The notes under the pieces: generated by a model
What the model was told of the DNA's origin: nothing
The model's database searches: none
Seen by the model: only the letters and a program-made list of their open reading frames with translations
Assembly (NCBI RefSeq): GCF_018882205.1
Contig: NZ_JACVOU010000001.1
Location: 62,001 to 126,000, forward strand
DNA length: 64,000 nucleotides
Source: Polynucleobacter bastaniensis
GTDB taxonomy: Bacteria; Pseudomonadota; Gammaproteobacteria; Burkholderiales; Burkholderiaceae
Direction of reading: 5' to 3'
Made by a program: the position numbers and the translations under genes
Part shown: piece after piece, positions 1 through 64,000 of the stretch
Numbering within the stretch: position 1 is the stretch's first letter
Layout: every line of letters begins with the position of its first letter

Positions 1-343
1 TGCCGTACCACTTAGCAAATTCTTTGACATCTTTTAAACGGAAGTCGGCAGCTAGATCCAAAATCTTCACATTATTAGCAAGCAATTCTTTTGCTTGCGC
101 CATTGCTACGCCATGTGGTGTTGCAAAGAACACGACATCGCATTCATTTAACTTAGCTTCATCAGGGGTTGTGAATTTCAGATCAATGCGGCCACGTAAA
201 GAAGGAAACATCTCGGCTACTGGCATGCCAGCTTCTGTACGAGAAGTAATTGCCTGAATCTTGACGTCGGGGTGCTGCGCTAACAGGCGCAGTAGCTCCA
301 CCCCGGTATATCCCGTGCCGCCTACGATGCCAACTTTAATCAT
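1..343 (-). CDS. argC: N-acetyl-gamma-glutamyl-phosphate reductase, partial (N-terminal 114 residues)
   Basis: Third enzyme of arginine synthesis from glutamate; it reduces N-acetylglutamyl phosphate with NADPH in the cytoplasm. The visible N-terminus reads [17 protein letters not shown], a Rossmann nucleotide-binding turn with the GGTGYTG signature of ArgC, followed by the conserved [10 protein letters not shown] and LDLAADFRF segments. The catalytic cysteine lies beyond the left edge. The start is ATG at 343, preceded by GGAG at suitable spacing. It lies downstream of rplM-rpsI on the same strand but is separated from them by an intrinsic terminator (404-429), so it probably has its own promoter in the 60 bases between. 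Confidence 0.95.
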
Positions 344-403
344 GCCATTCTCCAAAATACCGACAGATGCATTTTATCTCTCTAATACCCTGATTGTAGA
401 AAC

Positions 404-429
404 AAAAAAGGTCGCTTGCGCGACCTTTT
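404..429 (-). terminator. Intrinsic terminator after rpsI
   Basis: A perfect 10-bp stem (AAAAGGTCGC, 406-415, pairing with GCGACCTTTT, 420-429) around a 4-base loop. Read on the minus strand it ends in a run of six T, so it should stop the rplM-rpsI transcript before argC. It is nearly symmetric, but no plus-strand gene needs it. Confidence 0.85.
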
Positions 430-455
430 CGATAAAACTATAGCGACTGAAAGAA

Positions 456-857
456 TTAGCGCTTGCTGAACTGCTTACGACGACGCGCGCCATGCAGACC
501 AACTTTTTTACGCTCAACTTCACGAGCATCGCGAGTGACCAAGCCTGCTTTGGACAGGGCTGGCTTCAAAGTGATGTCGTAATCCATCAATGCACGGGTA
601 ACGCCGTGACGAACTGCACCAGCTTGGCCAGTTTCACCGCCACCGCTAACGTTTACTTTGATATCAAAGGTTGTTAGGTGAGCTGTGAGAGCCAAAGGCT
701 GACGAGCGATCATGCGAGATGTTTCGCGAGCAAAGTAAGCATCGATAGGTTTACCGTTAACAGTAATCTCACCTTTGCCAGATTTAATGAATACACGTGC
801 TACAGAGCTCTTGCGACGACCTGTACCGTAATTCCAATTTCCGTAATTAATAGCCAT
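456..857 (-). CDS. rpsI: 30S ribosomal protein S9
   Basis: Small-subunit ribosomal protein whose basic C-terminal tail reaches the P-site tRNA. The 133-residue product has the S9 opening [13 protein letters not shown] near residue 12, the central [19 protein letters not shown] segment and the invariant SKR C-terminus (RRRKQFSKR). The length is normal. It follows rplM by only 9 bases on the same strand, the classic L13-S9 operon, and the pair ends at the hairpin at 404-429. Confidence 0.98.
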
Positions 858-866
858 TTGGTTTCC

Positions 867-1295
867 TTAAAACTCTAACGCTTTTGGCTGTTGAGCCGCA
901 TGCGGATGACTGGCGTCGCCATAGACTTTTAATTTCTTAATCATGGCATAACCTAGTGGGCCTTTTGGCAACATACCCTTCACAGCCTTCTCTAAGGCAC
1001 GACCTGGGAAACGATCTTGCATCTTATCGAAGTTAGTCGAGCTAATACCACCAGGGTATCCGCTGTGACGGTAATAAATTTTGTTCAAGCCTTTTGTGCC
1101 TGTAACACGCAGCTTAGAAGAGTTGATGACAACAATAAAGTCGCCGGTATCAACGTGTGGGGTGTATTCAGGCTTGTGCTTGCCGCGTAGACGGAGTGCC
1201 ACTTCACTGGCGACACGACCGAGGACTTTGTCCGTAGCGTCAATCACGAACCATTCATGCACCACCTCATGGGATTTTGCAGAAAAAGTTTTCAT
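867..1295 (-). CDS. rplM: 50S ribosomal protein L13
   Basis: Early-assembling large-subunit protein. At 142 residues it has the family length and motifs: [20 protein letters not shown] at the N-terminus, then [18 protein letters not shown] and YRHSGYPGG. It is first in the rplM-rpsI operon. The start is ATG at 1295. In E. coli L13 represses its own operon by binding the leader; whether that happens here cannot be read from the sequence. Confidence 0.98.
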
Positions 1296-1454
1296 GATTT
1301 CTCAAATTGTTATAGTCAAAAAAAGTTACTCCAACTGAACCACGTCCACCTTGGCCCTGCTTATGTTTGCAAGCTCGCAGATTCTGTAATTCACTTGGTA
1401 AAACAATTACCGCTGACTGGTTCGGTAATTCAGTAAAGCCTTGAATTGTATCCC
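1296..1454 (-). promoter_or_regulatory. Leader and presumed promoter region of rplM-rpsI
   Basis: About 160 bases between the rplM start and the terminator of the upstream candidate small RNA. The rplM promoter must lie here if that terminator is efficient, but I see no convincing -35/-10 pair. One frame on the minus strand stays open for about 60 codons without a usable start codon; I do not regard it as a gene. Confidence 0.35.
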
Positions 1455-1545
1455 AAAAAAAACCCAGGAACTAGTCCTGGGTTGGAATCCACCTATGTCT
1501 AAGTGGAGGAGACACTGGGCGGTAAATCAATCTCTTATATAAGAC
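1455..1545 (-). ncRNA. Candidate small RNA with anti-Shine-Dalgarno motif
   Basis: On the minus strand a strong intrinsic terminator (9-bp stem 1461-1469/1475-1483, AACCCAGGA with its complement, followed by eight T) has no protein gene in front of it. Just upstream is a second hairpin (CCACUU/AGGUGG, 1489-1494 with 1501-1506), and next to it the motif GTCTCCTCC (1505-1513), complementary to a Shine-Dalgarno sequence. The 5' end is uncertain; 1545 is a guess near an AT-rich TATATAAG stretch that could be a -10. I recall an Rfam family named Betaproteobacteria toxic small RNA with an anti-SD feature, but membership is not shown here. Confidence 0.55.
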
Positions 1546-1713
1546 TGACTACCAATATGGTTATTGTATCGAGAAATATGGTGCAACGCAAGAATATTGA
1601 CCAAAATCAATTTTCTGATGCTTTTAAGGAAAAATTGCTGAGCAGCTAAGCCCCATTATTATTGTTAAACTATTGATAATATTGATTAATTTATTAAATT
1701 AGGGGTCACTAAC

Positions 1714-2139
1714 ATGGAATGTCAAGTAAGTTGGTTAGGTAATGGCAGCATGGCGTTTTCGGCAAAAACAGGCAGTGGCCACCAAGTCACAATGGACGGA
1801 CCGCCCGAAGCTGGAGGCAAAAATAGCGCCCCAAGACCTATGGAGCTGATTTTGGCGGGGACTGGAGGCTGCGCTGCCTTTGATGTGGTGGCAATCCTAC
1901 AAAAAGCTCGCCAAGAGGTTAGCACCTGCGATGTCCAGCTAACAGCTGAGCGGGCAGAGACTGAACCCAAAGTATTCACCAAAATTAACCTGCATTTCAA
2001 GGTCAAAGGCAAACAACTCGATTTATCCAAGGTTGAGCGTGCAGTGAAGCTTTCCCATGAAAAGTATTGCTCCGCGACAACCATGCTCGCCAAAACGGCA
2101 GAAATTACTTATTCCATCGACGTCCTGAATGACGAATAA
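1714..2139 (+). CDS. OsmC/Ohr family protein
   Basis: Probable thiol-dependent peroxidase or related protein of the OsmC/Ohr superfamily (141 residues, family length). Two conserved cysteines are present: Cys53 in GTGGCAAFDV and Cys119 in HEKYCSATTML, the pair that reduces organic hydroperoxides in characterised members. The PRPMELILAGTGGC segment is typical of the YhfA-like OsmC branch, whose physiological role is less clear than that of Ohr. It is a single plus-strand gene between the rplM region and rnpB; the start ATG at 1714 follows AGGGG at about 9 bases. Confidence 0.88.
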   Translation: MECQVSWLGNGSMAFSAKTGSGHQVTMDGPPEAGGKNSAPRPMELILAGTGGCAAFDVVAILQKARQEVSTCDVQLTAERAETEPKVFTKINLHFKVKGKQLDLSKVERAVKLSHEKYCSATTMLAKTAEITYSIDVLNDE

Positions 2140-2150
2140 GTATTGAGAAA

Positions 2151-2461
2151 GTGCAGAGTCAATCGATAAGCCGGATTCTGTCGCCTAGATTTGCATCTAG
2201 GGGCAATCATTCCTCTAGGCCGGCAGTTACCTGACGGCTCAAGCTCCCTACCCGCAGACTCAGCGGGACGCCTCATCGCCTGCTTACTTGGGATTGCTCC
2301 AGGTGGAGGTTACCGCGTTTCACCGTAACTAAATACGCTCGTCTCTGTGGCCCTATTCCTCACGTCACCGTGGATGGCCGTTAGCCATCACCCTTCCCTA
2401 TGGAGTCCGGACTTTCCTCCCCCTCAATAATGAGGCGGCGATTGCCCAATTGACTCTGCGC
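2151..2461 (-). ncRNA. rnpB: RNase P RNA, class A
   Basis: Catalytic RNA of ribonuclease P, which removes the 5' leader of tRNA precursors. On the minus strand the conserved core GAGGAAAGTCCGGACTCC, the segment CCACAGAGACGA and the 3' signature ACAGAATCCGGCTTA appear in the right order and distance. The ends pair with each other (GCAGAGTCAATTG at the 5' end, CAATCGATTGACTCTGC-like at the 3' end), which sets the boundaries to within a few bases. It fills almost all of the gap between the OsmC gene and pyrC. A TAGACT element about 7 bases before the 5' end could be its -10. Confidence 0.96.
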
Positions 2462-2523
2462 CTGCAGTCTAACGCAGTCGCATAAGTTTGGTCTAAAAAT
2501 GAATTAGGGGCTTGTGTCGCAAC

Positions 2524-3582
2524 TTAAGCCAAGGTCCAAGCAATCGTCTCACCTGCACGTAGCGGCACAATCGTTTCGTCACCTAAAGGAAGCTCTGCAG
2601 GAATGCTTTGCGCCTGCTTTACCAAAGTTACTTTCTTGGTATTGCGTGGCAATAGATAAAAATCTGGGCCGAAGAAACTAGCAAAGCCTTCAAGTTTATC
2701 CAACTTGCCTACACTCTCAAATGCTTCAGCGTATAAACCTAATGCATTAAAAGCACTATAACAACCAGCACAACCGCAAGCAGCTTCTTTAACACCCTTG
2801 GCGTGAGGCGCACTATCGGTGCCCAAGAAAAATCTGGGGTTGCCACTCGTTGCAGCCTCCAATAGGGCGACGCGATGTTCTTCACGCTTGAGTACTGGCA
2901 AGCAGTAGTTATGCGGACGAATACCGCCAGAAAAAATCGCATTGCGATTCATTAATAAATGTTGCGGAGTAATCGTAGCGGCTATATTGTTTTTTTCAGC
3001 AGTATGCGCATCACGTACATAGTGCGCAGCTTGCTTAGTAGTAATGTGCTCAAACACAATCTTCAGTTCAAGAAAATCTTGACGTAAAGGTTCGAGCACT
3101 TGATCAATAAACACCGCCTCACGATCAAATATATCAATGTGAGCGCTAGTCACTTCACCATGTACTAACAAGGGCATACCGACGGCCTGCATTGCTTCCA
3201 GTGCAGCATAACAACGCTTGATGTCACTCACACCCGCATCACTGTTGGTTGTCGCTCCTGCAGGGTAAAGCTTAAATCCAGTAATGCCAGCATTCTTTGC
3301 TTTACGTACTTCATCCGCAGCAGTGTTATCTGTGAGATACAAGGTCATTAGCGGTGTAAAGCCAGTCACGCCCAAAGATTGAAGGCTAGCTTCAATCCGA
3401 CCGCGATACGCATTTGCCAAATCCACCGTAGTTACTGGTGGCTTCAAATTCGGCATGATGATGGCACGCGCAAATTGGCGCGCAGTATCCGCTAATACAT
3501 CTCGCATTACTTCACCATCACGAATATGCAAATGCCAGTCATCCGGCTGAATCAGTTGAATTTGTGTTGGGCTATTGGACAT
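2524..3582 (-). CDS. pyrC: Dihydroorotase
   Basis: Third step of pyrimidine synthesis: reversible cyclisation of carbamoyl aspartate to dihydroorotate. The 352-residue protein matches the class II (PyrC) length. Metal ligands are visible: His17 and His19 in [10 protein letters not shown], the lysine that becomes carboxylated (Lys104 in [16 protein letters not shown]), His141 in LLVHGEV, His179 in FEHITT and Asp256 in GTDSAPH. The upstream glycerate kinase gene ends 2 bases before its start on the same strand, so the two are co-transcribed and probably coupled. Confidence 0.97.
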
Positions 3583-3584
3583 AA

Positions 3585-4901
3585 TTATTTATCAAGCAAG
3601 ATGATGCGGAAATCGTTTACGTTTGTCAGTGTGGGGCCAGTTTCTACTAAAGCATCTAATTGCGCAAAAAAACCATAGCAATCGTGCTTCGCTAAGAACT
3701 GCGCGGGGATCAGACCTTGCTTATCGGCGGCCTGGCGAATCGCAGGAGTAAACCACGCACCAGCATTCTTTTCACTACCATCGATACCATCAGTATCTGC
3801 AGCCAATGCGGAAACATAGGGAAGATCAGTTGATGCTGCGAAGAATGAAAGTAGATACTCACTACAACGACCACCGCGGCCTTTAATTCCATTGGGGATC
3901 GTTACCGTGCACTCGCCACCCGAGATAAGAGCAATTGGCTTATCCACTTTCAAGTGCTGACGCGCTAGAGAAGCTTGTTCCATTCCTACAGCTTGAGCTT
4001 CCCCGGTAATAGTGTCTCCCAAAATCACTGGCTCATAGCCTTGTGTGAGTACGTAGTCCGCTGCAGCCTCAAGACTCTTATAGGCCGTAGCAATCACATG
4101 ATTACAGACCGCAGTATTTTGTAGATCTACTTCTTTTAAGGTCTCTGGAACTTCACCCGCAACACCACGCTGCAAATGAGATAAAACAGATTCTGGAATA
4201 GTGTCAGAGCTTAAGTGTTGTTTAGCCAAAATGTCCAGAGCATCTTGGTAAGTCGAATAATCTGGCGCACAAGGTCCACTGGCAATATCTGCAGGGGCAT
4301 CTCCAGTAACATCCGAAATCAGCAATGCTTCAACTCGAGCACCACGTGCAATAGCTAGCCTTGCCAAATTGCCACCCAGAATCGCTGACAAATGTTTGCG
4401 AACGACATTCATCTCCTCAATTGGCGCACCTGAGCGTAATAGCGCTTCGGTAGTCTTGCGCATATCTTCGATACTGATGCCAGCTTGAGGCAAAGTGAGC
4501 AAACTTGAACCGCCGCCAGAAATTAAGGCAATCAAAACGTCGCTAGTTTGTAATTCACCAACTAAGCGATAGATTTCTTTAGCGCCGTCCATGCCGGCTT
4601 GATCAGGCACTGGATGACCCGCTTCGATAATTTGGATATGACTAGTAGGGGAGTTGTGCCCATAGCGGGTCAACACTAACCCCTCAATCATTGCATTAGG
4701 CCAATGACGCTGAGCATGCGACTCTAGAGCAGTTGCCATTGATGCGCTGGCTTTGCCTGCGCCCACCACTAAACACCTTCCTTTGGGCTCCGAACCTTGA
4801 GGAAAGATCTTGCCGAGGCATTTAGGAATGATTTTATTTGGATCAGCCACCGCTAAAGCTGCGGCAAAGGCATTTTTGAGAATAGTTTCTTGCTGACTCA
4901 T
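3585..4901 (-). CDS. Glycerate 2-kinase, MOFRL family
   Basis: Phosphorylates D-glycerate to 2-phosphoglycerate, feeding glyoxylate or tartrate carbon into glycolysis. The 438-residue protein shows the GckA/TtuD plan: an N-terminal DUF4147 domain with [12 protein letters not shown] and [11 protein letters not shown], then a C-terminal MOFRL domain with [12 protein letters not shown] and [11 protein letters not shown] and the [20 protein letters not shown] block. Older annotations call this family hydroxypyruvate reductase; the sequence fits the kinase. It lies between an ABC exporter gene (9 bases upstream) and pyrC (2 bases downstream), with no other glyoxylate genes nearby. Confidence 0.9.
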
Positions 4902-4910
4902 AAAGACATT

Positions 4911-6734
4911 CTAATCAAGAATGATGCGCTCTTGCATTTGCCACATTTCAGCATATCGGCCACTAGCAGCCAATAGCTCTGCATGCGTTCCACGTTCCAC
5001 TATCTGGCCATGCTCCATGACCAAAATTTGATCCGCATGAATGATAGTAGAAAGTCGATGGGCAATGATTAAAGTCGTACGATTTTTAGCCAAACCAAGC
5101 AGCTCTTCCTGAAACGCCCGCTCCGTTTTAGAGTCCAGCGCCGATGTTGCCTCATCAAAAATTAACATTGCTGGCTTTTTGAGTAGAGTACGTGCAATCG
5201 CAACACGCTGCTTCTCACCACCAGATAATTTCAGACCCCGCTCACCTACTTGGGTGTCATAGCCATCTGGAAGATGCTTGATGAAACGATCAATTTGCGC
5301 CGCCCTAGCGGCCTCATGAACTTCTTCAATCGAAGCATTAGGATTGCCATAAGCAATGTTGTAGCCAATGGTGTCATTAAACAAGACAGTATCTTGAGGA
5401 ACAATACCAATTGCCTTGCGTAAACTCAATTGAGTGACATCCACAATATTTTGATCATCAATCAGAATCTTGCCGAACTGAACATCATAAAAACGAAACA
5501 GTAAGCGGGCTAAGGTGCTCTTGCCAGCGCCGCTCTGCCCAACCACTGCAGTAATCGTTCCCGCTGCGATATCAAAGCTGACACCCTTCAGAATTTCACG
5601 CTTAGCATCGTAATGAAATGAGACATTCTCAAAACGAACGTCTGGGCCACGGCTTTGATTACTGATACGCAAAGCCTGGGCATTAGGCACATCCGCAATT
5701 TCCTTCTCCGTATTCAGAAGCGAGAACATACGATCCATGTCAGTTAGCGCCTGCTTAATCTCACGATAGATCACACCTAAGAAATTCAGCGGAATATACA
5801 ACTGAATCATCAGGGTGTTAACCAAGACCAAATCACCTAAGGTCATAGATCCATCAATTACACCTTGCGTCGCGCGCCACAAAATTAGGACTAATCCAAC
5901 GGCAATAATTATCTGCTGTCCAAGATTGAGTACAGCTAAAGATTTTTGTGACTTCACTGCAGCTGTTTGGTAGCGGATCAAATTTTGATCGTAACGGCTA
6001 GCCTCAAAGGCTTCGTTACCGAAGTACTTGACTGTCTCAAAATTCAACAAGGAATCAATTGCCTTCTGATTCGCCTTAGAATCCATGTCATTCATGGTGC
6101 GGCGGAAATGCGTCCGCCATTCTGTTACCACAACCGTAAACGCAATATAAAGCAGCAATGCCACCAAGGTAATGATGGCAAACCACATATCGTATGCATA
6201 GGCCAAGTAACCAAGCACCAAACAAAATTCAATCAGAGTTGGCAGGATGCTGTAAAGCGAATAGGAGATCAGCGATTGAATACCACGTGTACCACGCTCA
6301 ATATCTCGACTAACCCCACCGGTCTGACGAGCTAAATGAAAGCTCAGCGCTAGAGAGTGTAGATGCTCAAAAACTTGTAGCGCCACTTTACGAACGGCAT
6401 TTTGGGTAACACGAGCAAAGAGGGATTCGCGCAGCTCAGTAAATAAAGAAGCAGAAACCCTCAAGAGACCGTAGGCCAATATCAATCCGGCCGGTACAAC
6501 CAATAAAGCTTGAGGAGAGCCTACTTTGATATTGAGCTCATCAATCAATTCCTTCATCAAAATCGGAATGCCAAGATTGGTGACCTTGGCAGCAAGCAAA
6601 CAAGTCAGGGCAATCGCAACCCTAAACTTGTACTCTAATAGGTAAGGAAGTAAGTCACGAATAACCTTCCAGTCGCTACCCTGTGATGGCTTTGAATCTG
6701 CTGCTGAATGATGATGCCCTGATGAATGTCGCAT
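4911..6734 (-). CDS. ABC exporter, fused permease and ATPase, Atm1/HMT1-like
   Basis: Half-size ABC exporter of the heavy-metal or glutathione-conjugate (Atm1) group in the inner membrane. Residues about 25-330 form a six-helix type I transmembrane domain with the Atm1-like features TQNAVRKVALQVFEHLHSL and SLLNFETVKYFGNE. The ATPase follows: Walker A GQSGAGKST, signature LSGGEKQR, Walker B MLIFDEATSALD and the H-loop IIAHRLST. The N-terminus is histidine-rich (RHSSGHHHSA), consistent with metal handling but not proof. I chose ATG 6734 over the GTG one codon upstream. It follows nudB by 9 bases. The substrate is unknown. Confidence 0.9.
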   Translation of the reverse strand: MRHSSGHHHSAADSKPSQGSDWKVIRDLLPYLLEYKFRVAIALTCLLAAKVTNLGIPILMKELIDELNIKVGSPQALLVVPAGLILAYGLLRVSASLFTELRESLFARVTQNAVRKVALQVFEHLHSLALSFHLARQTGGVSRDIERGTRGIQSLISYSLYSILPTLIEFCLVLGYLAYAYDMWFAIITLVALLLYIAFTVVVTEWRTHFRRTMNDMDSKANQKAIDSLLNFETVKYFGNEAFEASRYDQNLIRYQTAAVKSQKSLAVLNLGQQIIIAVGLVLILWRATQGVIDGSMTLGDLVLVNTLMIQLYIPLNFLGVIYREIKQALTDMDRMFSLLNTEKEIADVPNAQALRISNQSRGPDVRFENVSFHYDAKREILKGVSFDIAAGTITAVVGQSGAGKSTLARLLFRFYDVQFGKILIDDQNIVDVTQLSLRKAIGIVPQDTVLFNDTIGYNIAYGNPNASIEEVHEAARAAQIDRFIKHLPDGYDTQVGERGLKLSGGEKQRVAIARTLLKKPAMLIFDEATSALDSKTERAFQEELLGLAKNRTTLIIAHRLSTIIHADQILVMEHGQIVERGTHAELLAASGRYAEMWQMQERIILD

Positions 6735-6743
6735 CACGCTATC

Positions 6744-7202
6744 TTAGTCAGTTACGCTCTGATGCGCAGAAAATAACTTGAGAATTGCTGCGCCATTACT
6801 AGGAGAGAAACATTTTTTCGCTGCCTCAGTGTGAGGCAGCCATTGATAGGCAATGTGCTCTCTTGGCGACAATCTGACTGGGACCTCATTCGGAACAAGC
6901 AATGAGAACCAATGCTCGGTATTTATGGTCACTCCAGGGGGGTAGCGGTGACGCCATTGTGGATAAATCTCATACTCAATCCGATATTGTAGATCTCGTA
7001 AAGAGCCTGCTGGAAGAGATTGGACATCAATTCCGGTCTCTTCAAAGACTTCGCGTGCGGCAGCAGCACTAAGATCCTCATCGAGGAAATCAATGCTACC
7101 GGTAACGGATTGCCAAAAATTAACTCTATCAGCTCGCTCAATTAGCAAGACCTCCCCATTCGATTTGTAAATAACAACTAAAACCGAAATGGGGATTTTC
7201 AA
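6744..7202 (-). CDS. nudB: Dihydroneopterin triphosphate diphosphatase, Nudix
   Basis: Removes pyrophosphate from dihydroneopterin triphosphate in folate synthesis. The 152-residue Nudix protein carries GSIDFLDEDLSAAAAREVFE plus ETGID, the Nudix box, with six rather than five residues between the first Gly and Glu. The C-terminal HIAYQWLPHTEAAKKCFSPS fits NudB. Placement right after aspS is typical of betaproteobacteria. No ATG is available: an in-frame stop lies just upstream, and TTG at 7202 is the first usable start; its ribosome site is weak, so it may depend on coupling with aspS, which ends 22 bases before. Confidence 0.88.
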   Translation of the reverse strand: MKIPISVLVVIYKSNGEVLLIERADRVNFWQSVTGSIDFLDEDLSAAAAREVFEETGIDVQSLPAGSLRDLQYRIEYEIYPQWRHRYPPGVTINTEHWFSLLVPNEVPVRLSPREHIAYQWLPHTEAAKKCFSPSNGAAILKLFSAHQSVTD

Positions 7203-7224
7203 AATGATCTAAATACTGTCTTAC

Positions 7225-9024
7225 TTAAGCAGCGGGGGCAGCTTGGCGCAAACGAATATGCAACTCTTTTAACTGACGCTCGTCTACCGGGCTAGGAGCC
7301 TGAGTAAGCAAGCACTGGGCGCGCTGTGTTTTTGGGAAGGCGATGACATCACGGATAGATTCAGCACCGGTCATCATCGTGACGATACGATCTAAACCAA
7401 ATGCGATGCCACCGTGTGGAGGTGCGCCGTACTGCAAGGCATCCAATAAGAATCCAAACTTAGCTTGAGCCTCTTCGGCACCAATCTTCAAGGCGCGGAA
7501 TACCTGGCTTTGCACTGCTTCTTGATGAATACGAACTGATCCACCACCAATTTCACTGCCGTTTAGCACCATGTCATAAGCTTTGGCTAAACACTTTCCA
7601 GGACTCGATTCGAGATACTGCATATGTTCATCTTTAGGGCTAGTGAATGGATGGTGACATGCAACCCAACGGGCGTTATCTTCATCATATTCAAACATGG
7701 GGAAATCAACCACCCACAATGGCTTCCAACCTTCAGAAGATAGGCCATGCTCTTTACCCCAAGCAGAGTGACCAATCTTGAGGCGTAAACCACCGATTGC
7801 ATCATTTACAACTTTTTCTTTATCAGCACCGAAGAAAATGATGTCGCCATCTTTAGCGCCAGTGCGCTTCAAGATGCCTTTGATAGCAGCATCATGCAAG
7901 TTCTTGACGATGGGTGATTGCAAGCCATTACGACCCTCTGCAACTGAGTTCACCTTGATCCAAGCCAAACCTTTGGCGCCATAGATCGCTACAAATTGAG
8001 TGTAGTCATCAATTTCACTACGGCTAATCTCAGCACCGCCTGGTACGCACAAACCAACTACGCGCCCACCCTCTTGGTTTGCTGCACCAGAAAATACTTT
8101 GAAATCGACATCTTTCATTAAATCAGTCAATTCAGTAAATTCAAAATTCACACGCAGATCTGGCTTGTCTGAACCAAAGCGTGCCATACCCTCTGAGTAA
8201 GGCATGGTTGGAAATGGGTTTGGCAACTCTACGTTCATGGTGACTTTGAAAATATGGCGAATCATGTTTTCAAATAGCTCACGGATTTCTAGTTCATCCA
8301 AGAAAGCGGTTTCACAGTCGATCTGAGTAAATTCAGGCTGACGATCAGCACGCAAATCTTCGTCACGGAAGCACTTAGTAATTTGGTAGTAACGATCAAA
8401 ACCGGCCACCATCAACAACTGTTTAAATAGCTGGGGAGACTGTGGCAAGGCAAAGAACTGGCCATCATGAACACGTGAAGGCACCAGGTAGTCGCGCGCT
8501 CCCTCAGGGGTACTCTTCGTTAGCATTGGTGTTTCGATATCGATGAAACCTGCAGCATCGAGGTAGCGACGGCATTCCATGGCCACGTTGTAACGTAAAC
8601 GTAAATTCTTTTGCATTTGCGGACGACGCAAATCTAAAACACGGTGAGTTAAGCGAGTAGTCTCAGATAAATTCTCATCTTCCAATTGGAATGGAGGAGT
8701 AATAGACGCATTCAAAACTACTAGGCTATGGCAAAGCACTTCAATTTTTCCGCTAACTAAATCATTGTTCTCAGTACCAGCGGGACGTGCACGCACCAAA
8801 CCTTTAATCTGAATACAAAATTCATTACGAACCTGCTCAGCTAATGCAAACATTTCAGGACGATCTGGATCGCAAACAACTTGAACGAAACCTTGGTGAT
8901 CACGCAGGTCAATAAAGATCACGCCACCGTGGTCACGCCGACGATTAACCCAACCAGAGAGGGTGATCTCTTGGCCAATGAGTGATTCAGTTACCTGACC
9001 GCAGGTATGGCTTCGCATCGACAT
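7225..9024 (-). CDS. aspS: Aspartyl-tRNA synthetase
   Basis: Class II synthetase that charges tRNA-Asp, and in many bacteria lacking AsnRS also tRNA-Asn. The 599-residue protein has the N-terminal OB fold for the anticodon ([20 protein letters not shown]), class II motif 2 ([20 protein letters not shown]), the bacterial GAD insertion and motif 3 ([10 protein letters not shown]). The length is normal. The minus-strand neighbours are a DUF502 protein upstream (16 bases) and nudB downstream (22 bases), the usual betaproteobacterial order. Whether it is discriminating cannot be decided by eye. Confidence 0.98.
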
Positions 9025-9040
9025 AACAATTTCCTATAAA

Positions 9041-9694
9041 TCAAAGATGATGGTTTGACTTAGCAGCAGTCAAACCAGTTGAACTGGTGGGGGGAACGGA
9101 TCCCATTGAAACAATATGTTTGAGCGCCTCTTCGACACTCATCTCTAATTCAATGGTGTGCGCACGTGGGACGATCATAAAAAATCCAGAGGTTGGGTTT
9201 GGAGTAGTTGGCAAGAAAACATTAACGTAGTCCTCGCCCAACTTAGCCGCCACTTCTTTTGCTGGCATACCAGTCTGAAATGCAATTGCCCAAGAATCTG
9301 CATGGGGATAGCGAATTAATAATGCCTTGCTAAACGCCTGGCCACTACCAGAAAATAAAGTGGAGGATACCTGTTGAACGCTAGAGTAAATCGATCGCAC
9401 AATCGGAATGCGATTCACCAATCGATCCCATACCTTCATCCACCACTGCCCCGCAAAATTGATTGCAAGTAGTCCGGTAATCATGATGACTGAAACAACA
9501 ATCAGAATGCCCACACCTGGTAATTCACGGAAATGTTGTAAATCACCGGAAAACTGATTAGGGAACACAGTAATAATGGCATGCATTACAGAACCAAAAA
9601 CACCGTCGAGCAAGCCCAATCCCCATCCAATCACCCAAATGGTGATTGACATCGGTGCCCACACCAGAATTCCTGCGATAAAGTATTTTTTCAT
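9041..9694 (-). CDS. DUF502 family inner-membrane protein
   Basis: Conserved membrane protein of unknown function (217 residues). Two transmembrane helices are clear: about 5-27 (IAGILVWAPMSITIWVIGWG) and about 62-85 (GILIVVSVIMITGLLAINFA). The following VNRIPIVRSIYSSVQQVS segment is the hallmark of DUF502. The C-terminal half is soluble, with VNVFLPTTPNPTSGFFMIVP. The gene lies between ubiB and aspS on the same strand, an arrangement common in Burkholderiaceae, but this does not reveal a role. Confidence 0.9.
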   Translation of the reverse strand: MKKYFIAGILVWAPMSITIWVIGWGLGLLDGVFGSVMHAIITVFPNQFSGDLQHFRELPGVGILIVVSVIMITGLLAINFAGQWWMKVWDRLVNRIPIVRSIYSSVQQVSSTLFSGSGQAFSKALLIRYPHADSWAIAFQTGMPAKEVAAKLGEDYVNVFLPTTPNPTSGFFMIVPRAHTIELEMSVEEALKHIVSMGSVPPTSSTGLTAAKSNHHL

Positions 9695-9758
9695 TTGCCC
9701 ACGCTTACGCTTTGCCTAACCTGGCATTTTAGCGGTTTAAGCGGCAATCGGCGACAGT

Positions 9759-11351
9759 CTAGTGAAGACCAAGGCCGATTATCAGAATCCCAGCCAAAAA
9801 GCCGCCCGCAAACAGCAAGGTTCCCACCAAAAGGCGATGAGTCCGTCTTTCCTGCATTAAAAGGCATTTTAAGACCTCTAATTCAGCATTTTGCTCTCTT
9901 TTCGGACCGTGCCCTTGCGCCAAACTCTCCGCAATCAGGCGGGGTAAGGTTGGTAGTATTTTTGCCCAAGAGGGCGCTTCACTCTTAAGCCCCTCAACCA
10001 ATCCACGCCAACCCAGTTGCTGACTGATCCATTTTTCCAGGATCGGCTTTGCAGTCTGCCAAAGATCGAGATCGGGGTCTAATTCACGCGCTAGACCTTC
10101 TACATTGAGCAATGTCTTTGATAGCAAGGATAGTTGAGGCTGCACTTCGACCTTAAAACGACGAGATGTTTGGAACAAACGAACTAGAACAATGCCCAAA
10201 GAAATATCTTTTAAAGGTCGATCAAAGTACGGTTCGCAAACAGATCGCACCGCACCCTCTAATTCTTCCACACGGGTATCTGCAGGAACCCAGCCAGATT
10301 CCACATGCAATTGTGCGACACGCCGGTAGTCTCGATTAAAGAAGGCTAAAAAGTTGAGTGCCAAGTAGTTTTTATCGCTTTCACTTAATGCGCCAACAAT
10401 TCCGAAATCCAAAGAAATAAATCGCCCAAAACTATCAGGCTCTAAACTAATCATGATATTTCCAGGATGCATATCTGCATGGAAAAACCCATGTTCGAAT
10501 ACTTGGGTAAAAAATATCTCCACGCCCTCTGCGGCTAATTTTTTAAAATCGACTCCAGCGGCACGTAATTCATCAAAACGACCGATAGATATACCGTTCA
10601 TTTTTTCCATGACAATCACATTGGTGCGACATAGATCCCAATACATTTCTGGAATCATGAGCTTGTCTGAATCAACAAAATATCTTCTTAACTGACTGGC
10701 ATTAGCAGCCTCACGCATGAGGTCGAGCTCATCGTGTAGATGTCTATCAAATTCAGCAACGTTTTCAGTTGGCTTTAAGCGACGCCCATCAGAAGACAAT
10801 TTTTCAACCACTTTTGCCAGGTCATACATTAAAGCAATATCGCTCTCAATCACCGGGAGGATACCTGGACGCAACACCTTGATCGCAACCTCTCGCCCAT
10901 CCCATTCTGGATGTCTCTCAGTAGCACGCAAGATTCCAAAATGTACTTGAGCAACAGAAGCGCTAGCTACCGGAGTTGCATCAAAACTAATAAAGACTTC
11001 TTCAATCGGTAAATCAAGCGCCTTCTCAATTAAGAGTCGTGATTCTGCATTAGAAAATGGCGGCACTTGATCCTGCAACTTTGCCAATTCATTGGCAATA
11101 TCTTCCGACAATAGATCACGTCGAGTAGAAAGCACTTGTCCAAATTTTACGAAGATCGGACCGAGTGCTTCTAGGGTCAAACGAATGCGCTCACCCCTTG
11201 GTAGCGATTGCCCTGGTGATACCCAGCAAAGAATGGTTAAGAAGCCACGAGCAATCCCAGGCTTCAAAATGTCGCGTAGCAGTGGTAATAGACCATAACG
11301 CCATGCTGTAAAGAAAATGAAATAGAGGCGGGCTAAACGACGCACAATCAA
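9759..11351 (-). CDS. ubiB: Ubiquinone biosynthesis kinase-like protein UbiB
   Basis: Member of the ABC1/ADCK/UbiB atypical kinase family, required for aerobic ubiquinone synthesis, probably as an ATPase that releases intermediates from the membrane. The 530 residues include the family KxGQ motif (Lys69-Gln72 in [15 protein letters not shown]), the ATP-binding [10 protein letters not shown], the ExD region [20 protein letters not shown] and the metal-binding LDFGIVG. Two C-terminal hydrophobic helices anchor it ([20 protein letters not shown]). Its start follows the ubiJ stop directly, so the two are co-transcribed, and ubiE lies further up the same strand. Confidence 0.97.
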
Positions 11352-11969
11352 TTAACCTTTTCGCTCTAAAAGTTGGATGCGCTTATCTAGACGATCAACC
11401 GCATCACGCATCACACTTAATTCATTTTTATGAATTAAAAAATCTCGTTTATTCAAAAGGACTTTTCTTTCTTCACTGACATACTCAATGACATTTTCCA
11501 GTAGATCAGTCGCTGCAGACTTCCCAGCAGAAATGAATTTCTTACCTTGACGTACAGCAAAGTTTGCAGGCGCATCACCGATGAAACGCGCCAAGTCTTC
11601 CTCATACTCCCACCGAATTTGACCTGCTAAGCGGCCCAATAACTGCGCTAGGTCAGCATCGCCAGTAATCTTCGCTGACTTCATGGCTTGCTCACGTAAG
11701 TTGCCAGAGCCACCAGCTAAAGCACTCAATGCTTCTGGGGAAACTTCTAACTCTAATGAAGGGGTATCCGCATGAGTCAATGCAAGCAGAGAGCCCTCGG
11801 GTGCTATCTCAAAAAAGAGCTGCCCAATTGGCAAGTTGAGCAAAATGACTTTGCCAGCATGACGCGCCAACTCACCCATAGCCCATGGCTCAGCCTTGAG
11901 GATATGATTTATTCCTCGGCAAGCGGCAGACGCTGCAAAATGGTGGGTGGTTGGAGATGCGGTGGTCAT
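11352..11969 (-). CDS. ubiJ: Ubiquinone biosynthesis accessory factor UbiJ (SCP2 domain)
   Basis: Lipid-binding scaffold of the soluble Ubi complex, which presents polyprenylated intermediates to the hydroxylases and methyltransferases. The product has an N-terminal SCP2-like sterol-carrier fold (about residues 25-125) and a C-terminal helix rich in charged heptads (ERKVLLNKRDFLIHKNELSV onward) likely to form a coiled coil, as in UbiJ/UbiK. I start it at ATG 11969, because the upstream part of the open frame runs into the terminator hairpin at 11976-11998. No good ribosome site precedes this ATG. It abuts ubiB. Confidence 0.88.
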   Translation of the reverse strand: MTTASPTTHHFAASAACRGINHILKAEPWAMGELARHAGKVILLNLPIGQLFFEIAPEGSLLALTHADTPSLELEVSPEALSALAGGSGNLREQAMKSAKITGDADLAQLLGRLAGQIRWEYEEDLARFIGDAPANFAVRQGKKFISAGKSAATDLLENVIEYVSEERKVLLNKRDFLIHKNELSVMRDAVDRLDKRIQLLERKG

Positions 11970-11975
11970 CAGTGT

Positions 11976-11998
11976 AAAAAACCCGCACAAGTGCGGGC
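11976..11998 (-). terminator. Intrinsic terminator after the Tim44-domain gene
   Basis: Perfect 7-bp GC-rich stem (CCCGCAC 11982-11988, GTGCGGG 11991-11997) followed on the minus strand by six T. It lies only 7 bases before the chosen ubiJ start, so it separates ubiE and the Tim44 gene from ubiJ-ubiB or acts as a partial attenuator. Confidence 0.82.
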
Positions 11999-12021
11999 TT
12001 TCAGTGGAAAGTACTACAAGC

Positions 12022-12933
12022 TTAAACTAACTGGGAGATACCCGCTAGTACCCAGCCTCCAGGGCCGCTTACCGGCTTGCTGAGATTCCATACTTCAGAG
12101 AAGTTATTCGCCTGCGCGCCTACTTGTTCACGAATCATGCCAGTGAACTGCACGCTACAGTAATACGTATTGTCAGCTGTTTCAATTCCGAGCAACTGCG
12201 CATTGAGTGTCACTACATCGGTTTGATTAGCGCTGTCAGCACGTCCGGCCAAGTCTTGCTCAATCGTGGCGAACATGTCTCGGGTGGTGTACTCACGTAA
12301 TGCGGCTAAATCGCCCTGATCCCACGCCTTTTGTAAGCCTGAGAAAAACTGTTTAGCGTTATCCAAAAATGCGTATTCATCAAACCCTGGCGGAAGCGTT
12401 GATTGAAATGGTGCGGGCTCGGCGGCAACACCACCGAGTGCACTAGCAGCCGGCGTAAACGCAGGCTCTTGTCTTGGCGCCTGATCTAGATTGCTACGCT
12501 GCATACCTTGCGGAGTCATTTGAGGACTTTTATTAGTACCGGATAAAGCAGGCATCATTTTTCTCATGATGAACATGATGGCAAAGCCAGCGAGAGCTGC
12601 AATCAGCAATCCAGTGATTAATGAAGATGCGCCCTCACCTAAACCAAAATGGGATAAGAGGAAACCAATACCAAGACCTGCGGCTAAGCCACCCAAAATG
12701 CCGCCCATACCACCGAAGCGACTTGGTGCTGGTGCTTGAGGAGCCGCAGCTGGTGCTGCTGGTTGCGCTTGTTGAGTTGGCTTTTGAGCGGGAGTAGCTT
12801 GTTTTTGCATTGGCGCACTTGGTGCCTTGCCGACACTTTTACCACCACCTAAACGGGCAGCATTGGCGTAACCAACGGTAGCAAATATTAAGCTAAGACT
12901 CAACACAACTGCTTTAAAAAAATGCTTATTCAT
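12022..12933 (-). CDS. Tim44-like domain protein, membrane-anchored
   Basis: Exported or membrane protein with a C-terminal Tim44-like domain; its bacterial role is unknown. Residues 1-25 look like a signal peptide (LSLSLIFATVGYANA). A low-complexity Pro/Ala/Gln linker (about 38-72) is followed by a glycine-rich hydrophobic stretch (MGGILGGLAAGLGIGFLL) and a clear helix (SLITGLLIAALAGFAIMFIM). The Tim44 domain spans about 180-300 (DNAKQFFSGLQKAWDQGDL, ending GGWVLAGISQLV), a cone-shaped fold that in mitochondria binds membranes and lipid. It sits between ubiE and ubiJ in Burkholderiaceae, so a link with quinone traffic is possible but unproven. Confidence 0.85.
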   Translation of the reverse strand: MNKHFFKAVVLSLSLIFATVGYANAARLGGGKSVGKAPSAPMQKQATPAQKPTQQAQPAAPAAAPQAPAPSRFGGMGGILGGLAAGLGIGFLLSHFGLGEGASSLITGLLIAALAGFAIMFIMRKMMPALSGTNKSPQMTPQGMQRSNLDQAPRQEPAFTPAASALGGVAAEPAPFQSTLPPGFDEYAFLDNAKQFFSGLQKAWDQGDLAALREYTTRDMFATIEQDLAGRADSANQTDVVTLNAQLLGIETADNTYYCSVQFTGMIREQVGAQANNFSEVWNLSKPVSGPGGWVLAGISQLV

Positions 12934-12990
12934 ATTTTTGATCCCCTATAGAGCTACTTTAATTCTTGGCCAGCAAAAACTACAAAATCA

Positions 12991-13734
12991 CTAGTATTTA
13001 ATACCAATATGCAGCGCAACGATACCCCCAGTCATTCTGTGGGTATCTACCTCGTCAAAACCTACCCCCAGCATGATGTCTTTAAGGGTCTCAGCATCTG
13101 GATGCATCCGAATAGATTCAGCCAGGTAGCGGTAGCTCTCGGAATCTTGGGCAATCTTTTCGCCTAACCAAGGCAAGACCTTGAATGAGTAGGTGTCATA
13201 AATCGGACCTAAAAAGGCATCCGGCTTTGAGAACTCGAGCACCAACACTCGACCCCCAGGCTTAATTACTCTGAGCATCTCTGCCAAAGCAATGTCTTTG
13301 TGAGTCATGTTTCGCAGGCCAAATGCCACTGTCACCACATCAAAGTGATTTGCGGGGAAAGGAATTTTCTCCGCATCGAACTGCACGCAGGGTAAAGCCA
13401 TGCCCTGATCGAGAAGGCGATCACGGCCAACTCCCAACATGGAGGCATTAATGTCACTTAGCCATACTTGAGCTTCAGGGTTATGACCCCAGCCTGCTGC
13501 ACGTGCAAAGGCAGCAGCTAGGTCGCCCGTACCACCAGCAATATCCAATACTTTTTGACCAGGGCGCACTTGAGCACGTGCAATCGTGACTTTTTTCCAC
13601 AAGCGATGTAGCCCGAATGACATCAAGTCATTCATGACGTCATATTTACTTGCTACAGAATGAAATACCTCGGCAACCTTACCCGCTTTTTCAGCTTCAT
13701 CAACGCTTTGGTATCCAAAATGGGTCTTGCTCAT
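12991..13734 (-). CDS. ubiE: Ubiquinone/menaquinone C-methyltransferase
   Basis: SAM-dependent C-methylation of the demethoxy-quinol in ubiquinone synthesis. The 247 residues show the UbiE opening [20 protein letters not shown], the SAM-binding [14 protein letters not shown], the [15 protein letters not shown] segment and the C-terminal [12 protein letters not shown]. The length is normal. On the minus strand it follows the DUF971 gene by 28 bases and precedes the Tim44 gene by 57. Confidence 0.97.
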
Positions 13735-13762
13735 ATTCTTCTTTACTTAACTAAAACGACGG

Positions 13763-14152
13763 TTAATGGCTGCCACAAGATTTACCACCGGCAACACCCA
13801 TTGGAGAGTCACGATCTAGACCAGCAGCAGCGAGTTTATCCAAGTGCTCTTTCCACAATGCCTCTTGGTTCTCGCATAAAAATTGCAGGTAGTCCCAAGA
13901 ATACAAACCAGAATCATGTCCATCGGAAAATGAAGGCTTAAGAGCGTAGTGGCCCACTGGCTCAATATTCGCTATCAGCACTTCACGCTTACCAGTTTGC
14001 AAAGTCTCCTGTCCAGGACCGTGACCTTGGACCTCGGCCGAAGGAGATACCACTCTTAAAAATTCAAAAGGTAGGCGAAAGGTATTGCCATTCTCATAAG
14101 AGAGCTCTAGCACTTTTGACTGCTGATGTACTACAACATTAGTTGGAATCAT
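13763..14152 (-). CDS. DUF971 family protein (GBBH-like N-terminal domain)
   Basis: Small conserved protein (129 residues) with a domain otherwise found at the N-terminus of gamma-butyrobetaine hydroxylases (DUF971). Visible family segments: VLELSYENGNTFRLPFEFLR, GHYALKPSFSDGHDSGLYSW and DYLQFLCENQEALW. The C-terminus has GGKSCGSH. The biochemical role is not established; links with Fe-S proteins such as ApbC/Mrp come from domain fusions elsewhere. Its ATG overlaps the stop of the large FAD/Fe-S oxidoreductase by one base and ubiE follows, so it is probably translationally coupled to an iron-sulfur flavoprotein. Confidence 0.88.
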   Translation of the reverse strand: MIPTNVVVHQQSKVLELSYENGNTFRLPFEFLRVVSPSAEVQGHGPGQETLQTGKREVLIANIEPVGHYALKPSFSDGHDSGLYSWDYLQFLCENQEALWKEHLDKLAAAGLDRDSPMGVAGGKSCGSH

Positions 14153-17100
14153 TAAACCAATACCCTCTCAATACCACCTTGATTTGCCTTAGCAACGTAA
14201 TCTTGCATCCAATCAGGACCTAATAATTTTTGCGCCATTTCAACCACAATGTAATCGGCAGTAGTATCGCTATCGGCATCAAAGCGAGTGAGGCCTTGTA
14301 AGCAAGATGGGCAACTAGTGAGCACTTTGACATCACCAGTGAAATCATCTTTGCGCAATTCATCGGCAGCCTTTTCCATCTCGATCTGCTTACGGAAACG
14401 CACCTGAGTTGAAATATCGGGACGTGTCACCGCAAGAGTTCCAGACTCACCACAGCAGCGGTCATTCTTCTGAATTGCTTTGCCATCTTCTGACTGAATC
14501 AGCTCATTCACCGTCTTAAGAGGGTCTTGCAACTTCATTGGTGAGTGGCATGGATCGTGATACATATACTTCACACCGGTCACATTCGTAAGCTTGACAC
14601 CCTTCTCCAGCAAGTACTCATGAATATCAATGATGCGGCAACCCGGGAAGATCTGTTCGAACTGATAGCCCGCCAACTGGTCATAACAAGTGCCACATGA
14701 AACTACCACGGTCTTGATATCCAAGTAATTGAGAGTATTGGCTACGCGATGAAAGAGAACACGGTTATCCGTAATCATCTTTTCTGCTTTATCGAAGTCG
14801 CCATTGCCACGCTGTGGATAGCCGCAGCAGAGATAGCCTGGAGGCAGTACTGTTTGTACGCCCACATTCCACAGCATCGCTTGCGTAGCTAAACCGACCT
14901 GCGAGAACAAGCGCTCAGAACCACAACCTGGGAAATAGAACACTGCCTCAGTATCCGCGGAGGTTGTTTTTGGATCTCGAATAATCGGAACGTAATTCGC
15001 ATCCTCAATATCTAAGAGTGCACGAGCAGTTTTCTTCGGCAGATTACCAGGCATCTTCTTATTTACAAAGAAGATGACCTGCTCTTGAATATTGGGCTTG
15101 GTTACCGTGGCGGGTGGGTGCGCAGTTTGTTTGCGAGCGAACTTACGAAACACATCATTACCCAAACGCTGGAGCTTATAACCCCAACCAATCATGGTCT
15201 TACGAAGCAAGTTGATAGTGTCAGGATCAGTAGCATTTAAGAACATCATCGATGCCGCTGTTCCGGGGTTAAAGCGTTGCTGCCCCATCTTGCGCAACAA
15301 GTTACGCATGTTCATCGAAACCTCACCAAAATCAATATTGACAGGGCAAGGTGTTAAACACTTATGGCATACAGTGCAATGTGCTGCAACGTCATCAAAC
15401 ATTTCCCAATGACGAATCGATACGCCACGACGCGTTTGCTCTTCGTACAGGAAGGCTTCGATTAAAGAGGAGGTTGCCAAAATTTTGTCACGTGGGCTAT
15501 ACAACAAATTAGCGCGCGGTACATGTGTAGAGCAGACTGGCTTACACTTACCGCAACGTAAGCAATCTTTCACGCTATCAGCAATTGCACCAATATCGCT
15601 TTGCTGCATGATGATGGACTCATGCCCCATCAAACCAAAGCTCGGGGTGTAAGCAATGCTGAGATCGGCATGTGGCATCAACTTGCCCTTATTGAAGCGA
15701 CCCTCAGGATCAACACGCTTTTTGTAGGCGCGGAAGTCTTTCAGCTCAGCCTCAGTAAGGTACTCCAGCTTAGTAATGCCGATACCATGCTCACCAGAAA
15801 TCACACCATCTAATGAGCGAGCCAATTTCATAATCCGATCGACAGCGCGATGAGCATCTTGCAGCATCTCGTAGTCATCCGAATTCACCGGAATATTGGT
15901 ATGCACATTACCGTCACCCGCATGCATGTGGAGCGCTATGAATACCCGCTTACGTAAAATATTTTTATGAATGGCTTCCAGTTCATTGAGGATGGGCTCA
16001 AATGCTAGGCCACCAAAAATGATTCTGAGTTCAGCGCGCACTTCTGTTTTCCATGAGGCGCGCAAACTATAATTCTGTAGATCCGGAAAATACGTATCCA
16101 TCTGCATCAGCCAATCTGACCAACGCGCCCGTACCTTATCAATTAGTTCAAGAGCTTGCTGTACGCGATCACCCAAAATTTCAGCGCTGGGGATTTCATA
16201 ATCCTCATCGTTTTTGCCGAGTGGCAGGGCGCTCTTTTTTAGGAAAGCTTTGAGGCCATCTAAAACTTGTAACTTATTTTTGAGTGAGAGTTCAATGTTG
16301 ATGCGCTCGATACCATTGGTGTACTCACCCATGCGCGGCAGTGGAATTACGACATCTTCATTAATCTTAAAAGCATTGGTATGACGAGCAATCGCTGCTG
16401 TACGCGCACGATCTAACCAAAACTTTTTACGCGACTCAGCGCTAACCGCCACAAAACCTTCGCCCACACGATTGTTGGCCATGCGCACAACTTCGCTAGT
16501 CGCAGCTGCTACCGCCTCTTCATCGTCACCAGCAATATCACCAATCAATACCATCTTAGGCATTGCATTGCGCTTGGATTTAGTGGAATAACCAACTGCT
16601 TTTAAATACCGATCATCCAAGTGCTCTAGACCAGCCAAGATTGGTCCACCGTTCTTGCTCAAGCCATCGAGATACGCTTTGATTTCTACAATACTGGGAA
16701 TAGCTTCTTGCGCTTGACCGAAAAACTCCAAGCAAACAGTTCGCATGAATTTAGGCATACGATGCAAAATCCAAGTAGCGCTCGTAATTAATCCATCGCA
16801 ACCTTCTTTTTGAACGCCGGGCAGGCCTGATAAAAACTTATCAGTCACATCCTTGCCTAGACCCTCTTTACGAAAGCGCTTACCTTCTACTTCTAAGGTT
16901 TCTGTTTTGAGAATGTGTTCGCCCGGCTCACTCTCACCATCAGACCAAGTCAGTGCAAAACGTACTTTTTCTGCTACGTGAATTTTTCCTAAGTTGTGAT
17001 CAAGGCGCTCAACCTCAAGCCAATTACCTTCTGGATCCACCATGCGCCAGCTGGCCAGATTATCTAATGCAGTACCCCATAAGACCGCCTTCTTGCCGCC

Positions 17101-17991
17101 GGCGTTCATGGCAATGTTGCCACCAATACAACTCGCATCCGCTGAAGTAGGATCGACTGCAAAAACTAGACCAGCTCGCTCCGCAGCTTCCGCCACTCTA
17201 CGTGTCACTACACCAGCGCCAGTAAAGATGGTTGAAACTTCATGGTCCACGCCCGGCAAACGCTTGGCCTTGACGCTATCAATCTGCTCAAGCTTTTCAG
17301 TATTAATCACTGCCGACATAGCGTAGAGAGGAATAGCGCCACCGGTATAGCCGGTACCACCTCCACGCGGAATAATAGTTAAACCCAAAGCAATACAAGC
17401 CTTTACTAGGCCAGGGATTTCAGATTCGTAGTCAGGCTTCAGAACTACAAGCGGAAACTCAACGCGCCAATCCGTTGCATCGGTCACATGCGCTGCACGT
17501 GAGACACCATCAAAACAAATATTATCTGCGGCCGTAATACGGCTTAGCTCTTTACGAGCACGCTTACGAATCTCAGTCACTTCTTTAAAGCCTTGCTCAA
17601 AATTCTCAACCGCACGATGTGCAGCATTCAATAAAACTTGAACTTGCTCAACCGATTCACCGCTAGATCTTTTCTTTACTTCACCAAGGCGATGCCATAA
17701 AGCGTCAATTAATAACTGGCGGCGACTAGCACTATCTAATAGGTCGTCTTGTAGGAAAGGATTACGCTGAACTACCCAGACATCACCCAACACCTCGAAC
17801 AACATACGAGCTGAGCGGCCAGTACGGCGAATCCCACGCAAATCATTCAGAACACGCCATGACTCCTCGCCCAGCAAGCGGATAACGATTTCACGATCGG
17901 AAAAGGAAGTGTAGTTATAGGGGATTTCGCGGAGGCGGGGTGAACCCGCTTCAGCATCCAACAACTGATTTAAAGCTAATGGGGCGTTCAT
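14152..17991 (-). CDS. Giant FAD-linked oxidase / 4Fe-4S / CCG-domain oxidoreductase (DUF3683)
   Basis: Membrane-associated lactate- or glycolate-type dehydrogenase of unknown substrate, about 1280 residues. Order: DUF3683 (about 1-150), FAD-binding PCMH domain (about 185-330, with [17 protein letters not shown] and [17 protein letters not shown]), FAD-oxidase C-terminal domain (to about 790, with [15 protein letters not shown] and [14 protein letters not shown]), two 4Fe-4S clusters ([23 protein letters not shown]) and two CCG domains (GCGSERLF with [15 protein letters not shown] with RCCGESG). It thus joins GlcD-like and GlcF/GlpC-like parts in one chain. I start at ATG 17991, matching the conserved N-terminus; the frame extends 32 codons upstream. 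Confidence 0.87.
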
Positions 17992-18126
17992 AGCGTCATA
18001 TTTGGTAAATATGCATTTTAATTGAGGGATGCTGATATTGGCAGGAAACCAATAAAGATGTTGGCTTGGGTTGATAAACCCCTGCAAATTTAAGGGCTTA
18101 GAGCCCGTTCATGGTACGCTCATCGC

Positions 18127-19647
18127 ATGGCAATGAACTATTTAAAGAAAATTTTATCGGCCCGAGTCTACGATGTAGCCAGGGAAACAGAGCTCCAAGT
18201 AGCCCCCGAACTCACAAAGCGCTTAGGCAATCAAGTATTGCTCAAAAGAGAGGATAACCAGCCGGTTTTCTCATTCAAATTACGTGGTGCCTATAACAAA
18301 ATGGCCCACTTACCCTCAGAAGCCTTAAAAAGGGGGGTAATTGCCGCTTCAGCAGGTAATCATGCCCAGGGCGTCGCTCTAGCCGCAGCCAAAATGAAGT
18401 GCAAAGCAGTCATCGTGATGCCACTTACCACCCCCAGCCTCAAAATCGATGCCGTCAAAGCACGCGGCGGCTCTTGGGTAGAGGTGATTTTGCATGGTGA
18501 ATCCTATAGCGATGCTTTTAATCACGCCGAGCTTTTAGAGAAAAAAAGAGGGCTTACCTTTGTTCACCCTTTTGATGACCCTGATGTGATTGCAGGACAA
18601 GGCACGATTGCCCTAGAGATCTTTCAGCAGCACCAAGAGCCGATTGATGCCATTTTTGTGGCCATTGGTGGTGGCGGTTTAATCGCCGGCATTGGGGAAT
18701 ATGTCAAAGCAGTCAGCCCCAAAACTAAAGTGATCGGCGTTCAGTCGGTTGACTCGGATGCAATGAGAAGATCACTTGAAGCCAATAAGCGCATCGAGAT
18801 GAAAGATGTAGGTCTTTTCTCGGACGGAACAGCAGTGAAGTTGGTTGGCAAAGAAACTTTCCGTATTTGCAAACGCGTGGTGGATGACATCATAACTGTA
18901 AATACCGATGAAATCTGTGCTGCGATCAATGATGTTTTCACGGACACCCGGAGCATTCTGGAGCCCGCTGGCGCACTAGCTATTGCTGGTATGAAAAAGT
19001 ATGTAGATAAGCATCGCCTGAAAAAGAAAACATTGGTAGCGATTGCTTGTGGTGCCAATATGAATTTCAGTCGCCTGCGCTTTGTCGCAGAACGTGCCGA
19101 CGTGGGTGAATTCCGCGAAGCCGTTTTTGCTGTAACGATTCCAGAGGAGCGTGGCTCCTTCAGACGCTTCTGTGAATTACTCGGCAATCGCAATGTCACT
19201 GAATTTAACTATCGTATTGCTGACCAAAGTGAAGCCCATATCTTTGTAGGTATTGGAACGCAAAAAGCAAGTGACAGCAATACGATTGCAAAGCATTTCC
19301 GTAAAGCCAAGTTTGCAACGATTGATCTGACTCATGATGAGCTAGCAAAGTCTCACTTACGCCATATGGTGGGCGGCCGCTCAGCCCTTGCCCAAGATGA
19401 GTTACTGTACCGCTTTGAATTTCCGGAGCGCCCAGGCGCACTGATGAAGTTCCTCACCAGCATGGCACCGAACTGGAATATCAGCCTGTTTCATTATCGT
19501 AATCATGGTGCAGACTATGGCCGCATTCTCGTTGGCTTACAAGTGCCAAAAAATGAACAGAAGAAGTTCCAAAACTTCTTAGCGTCACTTGGCTATCCAC
19601 ATTGGAATGAAACCGATAATCCGGCTTATCGCCTATTTCTCAAATAA
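18127..19647 (+). CDS. ilvA: Threonine ammonia-lyase, biosynthetic
   Basis: First committed step to isoleucine: PLP-dependent deamination of threonine to 2-oxobutanoate. The 506 residues match the long, feedback-regulated IlvA. PLP lysine is in FSFKLRGAYNKM (Lys51); the phosphate-binding glycines are in GGGGLIAG; SAGNHAQGVALAA is the family block after it. Two C-terminal ACT-like regulatory domains follow (ERGSFRRFCELLG and ERPGALMKFLTSM), which bind isoleucine and valine. Divergent from the giant oxidoreductase across about 135 bases. ATG 18133, two codons in, is an equally good start. Confidence 0.97.
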   Translation: MAMNYLKKILSARVYDVARETELQVAPELTKRLGNQVLLKREDNQPVFSFKLRGAYNKMAHLPSEALKRGVIAASAGNHAQGVALAAAKMKCKAVIVMPLTTPSLKIDAVKARGGSWVEVILHGESYSDAFNHAELLEKKRGLTFVHPFDDPDVIAGQGTIALEIFQQHQEPIDAIFVAIGGGGLIAGIGEYVKAVSPKTKVIGVQSVDSDAMRRSLEANKRIEMKDVGLFSDGTAVKLVGKETFRICKRVVDDIITVNTDEICAAINDVFTDTRSILEPAGALAIAGMKKYVDKHRLKKKTLVAIACGANMNFSRLRFVAERADVGEFREAVFAVTIPEERGSFRRFCELLGNRNVTEFNYRIADQSEAHIFVGIGTQKASDSNTIAKHFRKAKFATIDLTHDELAKSHLRHMVGGRSALAQDELLYRFEFPERPGALMKFLTSMAPNWNISLFHYRNHGADYGRILVGLQVPKNEQKKFQNFLASLGYPHWNETDNPAYRLFLK

Positions 19648-19660
19648 GAGTTAATCCTTA

Positions 19661-20569
19661 ATGTCATACACACTTACCGGAAAACTCGTTGTGGCGATTT
19701 CATCGCGCGCACTATTTGATTTCGAGGAAGAGAATCGTATCTTCGAATCTACTGATGACAGCGCCTACATGAAGCTGCAATTAGAGCGCCTCTCTAAGGC
19801 TGCTCAAACAGGTGTTGCTTTTCCATTGGTAAAGAAGTTATTAGCCTTCAATGAAGAAGGTGAGCAACGTGTCGAGGTGGTGATCCTCTCTCGCAATGAC
19901 CCAGTGAGTGGCTTACGCGTGTTTCGCTCGGCCGAACACCATGGCCTTCATTTAGAGCGTGGCGTATTCACGAGAGGGCGCCCACCCTATCACTACCTAC
20001 GCTCTTTACATGCCAATCTATTTCTCTCGGCAAATGAAGATGATGTGCGTGCTACGATTGATGCAGGCTTTCCTGCAGCTCGCGTCTACCCAGAATCTAG
20101 TAAGACTGCAGAGTCTCATCCTAATGAAATCCGCATCGCATTTGACGGAGATGCCGTTCTCTTTTCTGATGAAGCCGAACAAGTCTTTCAGAGTGAAGGT
20201 TTAGTAGCCTTTGTCGATCATGAAAGCAAAAAAGCTGCTATCCCTCTGCCGCCTGGCCCGTTCAAGCCTTTGTTAGAAGCACTCCATCGTTTACAACGTA
20301 CCACTAGCGAGAAAGGGATGCGCATCCGTACTGCCTTGGTAACGGCTCGCTCCGCACCTGCGCATGAGCGCGCTATACGCACGCTGATGGCCTGGGGTGT
20401 TGATGTTGATGAAGCCATGTTCCTGGGTGGACTTTCCAAAAGCGAATTCCTACGCGAGTTCGAGCCAGACTTTTTCTTTGATGACCAAACCGGTCACTGC
20501 CAATCTGCTGCCTCAGTAGCACCGACGGGTCACGTGGTATCTGGCGTATCCAACAAGCCTAAAAACTAA
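19661..20569 (+). CDS. 5'-nucleotidase family protein
   Basis: Probable cytosolic nucleoside-monophosphate phosphatase of the NT5C1-like (5'-nucleotidase, DUF5339-type) HAD group; 302 residues. Conserved segments: LVVAISSRALFDFEEENRIF, VILSRNDPVSGLRVFRSAEH, RIAFDGDAVLFSDEAEQVF with the HAD-like DGDAVLF, RTALVTARSAPAHERAIRTL and the acidic FFFDDQTGHC near the end. The true substrate is unknown in bacteria. It is 13 bases after ilvA and overlaps queF by one base (TAATG), so the three form an operon. Confidence 0.85.
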   Translation: MSYTLTGKLVVAISSRALFDFEEENRIFESTDDSAYMKLQLERLSKAAQTGVAFPLVKKLLAFNEEGEQRVEVVILSRNDPVSGLRVFRSAEHHGLHLERGVFTRGRPPYHYLRSLHANLFLSANEDDVRATIDAGFPAARVYPESSKTAESHPNEIRIAFDGDAVLFSDEAEQVFQSEGLVAFVDHESKKAAIPLPPGPFKPLLEALHRLQRTTSEKGMRIRTALVTARSAPAHERAIRTLMAWGVDVDEAMFLGGLSKSEFLREFEPDFFFDDQTGHCQSAASVAPTGHVVSGVSNKPKN

Positions 20570-21396
20570 TGTCAATGCTTACACTTGGTCAAGCAACGCC
20601 GTATCCCGATCAATATGATCCAAGCTTGCTATTCCCCATTCCCCGCTCAGAGAATCGTCTCAAACTCGACATCAAACCAAATCAAGCTCTTCCTTTTGTA
20701 GGCATCGATATTTGGAATGCCTTTGAGTTGAGCTGGCTGAACAAAAAAGGTAAACCTCAGATTGCCTTAGCAGAATTTCAGGTTCCAGCTGATTCGCCAA
20801 ACATGATTGAGTCCAAATCATTCAAGCTCTACCTCAATAGTTTTAATAGCGCCCGCTTTGACGATGAAACAGCAGTGCGCGAACAATTAATCACTGATTT
20901 ATCAGCTGTAGCAGGCAGCAAGATTGCCACCCGCATTAATCCAACTGAAGCGGTTGCGAAAAAAGGTATGCAGGAGATGAGTGGTGTGCTGATGGACCGC
21001 CTTGATATCGAGATCGATCCAAGCTTATCTGCCGATCCCGCCTTGCTTGAAGTCAATGAGTCTTTTGGACCAATCGAGCAATGCTTAGTTTCTCATTTAC
21101 TCAAATCCAATTGTCCGGTGACTGGTCAACCAGATTGGGCTAGTGTGCAAATTCGTTACCAAGGTCGGCCAATTTTGGAAGAAGGCTTACTTCGCTATCT
21201 GATTGGATTCAGGCAAAAAGGTGAATTTCACGAGCATTGTGTTGAAACGATCTTTACCGACATCAAGCGCCAGTGCAAACCAGAGAAACTCTCTGTCTAC
21301 GCGCGCTACACCCGACGTGGTGGGTTAGACATTAATCCCTTCCGTACTGATCACAATGCGCCTTGGCCAGAAAATACTCGCCATGCGAGGCAGTAA
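20569..21396 (+). CDS. queF: NADPH-dependent 7-cyano-7-deazaguanine reductase
   Basis: Reduces preQ0 to preQ1 in queuosine synthesis. The 275-residue product is the long (YqfO/E. coli-like, two T-fold half) type. Visible: the NADPH-binding ESKSFKLYLN (residues 81-90), the catalytic Cys182 in LKSNCPVTGQPDW and the general acid Asp189. Start ATG overlaps the previous stop by one base, implying coupling. The operon ends at the hairpin at 21415-21440. Confidence 0.97.
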   Translation: MSMLTLGQATPYPDQYDPSLLFPIPRSENRLKLDIKPNQALPFVGIDIWNAFELSWLNKKGKPQIALAEFQVPADSPNMIESKSFKLYLNSFNSARFDDETAVREQLITDLSAVAGSKIATRINPTEAVAKKGMQEMSGVLMDRLDIEIDPSLSADPALLEVNESFGPIEQCLVSHLLKSNCPVTGQPDWASVQIRYQGRPILEEGLLRYLIGFRQKGEFHEHCVETIFTDIKRQCKPEKLSVYARYTRRGGLDINPFRTDHNAPWPENTRHARQ

Positions 21397-21414
21397 GAAA
21401 ATCAGCAGGTAAAC

Positions 21415-21440
21415 AAAAAGCCCTTCAAGAAGGGCTTTTT
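21415..21440. terminator. Bidirectional intrinsic terminator between queF and ssb
   Basis: Perfect 12-bp stem AAAAAGCCCTTC (21415-21426) with GAAGGGCTTTTT (21429-21440). It carries an A-run on one side and a T-run on the other, so it can serve both convergent genes, queF (plus) and ssb (minus). Confidence 0.9.
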
Positions 21441-21469
21441 GTCTTGGGTAAAACGAATTAACGCAATTC

Positions 21470-21925
21470 TTAAAACGGAATATCGTCGTCCATTGCGCCA
21501 AGGGATGCTGCATTAGAAGATGCTGGTGCAGAGTTCTCAACCGGCTTTGAGCGGCTATAGCTTTCACCACCATCACCACTGCCACCTACTGGCTTGCCAC
21601 CAAGCATTTGCATTGTTTCTGCAACGATCTCAGTAGAATATTTTTCTTGGCCACTTGCATCAGTCCATTTACGTGTGCGTAAACGTCCTTCTACATAAAC
21701 TTGTGAACCCTTTTTGAGATATTGACCAGCAATCTCTGCCAATTTTCCAAAGAACGCAACACGGTGCCATTCTGTGGTTTCTTTCATTTCGCCAGACTGC
21801 TTATCTTTGTAACGATCCGATGTCGCTACTGAAATATTGGTTACTGCGTCGCCGCTTGGCATATAACGCGTTTCTGGATCACGTCCTACATTACCTACGA
21901 TGATGACCTTATTTACCGAAGCCAT
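21470..21925 (-). CDS. ssb: Single-stranded DNA-binding protein
   Basis: Coats single-stranded DNA and recruits repair and replication enzymes. The 151-residue protein has the OB fold ([20 protein letters not shown], then [21 protein letters not shown], then [11 protein letters not shown]), a Gly/Ser-rich linker and the acidic tip DDDIPF used for partner binding. The length is slightly below E. coli Ssb. It follows the MFS gene on the minus strand by 43 bases; uvrA lies beyond, the usual betaproteobacterial uvrA-MFS-ssb cluster. Confidence 0.98.
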
Positions 21926-21968
21926 GTTGTCTCCCGAAGAAAAATACTGCTGTTATTACTGCTAAAGG

Positions 21969-23156
21969 TTATGTTATTACTTCCACTGCATTCTTTGTAT
22001 CTACTACTTTCGCAGGCAATTCGCCCATGAACCAAGCAATTATAAGCCAGCATAAAAGGAGTGCTGCACTGATTTTAAAGACCGCCATATCGCCAAGGGC
22101 ATCGATTAAATAACCCCCTATAGCAGCACCAAAAAATAAACCAATCGATTGGGTAGTGTTGAAGATGCCCAAAGCAGTTCCCTTTGATTGATTTGAAAAA
22201 CGTGACACCAAGGAGGGTAATAAGGCCTCCAAAAGGTTGAAGCCAATAAAGTAGACCAATAAAGAGAGTGCTATGACAATAATTGATCTTGCCTGAGAGA
22301 ACAAAATCTCAGCAATCACAAGAAAAATGATTGCGATTAAAAAAACCAGTCGCAGGCGATGACGCCTCTCACCAAATATCAAAATAGGTGCCATCATCAA
22401 GAACGACAGTAAGACAACTGATAAATATATTTTCCAATGATCAGCTAGCGGCATACCTGCCTCTACCAATAAATGCGGCATCACTAGAAACATGGCGACT
22501 TGTGTTGCGTGTAATAGCAGCACACCAAAATTCAAGCGCATTAACTCCGGAATAAAGAAAACCTCTTTTAGGGAGGCTTGCTCCACCCTAGCTTCCACTT
22601 TATTGCTGGGCAAAATGTAGAAGGTCACAAACATCGCGAATACACCCAAAATAGCCAGGACCAAGAAAATACCACTCAAACCCATGACCCGATAAATAGG
22701 TGCAGCAATCACTAGTGATAGTGCAAAAGAGAGAGCAATGCTACCTCCAACAAGCGCCATTGCACGAGTACGCACCTGTTCACGAGTGAGATCGGCAACC
22801 CAAGCTGAAATAGCGGCTGAGACTGCACCGGCGCCCATAATGCCGCGCCCGATGGCAATCCAAAGGAGGTCGTCCTTTGCAGCACAAATGAGAGCCCCGG
22901 CAACAAACAGGGACAAGCCCCATAAAACAACTGGTTTACGGCCAATTCGGTCAGAAAGACGGCCTAAGGGGATATAAAAGCAAGCCTGAACAATATTGAA
23001 GATCCCCAGGGTCAGGCCAACCCATAGAGCATGCTCGCCACCAGGTAAGCCCCGCGCATGAATACTAAAAACCGGCAAAAGCAGGAATAGGCCCAACATA
23101 CGAAGGCCAAAGATGCCGGCTAAGGCCAGAGTGGAGCGAAGTTCAGAAGGATTCAT
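21969..23156 (-). CDS. MFS transporter
   Basis: Twelve-helix inner-membrane exporter of the major facilitator superfamily (395 residues). Visible signatures: the loop 2-3 motif GRLSDRIGRKPVVLWGL and the motif GRGIMGAGAVSAAISAW. Function is not known; the gene is conserved next to uvrA and ssb in Burkholderiaceae and is often annotated as a multidrug exporter. Divergent from uvrA with a 37-base gap. Confidence 0.9.
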   Translation of the reverse strand: MNPSELRSTLALAGIFGLRMLGLFLLLPVFSIHARGLPGGEHALWVGLTLGIFNIVQACFYIPLGRLSDRIGRKPVVLWGLSLFVAGALICAAKDDLLWIAIGRGIMGAGAVSAAISAWVADLTREQVRTRAMALVGGSIALSFALSLVIAAPIYRVMGLSGIFLVLAILGVFAMFVTFYILPSNKVEARVEQASLKEVFFIPELMRLNFGVLLLHATQVAMFLVMPHLLVEAGMPLADHWKIYLSVVLLSFLMMAPILIFGERRHRLRLVFLIAIIFLVIAEILFSQARSIIVIALSLLVYFIGFNLLEALLPSLVSRFSNQSKGTALGIFNTTQSIGLFFGAAIGGYLIDALGDMAVFKISAALLLCWLIIAWFMGELPAKVVDTKNAVEVIT

Positions 23157-23193
23157 GGGAAAGAGCTATATTAACAAGTTACGCTAAAAAATC

Positions 23194-26082
23194 ATGAATA
23201 ACGAAATCAAGATCCGCGGTGCCCGCACCCACAACCTCAAAAACATCAATCTAGATATCCCTAGAGAGAAATTAGTCGTCTTGACTGGCTTATCTGGCTC
23301 AGGCAAAAGCTCATTGGCTTTTGACACCCTGTACGCCGAAGGTCAGCGTCGCTATGTAGAGTCCCTATCTGCTTATGCCCGCCAATTCTTGCAGCTGATG
23401 GAAAAGCCTGATGTCGATACGATTGAAGGCCTTTCACCGGCAATCTCAATTGAGCAAAAAGCGACCAGCCATAATCCCCGCTCGACTGTGGGTACAGTTA
23501 CAGAAATTCATGATTACCTGCGTTTGTTGTTTGCACGCGCTGGAACCCCGCATTGTCCAGATCACGATCTACCGCTAGAGGCGCAAAGCGTTTCTCAAAT
23601 GGTCGATACCGTTTTGGCTATGCCAGAAGACACTAAGCTCATGATCTTGGCTCCCGTGGTGAGTGAGCGTAAGGGTGAATTCGTAGACTTATTCCAAGAT
23701 CTTCAGGCGCAAGGCTTTGTTCGCTTTCGTGTGCGCTCTGGTGGTGGAACAACCAATACAGCCAAAGCAGAGATCTTTGAAGTAGATCAATTGCCAGCAT
23801 TAAAGAAGAACGATAAGCATTCAATTGAAGTGGTCGTAGATCGCATTAAAGTACGTCCGGATATTCAGCAACGTGTAGCAGAATCTTTTGAAACTGCTCT
23901 GCGCCTTGCCGATGGCAAAGCCATGATTGTCAACATGGATACCGGCAAAGAGATGATTTTCTCCAGCAAGTTTGCCTGCCCAATTTGCTCCTATTCATTA
24001 CAAGAGCTTGAGCCACGCCTCTTCTCTTTTAATAATCCAATGGGCGCATGTCCTTCTTGTGATGGCTTGGGCCATCAATCCTTCTTTGATCCTAAGCGTA
24101 TTGTTGCCCACCCAGACCTATCGCTAGCCTCTGGTGCAATTAAAGGCTGGGATCGTCGTAACCAGTTTTATTTCAAGCTCTTACAAACACTTGCTAAGCA
24201 TGGCGGGTTTGATGTCGAGAAGCCTTTTGAGACTCTCAATAAGAAACAACAAGACTTGATTTTATTAGGCTCGGGCGATGTCACCATTCCTTTTGAATAT
24301 ATCAATGAGCGCGGCAAAAATAGTACTCGTGAGCATGCCTTTGAGGGCATTGTTGCTAATTTTGAGCGCCGCTATCGTGAGACTGACTCGGCAACCGTTC
24401 GAGAAGAACTATCACGCTACCAAAACGTACAAACCTGTCCATCGTGTAGTGGCAGTCGTTTGCGTAAGGAAGCGCGTTTTGTCAAAGTCGGTGAAGGCAA
24501 GCAATCACGCGCGATTTATCAAATCAGCGCCCTCCCCTTGAAAGAAGCTAAAGAATATTTTGAAGCACTCGAACTCAAAGGTGCCAAACGAGAAATCGCT
24601 GACAAGATTGTGAAAGAAATTGGTTCACGCCTACGCTTCCTAAACGATGTCGGCTTAGACTATTTGTCGCTTGAGCGTAGTGCAGACACCCTCTCTGGCG
24701 GTGAAGCTCAACGTATTCGTCTGGCATCACAGATTGGCTCTGGCCTGACTGGTGTCATGTATGTATTAGATGAACCCTCCATTGGATTGCATCAGCGTGA
24801 TAACGATAGACTCATCGGTACCCTGAAGCATTTACGTGACTTAGGTAATAGCGTTCTAGTGGTTGAGCATGATGAAGATATGATCCGCGCTTCTGACTAT
24901 GTAATTGATATTGGTCCTGGTGCTGGAGTACATGGCGGTGAAGTGGTAGCCGAGGGTACCCCCGCTGAAGTAGAGGCTAATCCTAAATCTCTCACAGGCG
25001 CCTATCTATCTGGTCGAGAGTGGATCGCCGTACCTGAAAAACGTATTCCGGTAAACGATAAGTTCTTAGAAATTATTGGTGCGCGCGGCAACAACTTGCA
25101 ATCTGTTCACGCCAAAATTCCTGTCGGCTTATTAACCTGCGTCACTGGCGTATCTGGCTCAGGTAAATCTACCCTCATCAACGACACATTGCACCATGCA
25201 GTTGCACATCATATCTACGGCTCCAATGCAGAGCCAGCAGCGCATGATGCGATCAAAGGCTTGGAGAACTTTGACAAGGTCATTAGCGTAGATCAATCCC
25301 CGATTGGTAGAACTCCACGCTCAAACCCAGCGACTTACACTGGGTTATTTACGCCTATTAGAGAACTCTTTTGTGGCGTACCTGCTGCACGCGAGCGCGG
25401 CTATGAAGCAGGACGTTTTTCTTTCAACGTCAAGGGTGGTCGTTGTGATGCCTGTGAAGGTGATGGCGTTATTAAAGTAGAAATGCATTTCTTACCAGAC
25501 GTATATGTTCCTTGCGATGTCTGTCACGGCAAACGCTATAACCGCGAAACTTTAGACATTCGCTATAAAGGCAAGAATATCCATGAAGTGCTGTCGATGA
25601 CCATCGAACAAGCCCATGAATTCTTTGAAGCCGTTCCGATCGTCAAACGAAAACTCAAGACCTTGCTCGATGTGGGCTTGGGTTATGTGAAGTTAGGCCA
25701 AAGCGCTACGACTTTGTCTGGTGGTGAGGCGCAACGCGTCAAACTCTCTTTAGAGCTTTCCAAACGCGATACCGGCAGAACGCTCTACATCTTGGATGAG
25801 CCAACTACGGGCTTGCATTTCCATGACATTCAATTATTGCTGACTGTTCTTCAGACCCTGAAGAAACAAGGCAATACGATCGTCATCATTGAGCACAACT
25901 TAGATGTGATCAAAACTGCCGATTGGATTATTGACTTGGGACCTAAGGGTGGCGCCGGTGGTGGGCAGATTATTGCTACTGGTACGCCCGAGGAAGTTGC
26001 GAAGAATGGGGCCAGCTTTACCGGTCACTACCTGGCGCCACTACTAGTTCGTAAACCAGCGCCCACCAAAAAGAAAAAGTGA
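23194..26082 (+). CDS. uvrA: Excinuclease ABC subunit A
   Basis: Damage sensor of nucleotide excision repair. The 962-residue protein contains two ABC ATPase modules: Walker [21 protein letters not shown] (about 32-50) and [11 protein letters not shown] (about 650), signatures [12 protein letters not shown] and [12 protein letters not shown], plus the zinc modules [14 protein letters not shown] and [20 protein letters not shown] ([10 protein letters not shown]). Length and layout are normal. Divergent from the MFS gene; no LexA-like box is evident in the 37-base gap. Confidence 0.98.
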
Positions 26083-26106
26083 TTCTGCCGAGTGGGTCGA
26101 ATAACC

Positions 26107-28089
26107 TCATCCGAGCAATTTAGATTCGGCTAAATCAGTTGCTTCTGAATTGCCTGACAGTACCAGAATGTCGTTTGCTTGCAAACGCAAATCTGGAGTG
26201 AGCTCTAATTTGACGTAGTCAGAGCCGCCCACTTTTCGCCTGACTGCCTGCACGCTCACACCTTCATTTTCAAGATGCAACTCTTCAAGTGTCTGCCCAA
26301 TACTGGCTGACTCAGGCAGCAAAGTAACTGAATGTAAGCGCCACGATTCCTTCGTGTCCACCTCATCATTAACGCCACGGAAGTAGCCGCGTAATAGGCT
26401 ATAACGCGCTTCACGTGCGCCGGTAATGCGACGCACCACCTTACGCATAGGCACACCCATGATCAGTAAGACGTGGGATGCCATCATCAAGCTACCCTCA
26501 ATCAACTCCGGCACCACCTCGGTCGCACCAGCTGCTTGTAACTTAGCTAGATCTGCATCATCTTTTGTGCGCACCAATACTGTCATACCAGGACGCAGGT
26601 GCTCGACTTGATGCAATACTTTAAAACTAGCTGGTGTGTCGGCATAAGTAATTACCACTGCCTTTGCTCTTGACAGGCCAGCAGCTACTAAATAATTTTC
26701 TCGACTGGCGTCACCATAGACCACGTTATCTCCAGCAGCGGCAGCCTCCTTTACGCGATCAGGATCCATGTCTAATGCAATGTAAGGAATTTTTTCTTGA
26801 TCGAGCATGCGGGCTAAGCTTTGACCTGAGCGGCCAAAACCACAAATGACCACATGATTTTCTGTGCGGACACTTTTTGCCGCAACACGTGTCAGTGCCA
26901 GCGATTGCAACAACCATTCATTGCTAGAAAAACGCATCGCGATACGATCACTATGTTGAATTAAGAAAGGCGCACCAAACATTGACAGCAGCATTGCTGC
27001 CAATATGGCTTGACTCAAAGCAGGATCAATTAAATCCAAACCATCAATTTGATTTAAGAGTACGAAACCAAATTCACCAGCCTGCGCTAAACACAAACCT
27101 GTCCGAATAGAGATGCCAGGACTTGAACCAAAAGCACGTGACAATAAAGCAATCAAGCCGAACTTAAAAATCAACGGGCCAATTAATAAGAGTAGAACTA
27201 GCATCCACTGTTGATGAATCACTTCAAAATCCAGCAGCATGCCAACGGTAATAAAGAAGAGGCCCAAGAGCACATCTTTGAAAGGCTTAACGTCCTCTTC
27301 CACTTGATGGCGATAGGGCGTTTCGGCAATTAACATTCCAGCCAAGAAAGCCCCTAAGGCTAGCGATAAGCCAAAGTGTTCAGTCAGTCCCGCCATCCCC
27401 AAAACAATCAACAAGAGGTTGAGCATGAATAACTCTTGGGAGCGTAATTTAGCAACCAAACCGAACCAACGACTCATCAAGGTTTGGCCAATAACAAAAA
27501 TGAGTACTAGAGCTACCGTGATCTTGATGGATGCTGCAGTCAGGGCTAAAAATAGGTCGCCAGGATTCTTACCAAGCGAAGGCAACAAAATTAATAGGAA
27601 AACTACCGCCAAGTCCTGAAAGAGCAAAATACCGATGATGTTGCGCCCATGCTCAGTTTCAATTTCGGAGCGCTCAGAAATGAGTTTGGTAACGATCGCT
27701 GTAGAGGACATTGCTAAAGCGCCCCCCAGCGCAATTGCCGCCTGCCAGGAAATAGGGTAAATCCAGTTCATCAAAAGGCTGGCTGGGACTGCAAGCAGCA
27801 TGGTCAAAATGACCTGACTGCCGCCCAAGCCAAATACGATGGTCCGCATGGCTCGTAGCTTATGGAGGTTGAATTCCAGGCCAATTGAGAACATCAAGAA
27901 AACCACGCCAAATTCAGCTAAATACTTGACTGTGGCGGAATCATTGGCCAAGCCAAGGGCATGTGGCCCAATCAGGACACCAATAGCCAAATAGCCCAAA
28001 ATAGGGGGTAGCCCAAAATAGCGGAAAATAACTACCCCGGCCACCGCAGAGGCCAACAAGATGAGAGTTAACTGAAGGACTGACGGCAT
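26107..28089 (-). CDS. Kef-type monovalent cation:proton antiporter (CPA2) with RCK domains
   Basis: Inner-membrane K+ or Na+/H+ antiporter of the CPA2 family, 660 residues. About residues 1-380 hold 11-13 transmembrane helices including GYLAIGVLIGPHALGL and ALGGALAMSSTAIV. An RCK N (TrkA-N) domain follows at about 415-535 with the dinucleotide motif VVICGFGRSGQSLARML, then an RCK C (TrkA-C) domain at about 570-655. KefB/KefC-like by layout, but no KefF/KefG-type ancillary gene is nearby, so glutathione gating is not shown. Starts only 11 bases from divergent kdsD. Confidence 0.92.
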   Translation of the reverse strand: MPSVLQLTLILLASAVAGVVIFRYFGLPPILGYLAIGVLIGPHALGLANDSATVKYLAEFGVVFLMFSIGLEFNLHKLRAMRTIVFGLGGSQVILTMLLAVPASLLMNWIYPISWQAAIALGGALAMSSTAIVTKLISERSEIETEHGRNIIGILLFQDLAVVFLLILLPSLGKNPGDLFLALTAASIKITVALVLIFVIGQTLMSRWFGLVAKLRSQELFMLNLLLIVLGMAGLTEHFGLSLALGAFLAGMLIAETPYRHQVEEDVKPFKDVLLGLFFITVGMLLDFEVIHQQWMLVLLLLIGPLIFKFGLIALLSRAFGSSPGISIRTGLCLAQAGEFGFVLLNQIDGLDLIDPALSQAILAAMLLSMFGAPFLIQHSDRIAMRFSSNEWLLQSLALTRVAAKSVRTENHVVICGFGRSGQSLARMLDQEKIPYIALDMDPDRVKEAAAAGDNVVYGDASRENYLVAAGLSRAKAVVITYADTPASFKVLHQVEHLRPGMTVLVRTKDDADLAKLQAAGATEVVPELIEGSLMMASHVLLIMGVPMRKVVRRITGAREARYSLLRGYFRGVNDEVDTKESWRLHSVTLLPESASIGQTLEELHLENEGVSVQAVRRKVGGSDYVKLELTPDLRLQANDILVLSGNSEATDLAESKLLG

Positions 28090-28100
28090 ATACTCACCCC

Positions 28101-29093
28101 ATGATAGCTAAGACTCGTGACCGAACCCTAAAGCTTGCACGCGACACCCTCACGCTTGAGGCTGCTGCACTGCATACCATGCGCGATCGCCTTGAAGGTG
28201 CAGACGCTGATGCCCTAGTATTGGCAGTTGATCTACTGCACTCCTGCAAAGGCCGCATCGTCGTCTCTGGAATTGGTAAATCAGGGCATATTGCTCGCAA
28301 GATTGCTGCTACCTTTGCCTCTACAGGCTCCCCCGCTTTTTTTGTTCACCCCGCAGAAGCTAGTCATGGCGATCTAGGGATGGTGACTCGTGATGACGTC
28401 TTTGTTGCACTCTCTAATTCCGGCGAGACTGATGAGCTACTCACCATCGTACCAATCGTCAAGCGCACTGGTGCAAAACTGATTGCACTGACTGGTGCAC
28501 CCAATTCCTCTTTGGCAAAGTTAGCGGATGCCCATTTAGACACTAGTGTTGAAAAAGAAGCTTGTCCACTCAACCTTGCCCCAACCAGCAGCACAACCGC
28601 AGCACTCGCTATGGGTGATGCCCTTGCGGTTGCCCTACTAGATGCGCGTGGCTTTCAGGCAGAAGATTTCCAACGCTCACACCCAGGCGGCCGCCTAGGT
28701 CGCAAACAGCTCATGCATGTCAGTGAGGTTATGCGTAGCTTTGATGAGACTCCTAAGATTGCAATCTCCGCCTCCCTGCAAGATGCTTTACTCGAAATGA
28801 CTGCTAAGCGTATGGGCATGGTGGTTACTTTAGATAATGCAAACAAAGTTGCCGGCATCTTTACAGATGGTGACTTACGTCGCTTACTTGAGAAAAGCAC
28901 CAATTTAGATGGTCTCACTTTAGAAAAAGCAATTACTTCAGCACCGCGCACAATTCCGCCCGAGTTATTAGCAGAGGAGGCTATTGAAATGATGGAAAAA
29001 CATCGCATCAATCATTTGGTAGTAACCGATCCTGCAGGTGAATTACTTGGAGCACTCAACCTCCATGATTTATTTGCCGCTAAAGTTATTTAA
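28101..29093 (+). CDS. kdsD: D-arabinose 5-phosphate isomerase
   Basis: Converts ribulose 5-phosphate to arabinose 5-phosphate, the first step to Kdo of lipopolysaccharide. The 330 residues contain an SIS sugar isomerase domain (about 45-180; VVSGIGKSGHIARKIAATFA, ALSNSGETDELL) and two CBS domains (about 210-330; MGMVVTLDNANKVAGIF and HRINHLVVTD), the standard KdsD plan. First gene of a plus-strand series kdsD-kdsC-lptC-lptA-lptB. The divergent antiporter starts 11 bases away, so its promoter must lie within that gene. Confidence 0.97.
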   Translation: MIAKTRDRTLKLARDTLTLEAAALHTMRDRLEGADADALVLAVDLLHSCKGRIVVSGIGKSGHIARKIAATFASTGSPAFFVHPAEASHGDLGMVTRDDVFVALSNSGETDELLTIVPIVKRTGAKLIALTGAPNSSLAKLADAHLDTSVEKEACPLNLAPTSSTTAALAMGDALAVALLDARGFQAEDFQRSHPGGRLGRKQLMHVSEVMRSFDETPKIAISASLQDALLEMTAKRMGMVVTLDNANKVAGIFTDGDLRRLLEKSTNLDGLTLEKAITSAPRTIPPELLAEEAIEMMEKHRINHLVVTDPAGELLGALNLHDLFAAKVI

Positions 29094-29128
29094 TTCACCT
29101 ATTTTTTATTATTCATTTACCCGCTTAT

Positions 29129-29701
29129 ATGCCAACTGCCTTTCACACTCATAACACTAACCCTTTAAGCCAATATCCACAGGCTTGGGATCGTGCTGGG
29201 GCGGTCAAGCTTCTCGTTCTAGATGTTGATGGCGTATTGACCAATGGCCAAGTTTTTATCGGTGAAAACGGTAAAGAGTCCCTCAAAGCTTTTGATATTC
29301 AGGATGGCTTGGGAATTAAGTTATTGGAAAAGATAGGTATTTCGACAGCGATCATTACGGGCCGTAACTCCAAAATGGTTTTGGCCCGTTGCGATGAGCT
29401 TGGCATCAAACACGTACACATGGGTGTTGAAGATAAAGCCGCAGCCTTAAAAAATATGCTGCAATCTCTCGAGTTGCAGTCTAGCGATTGTGCAGTGATG
29501 GGCGATGACTGGCCTGATTTTCAAATGATGAAGTCTGCAGGTTTGAAGATATGTCCTGCGCAAGGACATGATGCTGTGAAAGAAATAGCTCACTTTGTCA
29601 CCACTCGATCTGGCGGTAGTGGTGCGGTACGTGAAGTCTGTGATCTGATCTTGAAGGCGCAAAACCGTTATGAGGAATTACTCGCTCAGGCGCGCGCTTA
29701 A
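29129..29701 (+). CDS. kdsC: Kdo-8-phosphate phosphatase, HAD family
   Basis: Removes phosphate from Kdo 8-phosphate. The 190-residue HAD C0 subfamily protein has the nucleophile motif LDVDGVLTNG (Asp32, Asp34), motif 2 in AIITGRNSKMV and the metal-binding GDDWPDFQMM. It is followed by lptC 12 bases later. Confidence 0.97.
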   Translation: MPTAFHTHNTNPLSQYPQAWDRAGAVKLLVLDVDGVLTNGQVFIGENGKESLKAFDIQDGLGIKLLEKIGISTAIITGRNSKMVLARCDELGIKHVHMGVEDKAAALKNMLQSLELQSSDCAVMGDDWPDFQMMKSAGLKICPAQGHDAVKEIAHFVTTRSGGSGAVREVCDLILKAQNRYEELLAQARA

Positions 29702-29713
29702 GGTCAATAAGCA

Positions 29714-30358
29714 ATGGAACTAAATACCCAAAAAATCAAACTGAGCATCTGGCGTACATCCTTACGTCTGATGCCTTTGATTCTGATGGGCACGCTCACT
29801 CTTGTCACGTTTTGGTTAGTGAAGAAAAATACACCGGCAGAAAAATCAGCAATTGAACGTGTGCGCCTTCATGAGCCTGACTACACAATTAGCAATGGCG
29901 CCTTATCCGCCCTCAATGAATCCGGTGATACTAAATATCGCGTGCTTGGCAAGAAAGTGATTCACTACGACGACGATGCTTCAATCGATATTGAAACACC
30001 GCGCATACGCTTGTTCCCTCCTGAAAAGTCACCGGTGACTGTCAAGGCAGACAAGGGTCATTTAGACGGCGATCTGACGATTTTGGATCTGATTGATAAC
30101 GCCGAAATATTTCGGCCACAACAAGCTGCTTCGGCATCTGAGCCAGCAAGACCGCGTATGCTTGCGCGCTCCTCTTATTTCAAAGTGCTCATTAATGATG
30201 ACATTATTAAAACGGATAAACCTATTACGCTTGAGCAAGGGGTTTCTGTGATGCACTCAACTGATGGCGGCGTATTTAACAACATCGAACAAAGCATGGT
30301 TTTATCTGGTCAAGTAAAGGGTCGTATCGAGCGCATACAACCTGGAGCGCAGCAATGA
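29714..30358 (+). CDS. lptC: LPS export ABC transporter periplasmic protein LptC
   Basis: Inner-membrane bitopic protein that passes LPS from LptB2FG to LptA. The 214 residues start with a short cytoplasmic part, a single transmembrane helix (about 17-36, LRLMPLILMGTLTLVTFWLV) and a periplasmic beta-jellyroll (GALSALNESGDTKYRVLGKK onward). It overlaps lptA by four bases (ATGA). Confidence 0.93.
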   Translation: MELNTQKIKLSIWRTSLRLMPLILMGTLTLVTFWLVKKNTPAEKSAIERVRLHEPDYTISNGALSALNESGDTKYRVLGKKVIHYDDDASIDIETPRIRLFPPEKSPVTVKADKGHLDGDLTILDLIDNAEIFRPQQAASASEPARPRMLARSSYFKVLINDDIIKTDKPITLEQGVSVMHSTDGGVFNNIEQSMVLSGQVKGRIERIQPGAQQ

Positions 30359-30906
30359 AACTATTGCGAAAATTTCTTATAGTGTCTGCGCTACTAGGCA
30401 CTTGCCTTACCGCTCATGCTGAAAAAGCCGATCAAGATAAACCCATCATCTTGGAAGCAGAAAAAGTATCTGTGAATGACGTACAACAAGTCTATGAGCT
30501 TGATGGTGAAGTGCTCTTAATCAAAGGCAGTATTTTGATTACTGGTGCGAAGGGCAATATCAAAGTCGACCCCGAGGGTTATGAGTACGTTGATGTTCAG
30601 GGTAATTCAGAATCTACTGCCAGCTTTAGACAAAGACGTGAAGGGCCCGCTAATGAGTTTATGCAGGGTCGGGGCAAAACGGTTACCTACAATGCAAAAA
30701 CTGAGCTTCTCACGCTAACTGGTGATGCCAGCTTGAAGCGTCTTCACAATATGCAAATGCTAGATCAATTACACGGTTGGAAAATTGACTACGATGATGT
30801 TCAGCAGCGCTATCAAGTCTTACCGCCTACTGATGCCAAAGCAGAAGACCTGCCACTAGCTCGAGCCATCCTTTCACCAAGAAGAAAAGCTACACTAGAG
30901 AAATGA
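30355..30906 (+). CDS. lptA: Lipopolysaccharide transport periplasmic protein LptA
   Basis: Bridges the periplasm in LPS transport. The 183-residue precursor has a cleavable signal peptide (about 1-22, ending LTAHA) and an OstA-like jellyroll with [20 protein letters not shown] and [20 protein letters not shown]. Its start and end overlap lptC and lptB by four bases each, so the three are tightly coupled. Confidence 0.95.
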
Positions 30907-31670
30907 CCACGAATTCCAGTAGCACTCAAAAACCAGCAACCTTAGGTGCTCAGCACCTTCAAAAGCGCTATGGCTCTCGCACAGTAGTTCGGGATGTATC
31001 GATAGAAGTGAAATGCGGGGAAGTGGTTGGGCTTTTGGGGCCAAATGGCGCCGGCAAAACAACCTCTTTCTACATGATTGTTGGTCTAGTTCCTTTGGAT
31101 GGTGGGAGCATTGTTTTAGACGGCATTGATATTACGCGTCTACCCATTCATGAACGAGCTCGTATGGGCCTGTCCTACCTCCCACAAGAGGCTTCTGTTT
31201 TCAGAAAGCTCAATGTGGCTGAAAATATCCAAGCCGTCTTAGAGCTGCAAGTACAAGGTGGAAAAACATTAAGCAAGGCTGAAATAGCACATCGCCTAGA
31301 TGAGCTCCTGGGCGAGCTCCAAATCAGTCATCTACGCGACAACCCCGCTCTCTCCCTATCTGGTGGCGAGCGCCGCCGTGTTGAGATTGCTAGAGCACTA
31401 GCCTCCCAGCCTAAGTTCATTTTGCTTGATGAGCCATTTGCTGGCGTTGACCCAATTGCGGTTGGAGAAATCCAGCGGATTGTACGTTTCTTAAGAGACC
31501 GCCAAATTGGCGTACTTATTACCGACCATAACGTTCGAGAGACCCTGGGGATTTGTGATCATGCCTACATCATCAGCGAAGGTAGCGTTCTAGCAGAAGG
31601 CAAACCAGACCAAATTATCGAGAATGATGCCGTCAGACGAGTCTACCTAGGCGAAAACTTCCGCATGTAA
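30903..31670 (+). CDS. lptB: LPS export ABC transporter ATPase LptB
   Basis: Cytoplasmic ATPase that drives LPS extraction with LptF/LptG (not in this window). The 255 residues show Walker [18 protein letters not shown] (about 46-53), signature [18 protein letters not shown] and Walker [14 protein letters not shown]. An N-terminal extension of about 12 residues precedes the fold. Usually rpoN comes next; here only a fragment remains. Confidence 0.97.
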
Positions 31671-31712
31671 GTATTCGAGGCTTTTCGAGTATTTATCAAA
31701 TAAACATGATCT

Positions 31713-31840
31713 GCCCCCTTGGTTTTCAGCAAAATCGCTGATACGCTGGAGGTTCATGAAGTCCATTTCCGTATAAACAAGTACAACATTACAGGGGCCT
31801 GCTGCGCACCTCGGGTAATTATTTGCGCACGCATTTTGTT
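31713..31840 (+). pseudogene. rpoN: Decayed remnant of rpoN (sigma-54)
   Basis: In the usual rpoN place between lptB and hpf, one frame reads PLVFSKIADTLEVHE, like the sigma-54 DNA-binding region (PLVL..IA..L.MHESTISRVT). A frame change gives S-IS-R-INKY (31762-31784), matching STISRVTxxKY with small deletions. A further shift gives CAPRG-NYLRTHF (31803-31837), like TPRGxxxLKYFF. At least two frameshifts and the loss of the N-terminal domains and RpoN box mean it cannot be functional. The family alignment is from memory. Confidence 0.72.
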
Positions 31841-31862
31841 TTTCTATGAATAGGAGCTGCTG

Positions 31863-32186
31863 ATGAATCTGAAAATTAATAGCCGTCATGTTGAAGTTAC
31901 TCCAGCTATGCGTTCCCACCTCGAAGCTGGGATGGAAAAAATTCGTAAACACTTTGACCACGTTTTAGATGCCACCGCATTTCTGATTGTCGATAACGCC
32001 AAAGAAAAAGGTCTTCGTCAAGCAGCCGAGATCACCATCCACCTTAAAGGTAAAGAACTCTTTGCCGAAGCACATAACGCAGACCTCTACCATGCCATGG
32101 ATGCAGTAGTTGATAAACTTGAGCGTCAAGTTGTGAAGCACAAAGAAAAAATTCAAGATCATCACCACGAAAAACATTTTGAGTAA
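31863..32186 (+). CDS. hpf: Ribosome hibernation-promoting factor, short form
   Basis: Binds the 30S decoding centre and inactivates ribosomes in stationary phase. The 107 residues fit the short HPF/YhbH type: MNLKINSRHVEVTPAMRSHL, then a basic middle (KKH-type) and VVDKLERQVVKHKEKIQDHH at the end. A good ribosome site (AGGAG) precedes ATG 31863. In sigma-54-containing relatives hpf sits right after rpoN; here it follows the remnant. Confidence 0.95.
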   Translation: MNLKINSRHVEVTPAMRSHLEAGMEKIRKHFDHVLDATAFLIVDNAKEKGLRQAAEITIHLKGKELFAEAHNADLYHAMDAVVDKLERQVVKHKEKIQDHHHEKHFE

Positions 32187-32219
32187 TCTCTAATGTCAGG
32201 ACATCTATAATCTAGTGAC

Positions 32220-32678
32220 ATGAATGCCCTGACCGATCTTTTCGCTTTAGACCGTATTGCCTTAAATAGTCCCTCTAAAAATAGGACTGAGGCATTTTCG
32301 GCCGTAGGGCAACTATTTGCCAAACAAGCAGGTCTTGAAGCCGAGGCAATTGTTGGATTCTTAAATGCGCGCGAAGACTTAGGCTCTACCGCACTAGGCG
32401 CTGGCGTTGCCATCCCACACGGTCGCGTAAGGGGGCTAAAACAGCCGATTGCTGCATTCGTCAAACTACAAGAACCGATTGAATTTGCTGCGCCCGATGG
32501 TGAGGCTGTATCCATCCTCATTTTTTTACTTGTTCCTGAAAAAGCAACTCAGCAACATTTAGAAATTCTGTCCTCGATTGCACAGCTCTTATCCGATCAG
32601 AATACCCGTAAGCTCCTAGCATCGGAGGGCAGTCCAGAGAAGGTGTGTGAAATCCTACAAACGTGGGGTTCAACTTGA
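32220..32678 (+). CDS. ptsN: PTS IIA-like nitrogen regulatory protein PtsN
   Basis: EIIA(Ntr), the output component of the nitrogen phosphotransferase system, which regulates potassium uptake, PHB and other targets by its phosphorylation state. The 152 residues carry the phosphoacceptor His67 in [16 protein letters not shown] and the PTS EIIA type 2 segments ([20 protein letters not shown]). The end overlaps the start of hprK. Its classical genetic link to rpoN is lost here, as that gene has decayed. Confidence 0.95.
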
Positions 32679-33664
32679 CTACTCAGCCCCTACTACTTGA
32701 AGGAATTACCGCCCAACAGATCTTTGATGACAATGTTTCTGATCTCAAGCTGTCCTGGATTGGCGGCCTTGAAGGTGCGGACAGACGATTTCCGCCAGAG
32801 GCAGTTAAAGCTGCCGCAGCTAGCTCAGACTTGGTGGGTCACTTAAATCTCATTCACCCAAGCCGTATTCAGATTTTTGGTGAGCAGGAGATTAATTATC
32901 ACGCCCAACTTGAGACGCAGCAGCGAGAAGAACAGATCTTCGACCTCATCTCTAAAATGCCACCTTGTGTGATTGTGGCCGACGGTAAAGCAGCGGATGC
33001 TGCCCTTCAACTCTTTTGCCAACGATCCTCTACCCCACTCTTTACAACAGCCATATCAGCTGCTGAAGTAATTGATCACCTTCGCACCTACCTGACTAAG
33101 ATTGGCGCGCCCCAGATTACGATGCACGGCGTATTTATGGATATTCTGGGCTTAGGAGTTTTGATCATGGGCGAGTCTGGCTTAGGTAAAAGCGAATTGG
33201 GTTTAGAGCTGATTTCTCGGGGCCACGGCTTGGTAGCTGATGATGCAGTGGACTTTGCTCGACTCGGGCCAGACTATATCGAGGGTCGCTGCCCTGTGAT
33301 TCTGCGCAATCTCCTGGAAGTTCGAGGACTAGGCTTATTGGATATCCGCACCATCTTTGGTGAAACAGCCGTACGTCGGAAATTAAAATTGCGCTTAATA
33401 GTGCAATTAGTTCGTCGCAACGATGGTGAGTTTGAGCGCCTACCTCTAGAAACTCAACATATTGATGTACTGGGCGTGGCAATTAGAACTGTCAAAATTC
33501 AGGTAGCTGCAGGTCGTAACTTGGCAGTTCTCGTAGAGGCTGCCGTACGCAATACGATTTTGCAACTACGAGGGATTGACACCTTAAAAGAATTCATGGA
33601 GCGCCAGCGTTTGCAAATGAATGCTGAAGCAGAGTCCTCAAAGTCACAAGGTCGTCTCATTTAA
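32675..33664 (+). CDS. hprK: HPr kinase/phosphorylase
   Basis: Phosphorylates and dephosphorylates HPr on serine, tuning the PTS-Ntr in betaproteobacteria. The product (about 329 residues) has an N-terminal DRTGG-like domain and a C-terminal kinase with the P-loop [19 protein letters not shown] (about residue 165), the [12 protein letters not shown] segment and [16 protein letters not shown], the HprK signature. No ATG fits: TTG 32675 overlaps the ptsN stop (TTGA), and GTG 32663 is four codons upstream. I prefer the TTG because of coupling. Confidence 0.93.
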
Positions 33665-33665
33665 T

Positions 33666-34556
33666 ATGCAAATTAATCTGATTACCGGCATCTCTGGCTC
33701 AGGTAAATCAGTTGCACTGAGAGCCTTTGAGGATGCAGGTTATGACTGCGTTGATAACCTTCCAGTCACTCTTCTAGAAAATCTCATCACTACACTAGAG
33801 GGTGAAAAAAGTGAACGTGTTGCGGTTGCTATTGATGCACGTCGCGGCCAGTCAATTGCAGAGCTTCCTCAGATTTTAGAAAATCTCAGACGCAACCATC
33901 AGGTACGTATTGTTTTCCTGAATGCTGATACCAATACGTTGATCCAGCGTTTCTCTGAAACCCGCAGGCGCCATCCGCTTTCTGGAAAAACGCAGCAAAC
34001 CCAAGCTGCCACCCTGATCGAGGCTATTGATAAAGAGCGCAATCTCTTAGAGCCTCTGCGTGCTCAAGCGCATAGTATTGATACTAGCAATCTACCCGCT
34101 CATGCTCTACGATCCTGGATCCAAGATCTTCTAAAAGATAAGCCACAAGGACTCACCGTTATTTTTGAATCTTTTGGATTTAAAAAAGGCTTGCCCAGTG
34201 AAGCGGATCTCGTATTTGATGTTCGCTGCCTACCCAATCCACACTATGACAAAGTGTTACGTCCTATGTCTGGTAAAGATCAGCCAGTTCGCGAGTTCTT
34301 AGAAAAAATTCCTGAAGTCGTCAGCATGGAAAATGACATCATTCATTTTATTGAAAAATGGTTGCCTCACTACATTGCAGATGGTCGTAGTTATCTTACG
34401 GTCGCTATCGGCTGTACCGGCGGACAGCATCGCTCGGTGTATCTTGTGAGTCGCATCATTGCGCATTTTCTGCCGCAAAAGGATTTGACAGAACTCCAAA
34501 TTAATTTCTTAAGTCGTCACCGCGAGCTAGACTCAATCCCTGCAAAAGCAATTTAA
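33666..34556 (+). CDS. rapZ: RNase adapter protein RapZ (nucleotide-binding)
   Basis: P-loop protein; in enteric bacteria it binds GlmY/GlmZ small RNAs and controls glucosamine-6-phosphate synthase. The 296 residues start MQINLITGISGSGKSVALRA (Walker A at residues 8-15) and carry VFDVRCLPNPHYD and AIGCTGGQHRSVYLV, the family signatures. The open frame extends 15 codons into hprK; ATG 33666, one base after the hprK stop, aligns with the family. The 3' end overlaps mutY (opposite strand) by 56 bases. Confidence 0.95.
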   Translation: MQINLITGISGSGKSVALRAFEDAGYDCVDNLPVTLLENLITTLEGEKSERVAVAIDARRGQSIAELPQILENLRRNHQVRIVFLNADTNTLIQRFSETRRRHPLSGKTQQTQAATLIEAIDKERNLLEPLRAQAHSIDTSNLPAHALRSWIQDLLKDKPQGLTVIFESFGFKKGLPSEADLVFDVRCLPNPHYDKVLRPMSGKDQPVREFLEKIPEVVSMENDIIHFIEKWLPHYIADGRSYLTVAIGCTGGQHRSVYLVSRIIAHFLPQKDLTELQINFLSRHRELDSIPAKAI

Positions 34557-35667
34557 TTGGCTGAGGCAAGCCGTACTTTCCTAGCTGTCGCAAAGGAATC
34601 CACTTCAAATCAGCGCTAGCGAATTTCACCGTAGTACCTAAGGTTACGTGCCAAATCTGCATCCATAAACGACGATGCGTGAAGACATGCTTAATTTCAA
34701 GCCCCCGTTCAATTGAGTAAGCACTCTTTGAGGCGCTAGAGATCTTTTCGTCTGGCAGCGTCAGCTGAAACAATTCTTTCGCAGTTAAATTAACTGCATT
34801 GCTTGTAGGTTTAGAGCTTTTTTCTTTGGTTCTCCAAGTAGACTCAGGTAAAGACCAAAGTCCGCCCCAAATGGCTTTCTCGGGACGCCTTTGTAGCAAT
34901 ACTGAATCACCCTGACGGAGTAACAACATGTCGCAACTAAATTCAGGGGATTTTGTTTTGATGACTTTACGAGGCAATAGCAGGACCTGATCACTGAGAT
35001 TGGCTTGGCACTCTTTTTCAAATGGGCATTTTCTTGCCCCACTCAAACAGATAGGTTTACGAGAAGTGCACCAGGTAGCACCAAAATCCATCAAAGCCTG
35101 TGTATACACCGGCATATCCGCAGCTTTTTTAGGGAGCAGTGTTTTAGCTAATAGCCACAACTCGTCGTTTACTGCTTTTTCTTGGATAGCGCCATCCATG
35201 CCAAATAGTCGCGCCAAAATTCGTTTGACGTTCGCATCCAGAATCGGTGCCCGCTCATAAAAGGCAAATGCGGCTATAGCACCTGCTGTAGATCTACCAA
35301 TACCCTTGAGCTGTTCGAGCAATACTGGGTCATTGGGAAACTTACCCCCAAATTCTTCCATCACCTGCTTGGCACAAGCATGGAGATTGCGAGCACGCGT
35401 GTAATAGCCAAGTCCCGCCCACTCGGCTAAGACATCATCTAGTGGTGCAGCAGCCAATTTTTTTACCGTCGGAAAACGTTTCATAAAACGGGGGTAGCGC
35501 TCTAGAACAGTAGCTACCTGAGTTTGTTGCAGCATGATTTCAGAAACCCACACTGCATAGGGGTCTCGAATACTCTGCCACGGCAAGCCTTGGCGTCCAT
35601 CCTTGCCATGCCAAGCGATCAGATTAGTAGCAAAGTGCTTGATTAACGCTTCTGACATTGAGGGCAA
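34501..35667 (-). CDS. mutY: A/G-specific adenine DNA glycosylase MutY
   Basis: Removes adenine opposite 8-oxoguanine. The 388 residues hold the HhH-GPD domain (SEIMLQQTQVATVLERYPRF with the catalytic Glu; LKGIGRSTAGAIAAFAF; Asp in PILDANVKRI), a Fe-S loop and a C-terminal Nudix-like domain (about 245-375) that reads 8-oxoG. The four Fe-S cysteines are spaced Cx6Cx6Cx5C (CTSRKPICLSGARKCPFEKE plus C) rather than the usual Cx6Cx2Cx5C. It overlaps the convergent rapZ end by 56 bases and the mutM end by 25 bases upstream. Confidence 0.95.
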   Translation of the reverse strand: MPSMSEALIKHFATNLIAWHGKDGRQGLPWQSIRDPYAVWVSEIMLQQTQVATVLERYPRFMKRFPTVKKLAAAPLDDVLAEWAGLGYYTRARNLHACAKQVMEEFGGKFPNDPVLLEQLKGIGRSTAGAIAAFAFYERAPILDANVKRILARLFGMDGAIQEKAVNDELWLLAKTLLPKKAADMPVYTQALMDFGATWCTSRKPICLSGARKCPFEKECQANLSDQVLLLPRKVIKTKSPEFSCDMLLLRQGDSVLLQRRPEKAIWGGLWSLPESTWRTKEKSSKPTSNAVNLTAKELFQLTLPDEKISSASKSAYSIERGLEIKHVFTHRRLWMQIWHVTLGTTVKFASADLKWIPLRQLGKYGLPQPIKLLLQGLSLARGDDLRN

Positions 35668-36479
35668 AAGTAAGTAGAGCGCTGACCTTGCACTATTTGT
35701 TTAATCACTGTCTTACATACCTTGCAAGGCTGATCTTTGCGATCGTAGACTTTGGTTTGCACCATGAAGTACCCTGGGTCACCTTCGCTGTTCACAAAGT
35801 CTTTTAAAGAACTACCACCTGCAGCAATCGCTTTTTTCAAAATCAATTTCACCGCAGTCGCCAGCCTAGAGCATTGTGGACGCGTGAGTTTTCCAGCAGC
35901 TTTTGCCGGATGAATCCCCGCCTCAAATAAACTTTCAGAACAATAGATATTGCCGACACCCACCACTGCTTGCCCTGCTAATAAAAATTGCTTCACAGCA
36001 ACACTACGTTTGCGTGAGCACTGATACAGAACCTCAGTACCAAGCTCGCCTGCAAACTCAGGGGAAAAAGGCTCCACTCCTAGTTTTTGTAAAAGCGCAT
36101 TACTCTCAATTGGTCCTATGGATTTTGGGTGCCATAAAACAGCCCCAAACTTTCGGGGATCATGCAAACGCAAACTCAGCTTGCCAAACTCGAATGTCAC
36201 CCGATCATGTAACTTAAGAGGATCGCTACTGGGTAGGACCCGTAATGTTCCGGTCATACCTAGGTGCAGCAATAGATAACCCGTACCAAATTCCATTAAA
36301 AGATACTTGCCACGGCGTTCTATCCCCAAGACTTTCTGACCGGTAAGCAAGGTATTTAAATTTCTCGGGACCGGCCAGCGCAAGCGACCATCGATAATTT
36401 TGACTGCGCTTACCCTGAGCCCCTCTAAATGGGGCTGGATACCCAATCGGGTAACTTCGACTTCTGGAAGTTCTGGCAT
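35643..36479 (-). CDS. mutM: Formamidopyrimidine-DNA glycosylase
   Basis: Excises 8-oxoguanine and formamidopyrimidines. The 278 residues begin with the catalytic MPELPEVEVTRLGIQPHL (Pro2 nucleophile, Glu3), contain the H2TH region (VVGVGNIYCSESLFEAGIHP) and end with the zinc finger CKVCKTVIKQ...CPQCQ. The end overlaps mutY by 25 bases, so the two genes of the 8-oxoG repair pathway are one unit. Divergent from the TPR-LolB gene. Confidence 0.97.
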   Translation of the reverse strand: MPELPEVEVTRLGIQPHLEGLRVSAVKIIDGRLRWPVPRNLNTLLTGQKVLGIERRGKYLLMEFGTGYLLLHLGMTGTLRVLPSSDPLKLHDRVTFEFGKLSLRLHDPRKFGAVLWHPKSIGPIESNALLQKLGVEPFSPEFAGELGTEVLYQCSRKRSVAVKQFLLAGQAVVGVGNIYCSESLFEAGIHPAKAAGKLTRPQCSRLATAVKLILKKAIAAGGSSLKDFVNSEGDPGYFMVQTKVYDRKDQPCKVCKTVIKQIVQGQRSTYFCPQCQKR

Positions 36480-36514
36480 AAATGAATTGTAGATTCGCGG
36501 ATTAGAATGTGCTT

Positions 36515-38002
36515 ATGACCAAATTCTCATTAGAACCCTCTATTAGGGTCTTACTGCTTGCTACTGGGCTAGGCTTTAGCCTACTTTCCAGCAATAGCAT
36601 CGCGAAACCTAGCAGTCTGGATAGCGGTCAAGCTGTATTTGAGGTGCTGGCCTCTGAAATCGCCCTTCAGCGTGGCGAGGCCGGCTTGGCATACACCACC
36701 TATCTGGACCTCGCTCGCCAGCTAGAGGATCCCCGTTTAGCGCAAAGAGCTATGGAGATCGCGATTACTGCAGGTGCGCCTGATCTTGCACTACAAGCAG
36801 CGCAAACTTGGGATGGTTTAGCTGGATCGAAACAAACTAAACCCAAAGAAGTGCTCGTCACTCTCTTAATTCTGAATCAACGCTGGTCAGATGCAGTCAA
36901 ACCTGCCATCTCACTCTTAAATCAGCTAACACCGGCGCAACGTGAAAATACTTTGCTACAGATTCAGGCGCTATTAGTTAAAGCAAGTGATGAATCAGAA
37001 GCGCTAAGAGCTTTCTATGAAATTGTTTCAACATTAAAGTCAGAACCAAAAGATCAAGGACTTCTTTACACCTATGCCATGTCTGCTGAAAAATCAGGAC
37101 ATCTCGATGTAATGGAGAAAACCCTGCGCGAAATCTTGCGCAAGAACCCGAATGATGTCAATAGCCTAAATGCACTTGGCTACTCACTAGCCGATCGCAA
37201 TCAGAAGTTGCCAGAAGCATTTAAGCTCATTAGCAAAGCACATCAACTCTCGCCTAAGGATGGTTTTATATTAGACAGTCTTGGTTGGGTGAACTTTCGC
37301 ATGGGTAAAAATGATCTTGCCTTAGAACAACTGCGACAAGCATTTAGTATGAAACCTGAAGCAGATATTGCCGCACATATTGGGGAAGTCCTATGGGTAA
37401 TGAATCGCCCAATCGAGGCGGAAGATATGTGGCGCAAAGGGCAGCAATTAGATGCCAATAACCCGACCCTCAAAGAAACTTTGAAGCGCTTAAAGCCTGA
37501 TTGGTCGCTAGCAGATACCGCCCTCAAAGGCATATGGGACGGTCGTTTTGCGGTGAAGATTACCGGACTCACCGAAAGTAAAAATCAGGGTGGCTCAGGT
37601 GGATTTACATTGACTCAAGATGCATTGATCGACGTATTAGAAATTCGCAATCCAGTAGGTGGGTCTATTGCAAAAATCACGATAAAACCGGGTGAGGCGA
37701 TTCTGGAGCGAGATGGACAACTCACTACAGCTATCGATGCTGACACTCTGATACAAAATACATTAGGACTTCCACTACCTGCTCGTGGTTTATCAGACTG
37801 GTTACGTGGGAAAACGCGTCCCGGTGGTAATGCCAGTGTTGAGCGAAATACAAAAGGACAAGTGAGCAAAATCACGCAAGACGGTTGGACCTTAAATTAC
37901 AACTGGAATAATGCGCAGCGTTTAGAAAAACTCATGATGACTCGCAGCTCTAATATTGGCTCGATTGATATCCGCTTGGTGTTTGATAATCCGAATGAGT
38001 GA
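36515..38002 (+). CDS. TPR protein fused to a LolB-like domain
   Basis: Exported protein of about 495 residues. A signal peptide (about 1-30, ending NSIA) is followed by TPR helices (about 30-325; SLNALGYSLADRNQKLPEAF, DGFILDSLGWVNFRMGKND). The C-terminal about 170 residues match outer-membrane LolB in pattern: WDGRFAVKITGL, GGFTLTQDALIDVLEIRNPV, AIDADTLIQNTLGLPLPARG with LSDWLRGKTRPGG, QDGWTLNYN and IDIRLVFDN. Relatives have a TPR gene and a separate lipoprotein lolB here, before ispE. No lipobox cysteine is present. ATG 36515 is preferred to GTG 36509. LolB receives lipoproteins from LolA; how a soluble or TPR-tethered form works is unknown. Confidence 0.82.
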   Translation: MTKFSLEPSIRVLLLATGLGFSLLSSNSIAKPSSLDSGQAVFEVLASEIALQRGEAGLAYTTYLDLARQLEDPRLAQRAMEIAITAGAPDLALQAAQTWDGLAGSKQTKPKEVLVTLLILNQRWSDAVKPAISLLNQLTPAQRENTLLQIQALLVKASDESEALRAFYEIVSTLKSEPKDQGLLYTYAMSAEKSGHLDVMEKTLREILRKNPNDVNSLNALGYSLADRNQKLPEAFKLISKAHQLSPKDGFILDSLGWVNFRMGKNDLALEQLRQAFSMKPEADIAAHIGEVLWVMNRPIEAEDMWRKGQQLDANNPTLKETLKRLKPDWSLADTALKGIWDGRFAVKITGLTESKNQGGSGGFTLTQDALIDVLEIRNPVGGSIAKITIKPGEAILERDGQLTTAIDADTLIQNTLGLPLPARGLSDWLRGKTRPGGNASVERNTKGQVSKITQDGWTLNYNWNNAQRLEKLMMTRSSNIGSIDIRLVFDNPNE

Positions 38003-38012
38003 AGTGTGATTG

Positions 38013-38885
38013 ATGAGTAAGACTGTAGAAATCCACTGTCCCGCAAAGCTCAATCTATTTCTACACATTGTTGGGCGTCGTGAAGATGGCTATCACCTAC
38101 TCCAATCTGTTTTCCAGTTGATTGATTGGTGTGACGTCCTCACCTTAAAGCACATTTCTAAAAATGAGATTCGTCGTATTGATCCCATTCCAGGCGTTCC
38201 CCCTCAACAGGATTTAGTTGTTCGCGCCGCCCAAGCCTTAAAAGATTTTTGCAAGATCAATCAGGGCGTTGAAATCGGCTTGAAAAAAATGATCCCCATG
38301 GGCGCAGGTCTTGGCGGTGGATCCTCTGATGCTGCATCCACACTCATTGGCCTCAACACCCTATGGGGCCTCCATCTTGATATCGCTACCTTGTGTCAGC
38401 TCGGCCTAAAACTGGGGGCAGATGTGCCATTTTTCATCTTTGGCCAAAATGCATTTGTTGAAGGTATTGGTGAGAAATTACAGGCAATTTCCTTGGAAAC
38501 CCAAGACTTTGTCGTGATCTTCCCTAATCAGGGAATTGCCACTGCTCAGATTTTTCAAGACTCTCAATTGACCCGCGATCATGCACCGATTACAATAGAT
38601 GGTTTTCTTGCATCGCCAAGCTCATATCAGTCGAATGATTGCCAGGTAGTAGCGGTGCAGAAATGTCCTGAAGTGAAGCAAGCTTTAGATTGGATTTACC
38701 AAGCAGTGCCAAACTCGGCGCCTTGTATGTCCGGCTCTGGAAGTAGCGTTTTTGCCGCCTTAGACCCTAAGACGGACACCGCAAATCTGGAAAATCTTCT
38801 GCAAAATCTTCCAAAAGGATGGATAGGTCGAATTGTTCGGGGACTAAATAAAAATCCCGCTTACAATTTGATTTCTTCAGATTGA
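38013..38885 (+). CDS. ispE: 4-diphosphocytidyl-2-C-methyl-D-erythritol kinase
   Basis: Fourth step of the non-mevalonate isoprenoid pathway. The 290-residue GHMP kinase has the substrate-binding opening HCPAKLNLFLHIVGRREDGY, the ATP loop PMGAGLGGGSSDAASTLIGL and the C-terminal CMSGSGSSVFA. It follows the TPR-LolB gene by about 10 bases (the usual lolB-ispE order) and precedes tRNA-Gln by 5. Confidence 0.97.
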   Translation: MSKTVEIHCPAKLNLFLHIVGRREDGYHLLQSVFQLIDWCDVLTLKHISKNEIRRIDPIPGVPPQQDLVVRAAQALKDFCKINQGVEIGLKKMIPMGAGLGGGSSDAASTLIGLNTLWGLHLDIATLCQLGLKLGADVPFFIFGQNAFVEGIGEKLQAISLETQDFVVIFPNQGIATAQIFQDSQLTRDHAPITIDGFLASPSSYQSNDCQVVAVQKCPEVKQALDWIYQAVPNSAPCMSGSGSSVFAALDPKTDTANLENLLQNLPKGWIGRIVRGLNKNPAYNLISSD

Positions 38886-38890
38886 CCTGT

Positions 38891-38967
38891 AGGGGAATCG
38901 CCAAGCTGGTTAAGGCACTGGATTTTGATTCCAGCATGCGAAGGTTCGAATCCTTCTTCCCCTGCCA
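38891..38967 (+). tRNA. tRNA-Gln (anticodon TTG)
   Basis: Cloverleaf of 77 bases with encoded CCA: acceptor AGGGGAA with TTCCCCT, D-arm GCC...GGC, anticodon stem CTGGA/TCCAG with loop TTTTGAT (anticodon TTG) and T-arm AAGGTTCGAATCCTT. It lies between ispE and prs, as in other Burkholderiaceae. Confidence 0.97.
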
Positions 38968-39029
38968 AACTCTGTAGATACGACCAAAAAAATATCCATT
39001 CGACCCCTACCAAAACTCCGAAATCACCT

Positions 39030-39998
39030 ATGTCCGCCCCAATTAACGCTGATTTACTGACTCTTTTCACAGGCAACGCAAATCCGGTTTTGGCTCATGC
39101 GGTAGCCAAAGAGCTCCAGCTCCCCATGGGAAAAGCATTTGTTGGTCGATTCTCCGATGGTGAAATCCAGGTAGAAATTCAAGAAAACGTCCGCGGCAAG
39201 AACGTGGTCGTTATCCAATCGACTTGCGCTCCAACGAACGATAGTTTGATGGAACTCATGATCATGATTGATGCTCTTAAGCGAGCATCGGCAAGCCGCA
39301 TAACCGCAGTGATTCCTTACTTCGGTTACGCTAGACAAGATCGTCGTCCACGCTCTGCACGGGTTGCTATCTCCGCCAGAATTGTTGCAAACATGCTTCA
39401 ATCTGTTGCTGGTATTGAGCGGGTTTTGACCATGGATCTTCATGCCGACCAAATTCAGGGCTTCTTTGATATCCCAGTGGATAACATTTATGCCTCCCCG
39501 GTTCTCTTGGCAGATTTAGAGGCTCAGAAAACTAAAAAAGATCTCATTATTGTTTCGCCGGACATTGGCGGTGTTGTGCGCGCTCGCGCAATGGCTAAGC
39601 AATTAGGTACAGATTTGGCGATTATTGATAAACGCCGCCCTAAGGCTAACGTATCAGAAGTAATGCACTTAATCGGTGAAGTAGAGGGTCGCCACTGCGT
39701 CATCATGGATGACATTATTGACACCGGCGGAACCCTTTGCAAAGCTGCTGAGGCACTGAAAGAGCGTGGTGCCAAGGGCGTTACTGCTTACTGTACTCAT
39801 GCAGTACTGTCTGGCGGTGCTGTAGCCCGTATTGCTGCCTCTGAGTTAGACGAATTGGTTGTTACTGACACCATTCCATTGACTGCTGAAGCCTTGAAAG
39901 TGAGCAAAATTCGTCAATTGAGCGTTGCCCCCATCCTGGCTGAAACCCTTTCTCGCATTAGTAAGGGTGATTCAGTAATGTCAATGTTCGCCGAATAA
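39030..39998 (+). CDS. prs: Ribose-phosphate pyrophosphokinase (PRPP synthetase)
   Basis: Makes PRPP from ribose 5-phosphate and ATP for purine, pyrimidine, histidine and tryptophan synthesis. The 322 residues contain [20 protein letters not shown], the ATP-binding [12 protein letters not shown], the metal-binding [13 protein letters not shown] and the PRPP loop [22 protein letters not shown] 39030 aligns with the family; the open frame upstream runs through the tRNA gene and is not coding. Confidence 0.98.
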
Positions 39999-40072
39999 GC
40001 CAAAAATGGCGTTTACACCCCAGTTTTAGGCAATGTTGAGCCTTTTCTAGGCAAAAAGTACGATTCCCAAGA

Positions 40073-40078
40073 TATAAT
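40073..40078 (+). promoter_or_regulatory. Probable -10 element of the rplY promoter
   Basis: A perfect TATAAT lies 57 bases before the rplY start. The corresponding -35 region (about 40050-40055) is a poor match to TTGACA, so only the -10 is clear. It lets rplY-pth be transcribed apart from prs. Confidence 0.5.
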
Positions 40079-40134
40079 TAAAGGCTTTTCTGTTTGGTCG
40101 CGAACGGAAATTAACCTTAATTTAGGAATTGAAT

Positions 40135-40773
40135 ATGAAAGTAGTAGCCTTTGAAAGAAGCGTACAGGGAACGGGTGCGAGCCGCCGTCTGCGCAACTCC
40201 GGTAAAACTCCGGGCATCATCTACGGTGGTAAAGACACCGCAACTGTAATTGAGTTGGATCACAACGCACTGTTCCATGCTCTCCGTAAGGAAGCATTCC
40301 ACTCATCCATCCTTGATCTCGAAATCGGCGGCAAAGCACAAAAAGTGTTGTTGCGCGATTACCAGATGCATCCATTTAAGCCTTTGGTTCTGCATATCGA
40401 CTTCCAGCGCGTTTCCGCGACTGAAAAAGTTCACATGCGCGTTCCATTGCACTTCATTAATGCTGACACTTCAGCTGCAGTGAAATTGCAAGGTGCCGTC
40501 ATTAGCCACATCTCTACTGAATTGGATATCTCTTGCTTACCAGCAGATTTGCCAGAGTTTATTGAAGTGGACTTAAGCAAGATTGAAGTTGGTCATGGTA
40601 TCCATGCTAAAGATATCGCACTACCAAAAGGCGTTACCTTGGTATTGCATATTGAGCAAGAAAATCCAGTACTAGCTAACGCGCGTATCCCGGCAGTGAA
40701 ATCTGCTGATACTGAAGCTGCTCCTGTAGCTGCTGCGGCTCCTGCTGCTGAAGCCCCAAAGGATAAAGCTTAA
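40135..40773 (+). CDS. rplY: 50S ribosomal protein L25/general stress protein Ctc
   Basis: Binds 5S rRNA. The 212 residues show the long TL5/Ctc form: N-terminal L25 domain ([20 protein letters not shown], then GIIYGG and [20 protein letters not shown]), a C-terminal beta domain ([20 protein letters not shown]) and an Ala/Pro-rich tail. ATG 40135 is preferred to the TTG two codons upstream. It has its own likely promoter and ends at a terminator; pth follows, the conserved order. Confidence 0.96.
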
Positions 40774-40802
40774 TCATTTAAGCCTTATTTTTGCGACAGA
40801 GG

Positions 40803-40832
40803 AAGCCCGCTTACAAGCGGGTTTTCTTTTTT
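40803..40832 (+). terminator. Intrinsic terminator after rplY
   Basis: Stem CCCGCT (40806-40811) with AGCGGG (40816-40821), extended by A-T/G-T pairs, then a T-rich tract (TTTTCTTTTTT). It lies between rplY and pth, so pth needs its own promoter or read-through. Confidence 0.82.
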
Positions 40833-40863
40833 GTAGAAAAGCTTTTATCCTTAAGCATTCATT

Positions 40864-41460
40864 ATGACTAAATTAATTATTGGCCTAGGCAACCCAGGTG
40901 AAGAACACATTGAAGATCGGCACAATGCTGGCTTCTGGTTTGTGGACGCACTCGCCAAACAATTAAACGTCCGCTTTGAAACTGAAAAACGTTTTCATGG
41001 AAAAGTGGCTAAGGCTAAATGGGAAGATGAGGACCTCTTCTTACTCAAGCCCAGCACTTATATGAACCTGAGCGGTCAGGCTGTTGGAGCACTATGCCGC
41101 TTTCATAAAATTACACCTAAAGATGTGCTGGTAGTGCAGGATGAGCTAGATCTCAAGCCTGGTACTGCACGTATCAAGCTTGGTGGCGGTACTGGTGGAC
41201 ATAATGGTTTAAAGGATATCCAAGCTCACTTAGGAACCGCTGACTACTGGCGCCTACGTCTGGGTATTGGCCACCCACGCGATCTTGCTGCAGAAGGCGC
41301 AAGAGTCATGGATGTTGCGGACTACGTATTGAGAAGGCCGCTGCAAGCGGAACAAAAACAGATTGATGCAAGTATTGAAAATGGCTTGCACATTCTGCCC
41401 TTATTCCTCAAGGGCGATGCTCAGGCAGCGATGCTGGAATTGCACTCCAAAACGAATTAA
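40864..41460 (+). CDS. pth: Peptidyl-tRNA hydrolase
   Basis: Releases peptides from peptidyl-tRNA dropped by ribosomes. The 198-residue protein has the Pth signature GLGNPGEEHIEDRHNAGFWF with catalytic His20, LLKPSTYMNLSG, QDELDLKPGTARIKLGGGTG and GHNGLKDIQAHLG. Convergent with the ferredoxin gene, 14 bases apart. Confidence 0.97.
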   Translation: MTKLIIGLGNPGEEHIEDRHNAGFWFVDALAKQLNVRFETEKRFHGKVAKAKWEDEDLFLLKPSTYMNLSGQAVGALCRFHKITPKDVLVVQDELDLKPGTARIKLGGGTGGHNGLKDIQAHLGTADYWRLRLGIGHPRDLAAEGARVMDVADYVLRRPLQAEQKQIDASIENGLHILPLFLKGDAQAAMLELHSKTN

Positions 41461-41474
41461 ACAATACTAATTGC

Positions 41475-42253
<779 letters not shown>

Positions 42254-42289
42254 AAGGCTCCTAAGGCTTTTTCAGCTACAGGGGAGAGT

Positions 42290-42919
42290 TTAGCCCTTCT
42301 TAGAGCGAAATAGACAAGCTTTTACTTGTCCAGCCTCTAAGTATTTTTTACAGTGCCAATCAGGTACTAAGGCCTCAATCTGCTCACGGGGGCGACTAGC
42401 AGGAAACTCTACATAAATTCCCCCACCAGCACTGTCATCACAAACACGAGCAGCCTCTATAAGCGCTTGATTTAACAGGCTCTCTTCCTGAAATGGTGGG
42501 TCTATAAAGATCAAGTTGCTAGAGCGATCAGCTTGTTGTTTTAAGAACTCCAAACTATCTCTATGCAGAATCTGCACCTCTCCAGGAGCAGGAAATGATC
42601 CTAGCAAAGCAAAATTAGCCAGGAGTTTGGCATAGGCCTGTTTGTCTTTTTCTAATAGGGTTACTGAATTAGCATGTCGTGAGGCGGCCTCAAAACCTAA
42701 TGCGCCAGTACCAGCAAATAAATCTAAACAATGCAAACCGACCAAATCTTGCCCGAGCCAATTAAAGAGAGTCTCACGGACACGATCGGTACTAGGACGC
42801 AGACCAGGTAAATCCAACACGCTGAGCAAACGACTACGCCAAACCCCGCCAATAATACGAACTTTCTGTGGGGGCTCAGAGCCTCTACTTAATGAAGCTG
42901 ACTTAACAAGCCTATTTAT
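42290..42919 (-). CDS. rsmD: 16S rRNA (guanine(966)-N2)-methyltransferase, probable AUA start
   Basis: SAM-dependent methylation of G966 in the small subunit. Visible: LRPSTDRVRETLFNWLGQDL, the SAM loop CLDLFAGTGALGFEA and the NPPF-like catalytic IFIDPPFQEESL. The conserved N-terminus KVRIIGGVWRSR is encoded, but the first ATG/GTG/TTG/CTG in this frame (TTG 42829) lies after it. ATA at 42919 has AGGAG six bases upstream and gives 209 residues; it overlaps the upstream peptidase stop by eight bases. From TTG 42829 the product would be 179 residues and lack the conserved start. The domain call is firm; the start is inferred. Confidence 0.88.
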   Translation of the reverse strand: MNRLVKSASLSRGSEPPQKVRIIGGVWRSRLLSVLDLPGLRPSTDRVRETLFNWLGQDLVGLHCLDLFAGTGALGFEAASRHANSVTLLEKDKQAYAKLLANFALLGSFPAPGEVQILHRDSLEFLKQQADRSSNLIFIDPPFQEESLLNQALIEAARVCDDSAGGGIYVEFPASRPREQIEALVPDWHCKKYLEAGQVKACLFRSKKG

Positions 42920-44255
42920 TTTTCGCTCCTAAGACCACAATTTTCATGCGATCCATGGCTAAGTATTTTTGGAACGCCACTTTGACTTGCTCAAGGTTAA
43001 CTGCCTCGACTTGCTTAGTCCAAATCTCCATCGTATCGAGAGGCAAATTATTCCAAGCAATGGATGTCACGTTATCAAGCAACTTGCGATTGTTATCAAT
43101 TCTTAAAGGGTAGCCATTAATCAAGTTTGCTTTGGCTGCCTCGAGCTCCGCTTGCGTTGGGCCATCCGTAATAAATTGCGCAATGGTAGAGCTCATTACC
43201 TCTAAAGCTAAAGTAGCTTGATCATTCTTTGTTTGTACGCCCGCCTGAAATATCCCTGCATCCTTACCAGGGGCAAAGTAACTAAACACGCTATAAGCAA
43301 GGCCACGCTTTTCGCGCACCTCTGACATCAGGCGGGATACAAAGCCGCCACCGCCCAAAATATAGTTACCCACTAGTAACGGAAAGAAATCGGGGTTGTT
43401 ACGGTTTATCGCAGTCATCCCCATGGCAATATGCGCTTGCTGAGAATCAAACGGAATAACAACTTCACGTTGACTTAAAGGCTCTACTGGTGAGCGCTCA
43501 AACTCAGGTAACTTAGCTACAGGAGATCCAGACTGAGGCACTCTTTGCAATAAACCCTGAACAATTTCAGCAGCCTCGGTTTTACTTACGTCACCCACAA
43601 TACTGACAATCATTCGATCGCCGCGGTAAAGCTGCTTATGAAACTGCTGCAGGTCGGTTGAGCTAATATTGGCAATACTTTTTACCGTTGGTGAATTGGC
43701 CAGCGGATAGTTTCCATAAACGGATTTTCTAAAGCGACGCTCCAAAACTGACTCTGGTTTCGTCTCCGACTCTAGCAAGGCAGTAGTCATTCTTTGCTTC
43801 TCACGAGCTAAGATCTTTGCATCATAAGTAGGTGCGCTCAACATCGCCGAAGCCAACTGAACGGCGCGATCACGCAAATCTTTACGACTCAAAGTCCGAA
43901 TACGCATGACAGCGCGCTCACCACCAACAGAAATACCGAGGTTTGCGCCAAGGTCTGCAATCTCATCAGCAATCTGTGCCTCGCTCAACAAACTCTGATC
44001 AGATTTAGCGCCATAGTTCATTAGCCGCCCGGCCATCGTAGCTAAGCCACTTTTAACTTCTGGATCGTAACGGTCGCCTGCATCAATACTGATCTCGATA
44101 TCCACCATGGGCAGTGCCTTGGTTTGCACCAAATAAGCTTGCGCGCCCTTGAAGGAGTCTAGCTTTTCTATAGGCAATATCGCGTGTGCAGATGTACTTA
44201 CTCCAACTATCAGTGCGATTGCAGTGCTGGCTTGCGAGAAGAATTTATTTAGCAT
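42912..44255 (-). CDS. M16 family peptidase-like subunit lacking the HxxEH motif
   Basis: Non-catalytic partner of an M16 (pitrilysin/PqqL/mitochondrial processing peptidase-like) pair. The 447 residues from ATG 44255 start with a signal peptide (LNKFFSQASTAIALIVGVST...AHA), then peptidase M16 N domain (GLATMAGRLMNYGAKS at the place of the active site, no zinc ligands) and the M16 C domain with GGGGFVSRLMSEVREKRGLA. The start overlaps the preceding M16 gene by 11 bases, with GGAGG in front, so the two are coupled and probably form a periplasmic heterodimer. Confidence 0.9.
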   Translation of the reverse strand: MLNKFFSQASTAIALIVGVSTSAHAILPIEKLDSFKGAQAYLVQTKALPMVDIEISIDAGDRYDPEVKSGLATMAGRLMNYGAKSDQSLLSEAQIADEIADLGANLGISVGGERAVMRIRTLSRKDLRDRAVQLASAMLSAPTYDAKILAREKQRMTTALLESETKPESVLERRFRKSVYGNYPLANSPTVKSIANISSTDLQQFHKQLYRGDRMIVSIVGDVSKTEAAEIVQGLLQRVPQSGSPVAKLPEFERSPVEPLSQREVVIPFDSQQAHIAMGMTAINRNNPDFFPLLVGNYILGGGGFVSRLMSEVREKRGLAYSVFSYFAPGKDAGIFQAGVQTKNDQATLALEVMSSTIAQFITDGPTQAELEAAKANLINGYPLRIDNNRKLLDNVTSIAWNNLPLDTMEIWTKQVEAVNLEQVKVAFQKYLAMDRMKIVVLGAKNK

Positions 44256-45630
44256 CACGATTGCCTCCTTGCTTGCTCTCACCCGACTGGCGTGCTTGTG
44301 GGTCTAGTACAGCTATGGTGAGCCCCTCATCTACTAAATATTTTTTTGCAACGGCTTGTACTTGTGCGGGAGTAATGGTTTGCATCTTCTCGAGCATCCT
44401 ATCAATATCTTTCCAGGAGAATCCAGCCATCTCTGTAGTGCCGATTTCCATAGCCTGACCAAAAATGGAATCGCGCTTATAAATTTGATCAGACAAAATG
44501 CGCACCTTCACCCGCTTGAGCTCTGACTCTAAGATTCCTTTATCAACAACTTCTTTTAAGGCTTTACGAATACTTTTTTCCGCCTGCTCTACTGTCTTGC
44601 CTTTAGCCATGCTGCTTCTAATAAAAAAGAGTTCAGGCCCTCTAGAAATCATATCGTAACCGACGCCTACATCATTCACTACGCGCTCTTGCTTTACCAG
44701 CGTGCGATTTAAACGTGCGTTGTCATAACCGTCAAGCACAGCAGATAAAAGCTCTAGCGCATAAGGTTCATTATCGTCCAGCCTCCCTACTTCTAGTTTA
44801 GGAACTTTCCATGCCATTGCAAGTTGCGCACTATCGGCAGGCGCTTTTACTTGCACTCGCTTAGTACCTTTTTGCACGGGTTCAATCTGGGGCTTACGTT
44901 CTGGTAACTCTTTAGCGGAAGCAACTCCGTAGTATTTTTCTACTGCTCGCAGAATCGCTTGAGGATCAACATCACCTGCAATGACGACAGTTGCGTTATT
45001 TGGTTTGTACCAACTGCGATACCAATCACGTGCATCTATGGCTTTCATATTGATCAAATCATTCATCCACCCAACCACCGGATAACGATAAGGGGAACTC
45101 ATATAAGCGGTGGCAGTGAGCGCTTCATTAAGCAAACTACTGGGATTATCTTCCGTACGCAGACGACGCTCCTCCATTACCACCTGGATTTCTTTCAGAA
45201 ATTCTGCATCATCAAAATTGAGGTTAGACATCCGATCAGCCTCTAATCTCATTACCTCATCTAACTTAGACTTTTCAACTTGCTGAAAGTAAGCCGTGTA
45301 ATCACGAGAGGTAAAGGCATTTTCTCGACCGCCTACTGCCGCAACCAAGCGAGAGAACTCGCCTGACTGTACTTTGTGGGTGCCCTTAAACATCATGTGC
45401 TCCAGCACATGCGCTACCCCAGTCTTGCCGTTCACCTCATCTATAGATCCAGCGCGGTACCAAACCATGTGGGCGACGGTAGGTGCTCGATGATCTTCAC
45501 GCACAATCAACTTAAGGCCATTGGGGAGTTGAAACTCGTGGGTATTTGCTTGACCCACCTCTGGAGCTGCCAAAGCAGCAGAACAGCTGAGGACTAAATA
45601 GAGAGAGAAACTAAATAAAGTTGAACGCAT
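44245..45630 (-). CDS. M16 family zinc peptidase, catalytic subunit
   Basis: Periplasmic metalloprotease with the inverted zinc motif HVLEHMMFKG (HxxEH, about residues 75-80) and the downstream second Glu in VVMEERRLRTEDN. A signal peptide occupies about 1-22 (FSFSLYLVLSCSAALAA). 461 residues from ATG 45630; a GTG four codons upstream is possible. The substrate is unknown; pairs like this degrade oligopeptides. Divergent from ftsY. Confidence 0.92.
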   Translation of the reverse strand: MRSTLFSFSLYLVLSCSAALAAPEVGQANTHEFQLPNGLKLIVREDHRAPTVAHMVWYRAGSIDEVNGKTGVAHVLEHMMFKGTHKVQSGEFSRLVAAVGGRENAFTSRDYTAYFQQVEKSKLDEVMRLEADRMSNLNFDDAEFLKEIQVVMEERRLRTEDNPSSLLNEALTATAYMSSPYRYPVVGWMNDLINMKAIDARDWYRSWYKPNNATVVIAGDVDPQAILRAVEKYYGVASAKELPERKPQIEPVQKGTKRVQVKAPADSAQLAMAWKVPKLEVGRLDDNEPYALELLSAVLDGYDNARLNRTLVKQERVVNDVGVGYDMISRGPELFFIRSSMAKGKTVEQAEKSIRKALKEVVDKGILESELKRVKVRILSDQIYKRDSIFGQAMEIGTTEMAGFSWKDIDRMLEKMQTITPAQVQAVAKKYLVDEGLTIAVLDPQARQSGESKQGGNRDAK

Positions 45631-45692
45631 CTGCAAGATCACCTATCCCAAGAATTTAATTGATAAGATGCAAGGATTAAATTGTATCGATT

Positions 45693-46583
45693 ATGTTCGG
45701 CCTACGTAAAACCCTCGGATCCCTATTCAAATCTAGTCAGACTGATGAAGCCTGGTTTGATGCCCTAGAAGAATCTCTCATTCTGAGCGATGTGGGTCTG
45801 CCCACGACCGAACAATTGATTAGCAAGCTCCGTAAAGCCGCCAACTCGGAAAAGGCCAGCAGCCCGGAAGAGCTCAAGCAACTACTGATCGAAGAAGTGG
45901 CGATGCTCCTGAAAGTTTTGGAGCCCAACCCCAATCCCTTGTATGTCCATGAGCAAAAGACCACACCAGAGGTGTGGCTAGTAATTGGTGTCAATGGCGC
46001 TGGCAAGACCACCACGATCGGTAAACTCTGCAAACTTTTTCAGTCTCAAGGCAAATCCGTCTTACTGGCAGCCGGTGATACTTTCCGAGCTGCGGCACGC
46101 AACCAGCTCCTTGAATGGGGTGGCCGCAATCAGGTCGATGTCATCATGCAAGAAAGTGGTGATGCGGCGGCAGTGGCTCACGATGCTATTCATGCGGCAA
46201 TTTCTCGCAAAAGCGATATTTTGATTATTGATACTGCTGGCAGACTAGCTACTCAAGACCATCTAATGGAAGAGTTAAAGAAGGTCAAAAGAGTGATTGG
46301 AAAGGCCCTTCCTGGGGCGCCTCACCAAACTTTGCTTATCCTAGATGGCAACACTGGTCAAAACGGTTTAAGCCAAGTAAGGGCCTTTCATGCCGCTTTA
46401 GAACTCTCTGCCCTAATCGTGACTAAATTGGATGGCACCGCTAAGGGCGGGGTAATCTGCGCCCTTGCCCACACCCTCAAAGATGATCCCAAACCAGCGG
46501 TTCTAGCCTTAGGCAAAGGCGAGGGAATCGATGATTTAGCCCCCTTCACGGCCAGCCAGTATTCTTCTGAATTATTCAATTAA
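45693..46583 (+). CDS. ftsY: Signal recognition particle receptor FtsY
   Basis: Docks SRP-ribosome complexes at the membrane. The 296 residues are essentially the NG domain: N helices (1-90; LRKTLGSLFKSSQTDEAWFD) and GTPase with GVNGAGKTTTIGKLCKLFQS, DTFRAAARNQL, DTAGRLATQDHLMEEL and TKLDGTAKGG. The acidic A domain of E. coli FtsY is missing, as in many betaproteobacteria with short forms; an amphipathic N-terminal helix may serve for membrane binding. Confidence 0.96.
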   Translation: MFGLRKTLGSLFKSSQTDEAWFDALEESLILSDVGLPTTEQLISKLRKAANSEKASSPEELKQLLIEEVAMLLKVLEPNPNPLYVHEQKTTPEVWLVIGVNGAGKTTTIGKLCKLFQSQGKSVLLAAGDTFRAAARNQLLEWGGRNQVDVIMQESGDAAAVAHDAIHAAISRKSDILIIDTAGRLATQDHLMEELKKVKRVIGKALPGAPHQTLLILDGNTGQNGLSQVRAFHAALELSALIVTKLDGTAKGGVICALAHTLKDDPKPAVLALGKGEGIDDLAPFTASQYSSELFN

Positions 46584-46611
46584 ATCATAGACTTATAGAA
46601 GTAAAAAACCA

Positions 46612-46638
46612 TTAGCACTCTCTTGACAAGAGTGCTAA
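46612..46638. promoter_or_regulatory. CIRCE operator upstream of rpoH
   Basis: Exact inverted repeat TTAGCACTC-N9-GAGTGCTAA, the consensus CIRCE element bound by the heat-shock repressor HrcA. A perfect -35 hexamer TTGACA (46623-46628) sits in the nine-base spacer; TCTACT (46647-46652, 18-base spacing) is a fair -10. The ATG of rpoH is 38 bases further. HrcA binding here would block the promoter. Confidence 0.93.
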
Positions 46639-46676
46639 AATAGACTTCTACTAATACCAAAAGTATATAGAAGAAA

Positions 46677-47618
46677 ATGGTTCAAAAGAAAGCATACAAA
46701 CCGCAATTGCAAGCAAGGCAAACATTGCCAGCAGCGCAGACTGCTGCGGCTTCGCTCGCCTTTCCGATGCTGCCTTCCCTAGGGGTTGGCACACTCGACT
46801 CTTACATCTCCTATGTGAATCGGGTGCCGATGCTCAGCGCTGCAGAGGAGCTGCACCTCGCGCAAGAATTTCGTCGCACTGAAAATGTCGATGCTGCGAA
46901 GACTTTAGTTCTCTCGCACCTGCGCTTAGTCGTATCTGTTGCACGTCAATACCTTGGCTATGGCATTCCTCACGCTGACTTAATTCAAGAAGGCAATATT
47001 GGTTTGATGAAGGCCGTCAAACGCTATGACCCTAACCAAGGTGCGCGCTTAGTCTCCTATGCTATCCATTGGATTAAGGCAGAGATTCATGAGTACATCC
47101 TCAAAAATTGGCGCTTAGTCAAAGTTGCTACAACCAAAGCCCAACGCAAGTTGTTCTTTAATCTGCGTAGTAATAAGCCCACTCTAGCTGCTCTGACACC
47201 AAATGAAGTTGAGGCTTTAGCAAAAGCGCTCGATGTCAAAGGCTCTGACGTGAAAGAAATGGAAATGCGTCTTGCTGGTGGCGATGTTGCACTAGAGGGT
47301 GATGACAGCAATGATGAATCAGCTTACGCACCTATTCAGTGGTTAGCTGATAACAGTCAAGAGCCTACTGAAATGATCACTGCTGCTGCGACTGATGCAT
47401 TACATGGCCCTCAGCTTGACCAAGCACTCATGGCACTCGATGAGCGTAGTCGCAATATTGTGCAGTCACGTTGGTTGGCTATGGATGCAGAGGGTCATGG
47501 AACGAAAACATTACATGATCTCGCCAGCGAATATGGCATTTCTGCAGAGCGCGTTCGTCAGATTGAAACTGCTGCGCTCAAAAAAATGCGCAGTCTCTTG
47601 CAAACTGAAGCTGCTTAA
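46677..47618 (+). CDS. rpoH: RNA polymerase sigma factor RpoH (sigma-32)
   Basis: Heat-shock sigma factor. The 313 residues contain region 2 (LVLSHLRLVVSVARQYLGYG, then GNIGLMKAVKRYDP, YAIHWIKAEIHEYIL), the RpoH box QRKLFFNLR and region 4 (LHDLASEYGISAERVRQIET). Slightly longer than the E. coli protein. Directly behind a CIRCE element, so transcription appears subject to HrcA repression in addition to the usual post-transcriptional control. Confidence 0.96.
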   Translation: MVQKKAYKPQLQARQTLPAAQTAAASLAFPMLPSLGVGTLDSYISYVNRVPMLSAAEELHLAQEFRRTENVDAAKTLVLSHLRLVVSVARQYLGYGIPHADLIQEGNIGLMKAVKRYDPNQGARLVSYAIHWIKAEIHEYILKNWRLVKVATTKAQRKLFFNLRSNKPTLAALTPNEVEALAKALDVKGSDVKEMEMRLAGGDVALEGDDSNDESAYAPIQWLADNSQEPTEMITAAATDALHGPQLDQALMALDERSRNIVQSRWLAMDAEGHGTKTLHDLASEYGISAERVRQIETAALKKMRSLLQTEAA

Positions 47619-47648
47619 TCTTCGTAATCAGCCTTCGCTTCCAAGCTT

Positions 47649-48254
47649 TTACTTCAGAAGTTCTTTCAAGTCTTGCGCCAAGGTCTCAGCACCTTGCGCA
47701 TGCTTGATGTAAAGGCGTAAACGCCCTTCTGGATCAAAGGCATAACTTCCTGCCATGTGATCCATCGTGTATGACCCAGCACTCGTGCCGGGCACCTTCT
47801 GGTAGTAAACCTTAAAGTCCTTAGTCACTTTTTCTAAAGATGCTTCATCGGCTGGACGCAAACCCAAGAAGCGCAAATCAAATGCCGGCACATACTGTTT
47901 TAAGATTGCTGCGGTATCTCTTTGTGGGTCCACAGTTACAAACAGTACTTGCACCTTGTCTGCCTGAGGACCCAATAAAGTCATGACCTGCTGCATCTCA
48001 GTCAGCGTCGTAGGACAAACATCGGGGCACTGCGTATAACCAAAGAACATCAAAACTGCTTTGCCTTTAAAGTCAGCGAGTGTTCTCACCTTTCCGTCAG
48101 GATCGAGCAAACTAAAGTCAGTACCAAATGCCTTGCTACCCGTAATATCCACGTTCTTAAAGCTCTGCTGGGGACTGCAAGCTAGCAGAGCTAAGCCGAT
48201 CAGTGCCATTACCAATAGACGTGAAATATCAAAGTAAGATTTTTGTAAATGCAT
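47649..48254 (-). CDS. SCO1/SenC family copper chaperone lipoprotein
   Basis: Delivers copper to the CuA site of cytochrome oxidase. The protein (about 200 residues) has a lipobox at LVMALIGLALLACS, a thioredoxin-like fold with the copper-binding CPDVCPTTLTEM (CxxxC) and the distal His in MDHMAGSYAF. I prefer ATG 48254 (MHLQKSYF); the open frame reaches 48281, overlapping the ctaB end by 20 bases. Last gene of the heme A/copper part of the locus. Confidence 0.93.
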   Translation of the reverse strand: MHLQKSYFDISRLLVMALIGLALLACSPQQSFKNVDITGSKAFGTDFSLLDPDGKVRTLADFKGKAVLMFFGYTQCPDVCPTTLTEMQQVMTLLGPQADKVQVLFVTVDPQRDTAAILKQYVPAFDLRFLGLRPADEASLEKVTKDFKVYYQKVPGTSAGSYTMDHMAGSYAFDPEGRLRLYIKHAQGAETLAQDLKELLK

Positions 48255-48261
48255 CTTCATC

Positions 48262-49155
48262 TCAAACAAAATAGTGGTCAATTAACAGGGTTGCAAAAAG
48301 GAGAGATAGATACGTAATTGAAAAACGGAAGGTCTTCTTAGCTAGCGCATCGCTGTAAGAAACAAACAAAGCAATGACATAGGTAAGGAATATCAAGCCC
48401 AGAATGATTGCTGAGATCAAATAGATTACGCCACTCATGCCGTAAATATAGGGCAATAAGGTCGCCGCAATTAAAATCAATGTGTATAGCAAAATATTGA
48501 GCAGCGTAAAACGCTCTCCGTGGGTTACTGGCAGCATTGGTAAACCACTTTGCACATAATCATCGCGACGGTATAGTGCAAGAGCCCAAAAGTGTGGCGG
48601 AGTCCAAACAAAAATAATCAGCACCAAGAGCCACGCTTCCGCCGACAAAGTATTGGTGACCGCCGCCCAACCTAAGGCCGGCGGCATCGCGCCTGAGAGA
48701 CCGCCAATGACAATATTCTGGGGCGTAGCAGGCTTGAGTAACCAGGTATAAATCACCGCGTAACCAACAAACGTGGCTACGGTGAGCCACATGGTTAACA
48801 GATTACAGAAGATCCACAAGATAGCCATTCCCAAACCGCCGAGAATCATTGAGAAAACAATAATGTGAAAAGGCGTCACCTCACCAGTTGCGGACGGCCT
48901 CCAAGCAGTTCGCTTCATCTTGGCATCGACAGCTTGCTCGATTAAACAATTCATTGCAAAAGCGGCTCCTGCCAACAACCAAATTCCAACAATACCGCCA
49001 ATCAGGACTGGATAAGGAACCATGCCGGGAGTAGCCAAGAACATGCCAATGACTGCACAGAACACTGCCAACTGCGTGACGCGGGGCTTGGTGAGAACCC
49101 AATATTGACGCCAACGTGGCATCGCTTCAGGATTCGGGGAAGTTGGACTACTCAT
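48262..49155 (-). CDS. ctaB: Protoheme IX farnesyltransferase (heme O synthase)
   Basis: Converts heme b to heme O by adding a farnesyl group. The 297-residue UbiA-family membrane protein has about nine helices, and the prenyl-diphosphate site [20 protein letters not shown] with APTGEVTP-like continuation, then [20 protein letters not shown]. It overlaps ctaA by four bases; ctaA and ctaB work in sequence. Confidence 0.95.
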
Positions 49156-50282
49156 AATGATTTAGACATCTTCATGTGAATGGGGGCAGTCCAAGAGGAC
49201 CATTGGACTAAACGCACCAAACAGAACACCAATGCAGCAGAACCTGCCGTATGCATTAAGGCAGCAAGGAGCGGCCACTGAAAGACTACATTAGAAATAC
49301 CAGTCAAAGCCTGGAGAACGAGCAAGCCTAATAATAACTTGGCAATTCTGGCCATTCCTGATGATGTGAAATTACTTAAACGCAGAGCACTCATGCCTAA
49401 GGCGCCAAGGACCACTACCGCAACCATAGCAAATACGCGATGTGCCCAATGGATTGTTTGCAAAGCGACAGGGGTAATAGATTCACCTTGAGCATTCAGG
49501 CCTAAGCCACGCCATAGGGTGAAGCCTTCTTGCCAAGCCGTTTCTGGCCAAAGTCGATCCATGCAAGTCGGAAAATCAGGGCAAGCCAATACAGCATAAT
49601 TAGTGCTCACCCATGCACCTAAAAAGATTTGCATACACAAGACGATTGCTGCGAGCAAAAGTAACTTCGCAGAAAGAAGCTTGCTCTGTAGACGAATTGC
49701 TGAGGAAGATGTATTCATCCACTCTTGTTGCGCATAAGTCGTTAAGCACGCCAATAAAACCAAAGCCAACATCAAGTGAATCGTCACAATAATAGGCTGC
49801 AATTTCAGAGTGACTGTCCATGCACCAAATGCCCCTTGGATACACACCAAAATCAGCAAGCCAAGACTGCCTAATAAAGGTTTCTTACCCAGGCTGCGGA
49901 GCTTGCTCCAAGCAACCACTACCTGAATCAAAATCAGCGCTCCGACTGTCATCGCTAAATAGCGATGAATCATTTCAATCCAAGCTTTGATCACAGTCAC
50001 AGGGCCAGTAGGCATGCTCGCCTCAGCTTGCTGGATCTCACTAATTGCATGCCATGGATTTGATGTGCCATAACAACCAGGCCAATCAGGACATCCCAGA
50101 CCAGAGTCCGTGAGGCGAGTAAAGGCGCCAAACACAATCAAGTCAAATGTCATGAAAACTAAAACCCAATTGAGCTTTTGGAAAAAGTTATAAGCCGGCC
50201 TAGTCCAGAGATAGGCCAGGGGTAGGCCTGCAAAGACAATTGCGATTGCAGCTAACTCCGCAAGCAATAGCATGCTGCTCAT
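49152..50282 (-). CDS. ctaA: Heme A synthase
   Basis: Oxidises heme O to heme A. The 376-residue COX15/CtaA protein has eight transmembrane helices in two four-helix halves. Visible: [20 protein letters not shown] near the N-terminus, [16 protein letters not shown] with a conserved EMIHR histidine, [14 protein letters not shown] and [17 protein letters not shown]. The end overlaps ctaB by four bases and the start overlaps the previous gene by four. Confidence 0.95.
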
Positions 50283-50938
50283 TGCAATTTTTCACCCTTA
50301 CGATTGAGGCGCAACAGTTTTTCAAGATCCTTTTTCATACTGCCAAATTCTTTAGGTGAATTAGTCACAGGAAAAATCATCATCTTGGCCGGGCTCGGAT
50401 CAATCAGCTGAATCTTCTGACCTGCTCCATCACGATTAAGCCACGCATCAAATTGCGCCCTTAATTGAGGATCTACTGGCAAATCTACAATCTGAAATCC
50501 CGCCGTCTTTTGATCGTATGCTAGCAACACCTCTGGATCTACTGCTTTGCCATCAGTATTGACCCAAACTAACTGAACTCGAGCGCTCTCACGACCAACA
50601 GCAATGCGTAGTTGGCGCATTAAAAATAGAGCCTCAAGACAAGATTCATTTTTAATGGTGCATTCGCCAGCTGGCCTTGCCACTAGCAAGGTCCACTTTC
50701 CATTGAAAGGAATATCAAACCAAGCAGGATTCATCTCTTGTATAGGCTGAACTAGCGCTCCAAAGTTAGTCTTTCCACCCTCTGGCTTAAAAACGTAATA
50801 CGCTAAATAGGAGGCAATCACTGGTGCAGCGCAAGCAAGCAACAATAGCAGCATCTGAATACGCCCACGTCGAGTTTGCGCGTCAATTACAGATGCATCT
50901 GTTTGTGATGCCGGAATCAATAATTCTTTATCACTCAC
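50279..50938 (-). CDS. Uncharacterised membrane-anchored protein of the cytochrome oxidase locus
   Basis: 219 residues; I do not recognise a named family. One N-terminal transmembrane helix (about 27-48, MLLLLLACAAPVIASYLAYY) is followed by a periplasmic domain. In that domain a CTIKNESC motif (Cx6C) comes after GKWTLLVARPAGE, then LFLMRQLRIAVGRESARVQL and a PLVDPQLR-like region. The order beta strand, cysteine pair, helix and strand suggests a thioredoxin/SCO-like fold. It overlaps SURF1 and ctaA by four bases each, so it is co-translated with oxidase assembly factors and probably aids assembly. Confidence 0.75.
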   Translation of the reverse strand: MSDKELLIPASQTDASVIDAQTRRGRIQMLLLLLACAAPVIASYLAYYVFKPEGGKTNFGALVQPIQEMNPAWFDIPFNGKWTLLVARPAGECTIKNESCLEALFLMRQLRIAVGRESARVQLVWVNTDGKAVDPEVLLAYDQKTAGFQIVDLPVDPQLRAQFDAWLNRDGAGQKIQLIDPSPAKMMIFPVTNSPKEFGSMKKDLEKLLRLNRKGEKLQ

Positions 50939-51717
50939 TCTCTATCTCCATTCACAGCAAGCTCTCGCCGATATTTCATTAGCCCATTAATGAACCAAAA
51001 TAAAAATCCAGTCAATGCCAAAGCAAACCACTGGAATGCATAAGCATAATGGCGATCGACTCCGTTTGTTGGGGAGGGCCAATTTCTAAGTAAACCATCC
51101 TCTGTCGAAGATCTGGACTCTCGAACAATGAATGGCAGTTGCTTCCATTCATGACCTTGAGCCTCAAGACCTAAATCAAAATTTTGCTCAATCCGAGGAC
51201 TCACTTTCGTAGAGTCTTTCTTTCCTAACTCATAAACCCTTCCAGGATGAGGGAAAGCAATTCCCTCAATAGTCACCACTTCATCCGCTGTTTTTATTGG
51301 GGGTAACTCAATACGATTTTCATTATTACGAGGAGCCCAACCCCGATTAACCCAAAGCACCAGCTCTTGGCCATTCAATTTCAGGGGCATCATCACATAA
51401 AAGCCGGATTGTCCTGCAGCACCAGTACCTCCCTCGGGAATGGGGCGAGGACGGTTATCCAGCCAAATTGCCTCATCTTGAATAAAACGTCCACGGGCTA
51501 AAATTCGGCGCTCTGTAGCCTGCTCTAGGGTCAAGCTATTGGTATTGGCATTCAGAACAGGCATTTGCAGTCTTGCACTTAAAGACTCGCCCAAGCGAAT
51601 CTTTTGCTCTGCTCGATTTAGCTGCCAAACACCAGCGCCGCAGCCAACTACAATCACCACAAGAGCTGATAATGTAGCAACTAGACGACTAGTAATTAAG
51701 CTAGAAAAAATATTCAC
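50935..51717 (-). CDS. SURF1 family cytochrome oxidase assembly protein
   Basis: Membrane protein that helps insert heme A into subunit I. The 260 residues have the SURF1 plan: N-terminal helix (about 10-30, LVATLSALVVIVVGCGAGVW followed by QLNRAEQK), periplasmic loop with WLDNRPRP, YVMMPLKLNGQELVLWVNRG and WAPR, and a C-terminal helix after HYAYAFQWFALALTGFLFW. Four-base overlap with the next gene. Divergent from the DUF2909 gene, 14 bases apart. Confidence 0.93.
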   Translation of the reverse strand: MNIFSSLITSRLVATLSALVVIVVGCGAGVWQLNRAEQKIRLGESLSARLQMPVLNANTNSLTLEQATERRILARGRFIQDEAIWLDNRPRPIPEGGTGAAGQSGFYVMMPLKLNGQELVLWVNRGWAPRNNENRIELPPIKTADEVVTIEGIAFPHPGRVYELGKKDSTKVSPRIEQNFDLGLEAQGHEWKQLPFIVRESRSSTEDGLLRNWPSPTNGVDRHYAYAFQWFALALTGFLFWFINGLMKYRRELAVNGDRE

Positions 51718-51731
51718 AAGGGTACTTTGAA

Positions 51732-51944
51732 ATGAAATGGGTTATTCCAGTTGCGCTACTAATCATTGTTGGGAGCTTAGGCTCAGCACTCTATTTCATG
51801 ATGAAAGACAAGGGTCGTAGTTCAAGAATGGTTCAGTCACTTATGTTACGTATTGGACTGTCAATCGTACTCTTCTTAGGAATTCTGATTGCCCACTACT
51901 TTGGCTATATCGAAGCTACCGGCGTTCGAGTGGGAACAAACTAA
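51732..51944 (+). CDS. DUF2909 family twin-transmembrane protein
   Basis: 70-residue inner-membrane protein with two helices (about 3-22, WVIPVALLIIVGSLGSALYF, and 42-62, LSIVLFLGILIAHYFGYI), joined by a basic loop. It is the only plus-strand gene inside the cytochrome oxidase locus, as in other Burkholderiaceae, where it lies opposite SURF1 and ctaE. Role unknown. Confidence 0.88.
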   Translation: MKWVIPVALLIIVGSLGSALYFMMKDKGRSSRMVQSLMLRIGLSIVLFLGILIAHYFGYIEATGVRVGTN

Positions 51945-51974
51945 GCGCCCTCCATAAAAATAAGGACTCAAAAC

Positions 51975-52003
51975 AAATCGGGGCTCAACGCCCCGATTTT
52001 TAT
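51975..52003. terminator. Intrinsic terminator between the DUF2909 gene and ctaE
   Basis: Perfect 10-bp stem AAATCGGGGC (51975-51984) with GCCCCGATTT (51990-51999), followed by TTTATTT on the plus strand. It ends the DUF2909 transcript and, being largely symmetric, may also stop or attenuate the ctaC-ctaE transcript on the minus strand. Confidence 0.87.
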
Positions 52004-52007
52004 TTCC

Positions 52008-52880
52008 CTACATCCAGTAAACAGCGATGTACAGACCAAGCCAAACGACGTCAACAAAGTGCCAATACCAAGCGGCACCCTCAAACGCAAAATGATTTTC
52101 AGCAGTAAAGTCGCCGCGGATCATACGACGAAGAACAATCGCCAACATCAAGCCGCCAAGGAATACGTGGAAGCCATGGAAACCAGTCAACATAAAGAAG
52201 GTTGAGCCATAAACGCCTGAAGTTAGCTTCAAGTTCAAGGCATGATATGCATGGTAGTACTCATACATCTGAAAGCCCAAGAAGATCATGCCAAGGCCAA
52301 CGGTAGCAGCCAAGCCGTTGATCGCTTTCTTCATGTGGTTTTCACGCAGCGCATGATGAGCATAAGTTACGGTCACACCAGAAGACAAGAGCAATAGAGT
52401 ATTAATGGTTGGAATAGGCCATGGACCCATAGTCGTAAATTTCTCTACTAAACCAGCAGGACCATCATTAGGCCAAACAGCCTGGAAATTCGGCCAAAGT
52501 AATTTGCTTTCCACATCACCCATCCATGGCATCGCAATATTGCGCGCGTAGAACAATGCAGAAAAGAAAGCGGCAAAGAACATGATCTCGGAGAAGATGA
52601 ACCAGGCCATAGACCAACGATAAGAAATATCGACGTTCACGCCATTCTTACCGGAGTTGGATTCGGCAATAGTGTCTCCAAACCAGTTGTAGAGAACAAA
52701 CAAAACCCAGAGTACGCCTACCGCAGTAACCGGGCCGCCCCAAGCAGCGTGGTTTACCCAACCAGACATACCAGCAGTGAAGGCGAGTAAACCCAGAGCA
52801 GCTGCAGCCGGATGACCTGATAGTCCAGGAACGAAATAGTAAGGGGTTGAATTGGATGACATCTGATTCTCTCTATTCAA
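52008..52880 (-). CDS. ctaE: Cytochrome c oxidase subunit III
   Basis: Seven-helix core subunit of the aa3-type oxidase. The 290 residues show the family segments YFVPGLSGHPAAAALGLLAF, WFIFSEIMFFAAFFSALFYA, SSGVTVTYAHHALRENHMKK, GFHGFHVFLGGLMLAIVL and the C-terminal GAAWYWHFVDVVWLGLYIAV. Preceded on the minus strand by the DUF2970 gene (11 bases). Confidence 0.97.
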   Translation of the reverse strand: MNRENQMSSNSTPYYFVPGLSGHPAAAALGLLAFTAGMSGWVNHAAWGGPVTAVGVLWVLFVLYNWFGDTIAESNSGKNGVNVDISYRWSMAWFIFSEIMFFAAFFSALFYARNIAMPWMGDVESKLLWPNFQAVWPNDGPAGLVEKFTTMGPWPIPTINTLLLLSSGVTVTYAHHALRENHMKKAINGLAATVGLGMIFLGFQMYEYYHAYHALNLKLTSGVYGSTFFMLTGFHGFHVFLGGLMLAIVLRRMIRGDFTAENHFAFEGAAWYWHFVDVVWLGLYIAVYWM

Positions 52881-52891
52881 TCAAAAAATAA

Positions 52892-53086
52892 TCAATGGGA
52901 CACAACTGCTTTAACTATCAAAAGGAGTATGGCCATAAAAATCAAGGCGCCTAAAACTCCCGCAATAACAATGTGGACAAAACTTAATGAAGCTACATCT
53001 TCCTGCAAGCCTGATTTTTTACGCACTCCAAAAAAGGCCCACAGCACCGCGATCATAGATTGCATAAATGAACTTTTCTTACTCAT
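52892..53086 (-). CDS. DUF2970 family small membrane protein
   Basis: 64 residues; an N-terminal amphipathic part (FMQSMIAVLWAFFGVRKKSG) and a single C-terminal helix (VIAGVLGALIFMAILLLIV). Found between ctaG and ctaE in betaproteobacteria. It overlaps ctaG by four bases. Function unknown, probably oxidase assembly. Confidence 0.9.
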   Translation of the reverse strand: MSKKSSFMQSMIAVLWAFFGVRKKSGLQEDVASLSFVHIVIAGVLGALIFMAILLLIVKAVVSH

Positions 53087-53676
53087 GTTGCTGATTTTGA
53101 TTTAGGTGTTGTTGAGCCAGCTGGCTGCTGGCCAACCCCCAATTCAAAGAAGGTATATGACAAGGTAATAGTTTTGACATCAGCAGGTAGGCCTGCATCA
53201 ATGACAAATACCACCGGCATCTTCTTCATCTCATGCGCAGTCATAGTTTGCTGCTGAAAACAAAAACACTCTAATTTAGTAAAGAACTCCATAGCACTTT
53301 TTGGCGCATAACTTGGAATAGCTTGAGCTTCAACAGGGCGGTTTAAATTATTGGTGACCTCGTAAACGATCTCCGTCATTTCGCCTGGATGTACTTCCAA
53401 GTAGTTCTTCACAGGGCGAAACGTAAAAGGACCGCGGCTATTAGAGTCAAACTCAATAGTCACCTTACGAGAATAGTCGACCTGAGTATTACCAACCTTA
53501 TTTGCACTGTAGGCACGGATACCATAGTCGTTCTTGCTGGTGACCACATTAATACCAGTCACCTCACACAAGGCTTTATACATTGGCACTAGTGCATAAC
53601 CAAAACCAAACATCATGACTGAAGCTATTAATAACTTCAGCAAGATTTGGCGGTTAAGGGAGGCAATAGCAGACAT
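53083..53676 (-). CDS. ctaG: Cytochrome c oxidase assembly protein CtaG/Cox11
   Basis: Inserts copper into the CuB site of subunit I. The 197 residues have one N-terminal helix (LLKLLIASVMMFGFGYALVP) and an immunoglobulin-like periplasmic domain with the copper-binding FTKLECFCFQQQTM (CFC) and the DAGLPADVKTITLSYTFFEL strand. Overlaps the DUF2970 gene by four bases. Confidence 0.95.
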   Translation of the reverse strand: MSAIASLNRQILLKLLIASVMMFGFGYALVPMYKALCEVTGINVVTSKNDYGIRAYSANKVGNTQVDYSRKVTIEFDSNSRGPFTFRPVKNYLEVHPGEMTEIVYEVTNNLNRPVEAQAIPSYAPKSAMEFFTKLECFCFQQQTMTAHEMKKMPVVFVIDAGLPADVKTITLSYTFFELGVGQQPAGSTTPKSKSAT

Positions 53677-53692
53677 GAGTATTCAAAGGGTT

Positions 53693-53824
53693 TTAACCCA
53701 ATAAGCCTCGTTTAATCAGGATGCCCAGAAAGAACACTAGAGCAACAGTTAAAAGAATAAAGCCCAATCTGCGATTACTGGCAGATTGGGATTTGTGCGT
53801 CGCTACTTTAGATTCCTGCAGCAT
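53693..53824 (-). CDS. Cytochrome oxidase small assembly protein (43 residues)
   Basis: A short gene in the gap between ctaD and ctaG. The product starts MLQESKVATHKSQSASNRRL and has one hydrophobic helix (GFILLTVALVFFLGILI) ending in KRGLLG. ATG 53824 lies inside the ctaD end in another frame (17-base overlap), so translation is likely coupled. The location, size and single helix fit the small membrane protein annotated in Burkholderiaceae oxidase loci. Confidence 0.85.
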   Translation of the reverse strand: MLQESKVATHKSQSASNRRLGFILLTVALVFFLGILIKRGLLG

Positions 53825-55427
53825 TTAGCTCTGCAGTAGTTGGAGGCGTTTCAAATGTATGGTGTGGTGCTGGTGACGGCACTGTCCACTCCAAACCTTT
53901 AGCACCATCCCATGGCTTCATTGAAGCTTTTTCGCCTTTGGCGTTATAGGCCGGCAACACAACAAACACCAAGAAGTAAACCTGAGATAAACCAAATCCG
54001 AGTGCGCCAATGGATGCGATCGTATTAAAGTCAGCAAACTGGGTTGGGTAGTCAGCGTAACGACGTGGCATACCCGCCAAGCCCAGGAAGTGCATTGGGA
54101 AGAAAGTGACATTAAAGAAAATCATGGAAGTCCAGAAGTGGATCTTGCCGCGAGTTTCATTGGCCGTGTAGCCAGTCCACTTTGGACACCAGTAGTAAAA
54201 ACCAGCAAACATCGCAAATAAGGAACCGGCTACCAAAACATAGTGGAAGTGCGCAACAACGTAATAGGTATCTTGCAAGCCAATATCAATTGGCGCCAAT
54301 GCCAAGATCAAGCCAGTAAATCCACCCATAGTAAATACAAATATAAATCCAACTGACCACAACATCGGGGTTTCAAAGGTCATGGAACCTTTCCACATGG
54401 TTGCTACCCAGTTGAAAATCTTTACTCCTGTTGGAACTGCAATCAACATCGTGGCATACATAAAGAACAGCTGGCCAGTTACCGGCATGCCAGTTGCAAA
54501 CATATGGTGAGCCCAAACAATGAATGACAAGATCGCAATGGATGCAGTTGCGTAAACCATGGAGCTATAACCAAACAAAGTTTTTCTAGAGAAGGCGGGA
54601 ATGATTTCGCTCACGATTCCGAATGCTGGAAGAATCATGATGTAAACCTCTGGATGCCCAAAGAACCAGAAAATGTGCTGGAACATAACTGGATCACCGC
54701 CACCAGCTGCATTGAAGAAAGAAGTGCCGAAGTGACGATCTGTCAAAACCATAGTGATCGCACCTGCCAGTACTGGCATAACGGCGATCAACAAGTATGC
54801 AGTGATCAACCATGTCCAACAGAACATAGGCATCTTCATCAAAGTCAAGCCAGGAGCGCGCATGTTCAAAATGGTCACGATGATGTTAATCGAACCCATG
54901 ATTGAAGAAGCACCCAATAAGTGGAGTGCAAAGATGGCCATATCTAAACCTGGGCCCATCTGTGATGTCAGTGGAGCATATAAAGTCCAACCACCAGCAG
55001 GGGCACCACCAGGAGCTAAGAATGAACCAAACAATAAACAAGCAGCCACTGGCAAAATCCAGAAGCTAAAGTTATTCATGCGAGCAAAAGCCATATCGGA
55101 TGCGCCGATTTGCAAAGGAATCATCCAGTTTGCAAAGCCAACGAAGGCCGGCATGATGGCGCCGAACACCATTACCAAACCGTGCATAGTGGTTAACTGG
55201 TTAAAGAACTCCGGGCGCAAAAATTGCAAACCTGGTTGGAACAACTCCAAACGAATACCAAGTGCCATCACACCACCAGCCAGTAAGCTGATAAACGAGA
55301 AGATCAGATACATCGTGCCGATATCTTTGTGGTTAGTTGCAAACAACCAACGGCGCCAGCCATGTGGCGTATGGTCATCATGCGCATGGTCGTGTGCGTG
55401 ATCGTGGGTAGTTGAAATAGTGCTCAT
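53808..55427 (-). CDS. ctaD: Cytochrome c oxidase subunit I
   Basis: Catalytic subunit of the aa3-type oxidase. The 539 residues carry 12 helices; heme a ligand His in TTMHGLVMVFGAIMPAFVGF; the CuB histidine and cross-linked Tyr in FWFFGHPEVYIMILPAFGI; the CuB histidine pair in VWAHHMFATGMP; the K-channel and D-channel type segments; and heme a3/a histidines in YYVVAHFHYVLVAGSLFAMF. A histidine-rich N-terminus (HDHAHDHAHDDH) precedes the fold. Follows ctaC on the minus strand. Confidence 0.98.
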   Translation of the reverse strand: MSTISTTHDHAHDHAHDDHTPHGWRRWLFATNHKDIGTMYLIFSFISLLAGGVMALGIRLELFQPGLQFLRPEFFNQLTTMHGLVMVFGAIMPAFVGFANWMIPLQIGASDMAFARMNNFSFWILPVAACLLFGSFLAPGGAPAGGWTLYAPLTSQMGPGLDMAIFALHLLGASSIMGSINIIVTILNMRAPGLTLMKMPMFCWTWLITAYLLIAVMPVLAGAITMVLTDRHFGTSFFNAAGGGDPVMFQHIFWFFGHPEVYIMILPAFGIVSEIIPAFSRKTLFGYSSMVYATASIAILSFIVWAHHMFATGMPVTGQLFFMYATMLIAVPTGVKIFNWVATMWKGSMTFETPMLWSVGFIFVFTMGGFTGLILALAPIDIGLQDTYYVVAHFHYVLVAGSLFAMFAGFYYWCPKWTGYTANETRGKIHFWTSMIFFNVTFFPMHFLGLAGMPRRYADYPTQFADFNTIASIGALGFGLSQVYFLVFVVLPAYNAKGEKASMKPWDGAKGLEWTVPSPAPHHTFETPPTTAELNAAGI

Positions 55428-55470
55428 GGATTACTCCGGTTTAGTTTGATCTGTATAAATTCTTAAAAAA

Positions 55471-56628
55471 TTACTTGCCAGCTCGCGCAGAGACAATATC
55501 TTGGGTCTGAATTACTTCGCCCGTTTTATTACCCCATGCATTACGGGTATAGGTCATTACTGCAGCAATATCGCCATCAGAAATCACGCCAGCCCACTTT
55601 GGCATTGCGCCCTTACCATTAATAAGAATGTTATATTGAGCTGCTTTTGGTCCAAGCACCATCTTGCTGCCATCTAGTGCTGGGAAGGCGCCAGCGCCTT
55701 TGCCGTTTGGCTGATGACATGCTGCGCAGTTAGATGCGTAAACCTTGGCGCCACGCTCTTTCTGCTCATCCATGGTGTACACCTTTGATGGGTCATCAGA
55801 TGTTGCGCCCATTTCTTTTTTCTTCTCATCTACCCACTTGGTGTAATCCTCTTGGGAAACGACCCTCACTACGATCGGCATAAAAGCATGCTGTGCGCCA
55901 CATAGCTCTGAACATTGACCACGGTAAGTACCGATTTTTTCTGCACGGAACCAAGTGTCACGAACAAAACCAGGGATAGCATCCTGCTTCACGCCAAATG
56001 CTGGAACCGCCCACGCATGGATCACATCATTTGCAGTAGTAATAATGCGAATCTTTTTGCCAACTGGCACTACCATCTCATTGTCCACTTCCATCAAATA
56101 CGTATTTGATTTTGGCGCAAGATTGTTGATAGATTCACGGGAAGTAGCCAAGGTAGACAAGAAACTAATTCCTTCGCCCTCGCCTTTGATGTAGTCGTAA
56201 CCCCACTTCCACTGATAACCAGTAGTCTTAATAGTGACATCAGAATTGGTAGTGTCTTTCATTGCTACGACTGTCTTAGTTGCCGGCAATGCCATACCAA
56301 TAACAATAATCAAAGGAATGATTGTCCAAATAATTTCAACAGTAGTGCTTTCGTGGAAAGAAGCAGACTTAGCACCCAGAGATTTACGGTGCTTCAAGAT
56401 GGAATAAAACATCACGCCAAATACGCCTACAAAAATGAGCGCGCAGATGACCAACATCATCCAATGCAACCAATGAATCTCTGCCATGATTTTTGTGGCT
56501 GGGGCAGTGAAATTCAGCTGATTTACTGCTGGACCACCCTGCATATCTTCAGCCGCACGTGCAAATGCAGTGCCAAAAGCTGCTACCAAATAGAGCGGTG
56601 CCCTAGTGACTTTTCCAAATAAATTCAT
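55471..56628 (-). CDS. ctaC: Cytochrome c oxidase subunit II with fused cytochrome c domain
   Basis: CuA-bearing subunit. The 385-residue precursor has a signal-like N-terminus, two membrane helices (about 50-70 and 92-112; EIIWTIIPLIIVIGMALPAT), the CuA domain with the motif CSELCGAQHAFMPI, and a C-terminal cytochrome c domain (about 285-375) with CAACHQPNGKGAG. Such c-type fusions are common in betaproteobacterial aa3 oxidases. First gene of the oxidase operon, preceded by a clear promoter. Confidence 0.97.
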   Translation of the reverse strand: MNLFGKVTRAPLYLVAAFGTAFARAAEDMQGGPAVNQLNFTAPATKIMAEIHWLHWMMLVICALIFVGVFGVMFYSILKHRKSLGAKSASFHESTTVEIIWTIIPLIIVIGMALPATKTVVAMKDTTNSDVTIKTTGYQWKWGYDYIKGEGEGISFLSTLATSRESINNLAPKSNTYLMEVDNEMVVPVGKKIRIITTANDVIHAWAVPAFGVKQDAIPGFVRDTWFRAEKIGTYRGQCSELCGAQHAFMPIVVRVVSQEDYTKWVDEKKKEMGATSDDPSKVYTMDEQKERGAKVYASNCAACHQPNGKGAGAFPALDGSKMVLGPKAAQYNILINGKGAMPKWAGVISDGDIAAVMTYTRNAWGNKTGEVIQTQDIVSARAGK

Positions 56629-56718
56629 CTTATTCTCTGTTTATTGTCATGAGCTTCTGTATAAAAACACCCTCAGAAAGCCCAAAAAAAACGGTATCAA
56701 GCAATTCAACTAGACGTA

Positions 56719-56747
56719 ATTATAGGGTTAATTGGGCTCAAGAACAA
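56719..56747 (-). promoter_or_regulatory. Sigma-70 type promoter of the ctaC operon
   Basis: On the minus strand TTGTTC (56742-56747) and a perfect TATAAT (56719-56724) are separated by 17 bases. The predicted transcript starts near 56712, leaving a leader of about 83 bases before the ctaC ATG. Confidence 0.7.
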
Positions 56748-56809
56748 ACAGGGTCTACTATGCCTCGCTCAATCTTGGTAATGGTTTAAAAGATAGTGAA
56801 CACTTACAC

Positions 56810-57613
56810 TTAAGCAGGATCATTCCTAGTCTTGCGCCCTATTTGATTTAAACCAATATAAGCGACATCATCTTGCGCCTTGGCGAGGTTCTTACCCAAA
56901 GCCCAGGCGTGCCCATAAACCACCTCTAAGGTCAGTTTTTGAGGTAATTGAGTAGCTATGGTGCTATTTTGATAGTCGGAACCAAGCAAATTGAGTGCTC
57001 TTGCGTCTGACAGAAGGACGCTGTCAGAGTCATAGTCCAAACCCAAAAACTCCATATCCATTACTGGGTCAGAAAAACGCTCGCCCAGCAAAGCATCTCC
57101 CATATCGTGCATATCCCAAGGGCTAGCTAAGTTTTGAATGGGTAATTCTTGCGCCAAGATTTCAGCTCTGAGCTCTTTGGCAGTATCTGGACCCAGATAG
57201 CTAAATATGAGTAGCCCACCTTCTTTGAGTACTCGGCGGCACTCCTGCAAAAAATGCTTAGGGTCGGCTAAATCCTGAATCAAGAGAACGCTCACTACTA
57301 AATCTACAGAATTACTAGGAAGGTTAATGTGGCCTGTTTTCTTGTAGTTATCTAGGGAAATGAGGGATGCCGATTTCATCCTTGAATTCCAAAAACGAGT
57401 CGCCCTCAATTTAAATAAATTAAAACCCGATAGCTCGCATTCTGGCGCACTGTGAAAACGAATTCCTGGAAAGCGTTTTGTCAGAAAAGAACTATGAACT
57501 CCAGGAAAATCTGGAATCAGCAAAATGTCTTTTGGTTCTAATTTCACAATGTCTAATTTTTGCAACATGCGCGTTGCAATTTCATCCTGAAGCCATCTGA
57601 TTGATTGGGTCAT
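56810..57613 (-). CDS. SAM-dependent methyltransferase, BioC-like
   Basis: Class I methyltransferase of the Methyltransf_11 group, 267 residues from ATG 57613. Visible: MTQSIRWLQDEIATRMLQKL, DLVVSVLLIQDLADPKHFLQ (post-motif with ECRRVLKEGGLLIFSYLGPD) and the C-terminal LEVVYGHAWALGKN, which resembles BioC-type proteins. Relatives beside comF are often called BioC (malonyl-ACP O-methyltransferase in biotin synthesis), but the usual SAM-glycine loop is weak here (ILLIPDFPGVHSSFL), so the substrate is open. Starts 23 bases from divergent comF. Confidence 0.75.
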   Translation of the reverse strand: MTQSIRWLQDEIATRMLQKLDIVKLEPKDILLIPDFPGVHSSFLTKRFPGIRFHSAPECELSGFNLFKLRATRFWNSRMKSASLISLDNYKKTGHINLPSNSVDLVVSVLLIQDLADPKHFLQECRRVLKEGGLLIFSYLGPDTAKELRAEILAQELPIQNLASPWDMHDMGDALLGERFSDPVMDMEFLGLDYDSDSVLLSDARALNLLGSDYQNSTIATQLPQKLTLEVVYGHAWALGKNLAKAQDDVAYIGLNQIGRKTRNDPA

Positions 57614-57619
57614 TGACTC

Positions 57620-57627
57620 AGTATACT
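57620..57627. promoter_or_regulatory. Palindromic -10 shared by two divergent genes
   Basis: AGTATACT reads TATACT on both strands. Plus: TTGATT (57601-57606), 15 bases, TATACT. Minus: TTGGAC, 15 bases, TATACT. The expected start sites fall at or within a few bases of the ATG of comF (57637) and of the methyltransferase (57613). The 15-base spacing is shorter than the optimum of 17. Confidence 0.4.
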
Positions 57628-57636
57628 CAGCGACCC

Positions 57637-58389
57637 ATGCGTCCAATAGAGAATATTTTCCAAGCAATTTGTTCTCACCTACTACCGAGCGCGTGTATTG
57701 TTTGCGGCACATTTCAACGATGTGCTCTCTGCCTTGATTGCTTGGTCCAATTGGAATCAGATCAGTTATCTAATTACGAATGTTGTCAGCAATGCGGCCT
57801 TACTCTTGAAGTGAGTGAGCTGACAGAAAAACGCTGCCGAGAGTGCATCACTAATCCACCTTACTTTGATAAAACTCTCTGTCTCGATCGCTATGAGGGT
57901 AGATTGCAATCTGCATTGCATCTGCTTAAATATCAGCGACGTCTTGCTTGTGCTCATGGGCTGGCAGCAGCATGGAATCAACTGATGAGTCCGAGCTTAC
58001 ATAATGTACGAGCAGACTATTTACTACCTGTGCCACTGAGCCTAGAAAAATTGTCTTCTCGCGGCTTTAATCAAAGCTGGGAATTAGCCAGGCGGATTGA
58101 TTGTGACAAGCACATCTATAAAAACCCACACATCTTAAAACGCCATCACCATACCGATCATCAGGCTAAGGAGAATCGCGCTAATCGTCAAATTGCTATT
58201 CAAAATATGTTCCATATCAACCCTCAGTTTCAAGGGCAACTAGAATCTGCTTCAGTCATTGTGTTTGACGATGTCATGACTAGTGGTGCAACCTTAAATG
58301 AAATCGCTCGCGTATTAAAGGACAATGGGGCATCTCATGTTATTAATTGGGTTCTTTTACGAACGCTGTACACAGTCACCCGAAGTTAA
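57637..58389 (+). CDS. comF: ComF family phosphoribosyltransferase-like protein
   Basis: Relative of the competence protein ComF/GntX, involved in natural DNA uptake in several bacteria. The 250 residues have N-terminal zinc-binding cysteines (CIVCGTFQRCALCLDCL, CCQCGLTLE, CREC) and a C-terminal type I PRTase domain with VIVFDDVMTSGATLNEIARV. ATG 57637 fits the family better than TTG 57601. No other competence gene is nearby. trmL starts 15 bases downstream. Confidence 0.93.
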   Translation: MRPIENIFQAICSHLLPSACIVCGTFQRCALCLDCLVQLESDQLSNYECCQQCGLTLEVSELTEKRCRECITNPPYFDKTLCLDRYEGRLQSALHLLKYQRRLACAHGLAAAWNQLMSPSLHNVRADYLLPVPLSLEKLSSRGFNQSWELARRIDCDKHIYKNPHILKRHHHTDHQAKENRANRQIAIQNMFHINPQFQGQLESASVIVFDDVMTSGATLNEIARVLKDNGASHVINWVLLRTLYTVTRS

Positions 58390-58404
58390 TGCAAAGATCA
58401 ACAC

Positions 58405-58875
58405 ATGTTTAATATCGTTTTATTCGAACCAGAAATTCCACCCAACACGGGCAATATCATTCGCCTGTGCGCAAACACGGGTGCAAAGCTTCATCTCATC
58501 GAGCCGCTTGGCTTCCCCATGGAGGATGCCAAACTGCGCAGGGCTGGCCTAGACTATCACGAGTTCGCTAAAGTAAAAGTTCATCAAAACTGGGCGCAAT
58601 TTTTGGCTAATGCACAACCTCAGCCTGAGCGTCTTTTTGCCTTGACCACAAAAGGGTCTGGCAAGTTTCATGCTGGCAAATATTTACCCGAAGATTATTT
58701 TGTTTTTGGTTCAGAAACTAAAGGCATCACCGAAGAAGTGAGAAGCTCAATTCCGATCCCCAACCAAATGCGCTTAGCAATGCAAGATAGCAGTCGCAGC
58801 TTAAATCTCTCGAATACGGTGGCGATTGTAGTTTATGAAGCTTGGCGCCAAAACGGTTTACTCGGCGGAAGTTAA
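58405..58875 (+). CDS. trmL: tRNA (cytidine/uridine-34 2'-O)-methyltransferase TrmL
   Basis: SPOUT enzyme that methylates the wobble base of tRNA-Leu isoacceptors. The 156 residues have NIVLFEPEIPPNTGNIIRLC, LIEPLGFPMEDAKLRRAGLD, VFGSETKGI and MRLAMQDSSRSLNLSNTVAI, the full set of TrmL motifs (the knot). Convergent with gpsA, 4 bases apart. Confidence 0.96.
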   Translation: MFNIVLFEPEIPPNTGNIIRLCANTGAKLHLIEPLGFPMEDAKLRRAGLDYHEFAKVKVHQNWAQFLANAQPQPERLFALTTKGSGKFHAGKYLPEDYFVFGSETKGITEEVRSSIPIPNQMRLAMQDSSRSLNLSNTVAIVVYEAWRQNGLLGGS

Positions 58876-58879
58876 GTAC

Positions 58880-59902
58880 TTAAACTTCGAGCTTGGGATT
58901 GCGCCCCATCAGTTTTTTAACTGCTTCATGTGGCGATAGTTTTCCAGCTAAGACTTCGCCCATCATGGTGGTAATGGGCATCTCAACACCCAAACGCGTA
59001 GCGAGAATGCTGACAGCAGAGGCACATAAGACACCCTCTGCAACATGTCCTAAGCTATCCAAAATTTCAGGTAATGGTTTTCCTGCTGCAAGCGCTAAGC
59101 CAACACGACGATTGCGAGAGAGGTCTCCAGTAGCCGTCAAAATCAAATCACCTACGCCAGTTAAGCCCATACAGGTCTCTGGTCTACCACCAGCCGCTTT
59201 TACTAAACGCATCATTTCTGCAAGGCCACGAGTTAATACCGCAGCGCGTGCATTTAAACCCAGATCTAAGCCATCACCAATACCAGCTGCAATCGCTAAA
59301 ACGTTTTTAATAGCACCCCCTAGTTCGACACCAACCAAATCATCACTGGAGTAGATGCGCATATTGCCATGGTGAAAGGCGCCCTGAACAATGTGACACA
59401 AAGTGTTGGATTTGCTAGCGATAGTTAATGCGCAAGGCATGCCATCACCAACCTCTTGCGCAAAACTGGGTCCCGATAGAGCGCCATAAGAATGGACTAG
59501 ACCATGGCTATGTAGTTGATCTTCGCGTGCCACTACTTGGTGCGGCAATAAGGTAGTGCTAGGCTCTAAGCCTTTACATAACCAAACAATATTGAGCGGA
59601 TGTTTTGCGAGGTGCAATACCTGTGCCACTGTTTCTGATAAACCAGACATCGGAGTAGCAATAACTAAAAGATCATTTTCAGAAAGGCGTGCAATTGCCC
59701 GCTCAAAACTCACTTCTAATTGCAGGTCCTTAGGTAAGGCAACACCAGGCAAATAGCCTGTGTTTGCACCTGACTGCTGCATACCTTCAATTTGCTCAAC
59801 GCTTCGAGACCAAAGACTAACGTCGCCTGGCTGAAGATAACGTGCAGCTTGCGCTGCCATAGCTGTGCCCCATGAACCAGCTCCAAGCAGCGTCACTTTC
59901 AT
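58880..59902 (-). CDS. gpsA: Glycerol-3-phosphate dehydrogenase (NAD(P)+)
   Basis: Reduces dihydroxyacetone phosphate to glycerol 3-phosphate for phospholipids. The 340 residues start with the dinucleotide loop LLGAGSWGTAMAAQAA, and contain YGALSGPSFAQEVGDGMPCA, VGVELGGAIKNVLAIAAGIG with the catalytic Lys, and GVGDLILTATGDLSRNRRVG. It follows secB on the minus strand by 24 bases. Confidence 0.97.
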   Translation of the reverse strand: MKVTLLGAGSWGTAMAAQAARYLQPGDVSLWSRSVEQIEGMQQSGANTGYLPGVALPKDLQLEVSFERAIARLSENDLLVIATPMSGLSETVAQVLHLAKHPLNIVWLCKGLEPSTTLLPHQVVAREDQLHSHGLVHSYGALSGPSFAQEVGDGMPCALTIASKSNTLCHIVQGAFHHGNMRIYSSDDLVGVELGGAIKNVLAIAAGIGDGLDLGLNARAAVLTRGLAEMMRLVKAAGGRPETCMGLTGVGDLILTATGDLSRNRRVGLALAAGKPLPEILDSLGHVAEGVLCASAVSILATRLGVEMPITTMMGEVLAGKLSPHEAVKKLMGRNPKLEV

Positions 59903-59926
59903 GATCTGTGGGCTTTAAAAATTAGC

Positions 59927-60448
59927 TTAGTGAGGAAGAATGATTTTGCTTTCATCGGCTGAGCTACTTTCCGTTGCAGCTCCTTGCGCAGCCTGCATCA
60001 GGCGATGCTCGTACATGCCGTGGAAATTAATCTCATTCAAATGAATTGGCTGGAAACCAGCACGGCTAATAGTGTCGGCAATATTTGAGCGCAGATAAGG
60101 ATACAAAATGGTTGGGCAAGCAATGCCTAACATGGGATCAATTTGCTCGGCAGGGATATTATTAAATTCAAAAATACCCGCTTGTTTTGCCTCAACCAAG
60201 AAGAGCGCTTTGCTCTCTACTTTGGCGGTTACTGTTGCAATCAAGGCAACCTCAAAAATTTCATCGCCTAGGCGGGTGACTGCAACGTCGACCTCAACTT
60301 CAACTTGAGGCTCAGCCGCAACCAATAAAATTTGCGGTGCATGCGGTTGCTCTAGAGATAAATCCTTGAGATAGATTCTTTGAATACGAAAACCAGGCTC
60401 TTTTGAAGTATCGGCTGCATCTGGAGCGGAAGTAGTTTGTTCAGTCAT
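59927..60448 (-). CDS. secB: Protein-export chaperone SecB
   Basis: Tetrameric chaperone that holds preproteins unfolded for SecA. The 173 residues have the family body [40 protein letters not shown] and [20 protein letters not shown], plus acidic or polar tails at both ends (extra about 15 residues each). Neighbours grxC-secB-gpsA are the standard order in proteobacteria. Confidence 0.97.
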
Positions 60449-60469
60449 GGAAACTTTCTGAGTAAATTT

Positions 60470-60724
60470 TTAAGCTAGCAGTGGATCAAGTTGGCCGGCG
60501 CGATCTAAAGCAACTAGGTCGTCATAACCGCCAATATGAGTCTCACCAATGTAAATTTGTGGCACTGTACGACGACCAGTACGGGTCATCATGATCTCGC
60601 GCTGCGCAGGATCCCGATCAATCAGAATCTTCTCTAAATTAGCAACGCCCTTCTTGTGCAGAAGCTTTTCTGCCATAACGCAATAAGGGCAAACTTGAGT
60701 GCTGTACATCGTGACTGGGGGCAT
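60470..60724 (-). CDS. grxC: Glutaredoxin 3
   Basis: Dithiol glutaredoxin (84 residues) with the active site CPYC (Cys12, Cys15), the cis-proline TVPQIYIG and the glutathione-binding GGYDDLVAL. It follows the rhodanese gene by 17 bases on the minus strand and precedes secB by 21. Confidence 0.97.
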   Translation of the reverse strand: MPPVTMYSTQVCPYCVMAEKLLHKKGVANLEKILIDRDPAQREIMMTRTGRRTVPQIYIGETHIGGYDDLVALDRAGQLDPLLA

Positions 60725-60741
60725 ATCTAAGACTCGCTGAA

Positions 60742-61158
60742 TTATTTAACTAATGGCAAGGCTGCGGCTTGCCAGCCTTGAACGCCGCCATCTAGGACTG
60801 CAACCTCTGGGAACCCCAACTTATTGAGTGCTGGGACCAGCTTGCGAGCATTCGCACCAGACTCACAAACCAAAATAATGGGATTGTTACGATCTAATTT
60901 GAGCTTATCTATTCCAGATGGAATTTGCTCAACCAAAATATGCTTTGAACCTGGTAGGTGGCCAATCTTAAAATCGGATGCTGGACGTAAGTCCAAAACT
61001 GCTGCTTTACGACGATTGATCCAAATAGTTGCTTCTGTAGGCGATAAGCCTTTTCCGCTAATAAGCGTAGATAATGTAGGGAAGAAGAGCGCTGCGCCCG
61101 TAACCAGCAGGAGGGCAATAAGCGCCAAATTATCAATTTGTGTAAGAAAGTTCATCAC
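60742..61158 (-). CDS. Membrane-anchored rhodanese-like protein
   Basis: Single N-terminal helix (about 9-33, LALIALLLVTGAALFFPTLS) with a rhodanese domain (about 40-138): VLDLRPASDFKIGHLPGSKH and the active-site loop VCESGANARKL with the catalytic Cys. The gene is GlpE/YibN-like; YibN lies next to grxC-secB-gpsA in many proteobacteria, as here. It probably transfers sulfur or is involved in membrane redox; the substrate is not known. Divergent from gpmA, 19 bases apart. Confidence 0.92.
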   Translation of the reverse strand: MMNFLTQIDNLALIALLLVTGAALFFPTLSTLISGKGLSPTEATIWINRRKAAVLDLRPASDFKIGHLPGSKHILVEQIPSGIDKLKLDRNNPIILVCESGANARKLVPALNKLGFPEVAVLDGGVQGWQAAALPLVK

Positions 61159-61177
61159 CGGATTATAGAATGGCTCT

Positions 61178-61867
61178 ATGAAACAACTTGTCCTTATTCG
61201 TCATGGCGAATCCGCCTGGAACCTTGAAAACCGATTTACTGGCTGGGCGGACGTTGACTTAACCCCTAAAGGTACTGAACAGGCCCTTGCTGCAGGTGAA
61301 AATCTCCGTAAAGCTGGCTATGAGTTTGATGTGGCCTATACCTCAGTACTCAGAAGAGCGATCCGTACCCTGTGGCACGTTCAGGACGCTATGGACCTCA
61401 TGTGGTTGCCAGTGGTACATAGCTGGAGACTGAACGAGCGTCACTATGGCGCCCTTACAGGCCTCAATAAAGCTGAAACTGCCCAACAATACGGAGATGC
61501 CCAAGTTCATATTTGGCGTCGCTCCTTCGATATACGGCCACCGCTCCTAGAAAAAGATGATGAGCGTAATCCGCAAAATGATCCGCGTTACGCAAAACTG
61601 AGTGATTCTGATATTCCCCTGGGGGAGTGCCTTAAAGACAACGTCGAGCGCGTATTACCCCTTTGGAATGAATCGATCGCCCCCGCCCTTAAAGCCGGCA
61701 AGCGGGTATTGCTCGTCGCACACGGTAATAGTATTCGCTCTTTAATTAAGTATCTCGACCAGGTTTCTGATAAAGACATCATGGAAATTAATGTTCCTAA
61801 TGGCATCCCGCTGGTTTACGAGCTCGATGACAATCTCAAACCTACTCAGCATTTTTATTTGAATTAA
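61178..61867 (+). CDS. gpmA: 2,3-bisphosphoglycerate-dependent phosphoglycerate mutase
   Basis: Glycolytic interconversion of 3- and 2-phosphoglycerate. The 229 residues have the phosphohistidine motif [18 protein letters not shown] (His9), the acid [16 protein letters not shown] and the second histidine [14 protein letters not shown]. The length is slightly under E. coli GpmA. Followed by the S41 protease 14 bases later. Confidence 0.97.
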
Positions 61868-61881
61868 GGTAAAACTGAAAT

Positions 61882-63315
61882 ATGCGCGTATTTTTCAAGA
61901 ACTTTGCCCTAGTCTCTGTCGGCCTCATCGCCGGGGTTGCAGCCACCATCCAGCTTTCAGCTACAGCTCAACAGGGCACGACACTACCTTTAGATGAGCT
62001 GCGGACACTATCGAATGTCTTTGCGCAAATCAAGCGTGAGTATGTTGAGCCAATTGAAGATAAACAACTGCTAACCGATGCAGTCAAGGGCATGGTGAGC
62101 AGTCTTGATCCTCACTCCACCTATCTGGATAAAAAAGACTTCTCTGAAATGCAAGAACAAACCAGTGGCAAGTTTGCTGGTCTTGGTATTGAAATTACCT
62201 CAGAGGATGGCGTCGTCAAAGTACTCAATCCGATTGAAGATAGCCCTGCAGCACGTGCTGGCTTGCAAGCTGGTGACCTCATTACGCGCTTAGACGACAA
62301 ACCAGTTCGTGGTATGTCGCTAGATAAGGCTGTGCGCACCATGCGTGGTACTCCAGGCACAAAAATTACCTTGACCGTCTTTCGTAAAAGCGAAGAGCGC
62401 AGCTTTCCGGTAACCATTACCCGCGCTGAAATTAAAGTTCAATCGGTCAAAGCCAAAATTTTGGATAACAACGTTGCTTGGGTCAGAGTGACGAGCTTTC
62501 AAGAGCGCACCATTCCCGATCTTGCCAAGAAATTAACTGAGCTTGCAAATCAAGATCCCAAAATGAAGGGTATCATTCTTGACCTCAGAAACAATGGCGG
62601 CGGCTTATTACAAGGCGCAGTCGGTGTTGCTGCTGCTTTCTTACCAGTAGATGCTGTCATCGTTTCGACTAAAGGTCAGACTGCCGACTCTAAGCAGGTG
62701 TTTAATGCAACACCGGCGATGTATCGCCTCAGTGAGCCTAGAGATCCCTTAGCTGGCGTACCAGCCATGTATAAAAAGCTACCAATGGTAGTTTTGGTAA
62801 ATGCTTATTCAGCATCAGCCTCTGAGATTGTGGCTGGCGCATTGCAAGATTACAAACGTGCAACTATTATTGGTAAAACGACTTTCGGTAAAGGCTCTGT
62901 ACAAACAGTTCGTCCGTTAACCAATGATTCAGCATTGAAAATCACTACGGCGTATTACTACACACCAAGTGGTAAATCAATTCAAGCGTATGGCATCAAA
63001 CCTGATATCGCAGTAGATCAAAATAAAGATGGTGATCCCGATGATGTATTGATCACTCGCGAGATCGACAGCGAGAAGCATTTGCGCAACAAGCAATCTT
63101 CAGAAGAAAAGCTAGCCTCTGAACGAGAAAAACGTCGGCTAGAAGAGTTACAACGCATTGAAGAAAAAAATGCCAAGAAGACTCCTGAAGAGAAAGAGAA
63201 AGAAAAATCGAAGAAGCCCGTCGAGCTAGGCGGTGCAGATGACTTCATGCTTACTCAGGCAGTCGCATTTATCAATGGTGAGCCTGTGAAACGCTCCGCC
63301 TCTAAGCTAGAGTAA
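61882..63315 (+). CDS. Carboxyl-terminal processing protease (S41 family)
   Basis: Periplasmic serine protease of the CtpA type. The 477 residues start with a signal peptide or anchor (about 1-31, FALVSVGLIAGVAATIQLSA), then a PDZ domain (about 85-175; FAGLGIEITSEDGVVKVLNP), and the S41 catalytic domain with LDLRNNGGGLLQGAVGVAAA, the nucleophile Ser in VNAYSASASEIVAGALQDYK and the Lys in IGKTTFGKGSVQTVRPL. A Lys/Glu-rich charged tail (about 390-450) ends the chain. It usually follows gpmA and precedes a moeB-like gene, as here. Confidence 0.95.
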   Translation: MRVFFKNFALVSVGLIAGVAATIQLSATAQQGTTLPLDELRTLSNVFAQIKREYVEPIEDKQLLTDAVKGMVSSLDPHSTYLDKKDFSEMQEQTSGKFAGLGIEITSEDGVVKVLNPIEDSPAARAGLQAGDLITRLDDKPVRGMSLDKAVRTMRGTPGTKITLTVFRKSEERSFPVTITRAEIKVQSVKAKILDNNVAWVRVTSFQERTIPDLAKKLTELANQDPKMKGIILDLRNNGGGLLQGAVGVAAAFLPVDAVIVSTKGQTADSKQVFNATPAMYRLSEPRDPLAGVPAMYKKLPMVVLVNAYSASASEIVAGALQDYKRATIIGKTTFGKGSVQTVRPLTNDSALKITTAYYYTPSGKSIQAYGIKPDIAVDQNKDGDPDDVLITREIDSEKHLRNKQSSEEKLASEREKRRLEELQRIEEKNAKKTPEEKEKEKSKKPVELGGADDFMLTQAVAFINGEPVKRSASKLE

Positions 63316-63336
63316 GTTCTCGCATTAAGAATATAT

Positions 63337-64000
63337 ATGAACGATGAGCAGCTGCTTCGCTACTCGCGGCACTTACTACTAGAAGAAATTGATGTTGCAG
63401 GCCAAGAAAAGTTGCTTGGCTCGCACGTCTTGGTTATTGGTGCCGGCGGATTAGGAAGTGCTGCCGCGCCTTACTTAGCTGCAGCTGGCGTCGGAAAAAT
63501 CACGCTAATTGATCATGACCAAGTCGAGCTCACTAATTTGCAGCGCCAAATCATGCATACCCAGAATTCGATTGGCAAGACTAAAGTGGAGTCTGGAAGG
63601 CAATTTTTACAAAGCCTAAATTCCGCCCTCACGATTAACGCAATCGCAGCAAAGGCTTCAGAAGATTTACTCAATACACTCTTGCCGGAAGTGGATCTTG
63701 TTTTAGATTGCACGGATAACTTTGCTACCCGCCAGCTAGTCAATCAAGCCTGTTTTATTCACAAGATTCCACTGGTCTCTGGATCTGCACTCAAATTTGA
63801 TGGTCAACTCAGTGTCTTTGATTTTCGTAAAGAAACCTCACCCTGCTATGCCTGCCTTTTTTCTCCGGAAGAACAATTTGAAGAAGTCAGTTGTGCCAGC
63901 ATGGGCATCTTTTCCCCACTCGTTGGCATTATTGGCTCAATGCAAGCGGCGCAAGCTCTGCAGGTATTGATTGGCTTTGGTCAGCCTCTCGTTGGAAGAA
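63337..64000 (+). CDS. HesA/MoeB/ThiF family adenylyltransferase, partial
   Basis: E1-like enzyme that adenylates the C-terminus of a sulfur-carrier protein (MoaD or ThiS). About 221 residues are visible: RYSRHLLLEEIDVAGQEKLL, the nucleotide loop VLVIGAGGLGSAAAPYLAAA, DHDQVELTNLQRQIMH, the Asp in DCTDNFATRQLVNQACF and a first zinc Cys pair in CYACLF. The C-terminal part with the second CxxC lies past the right edge. MoeB and ThiF cannot be told apart here. ATG 63337 is preceded by a weak ribosome site. Confidence 0.92.
   Translation, partial: MNDEQLLRYSRHLLLEEIDVAGQEKLLGSHVLVIGAGGLGSAAAPYLAAAGVGKITLIDHDQVELTNLQRQIMHTQNSIGKTKVESGRQFLQSLNSALTINAIAAKASEDLLNTLLPEVDLVLDCTDNFATRQLVNQACFIHKIPLVSGSALKFDGQLSVFDFRKETSPCYACLFSPEEQFEEVSCASMGIFSPLVGIIGSMQAAQALQVLIGFGQPLVGR

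Follow-up and report, generated by a model that had tools for sequence, protein, structure and literature searches.

The rpoN remnant between lptB and hpf of Polynucleobacter bastaniensis is most likely a regulatory leader of hpf that grew inside the sigma-54 gene

Between lptB and hpf, in the window of 64,000 nucleotides of the Polynucleobacter bastaniensis genome analysed here, lies a short plus-strand interval (31671-31862) that reads like pieces of rpoN, and the question is whether these pieces are the debris of a sigma-54 gene or sequence that is kept for another reason. The upstream neighbour is lptB (30903-31670, plus strand, above the TIGR04406 cut-off) and the downstream one is hpf (31863-32186, plus strand, above the TIGR00741 cut-off), which is preceded by a ribosome-binding site, AGGAG (31852-31856), read in the sequence and conserved in the alignment. 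Downstream of hpf, on the same strand, are ptsN, hprK and rapZ (32220-34556); hprK and rapZ score above the NCBIfam cut-offs, and the best match of PtsN, TIGR01419, is below its own (111 vs 138.7 bits). The genes from hpf to rapZ are probably read on one transcript. Their arrangement is that of the rpoN-hpf-ptsN operon of proteobacteria, with the order lptB, (rpoN), hpf and ptsN, which is intact in at least 20 genomes of the genus and in Burkholderiaceae outgroups, whereas here rpoN is gone from its place and a promoter-like site lies inside its old code. In delta- and gammaproteobacteria, ptsN is read from a promoter upstream of rpoN, according to the portion of a review available to us (PMC13104625). 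Two small open frames also occur in this part of the window: a minus-strand frame of 104 amino acids (31647-31961), which covers the leader and the 5' part of hpf, and a plus-strand frame of five codons (31846-31863) that begins with an ATG upstream of hpf and whose TGA overlaps the hpf start (TGATG). As outlined below, a sequence-only reading of this DNA had the origin of the remnant right and its meaning wrong, the stretch most likely being an hpf regulatory leader that grew inside rpoN.

Comparison with intact genes shows that the stretch originates from an rpoN that once stood between lptB and hpf. The bases quoted in the sequence-only reading are present, with PLVFSKIADTLEVHE encoded at 31716-31760 in an open stretch without an ATG. 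When the 64 kb were searched by nhmmer with a profile built from the DNA of rpoN at five loci where it is intact between lptB and hpf (L096, L097, L098, L105 and L147), 31714-31826 was the only significant match (E=4.4e-6; the next, 0.18). In local alignments, 31713-31785 beat 500 of 500 shuffles against all five rpoN or pseudogene targets and fell on the helix-turn-helix codons, and this first piece (31715-31780, plus strand; PLVxxxIADxLExHE..R.xxKY) corresponds to positions 1043-1111 of L105, with 0 of 500 shuffles equal. The stretch at 31790-31845 aligns to the final ~50 bases of rpoN, those of the RpoN box (SLRIPAMHLRRH), 17-21 bases from hpf. Here all 500 shuffles were beaten against three of five targets, the second piece (31790-31835, plus strand) aligning to 1347-1380 of L105 and L096 and to 1412-1451 of L107; the free alignments to two pseudogenes (L101 and L103) were not significant, 156 and 164 of 500 shuffles being as good, and an anchored comparison with the same two found 22 and 23 of 40 bases identical. 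From the two separate alignments it follows that two pieces of rpoN are present in the correct order with a deletion between them. The sequence-only reading had seen three successive pieces of the DNA-binding region; its first two are indeed helix-turn-helix codons, while the third (CAPRG-NYLRTHF) belongs to the RpoN-box C-terminus, although the low-confidence tail of the nhmmer alignment agrees with the earlier placement of this piece, against the RpoN box. Scanning two typed readings of the gap against Pfam gave no match, so that the homology is visible solely in DNA-level tests. The comparison with related genomes that it proposed bore out the origin as well, since at least 20 genomes (G103, G120, G124, G062, G109 and 15 more) keep an intact rpoN in this gap, and two intermediates (G054 and G068) have a broken rpoN of 420-422 bases before hpf. 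That unrelated intergenic DNA resembles RpoN by chance, with which the empty Pfam scan would agree, is hardly credible, and this reading was rejected on the nhmmer match and the shuffle-tested alignments, the two pieces being ordered and in place and intermediates existing in relatives.

The remnant is not, however, the footprint of a recent loss of sigma-54 that it had been taken for. The genome (G000) encodes one intact RpoN of 464 amino acids on contig C5, with all three sigma-54 domains (Sigma54_DBD, E=1.4e-60), whose gene adjoins a GGDEF gene and lies ~8 kb from a flgA gene. Sigma-54 activator domains match in five places, two of them strongly, namely NtrC (L004:967-2418, contig C4; above the TIGR01818 cut-off) and a response regulator with a GSFTGA loop. 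With an intact rpoN and activators elsewhere in the genome, the loss reading fails here by the criterion of the sequence-only reading itself. In a tree of 97 RpoN proteins, built by a quick method and with long branches flagged, the G000 copy groups with the genus's own rpoN (support 96), in an inner group (99) that also holds the hpf-linked clade A, which indicates that it moved to another place or was exchanged within the genus. A second, unlinked rpoN is present in many genomes of the family, as in the RpoN1/RpoN2 pair of Burkholderiaceae described for R. solanacearum (PMC4371752, in the part available), but the intact copy of this genome does not group with rpoN2; replacement by the family rpoN2 is not supported, the protein falling outside the RpoN2 group of that tree. 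The neighbours of unlinked rpoN genes recur, with a homologue of the 163-amino-acid neighbour beside 21 of 35 other unlinked copies and a GGDEF gene beside 20 of 35. An intact unlinked rpoN coexists with broken fragments before hpf in G068, and the same pattern occurs in G054 (L021 and L101). G095 has two intact rpoN, neither beside hpf (C1:1569740 and C1:1336009; L030 and L242), and L242 is a very long branch.

Elsewhere in the genus, loss of sigma-54 is common, as Sigma54_DBD matches in only 60 of 151 genomes (48 of the 117 good ones) and in none of the other 91 (69 of 117). At least 20 of these 60 carry rpoN immediately before hpf. Among 20 hand-picked genomes of the genus, the flagellar hook-length domain scored above its cut-off in 4/4 with rpoN (G012, G018, G031 and G036) and in 1/16 without (G014). 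NtrC was found in all 41 genus genomes searched, and at 30 loci (L300-L329) the GAFTGA position of its loop is occupied by GAFPGA (27), GAFQGA (2) or GAFLGA (1). The GAFTGA loop is the element that contacts sigma-54. The co-occurrence of rpoN with the hook-length domain and the divergent NtrC loop fit a picture in which sigma-54 serves flagella in the genus and NtrC may act without sigma-54.

The dating of the loss as recent rather than ancient found no support either. The lptB-hpf interval was compared at 110 loci of the 148 genomes with hpf, one locus being dropped for want of lptB. The 109 gaps comprise 89 of a short form (175-215 bases), six with an intact rpoN, two with a broken one (420-422 bases), two of 254-255 bases, five of 97-138 and five of 57. 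The short form is thus common to 89 of 109 gaps, in genomes with Hpf proteins 86-98% identical to the present one, and the loss of rpoN at this site looks old. The simplest history is one loss before the short-form lineages split, and residual similarity to rpoN is therefore no sign of recency. Strong constraint, which the comparison of the 89 short leaders shows, is why the remnant can still be read: the mean share of the major base is 0.934 over 31713-31756 (73% of sites at >=0.97) and 0.931 over 31793-31814 (64% of sites at >=0.97), it is 0.62 over 31671-31712, and at four-fold sites of lptB it is 0.50, with 0/70 at >=0.97. Viewed as an rpoN pseudogene, the stretch has detectable homology at the ancestral place, and its remaining sequence has not decayed neutrally (0.93 vs 0.50 at the lptB four-fold sites). 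A plain remnant of an rpoN that died recently, functionless and not yet decayed, which was the view of the sequence-only reading, is accordingly very improbable; the homology of the two pieces is genuine and rpoN is decaying at the same site in relatives (L101 and L103), but pieces so much more conserved than lptB four-fold sites, with variable flanking bases and the same short form in most of the gaps, are not what such a remnant would leave. In the old reading frame, conservation is highest at codon position 3 (0.957, against 0.942 and 0.903 at positions 1 and 2), and the first block is thus kept as DNA or RNA and not as peptide. A short conserved peptide was rejected on the same ground and because gap lengths differ by non-multiples of three. 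In the group with a gap of 57 bases (L089-L093, from G096, G065, G045, G063 and G010), neither the promoter-like site nor the pseudoknot described below is present, and hence the leader is not indispensable.

The first conserved block holds a predicted promoter inside the old helix-turn-helix codons. It consists of a -35-like hexamer, TTGGTT (31719-31724; major-base share 0.90-1.00 in 89 genomes), and, after a spacer of 17 bases, a -10-like hexamer, TACGCT (31742-31747; 0.99-1.00), preceded by TGA as in an extended -10 form, all on the plus strand at 31719-31747; transcription would be expected to start at 31753-31755, six to eight bases past the -10-like hexamer. The hexamers are conserved, face a gene and, 17 bases apart, fall within the 16-18 bases of a sigma-70-type promoter, if they are written in relaxed form. 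This form (TTGGNN-17-TANNYT, toward hpf) occurs in 89/89 short leaders, in 9/9 other non-intact gaps longer than 57 bases (5/5, 2/2 and 2/2), in 5/6 intact loci and in 0/5 of the 57-base form, and it is weak evidence taken alone, since a reversed-sequence control matches in 25 of the 89 short leaders. The site is not listed by a scan for the E. coli-type consensus (>=9/12 consensus bases), of which it has 6/12 by eye. That the site is a promoter lying 5' of rpoN and reads as RpoN by coincidence was rejected, since in intact genes the motif lies inside the codons of the DNA-binding domain, at gap position ~1047 of 1397.

The intact genes carry the case for this site. In clade A, 16 of the 18 codons of RPLVLREIADNLELHEST are codon-invariant vs 110/251 elsewhere (Fisher 1.7e-4), for a test window that was chosen after the motif had been seen; this window ranks 13th of 336, and the better ones shown are the same window moved by a few codons. 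Codon invariance at the site is 0/13 vs 2/207 elsewhere in relocated copies of the genus's own type, and 2/14 vs 28/206, with no excess, in the hpf-linked clade B. One scan of genome contigs gave 80 outgroup loci. Beyond the genus, TTGGTT-N17-TANNNT stands at these codons in 37/37 hpf-linked rpoN1 of Burkholderiaceae, which are related (about ten genera) and thus not independent; the hpf-linked member of the RpoN1/RpoN2 pair has this internal motif in common with the present leader. The motif is absent from anywhere in the gene in 16 rpoN2, in 36 relocated copies of the genus and in 18 unlinked rpoN (lptB scan), so that the comparison shows its absence from copies unlinked to hpf; it is also absent from hpf-linked rpoN of more distant betaproteobacteria (16 genes) and of gammaproteobacteria (21). 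Within the genus, 6/20 hpf-linked rpoN have the strict motif. Of the Oxalobacteraceae hpf-linked genes, 0/7 have it and 7/7 have one with a looser -35. In these seven (L153-L158 and L162) the internal variant reads CTTGTT.. with GATACACT, and GC3 across these codons dips from 0.69 to 0.29 (7/7). With synonymous codons drawn at random from each gene's own usage, the probability of the strict motif was 0.00125-0.0024 for nine of ten Burkholderiaceae genes and 0/20000 draws gave it for the tenth; for two clade-A genes the probability was 0.03-0.05. Across the 37 rpoN1, codon invariance is seen at only 8 of 219 codons whose amino acid is invariant. Four of the eight, CCC, TTG, GTT and GAT, lie at the hexamers, and in the rest of these genes they have usage shares of 0.312, 0.108, 0.063 and 0.245, respectively. 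GC3 over 12 codons at the site drops from 0.77 to 0.52, which by median rank places it only among the lowest 7% of windows; in rpoN2 it goes from 0.79 to 0.84 (13/16 where the site was located).

Whether the first block could instead be a protein-binding operator or another DNA site, with hpf read from lptB or from elsewhere, also needs to be weighed. The match to the E. coli hexamers is weak, and the spacer, which is conserved too (0.944), holds a TCAGC-N6-GCTGA dyad in this genome. Such a site is nevertheless rather improbable: the 37 rpoN1 conserve codons at two hexamers 17 bases apart while the spacer codons vary, the motif always points toward hpf, and the dyad is disrupted in leaders that read TCGGC. 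The fixed spacing and orientation of the hexamers, shown by the comparison, argue for a promoter, whose activity, sigma class and start site are predicted from this pattern. Burkholderiales promoter boxes are given as TAnAAT with a TTGACA-like or TTGCC element in the portions available of two studies (PMC7563307 and PMC4603805), which name no hpf start inside rpoN. Intragenic starts within operons, described for Cupriavidus metallidurans in the accessible part of the first, are alike in that the start signal of a downstream gene overlaps code, but here synonymous constraint at the hexamers is family-wide and the signal has survived the loss of its host gene.

The second conserved block lies in the old RpoN-box codons and can be drawn as an H-type pseudoknot of ten pairs on the plus strand. 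Stem 1 (31794-31812) has four pairs, GGGG at 31794-31797 with CCTC at 31809-31812 (one G-U); a loop of five bases leads to the first strand of stem 2 (31803-31829), in which TGCGCA at 31803-31808 forms six pairs with TGCGCA at 31824-31829; zero bases separate this strand from the closing strand of stem 1, and a loop of ~11 bases precedes that of stem 2. All ten pairs are found at the homologous place in 86/89 short leaders, 2/2 broken copies, 5/5 clade-A and 15/15 clade-B intact genes, which adds up to 108 of 111 hpf-linked sequences whether they are coding or non-coding, and in 0/23 relocated copies (23 of 36). In non-redundant leaders (30 of 43), 99.0% of cells are paired and three pairs show two-sided changes; 0/500 shuffles match four of the five covariation measures and 101/500 match the fifth. 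Sliding the stem partners lowers pairing to 17-73%, a slide of +2 equalling the covariation score at 57% pairing. Examples of stem 2 are TGCGCA:TGCGCA, TACGCA:TGCGTA, which short leaders share with broken copies and clade B, and TGCACA:TGTGCA; for stem 1, short leaders have GGGG:CCCC and coding copies GGGA:TCCC. A second stem formed with the loop of the first, with compensating changes in both conserved stems, is thus what was found, and the comparison shows the ten pairs with covariation. The outgroup rpoN1 C-termini compared differ in sequence from the genus pseudoknot. From its end to the hpf start codon there are 33 bases here and 23-25 in seven other examples. A search of the genome for the second-stem pattern returned this site and one other place, and plain RNA folding, which is blind to pseudoknots, yields varied folds. 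H-type pseudoknots in bacterial mRNA leaders are known as riboswitches and from the control of ribosomal proteins. The present one is like them in being a two-stem knot 5' of a ribosome-binding site, and unlike them in having no Rfam match up to E=5 (31400-32100) and in originating from RpoN-box codons.

The alternative that survives best concerns this block, which could form two alternative hairpins that act as a switch, or a single hairpin of the TGCGCA repeat. When single sequences are folded, TGCTGCGCA often pairs with TGCGCA.GCA and stem 1 stays open, as this would have it, but neither stem is missing from 108 of 111 sequences, each has a two-sided change, and they are spaced as in an H-type knot; hairpins instead of a knot are thus unlikely, though a switch between the two stems may occur. 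For the pseudoknot, translational control of hpf is the first choice of function, put forward with some reserve.

Taken as a whole, the stretch quite probably is a preserved cis-regulatory leader of hpf, and probably of ptsN-hprK-rapZ too, that was born inside rpoN. In the intact gene, the helix-turn-helix codons would have doubled as a promoter reading into hpf and the last codons as an RNA pseudoknot just before the hpf start. As rpoN decayed at this site, selection would have retained both segments and released the remainder. In the present genome, RNA polymerase with a vegetative-type sigma factor would initiate near 31753-31755, and the leader of ~108 bases would fold as a pseudoknot upstream of the hpf ribosome-binding site, tuning the hpf message through translation or access, or through stability. 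Hpf, a ribosomal protein or a metabolite may be its partner, and control of hpf by the leader is predicted from this arrangement. A bolder version, offered only tentatively, is a conversion of gene to leader in which an hpf promoter shared by the family and a pseudoknot sensor shared by the genus arose in the codons of a sigma factor, limited its synonymous sites and outlived it as a non-coding leader, representing a new class of RNA that couples hpf to the state of the ribosome, e.g., by binding Hpf, a ribosomal protein or a small metabolite. In the literature covered, at the level of titles and abstract openings, neither an hpf promoter inside rpoN nor an hpf pseudoknot is described.

The natural series from intact gene through broken gene to bare leader suggests that the control region of one gene can be embedded in the coding sequence next to it, and that such a second regulatory layer can survive the death of its host gene. 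It also explains how dead sequence can look freshly dead, and calls for caution in dating gene losses from residual similarity. In R. solanacearum, co-transcription with rpoN1 was presumed for the gene that follows it, and disrupting that gene failed to give the phenotypes of rpoN1 (PMC4371752, in the part available). The present analysis suggests that deletions of rpoN1 in Burkholderiaceae may alter the expression of hpf and ptsN in cis, and it provides a candidate RNA for the control of ribosome hibernation.
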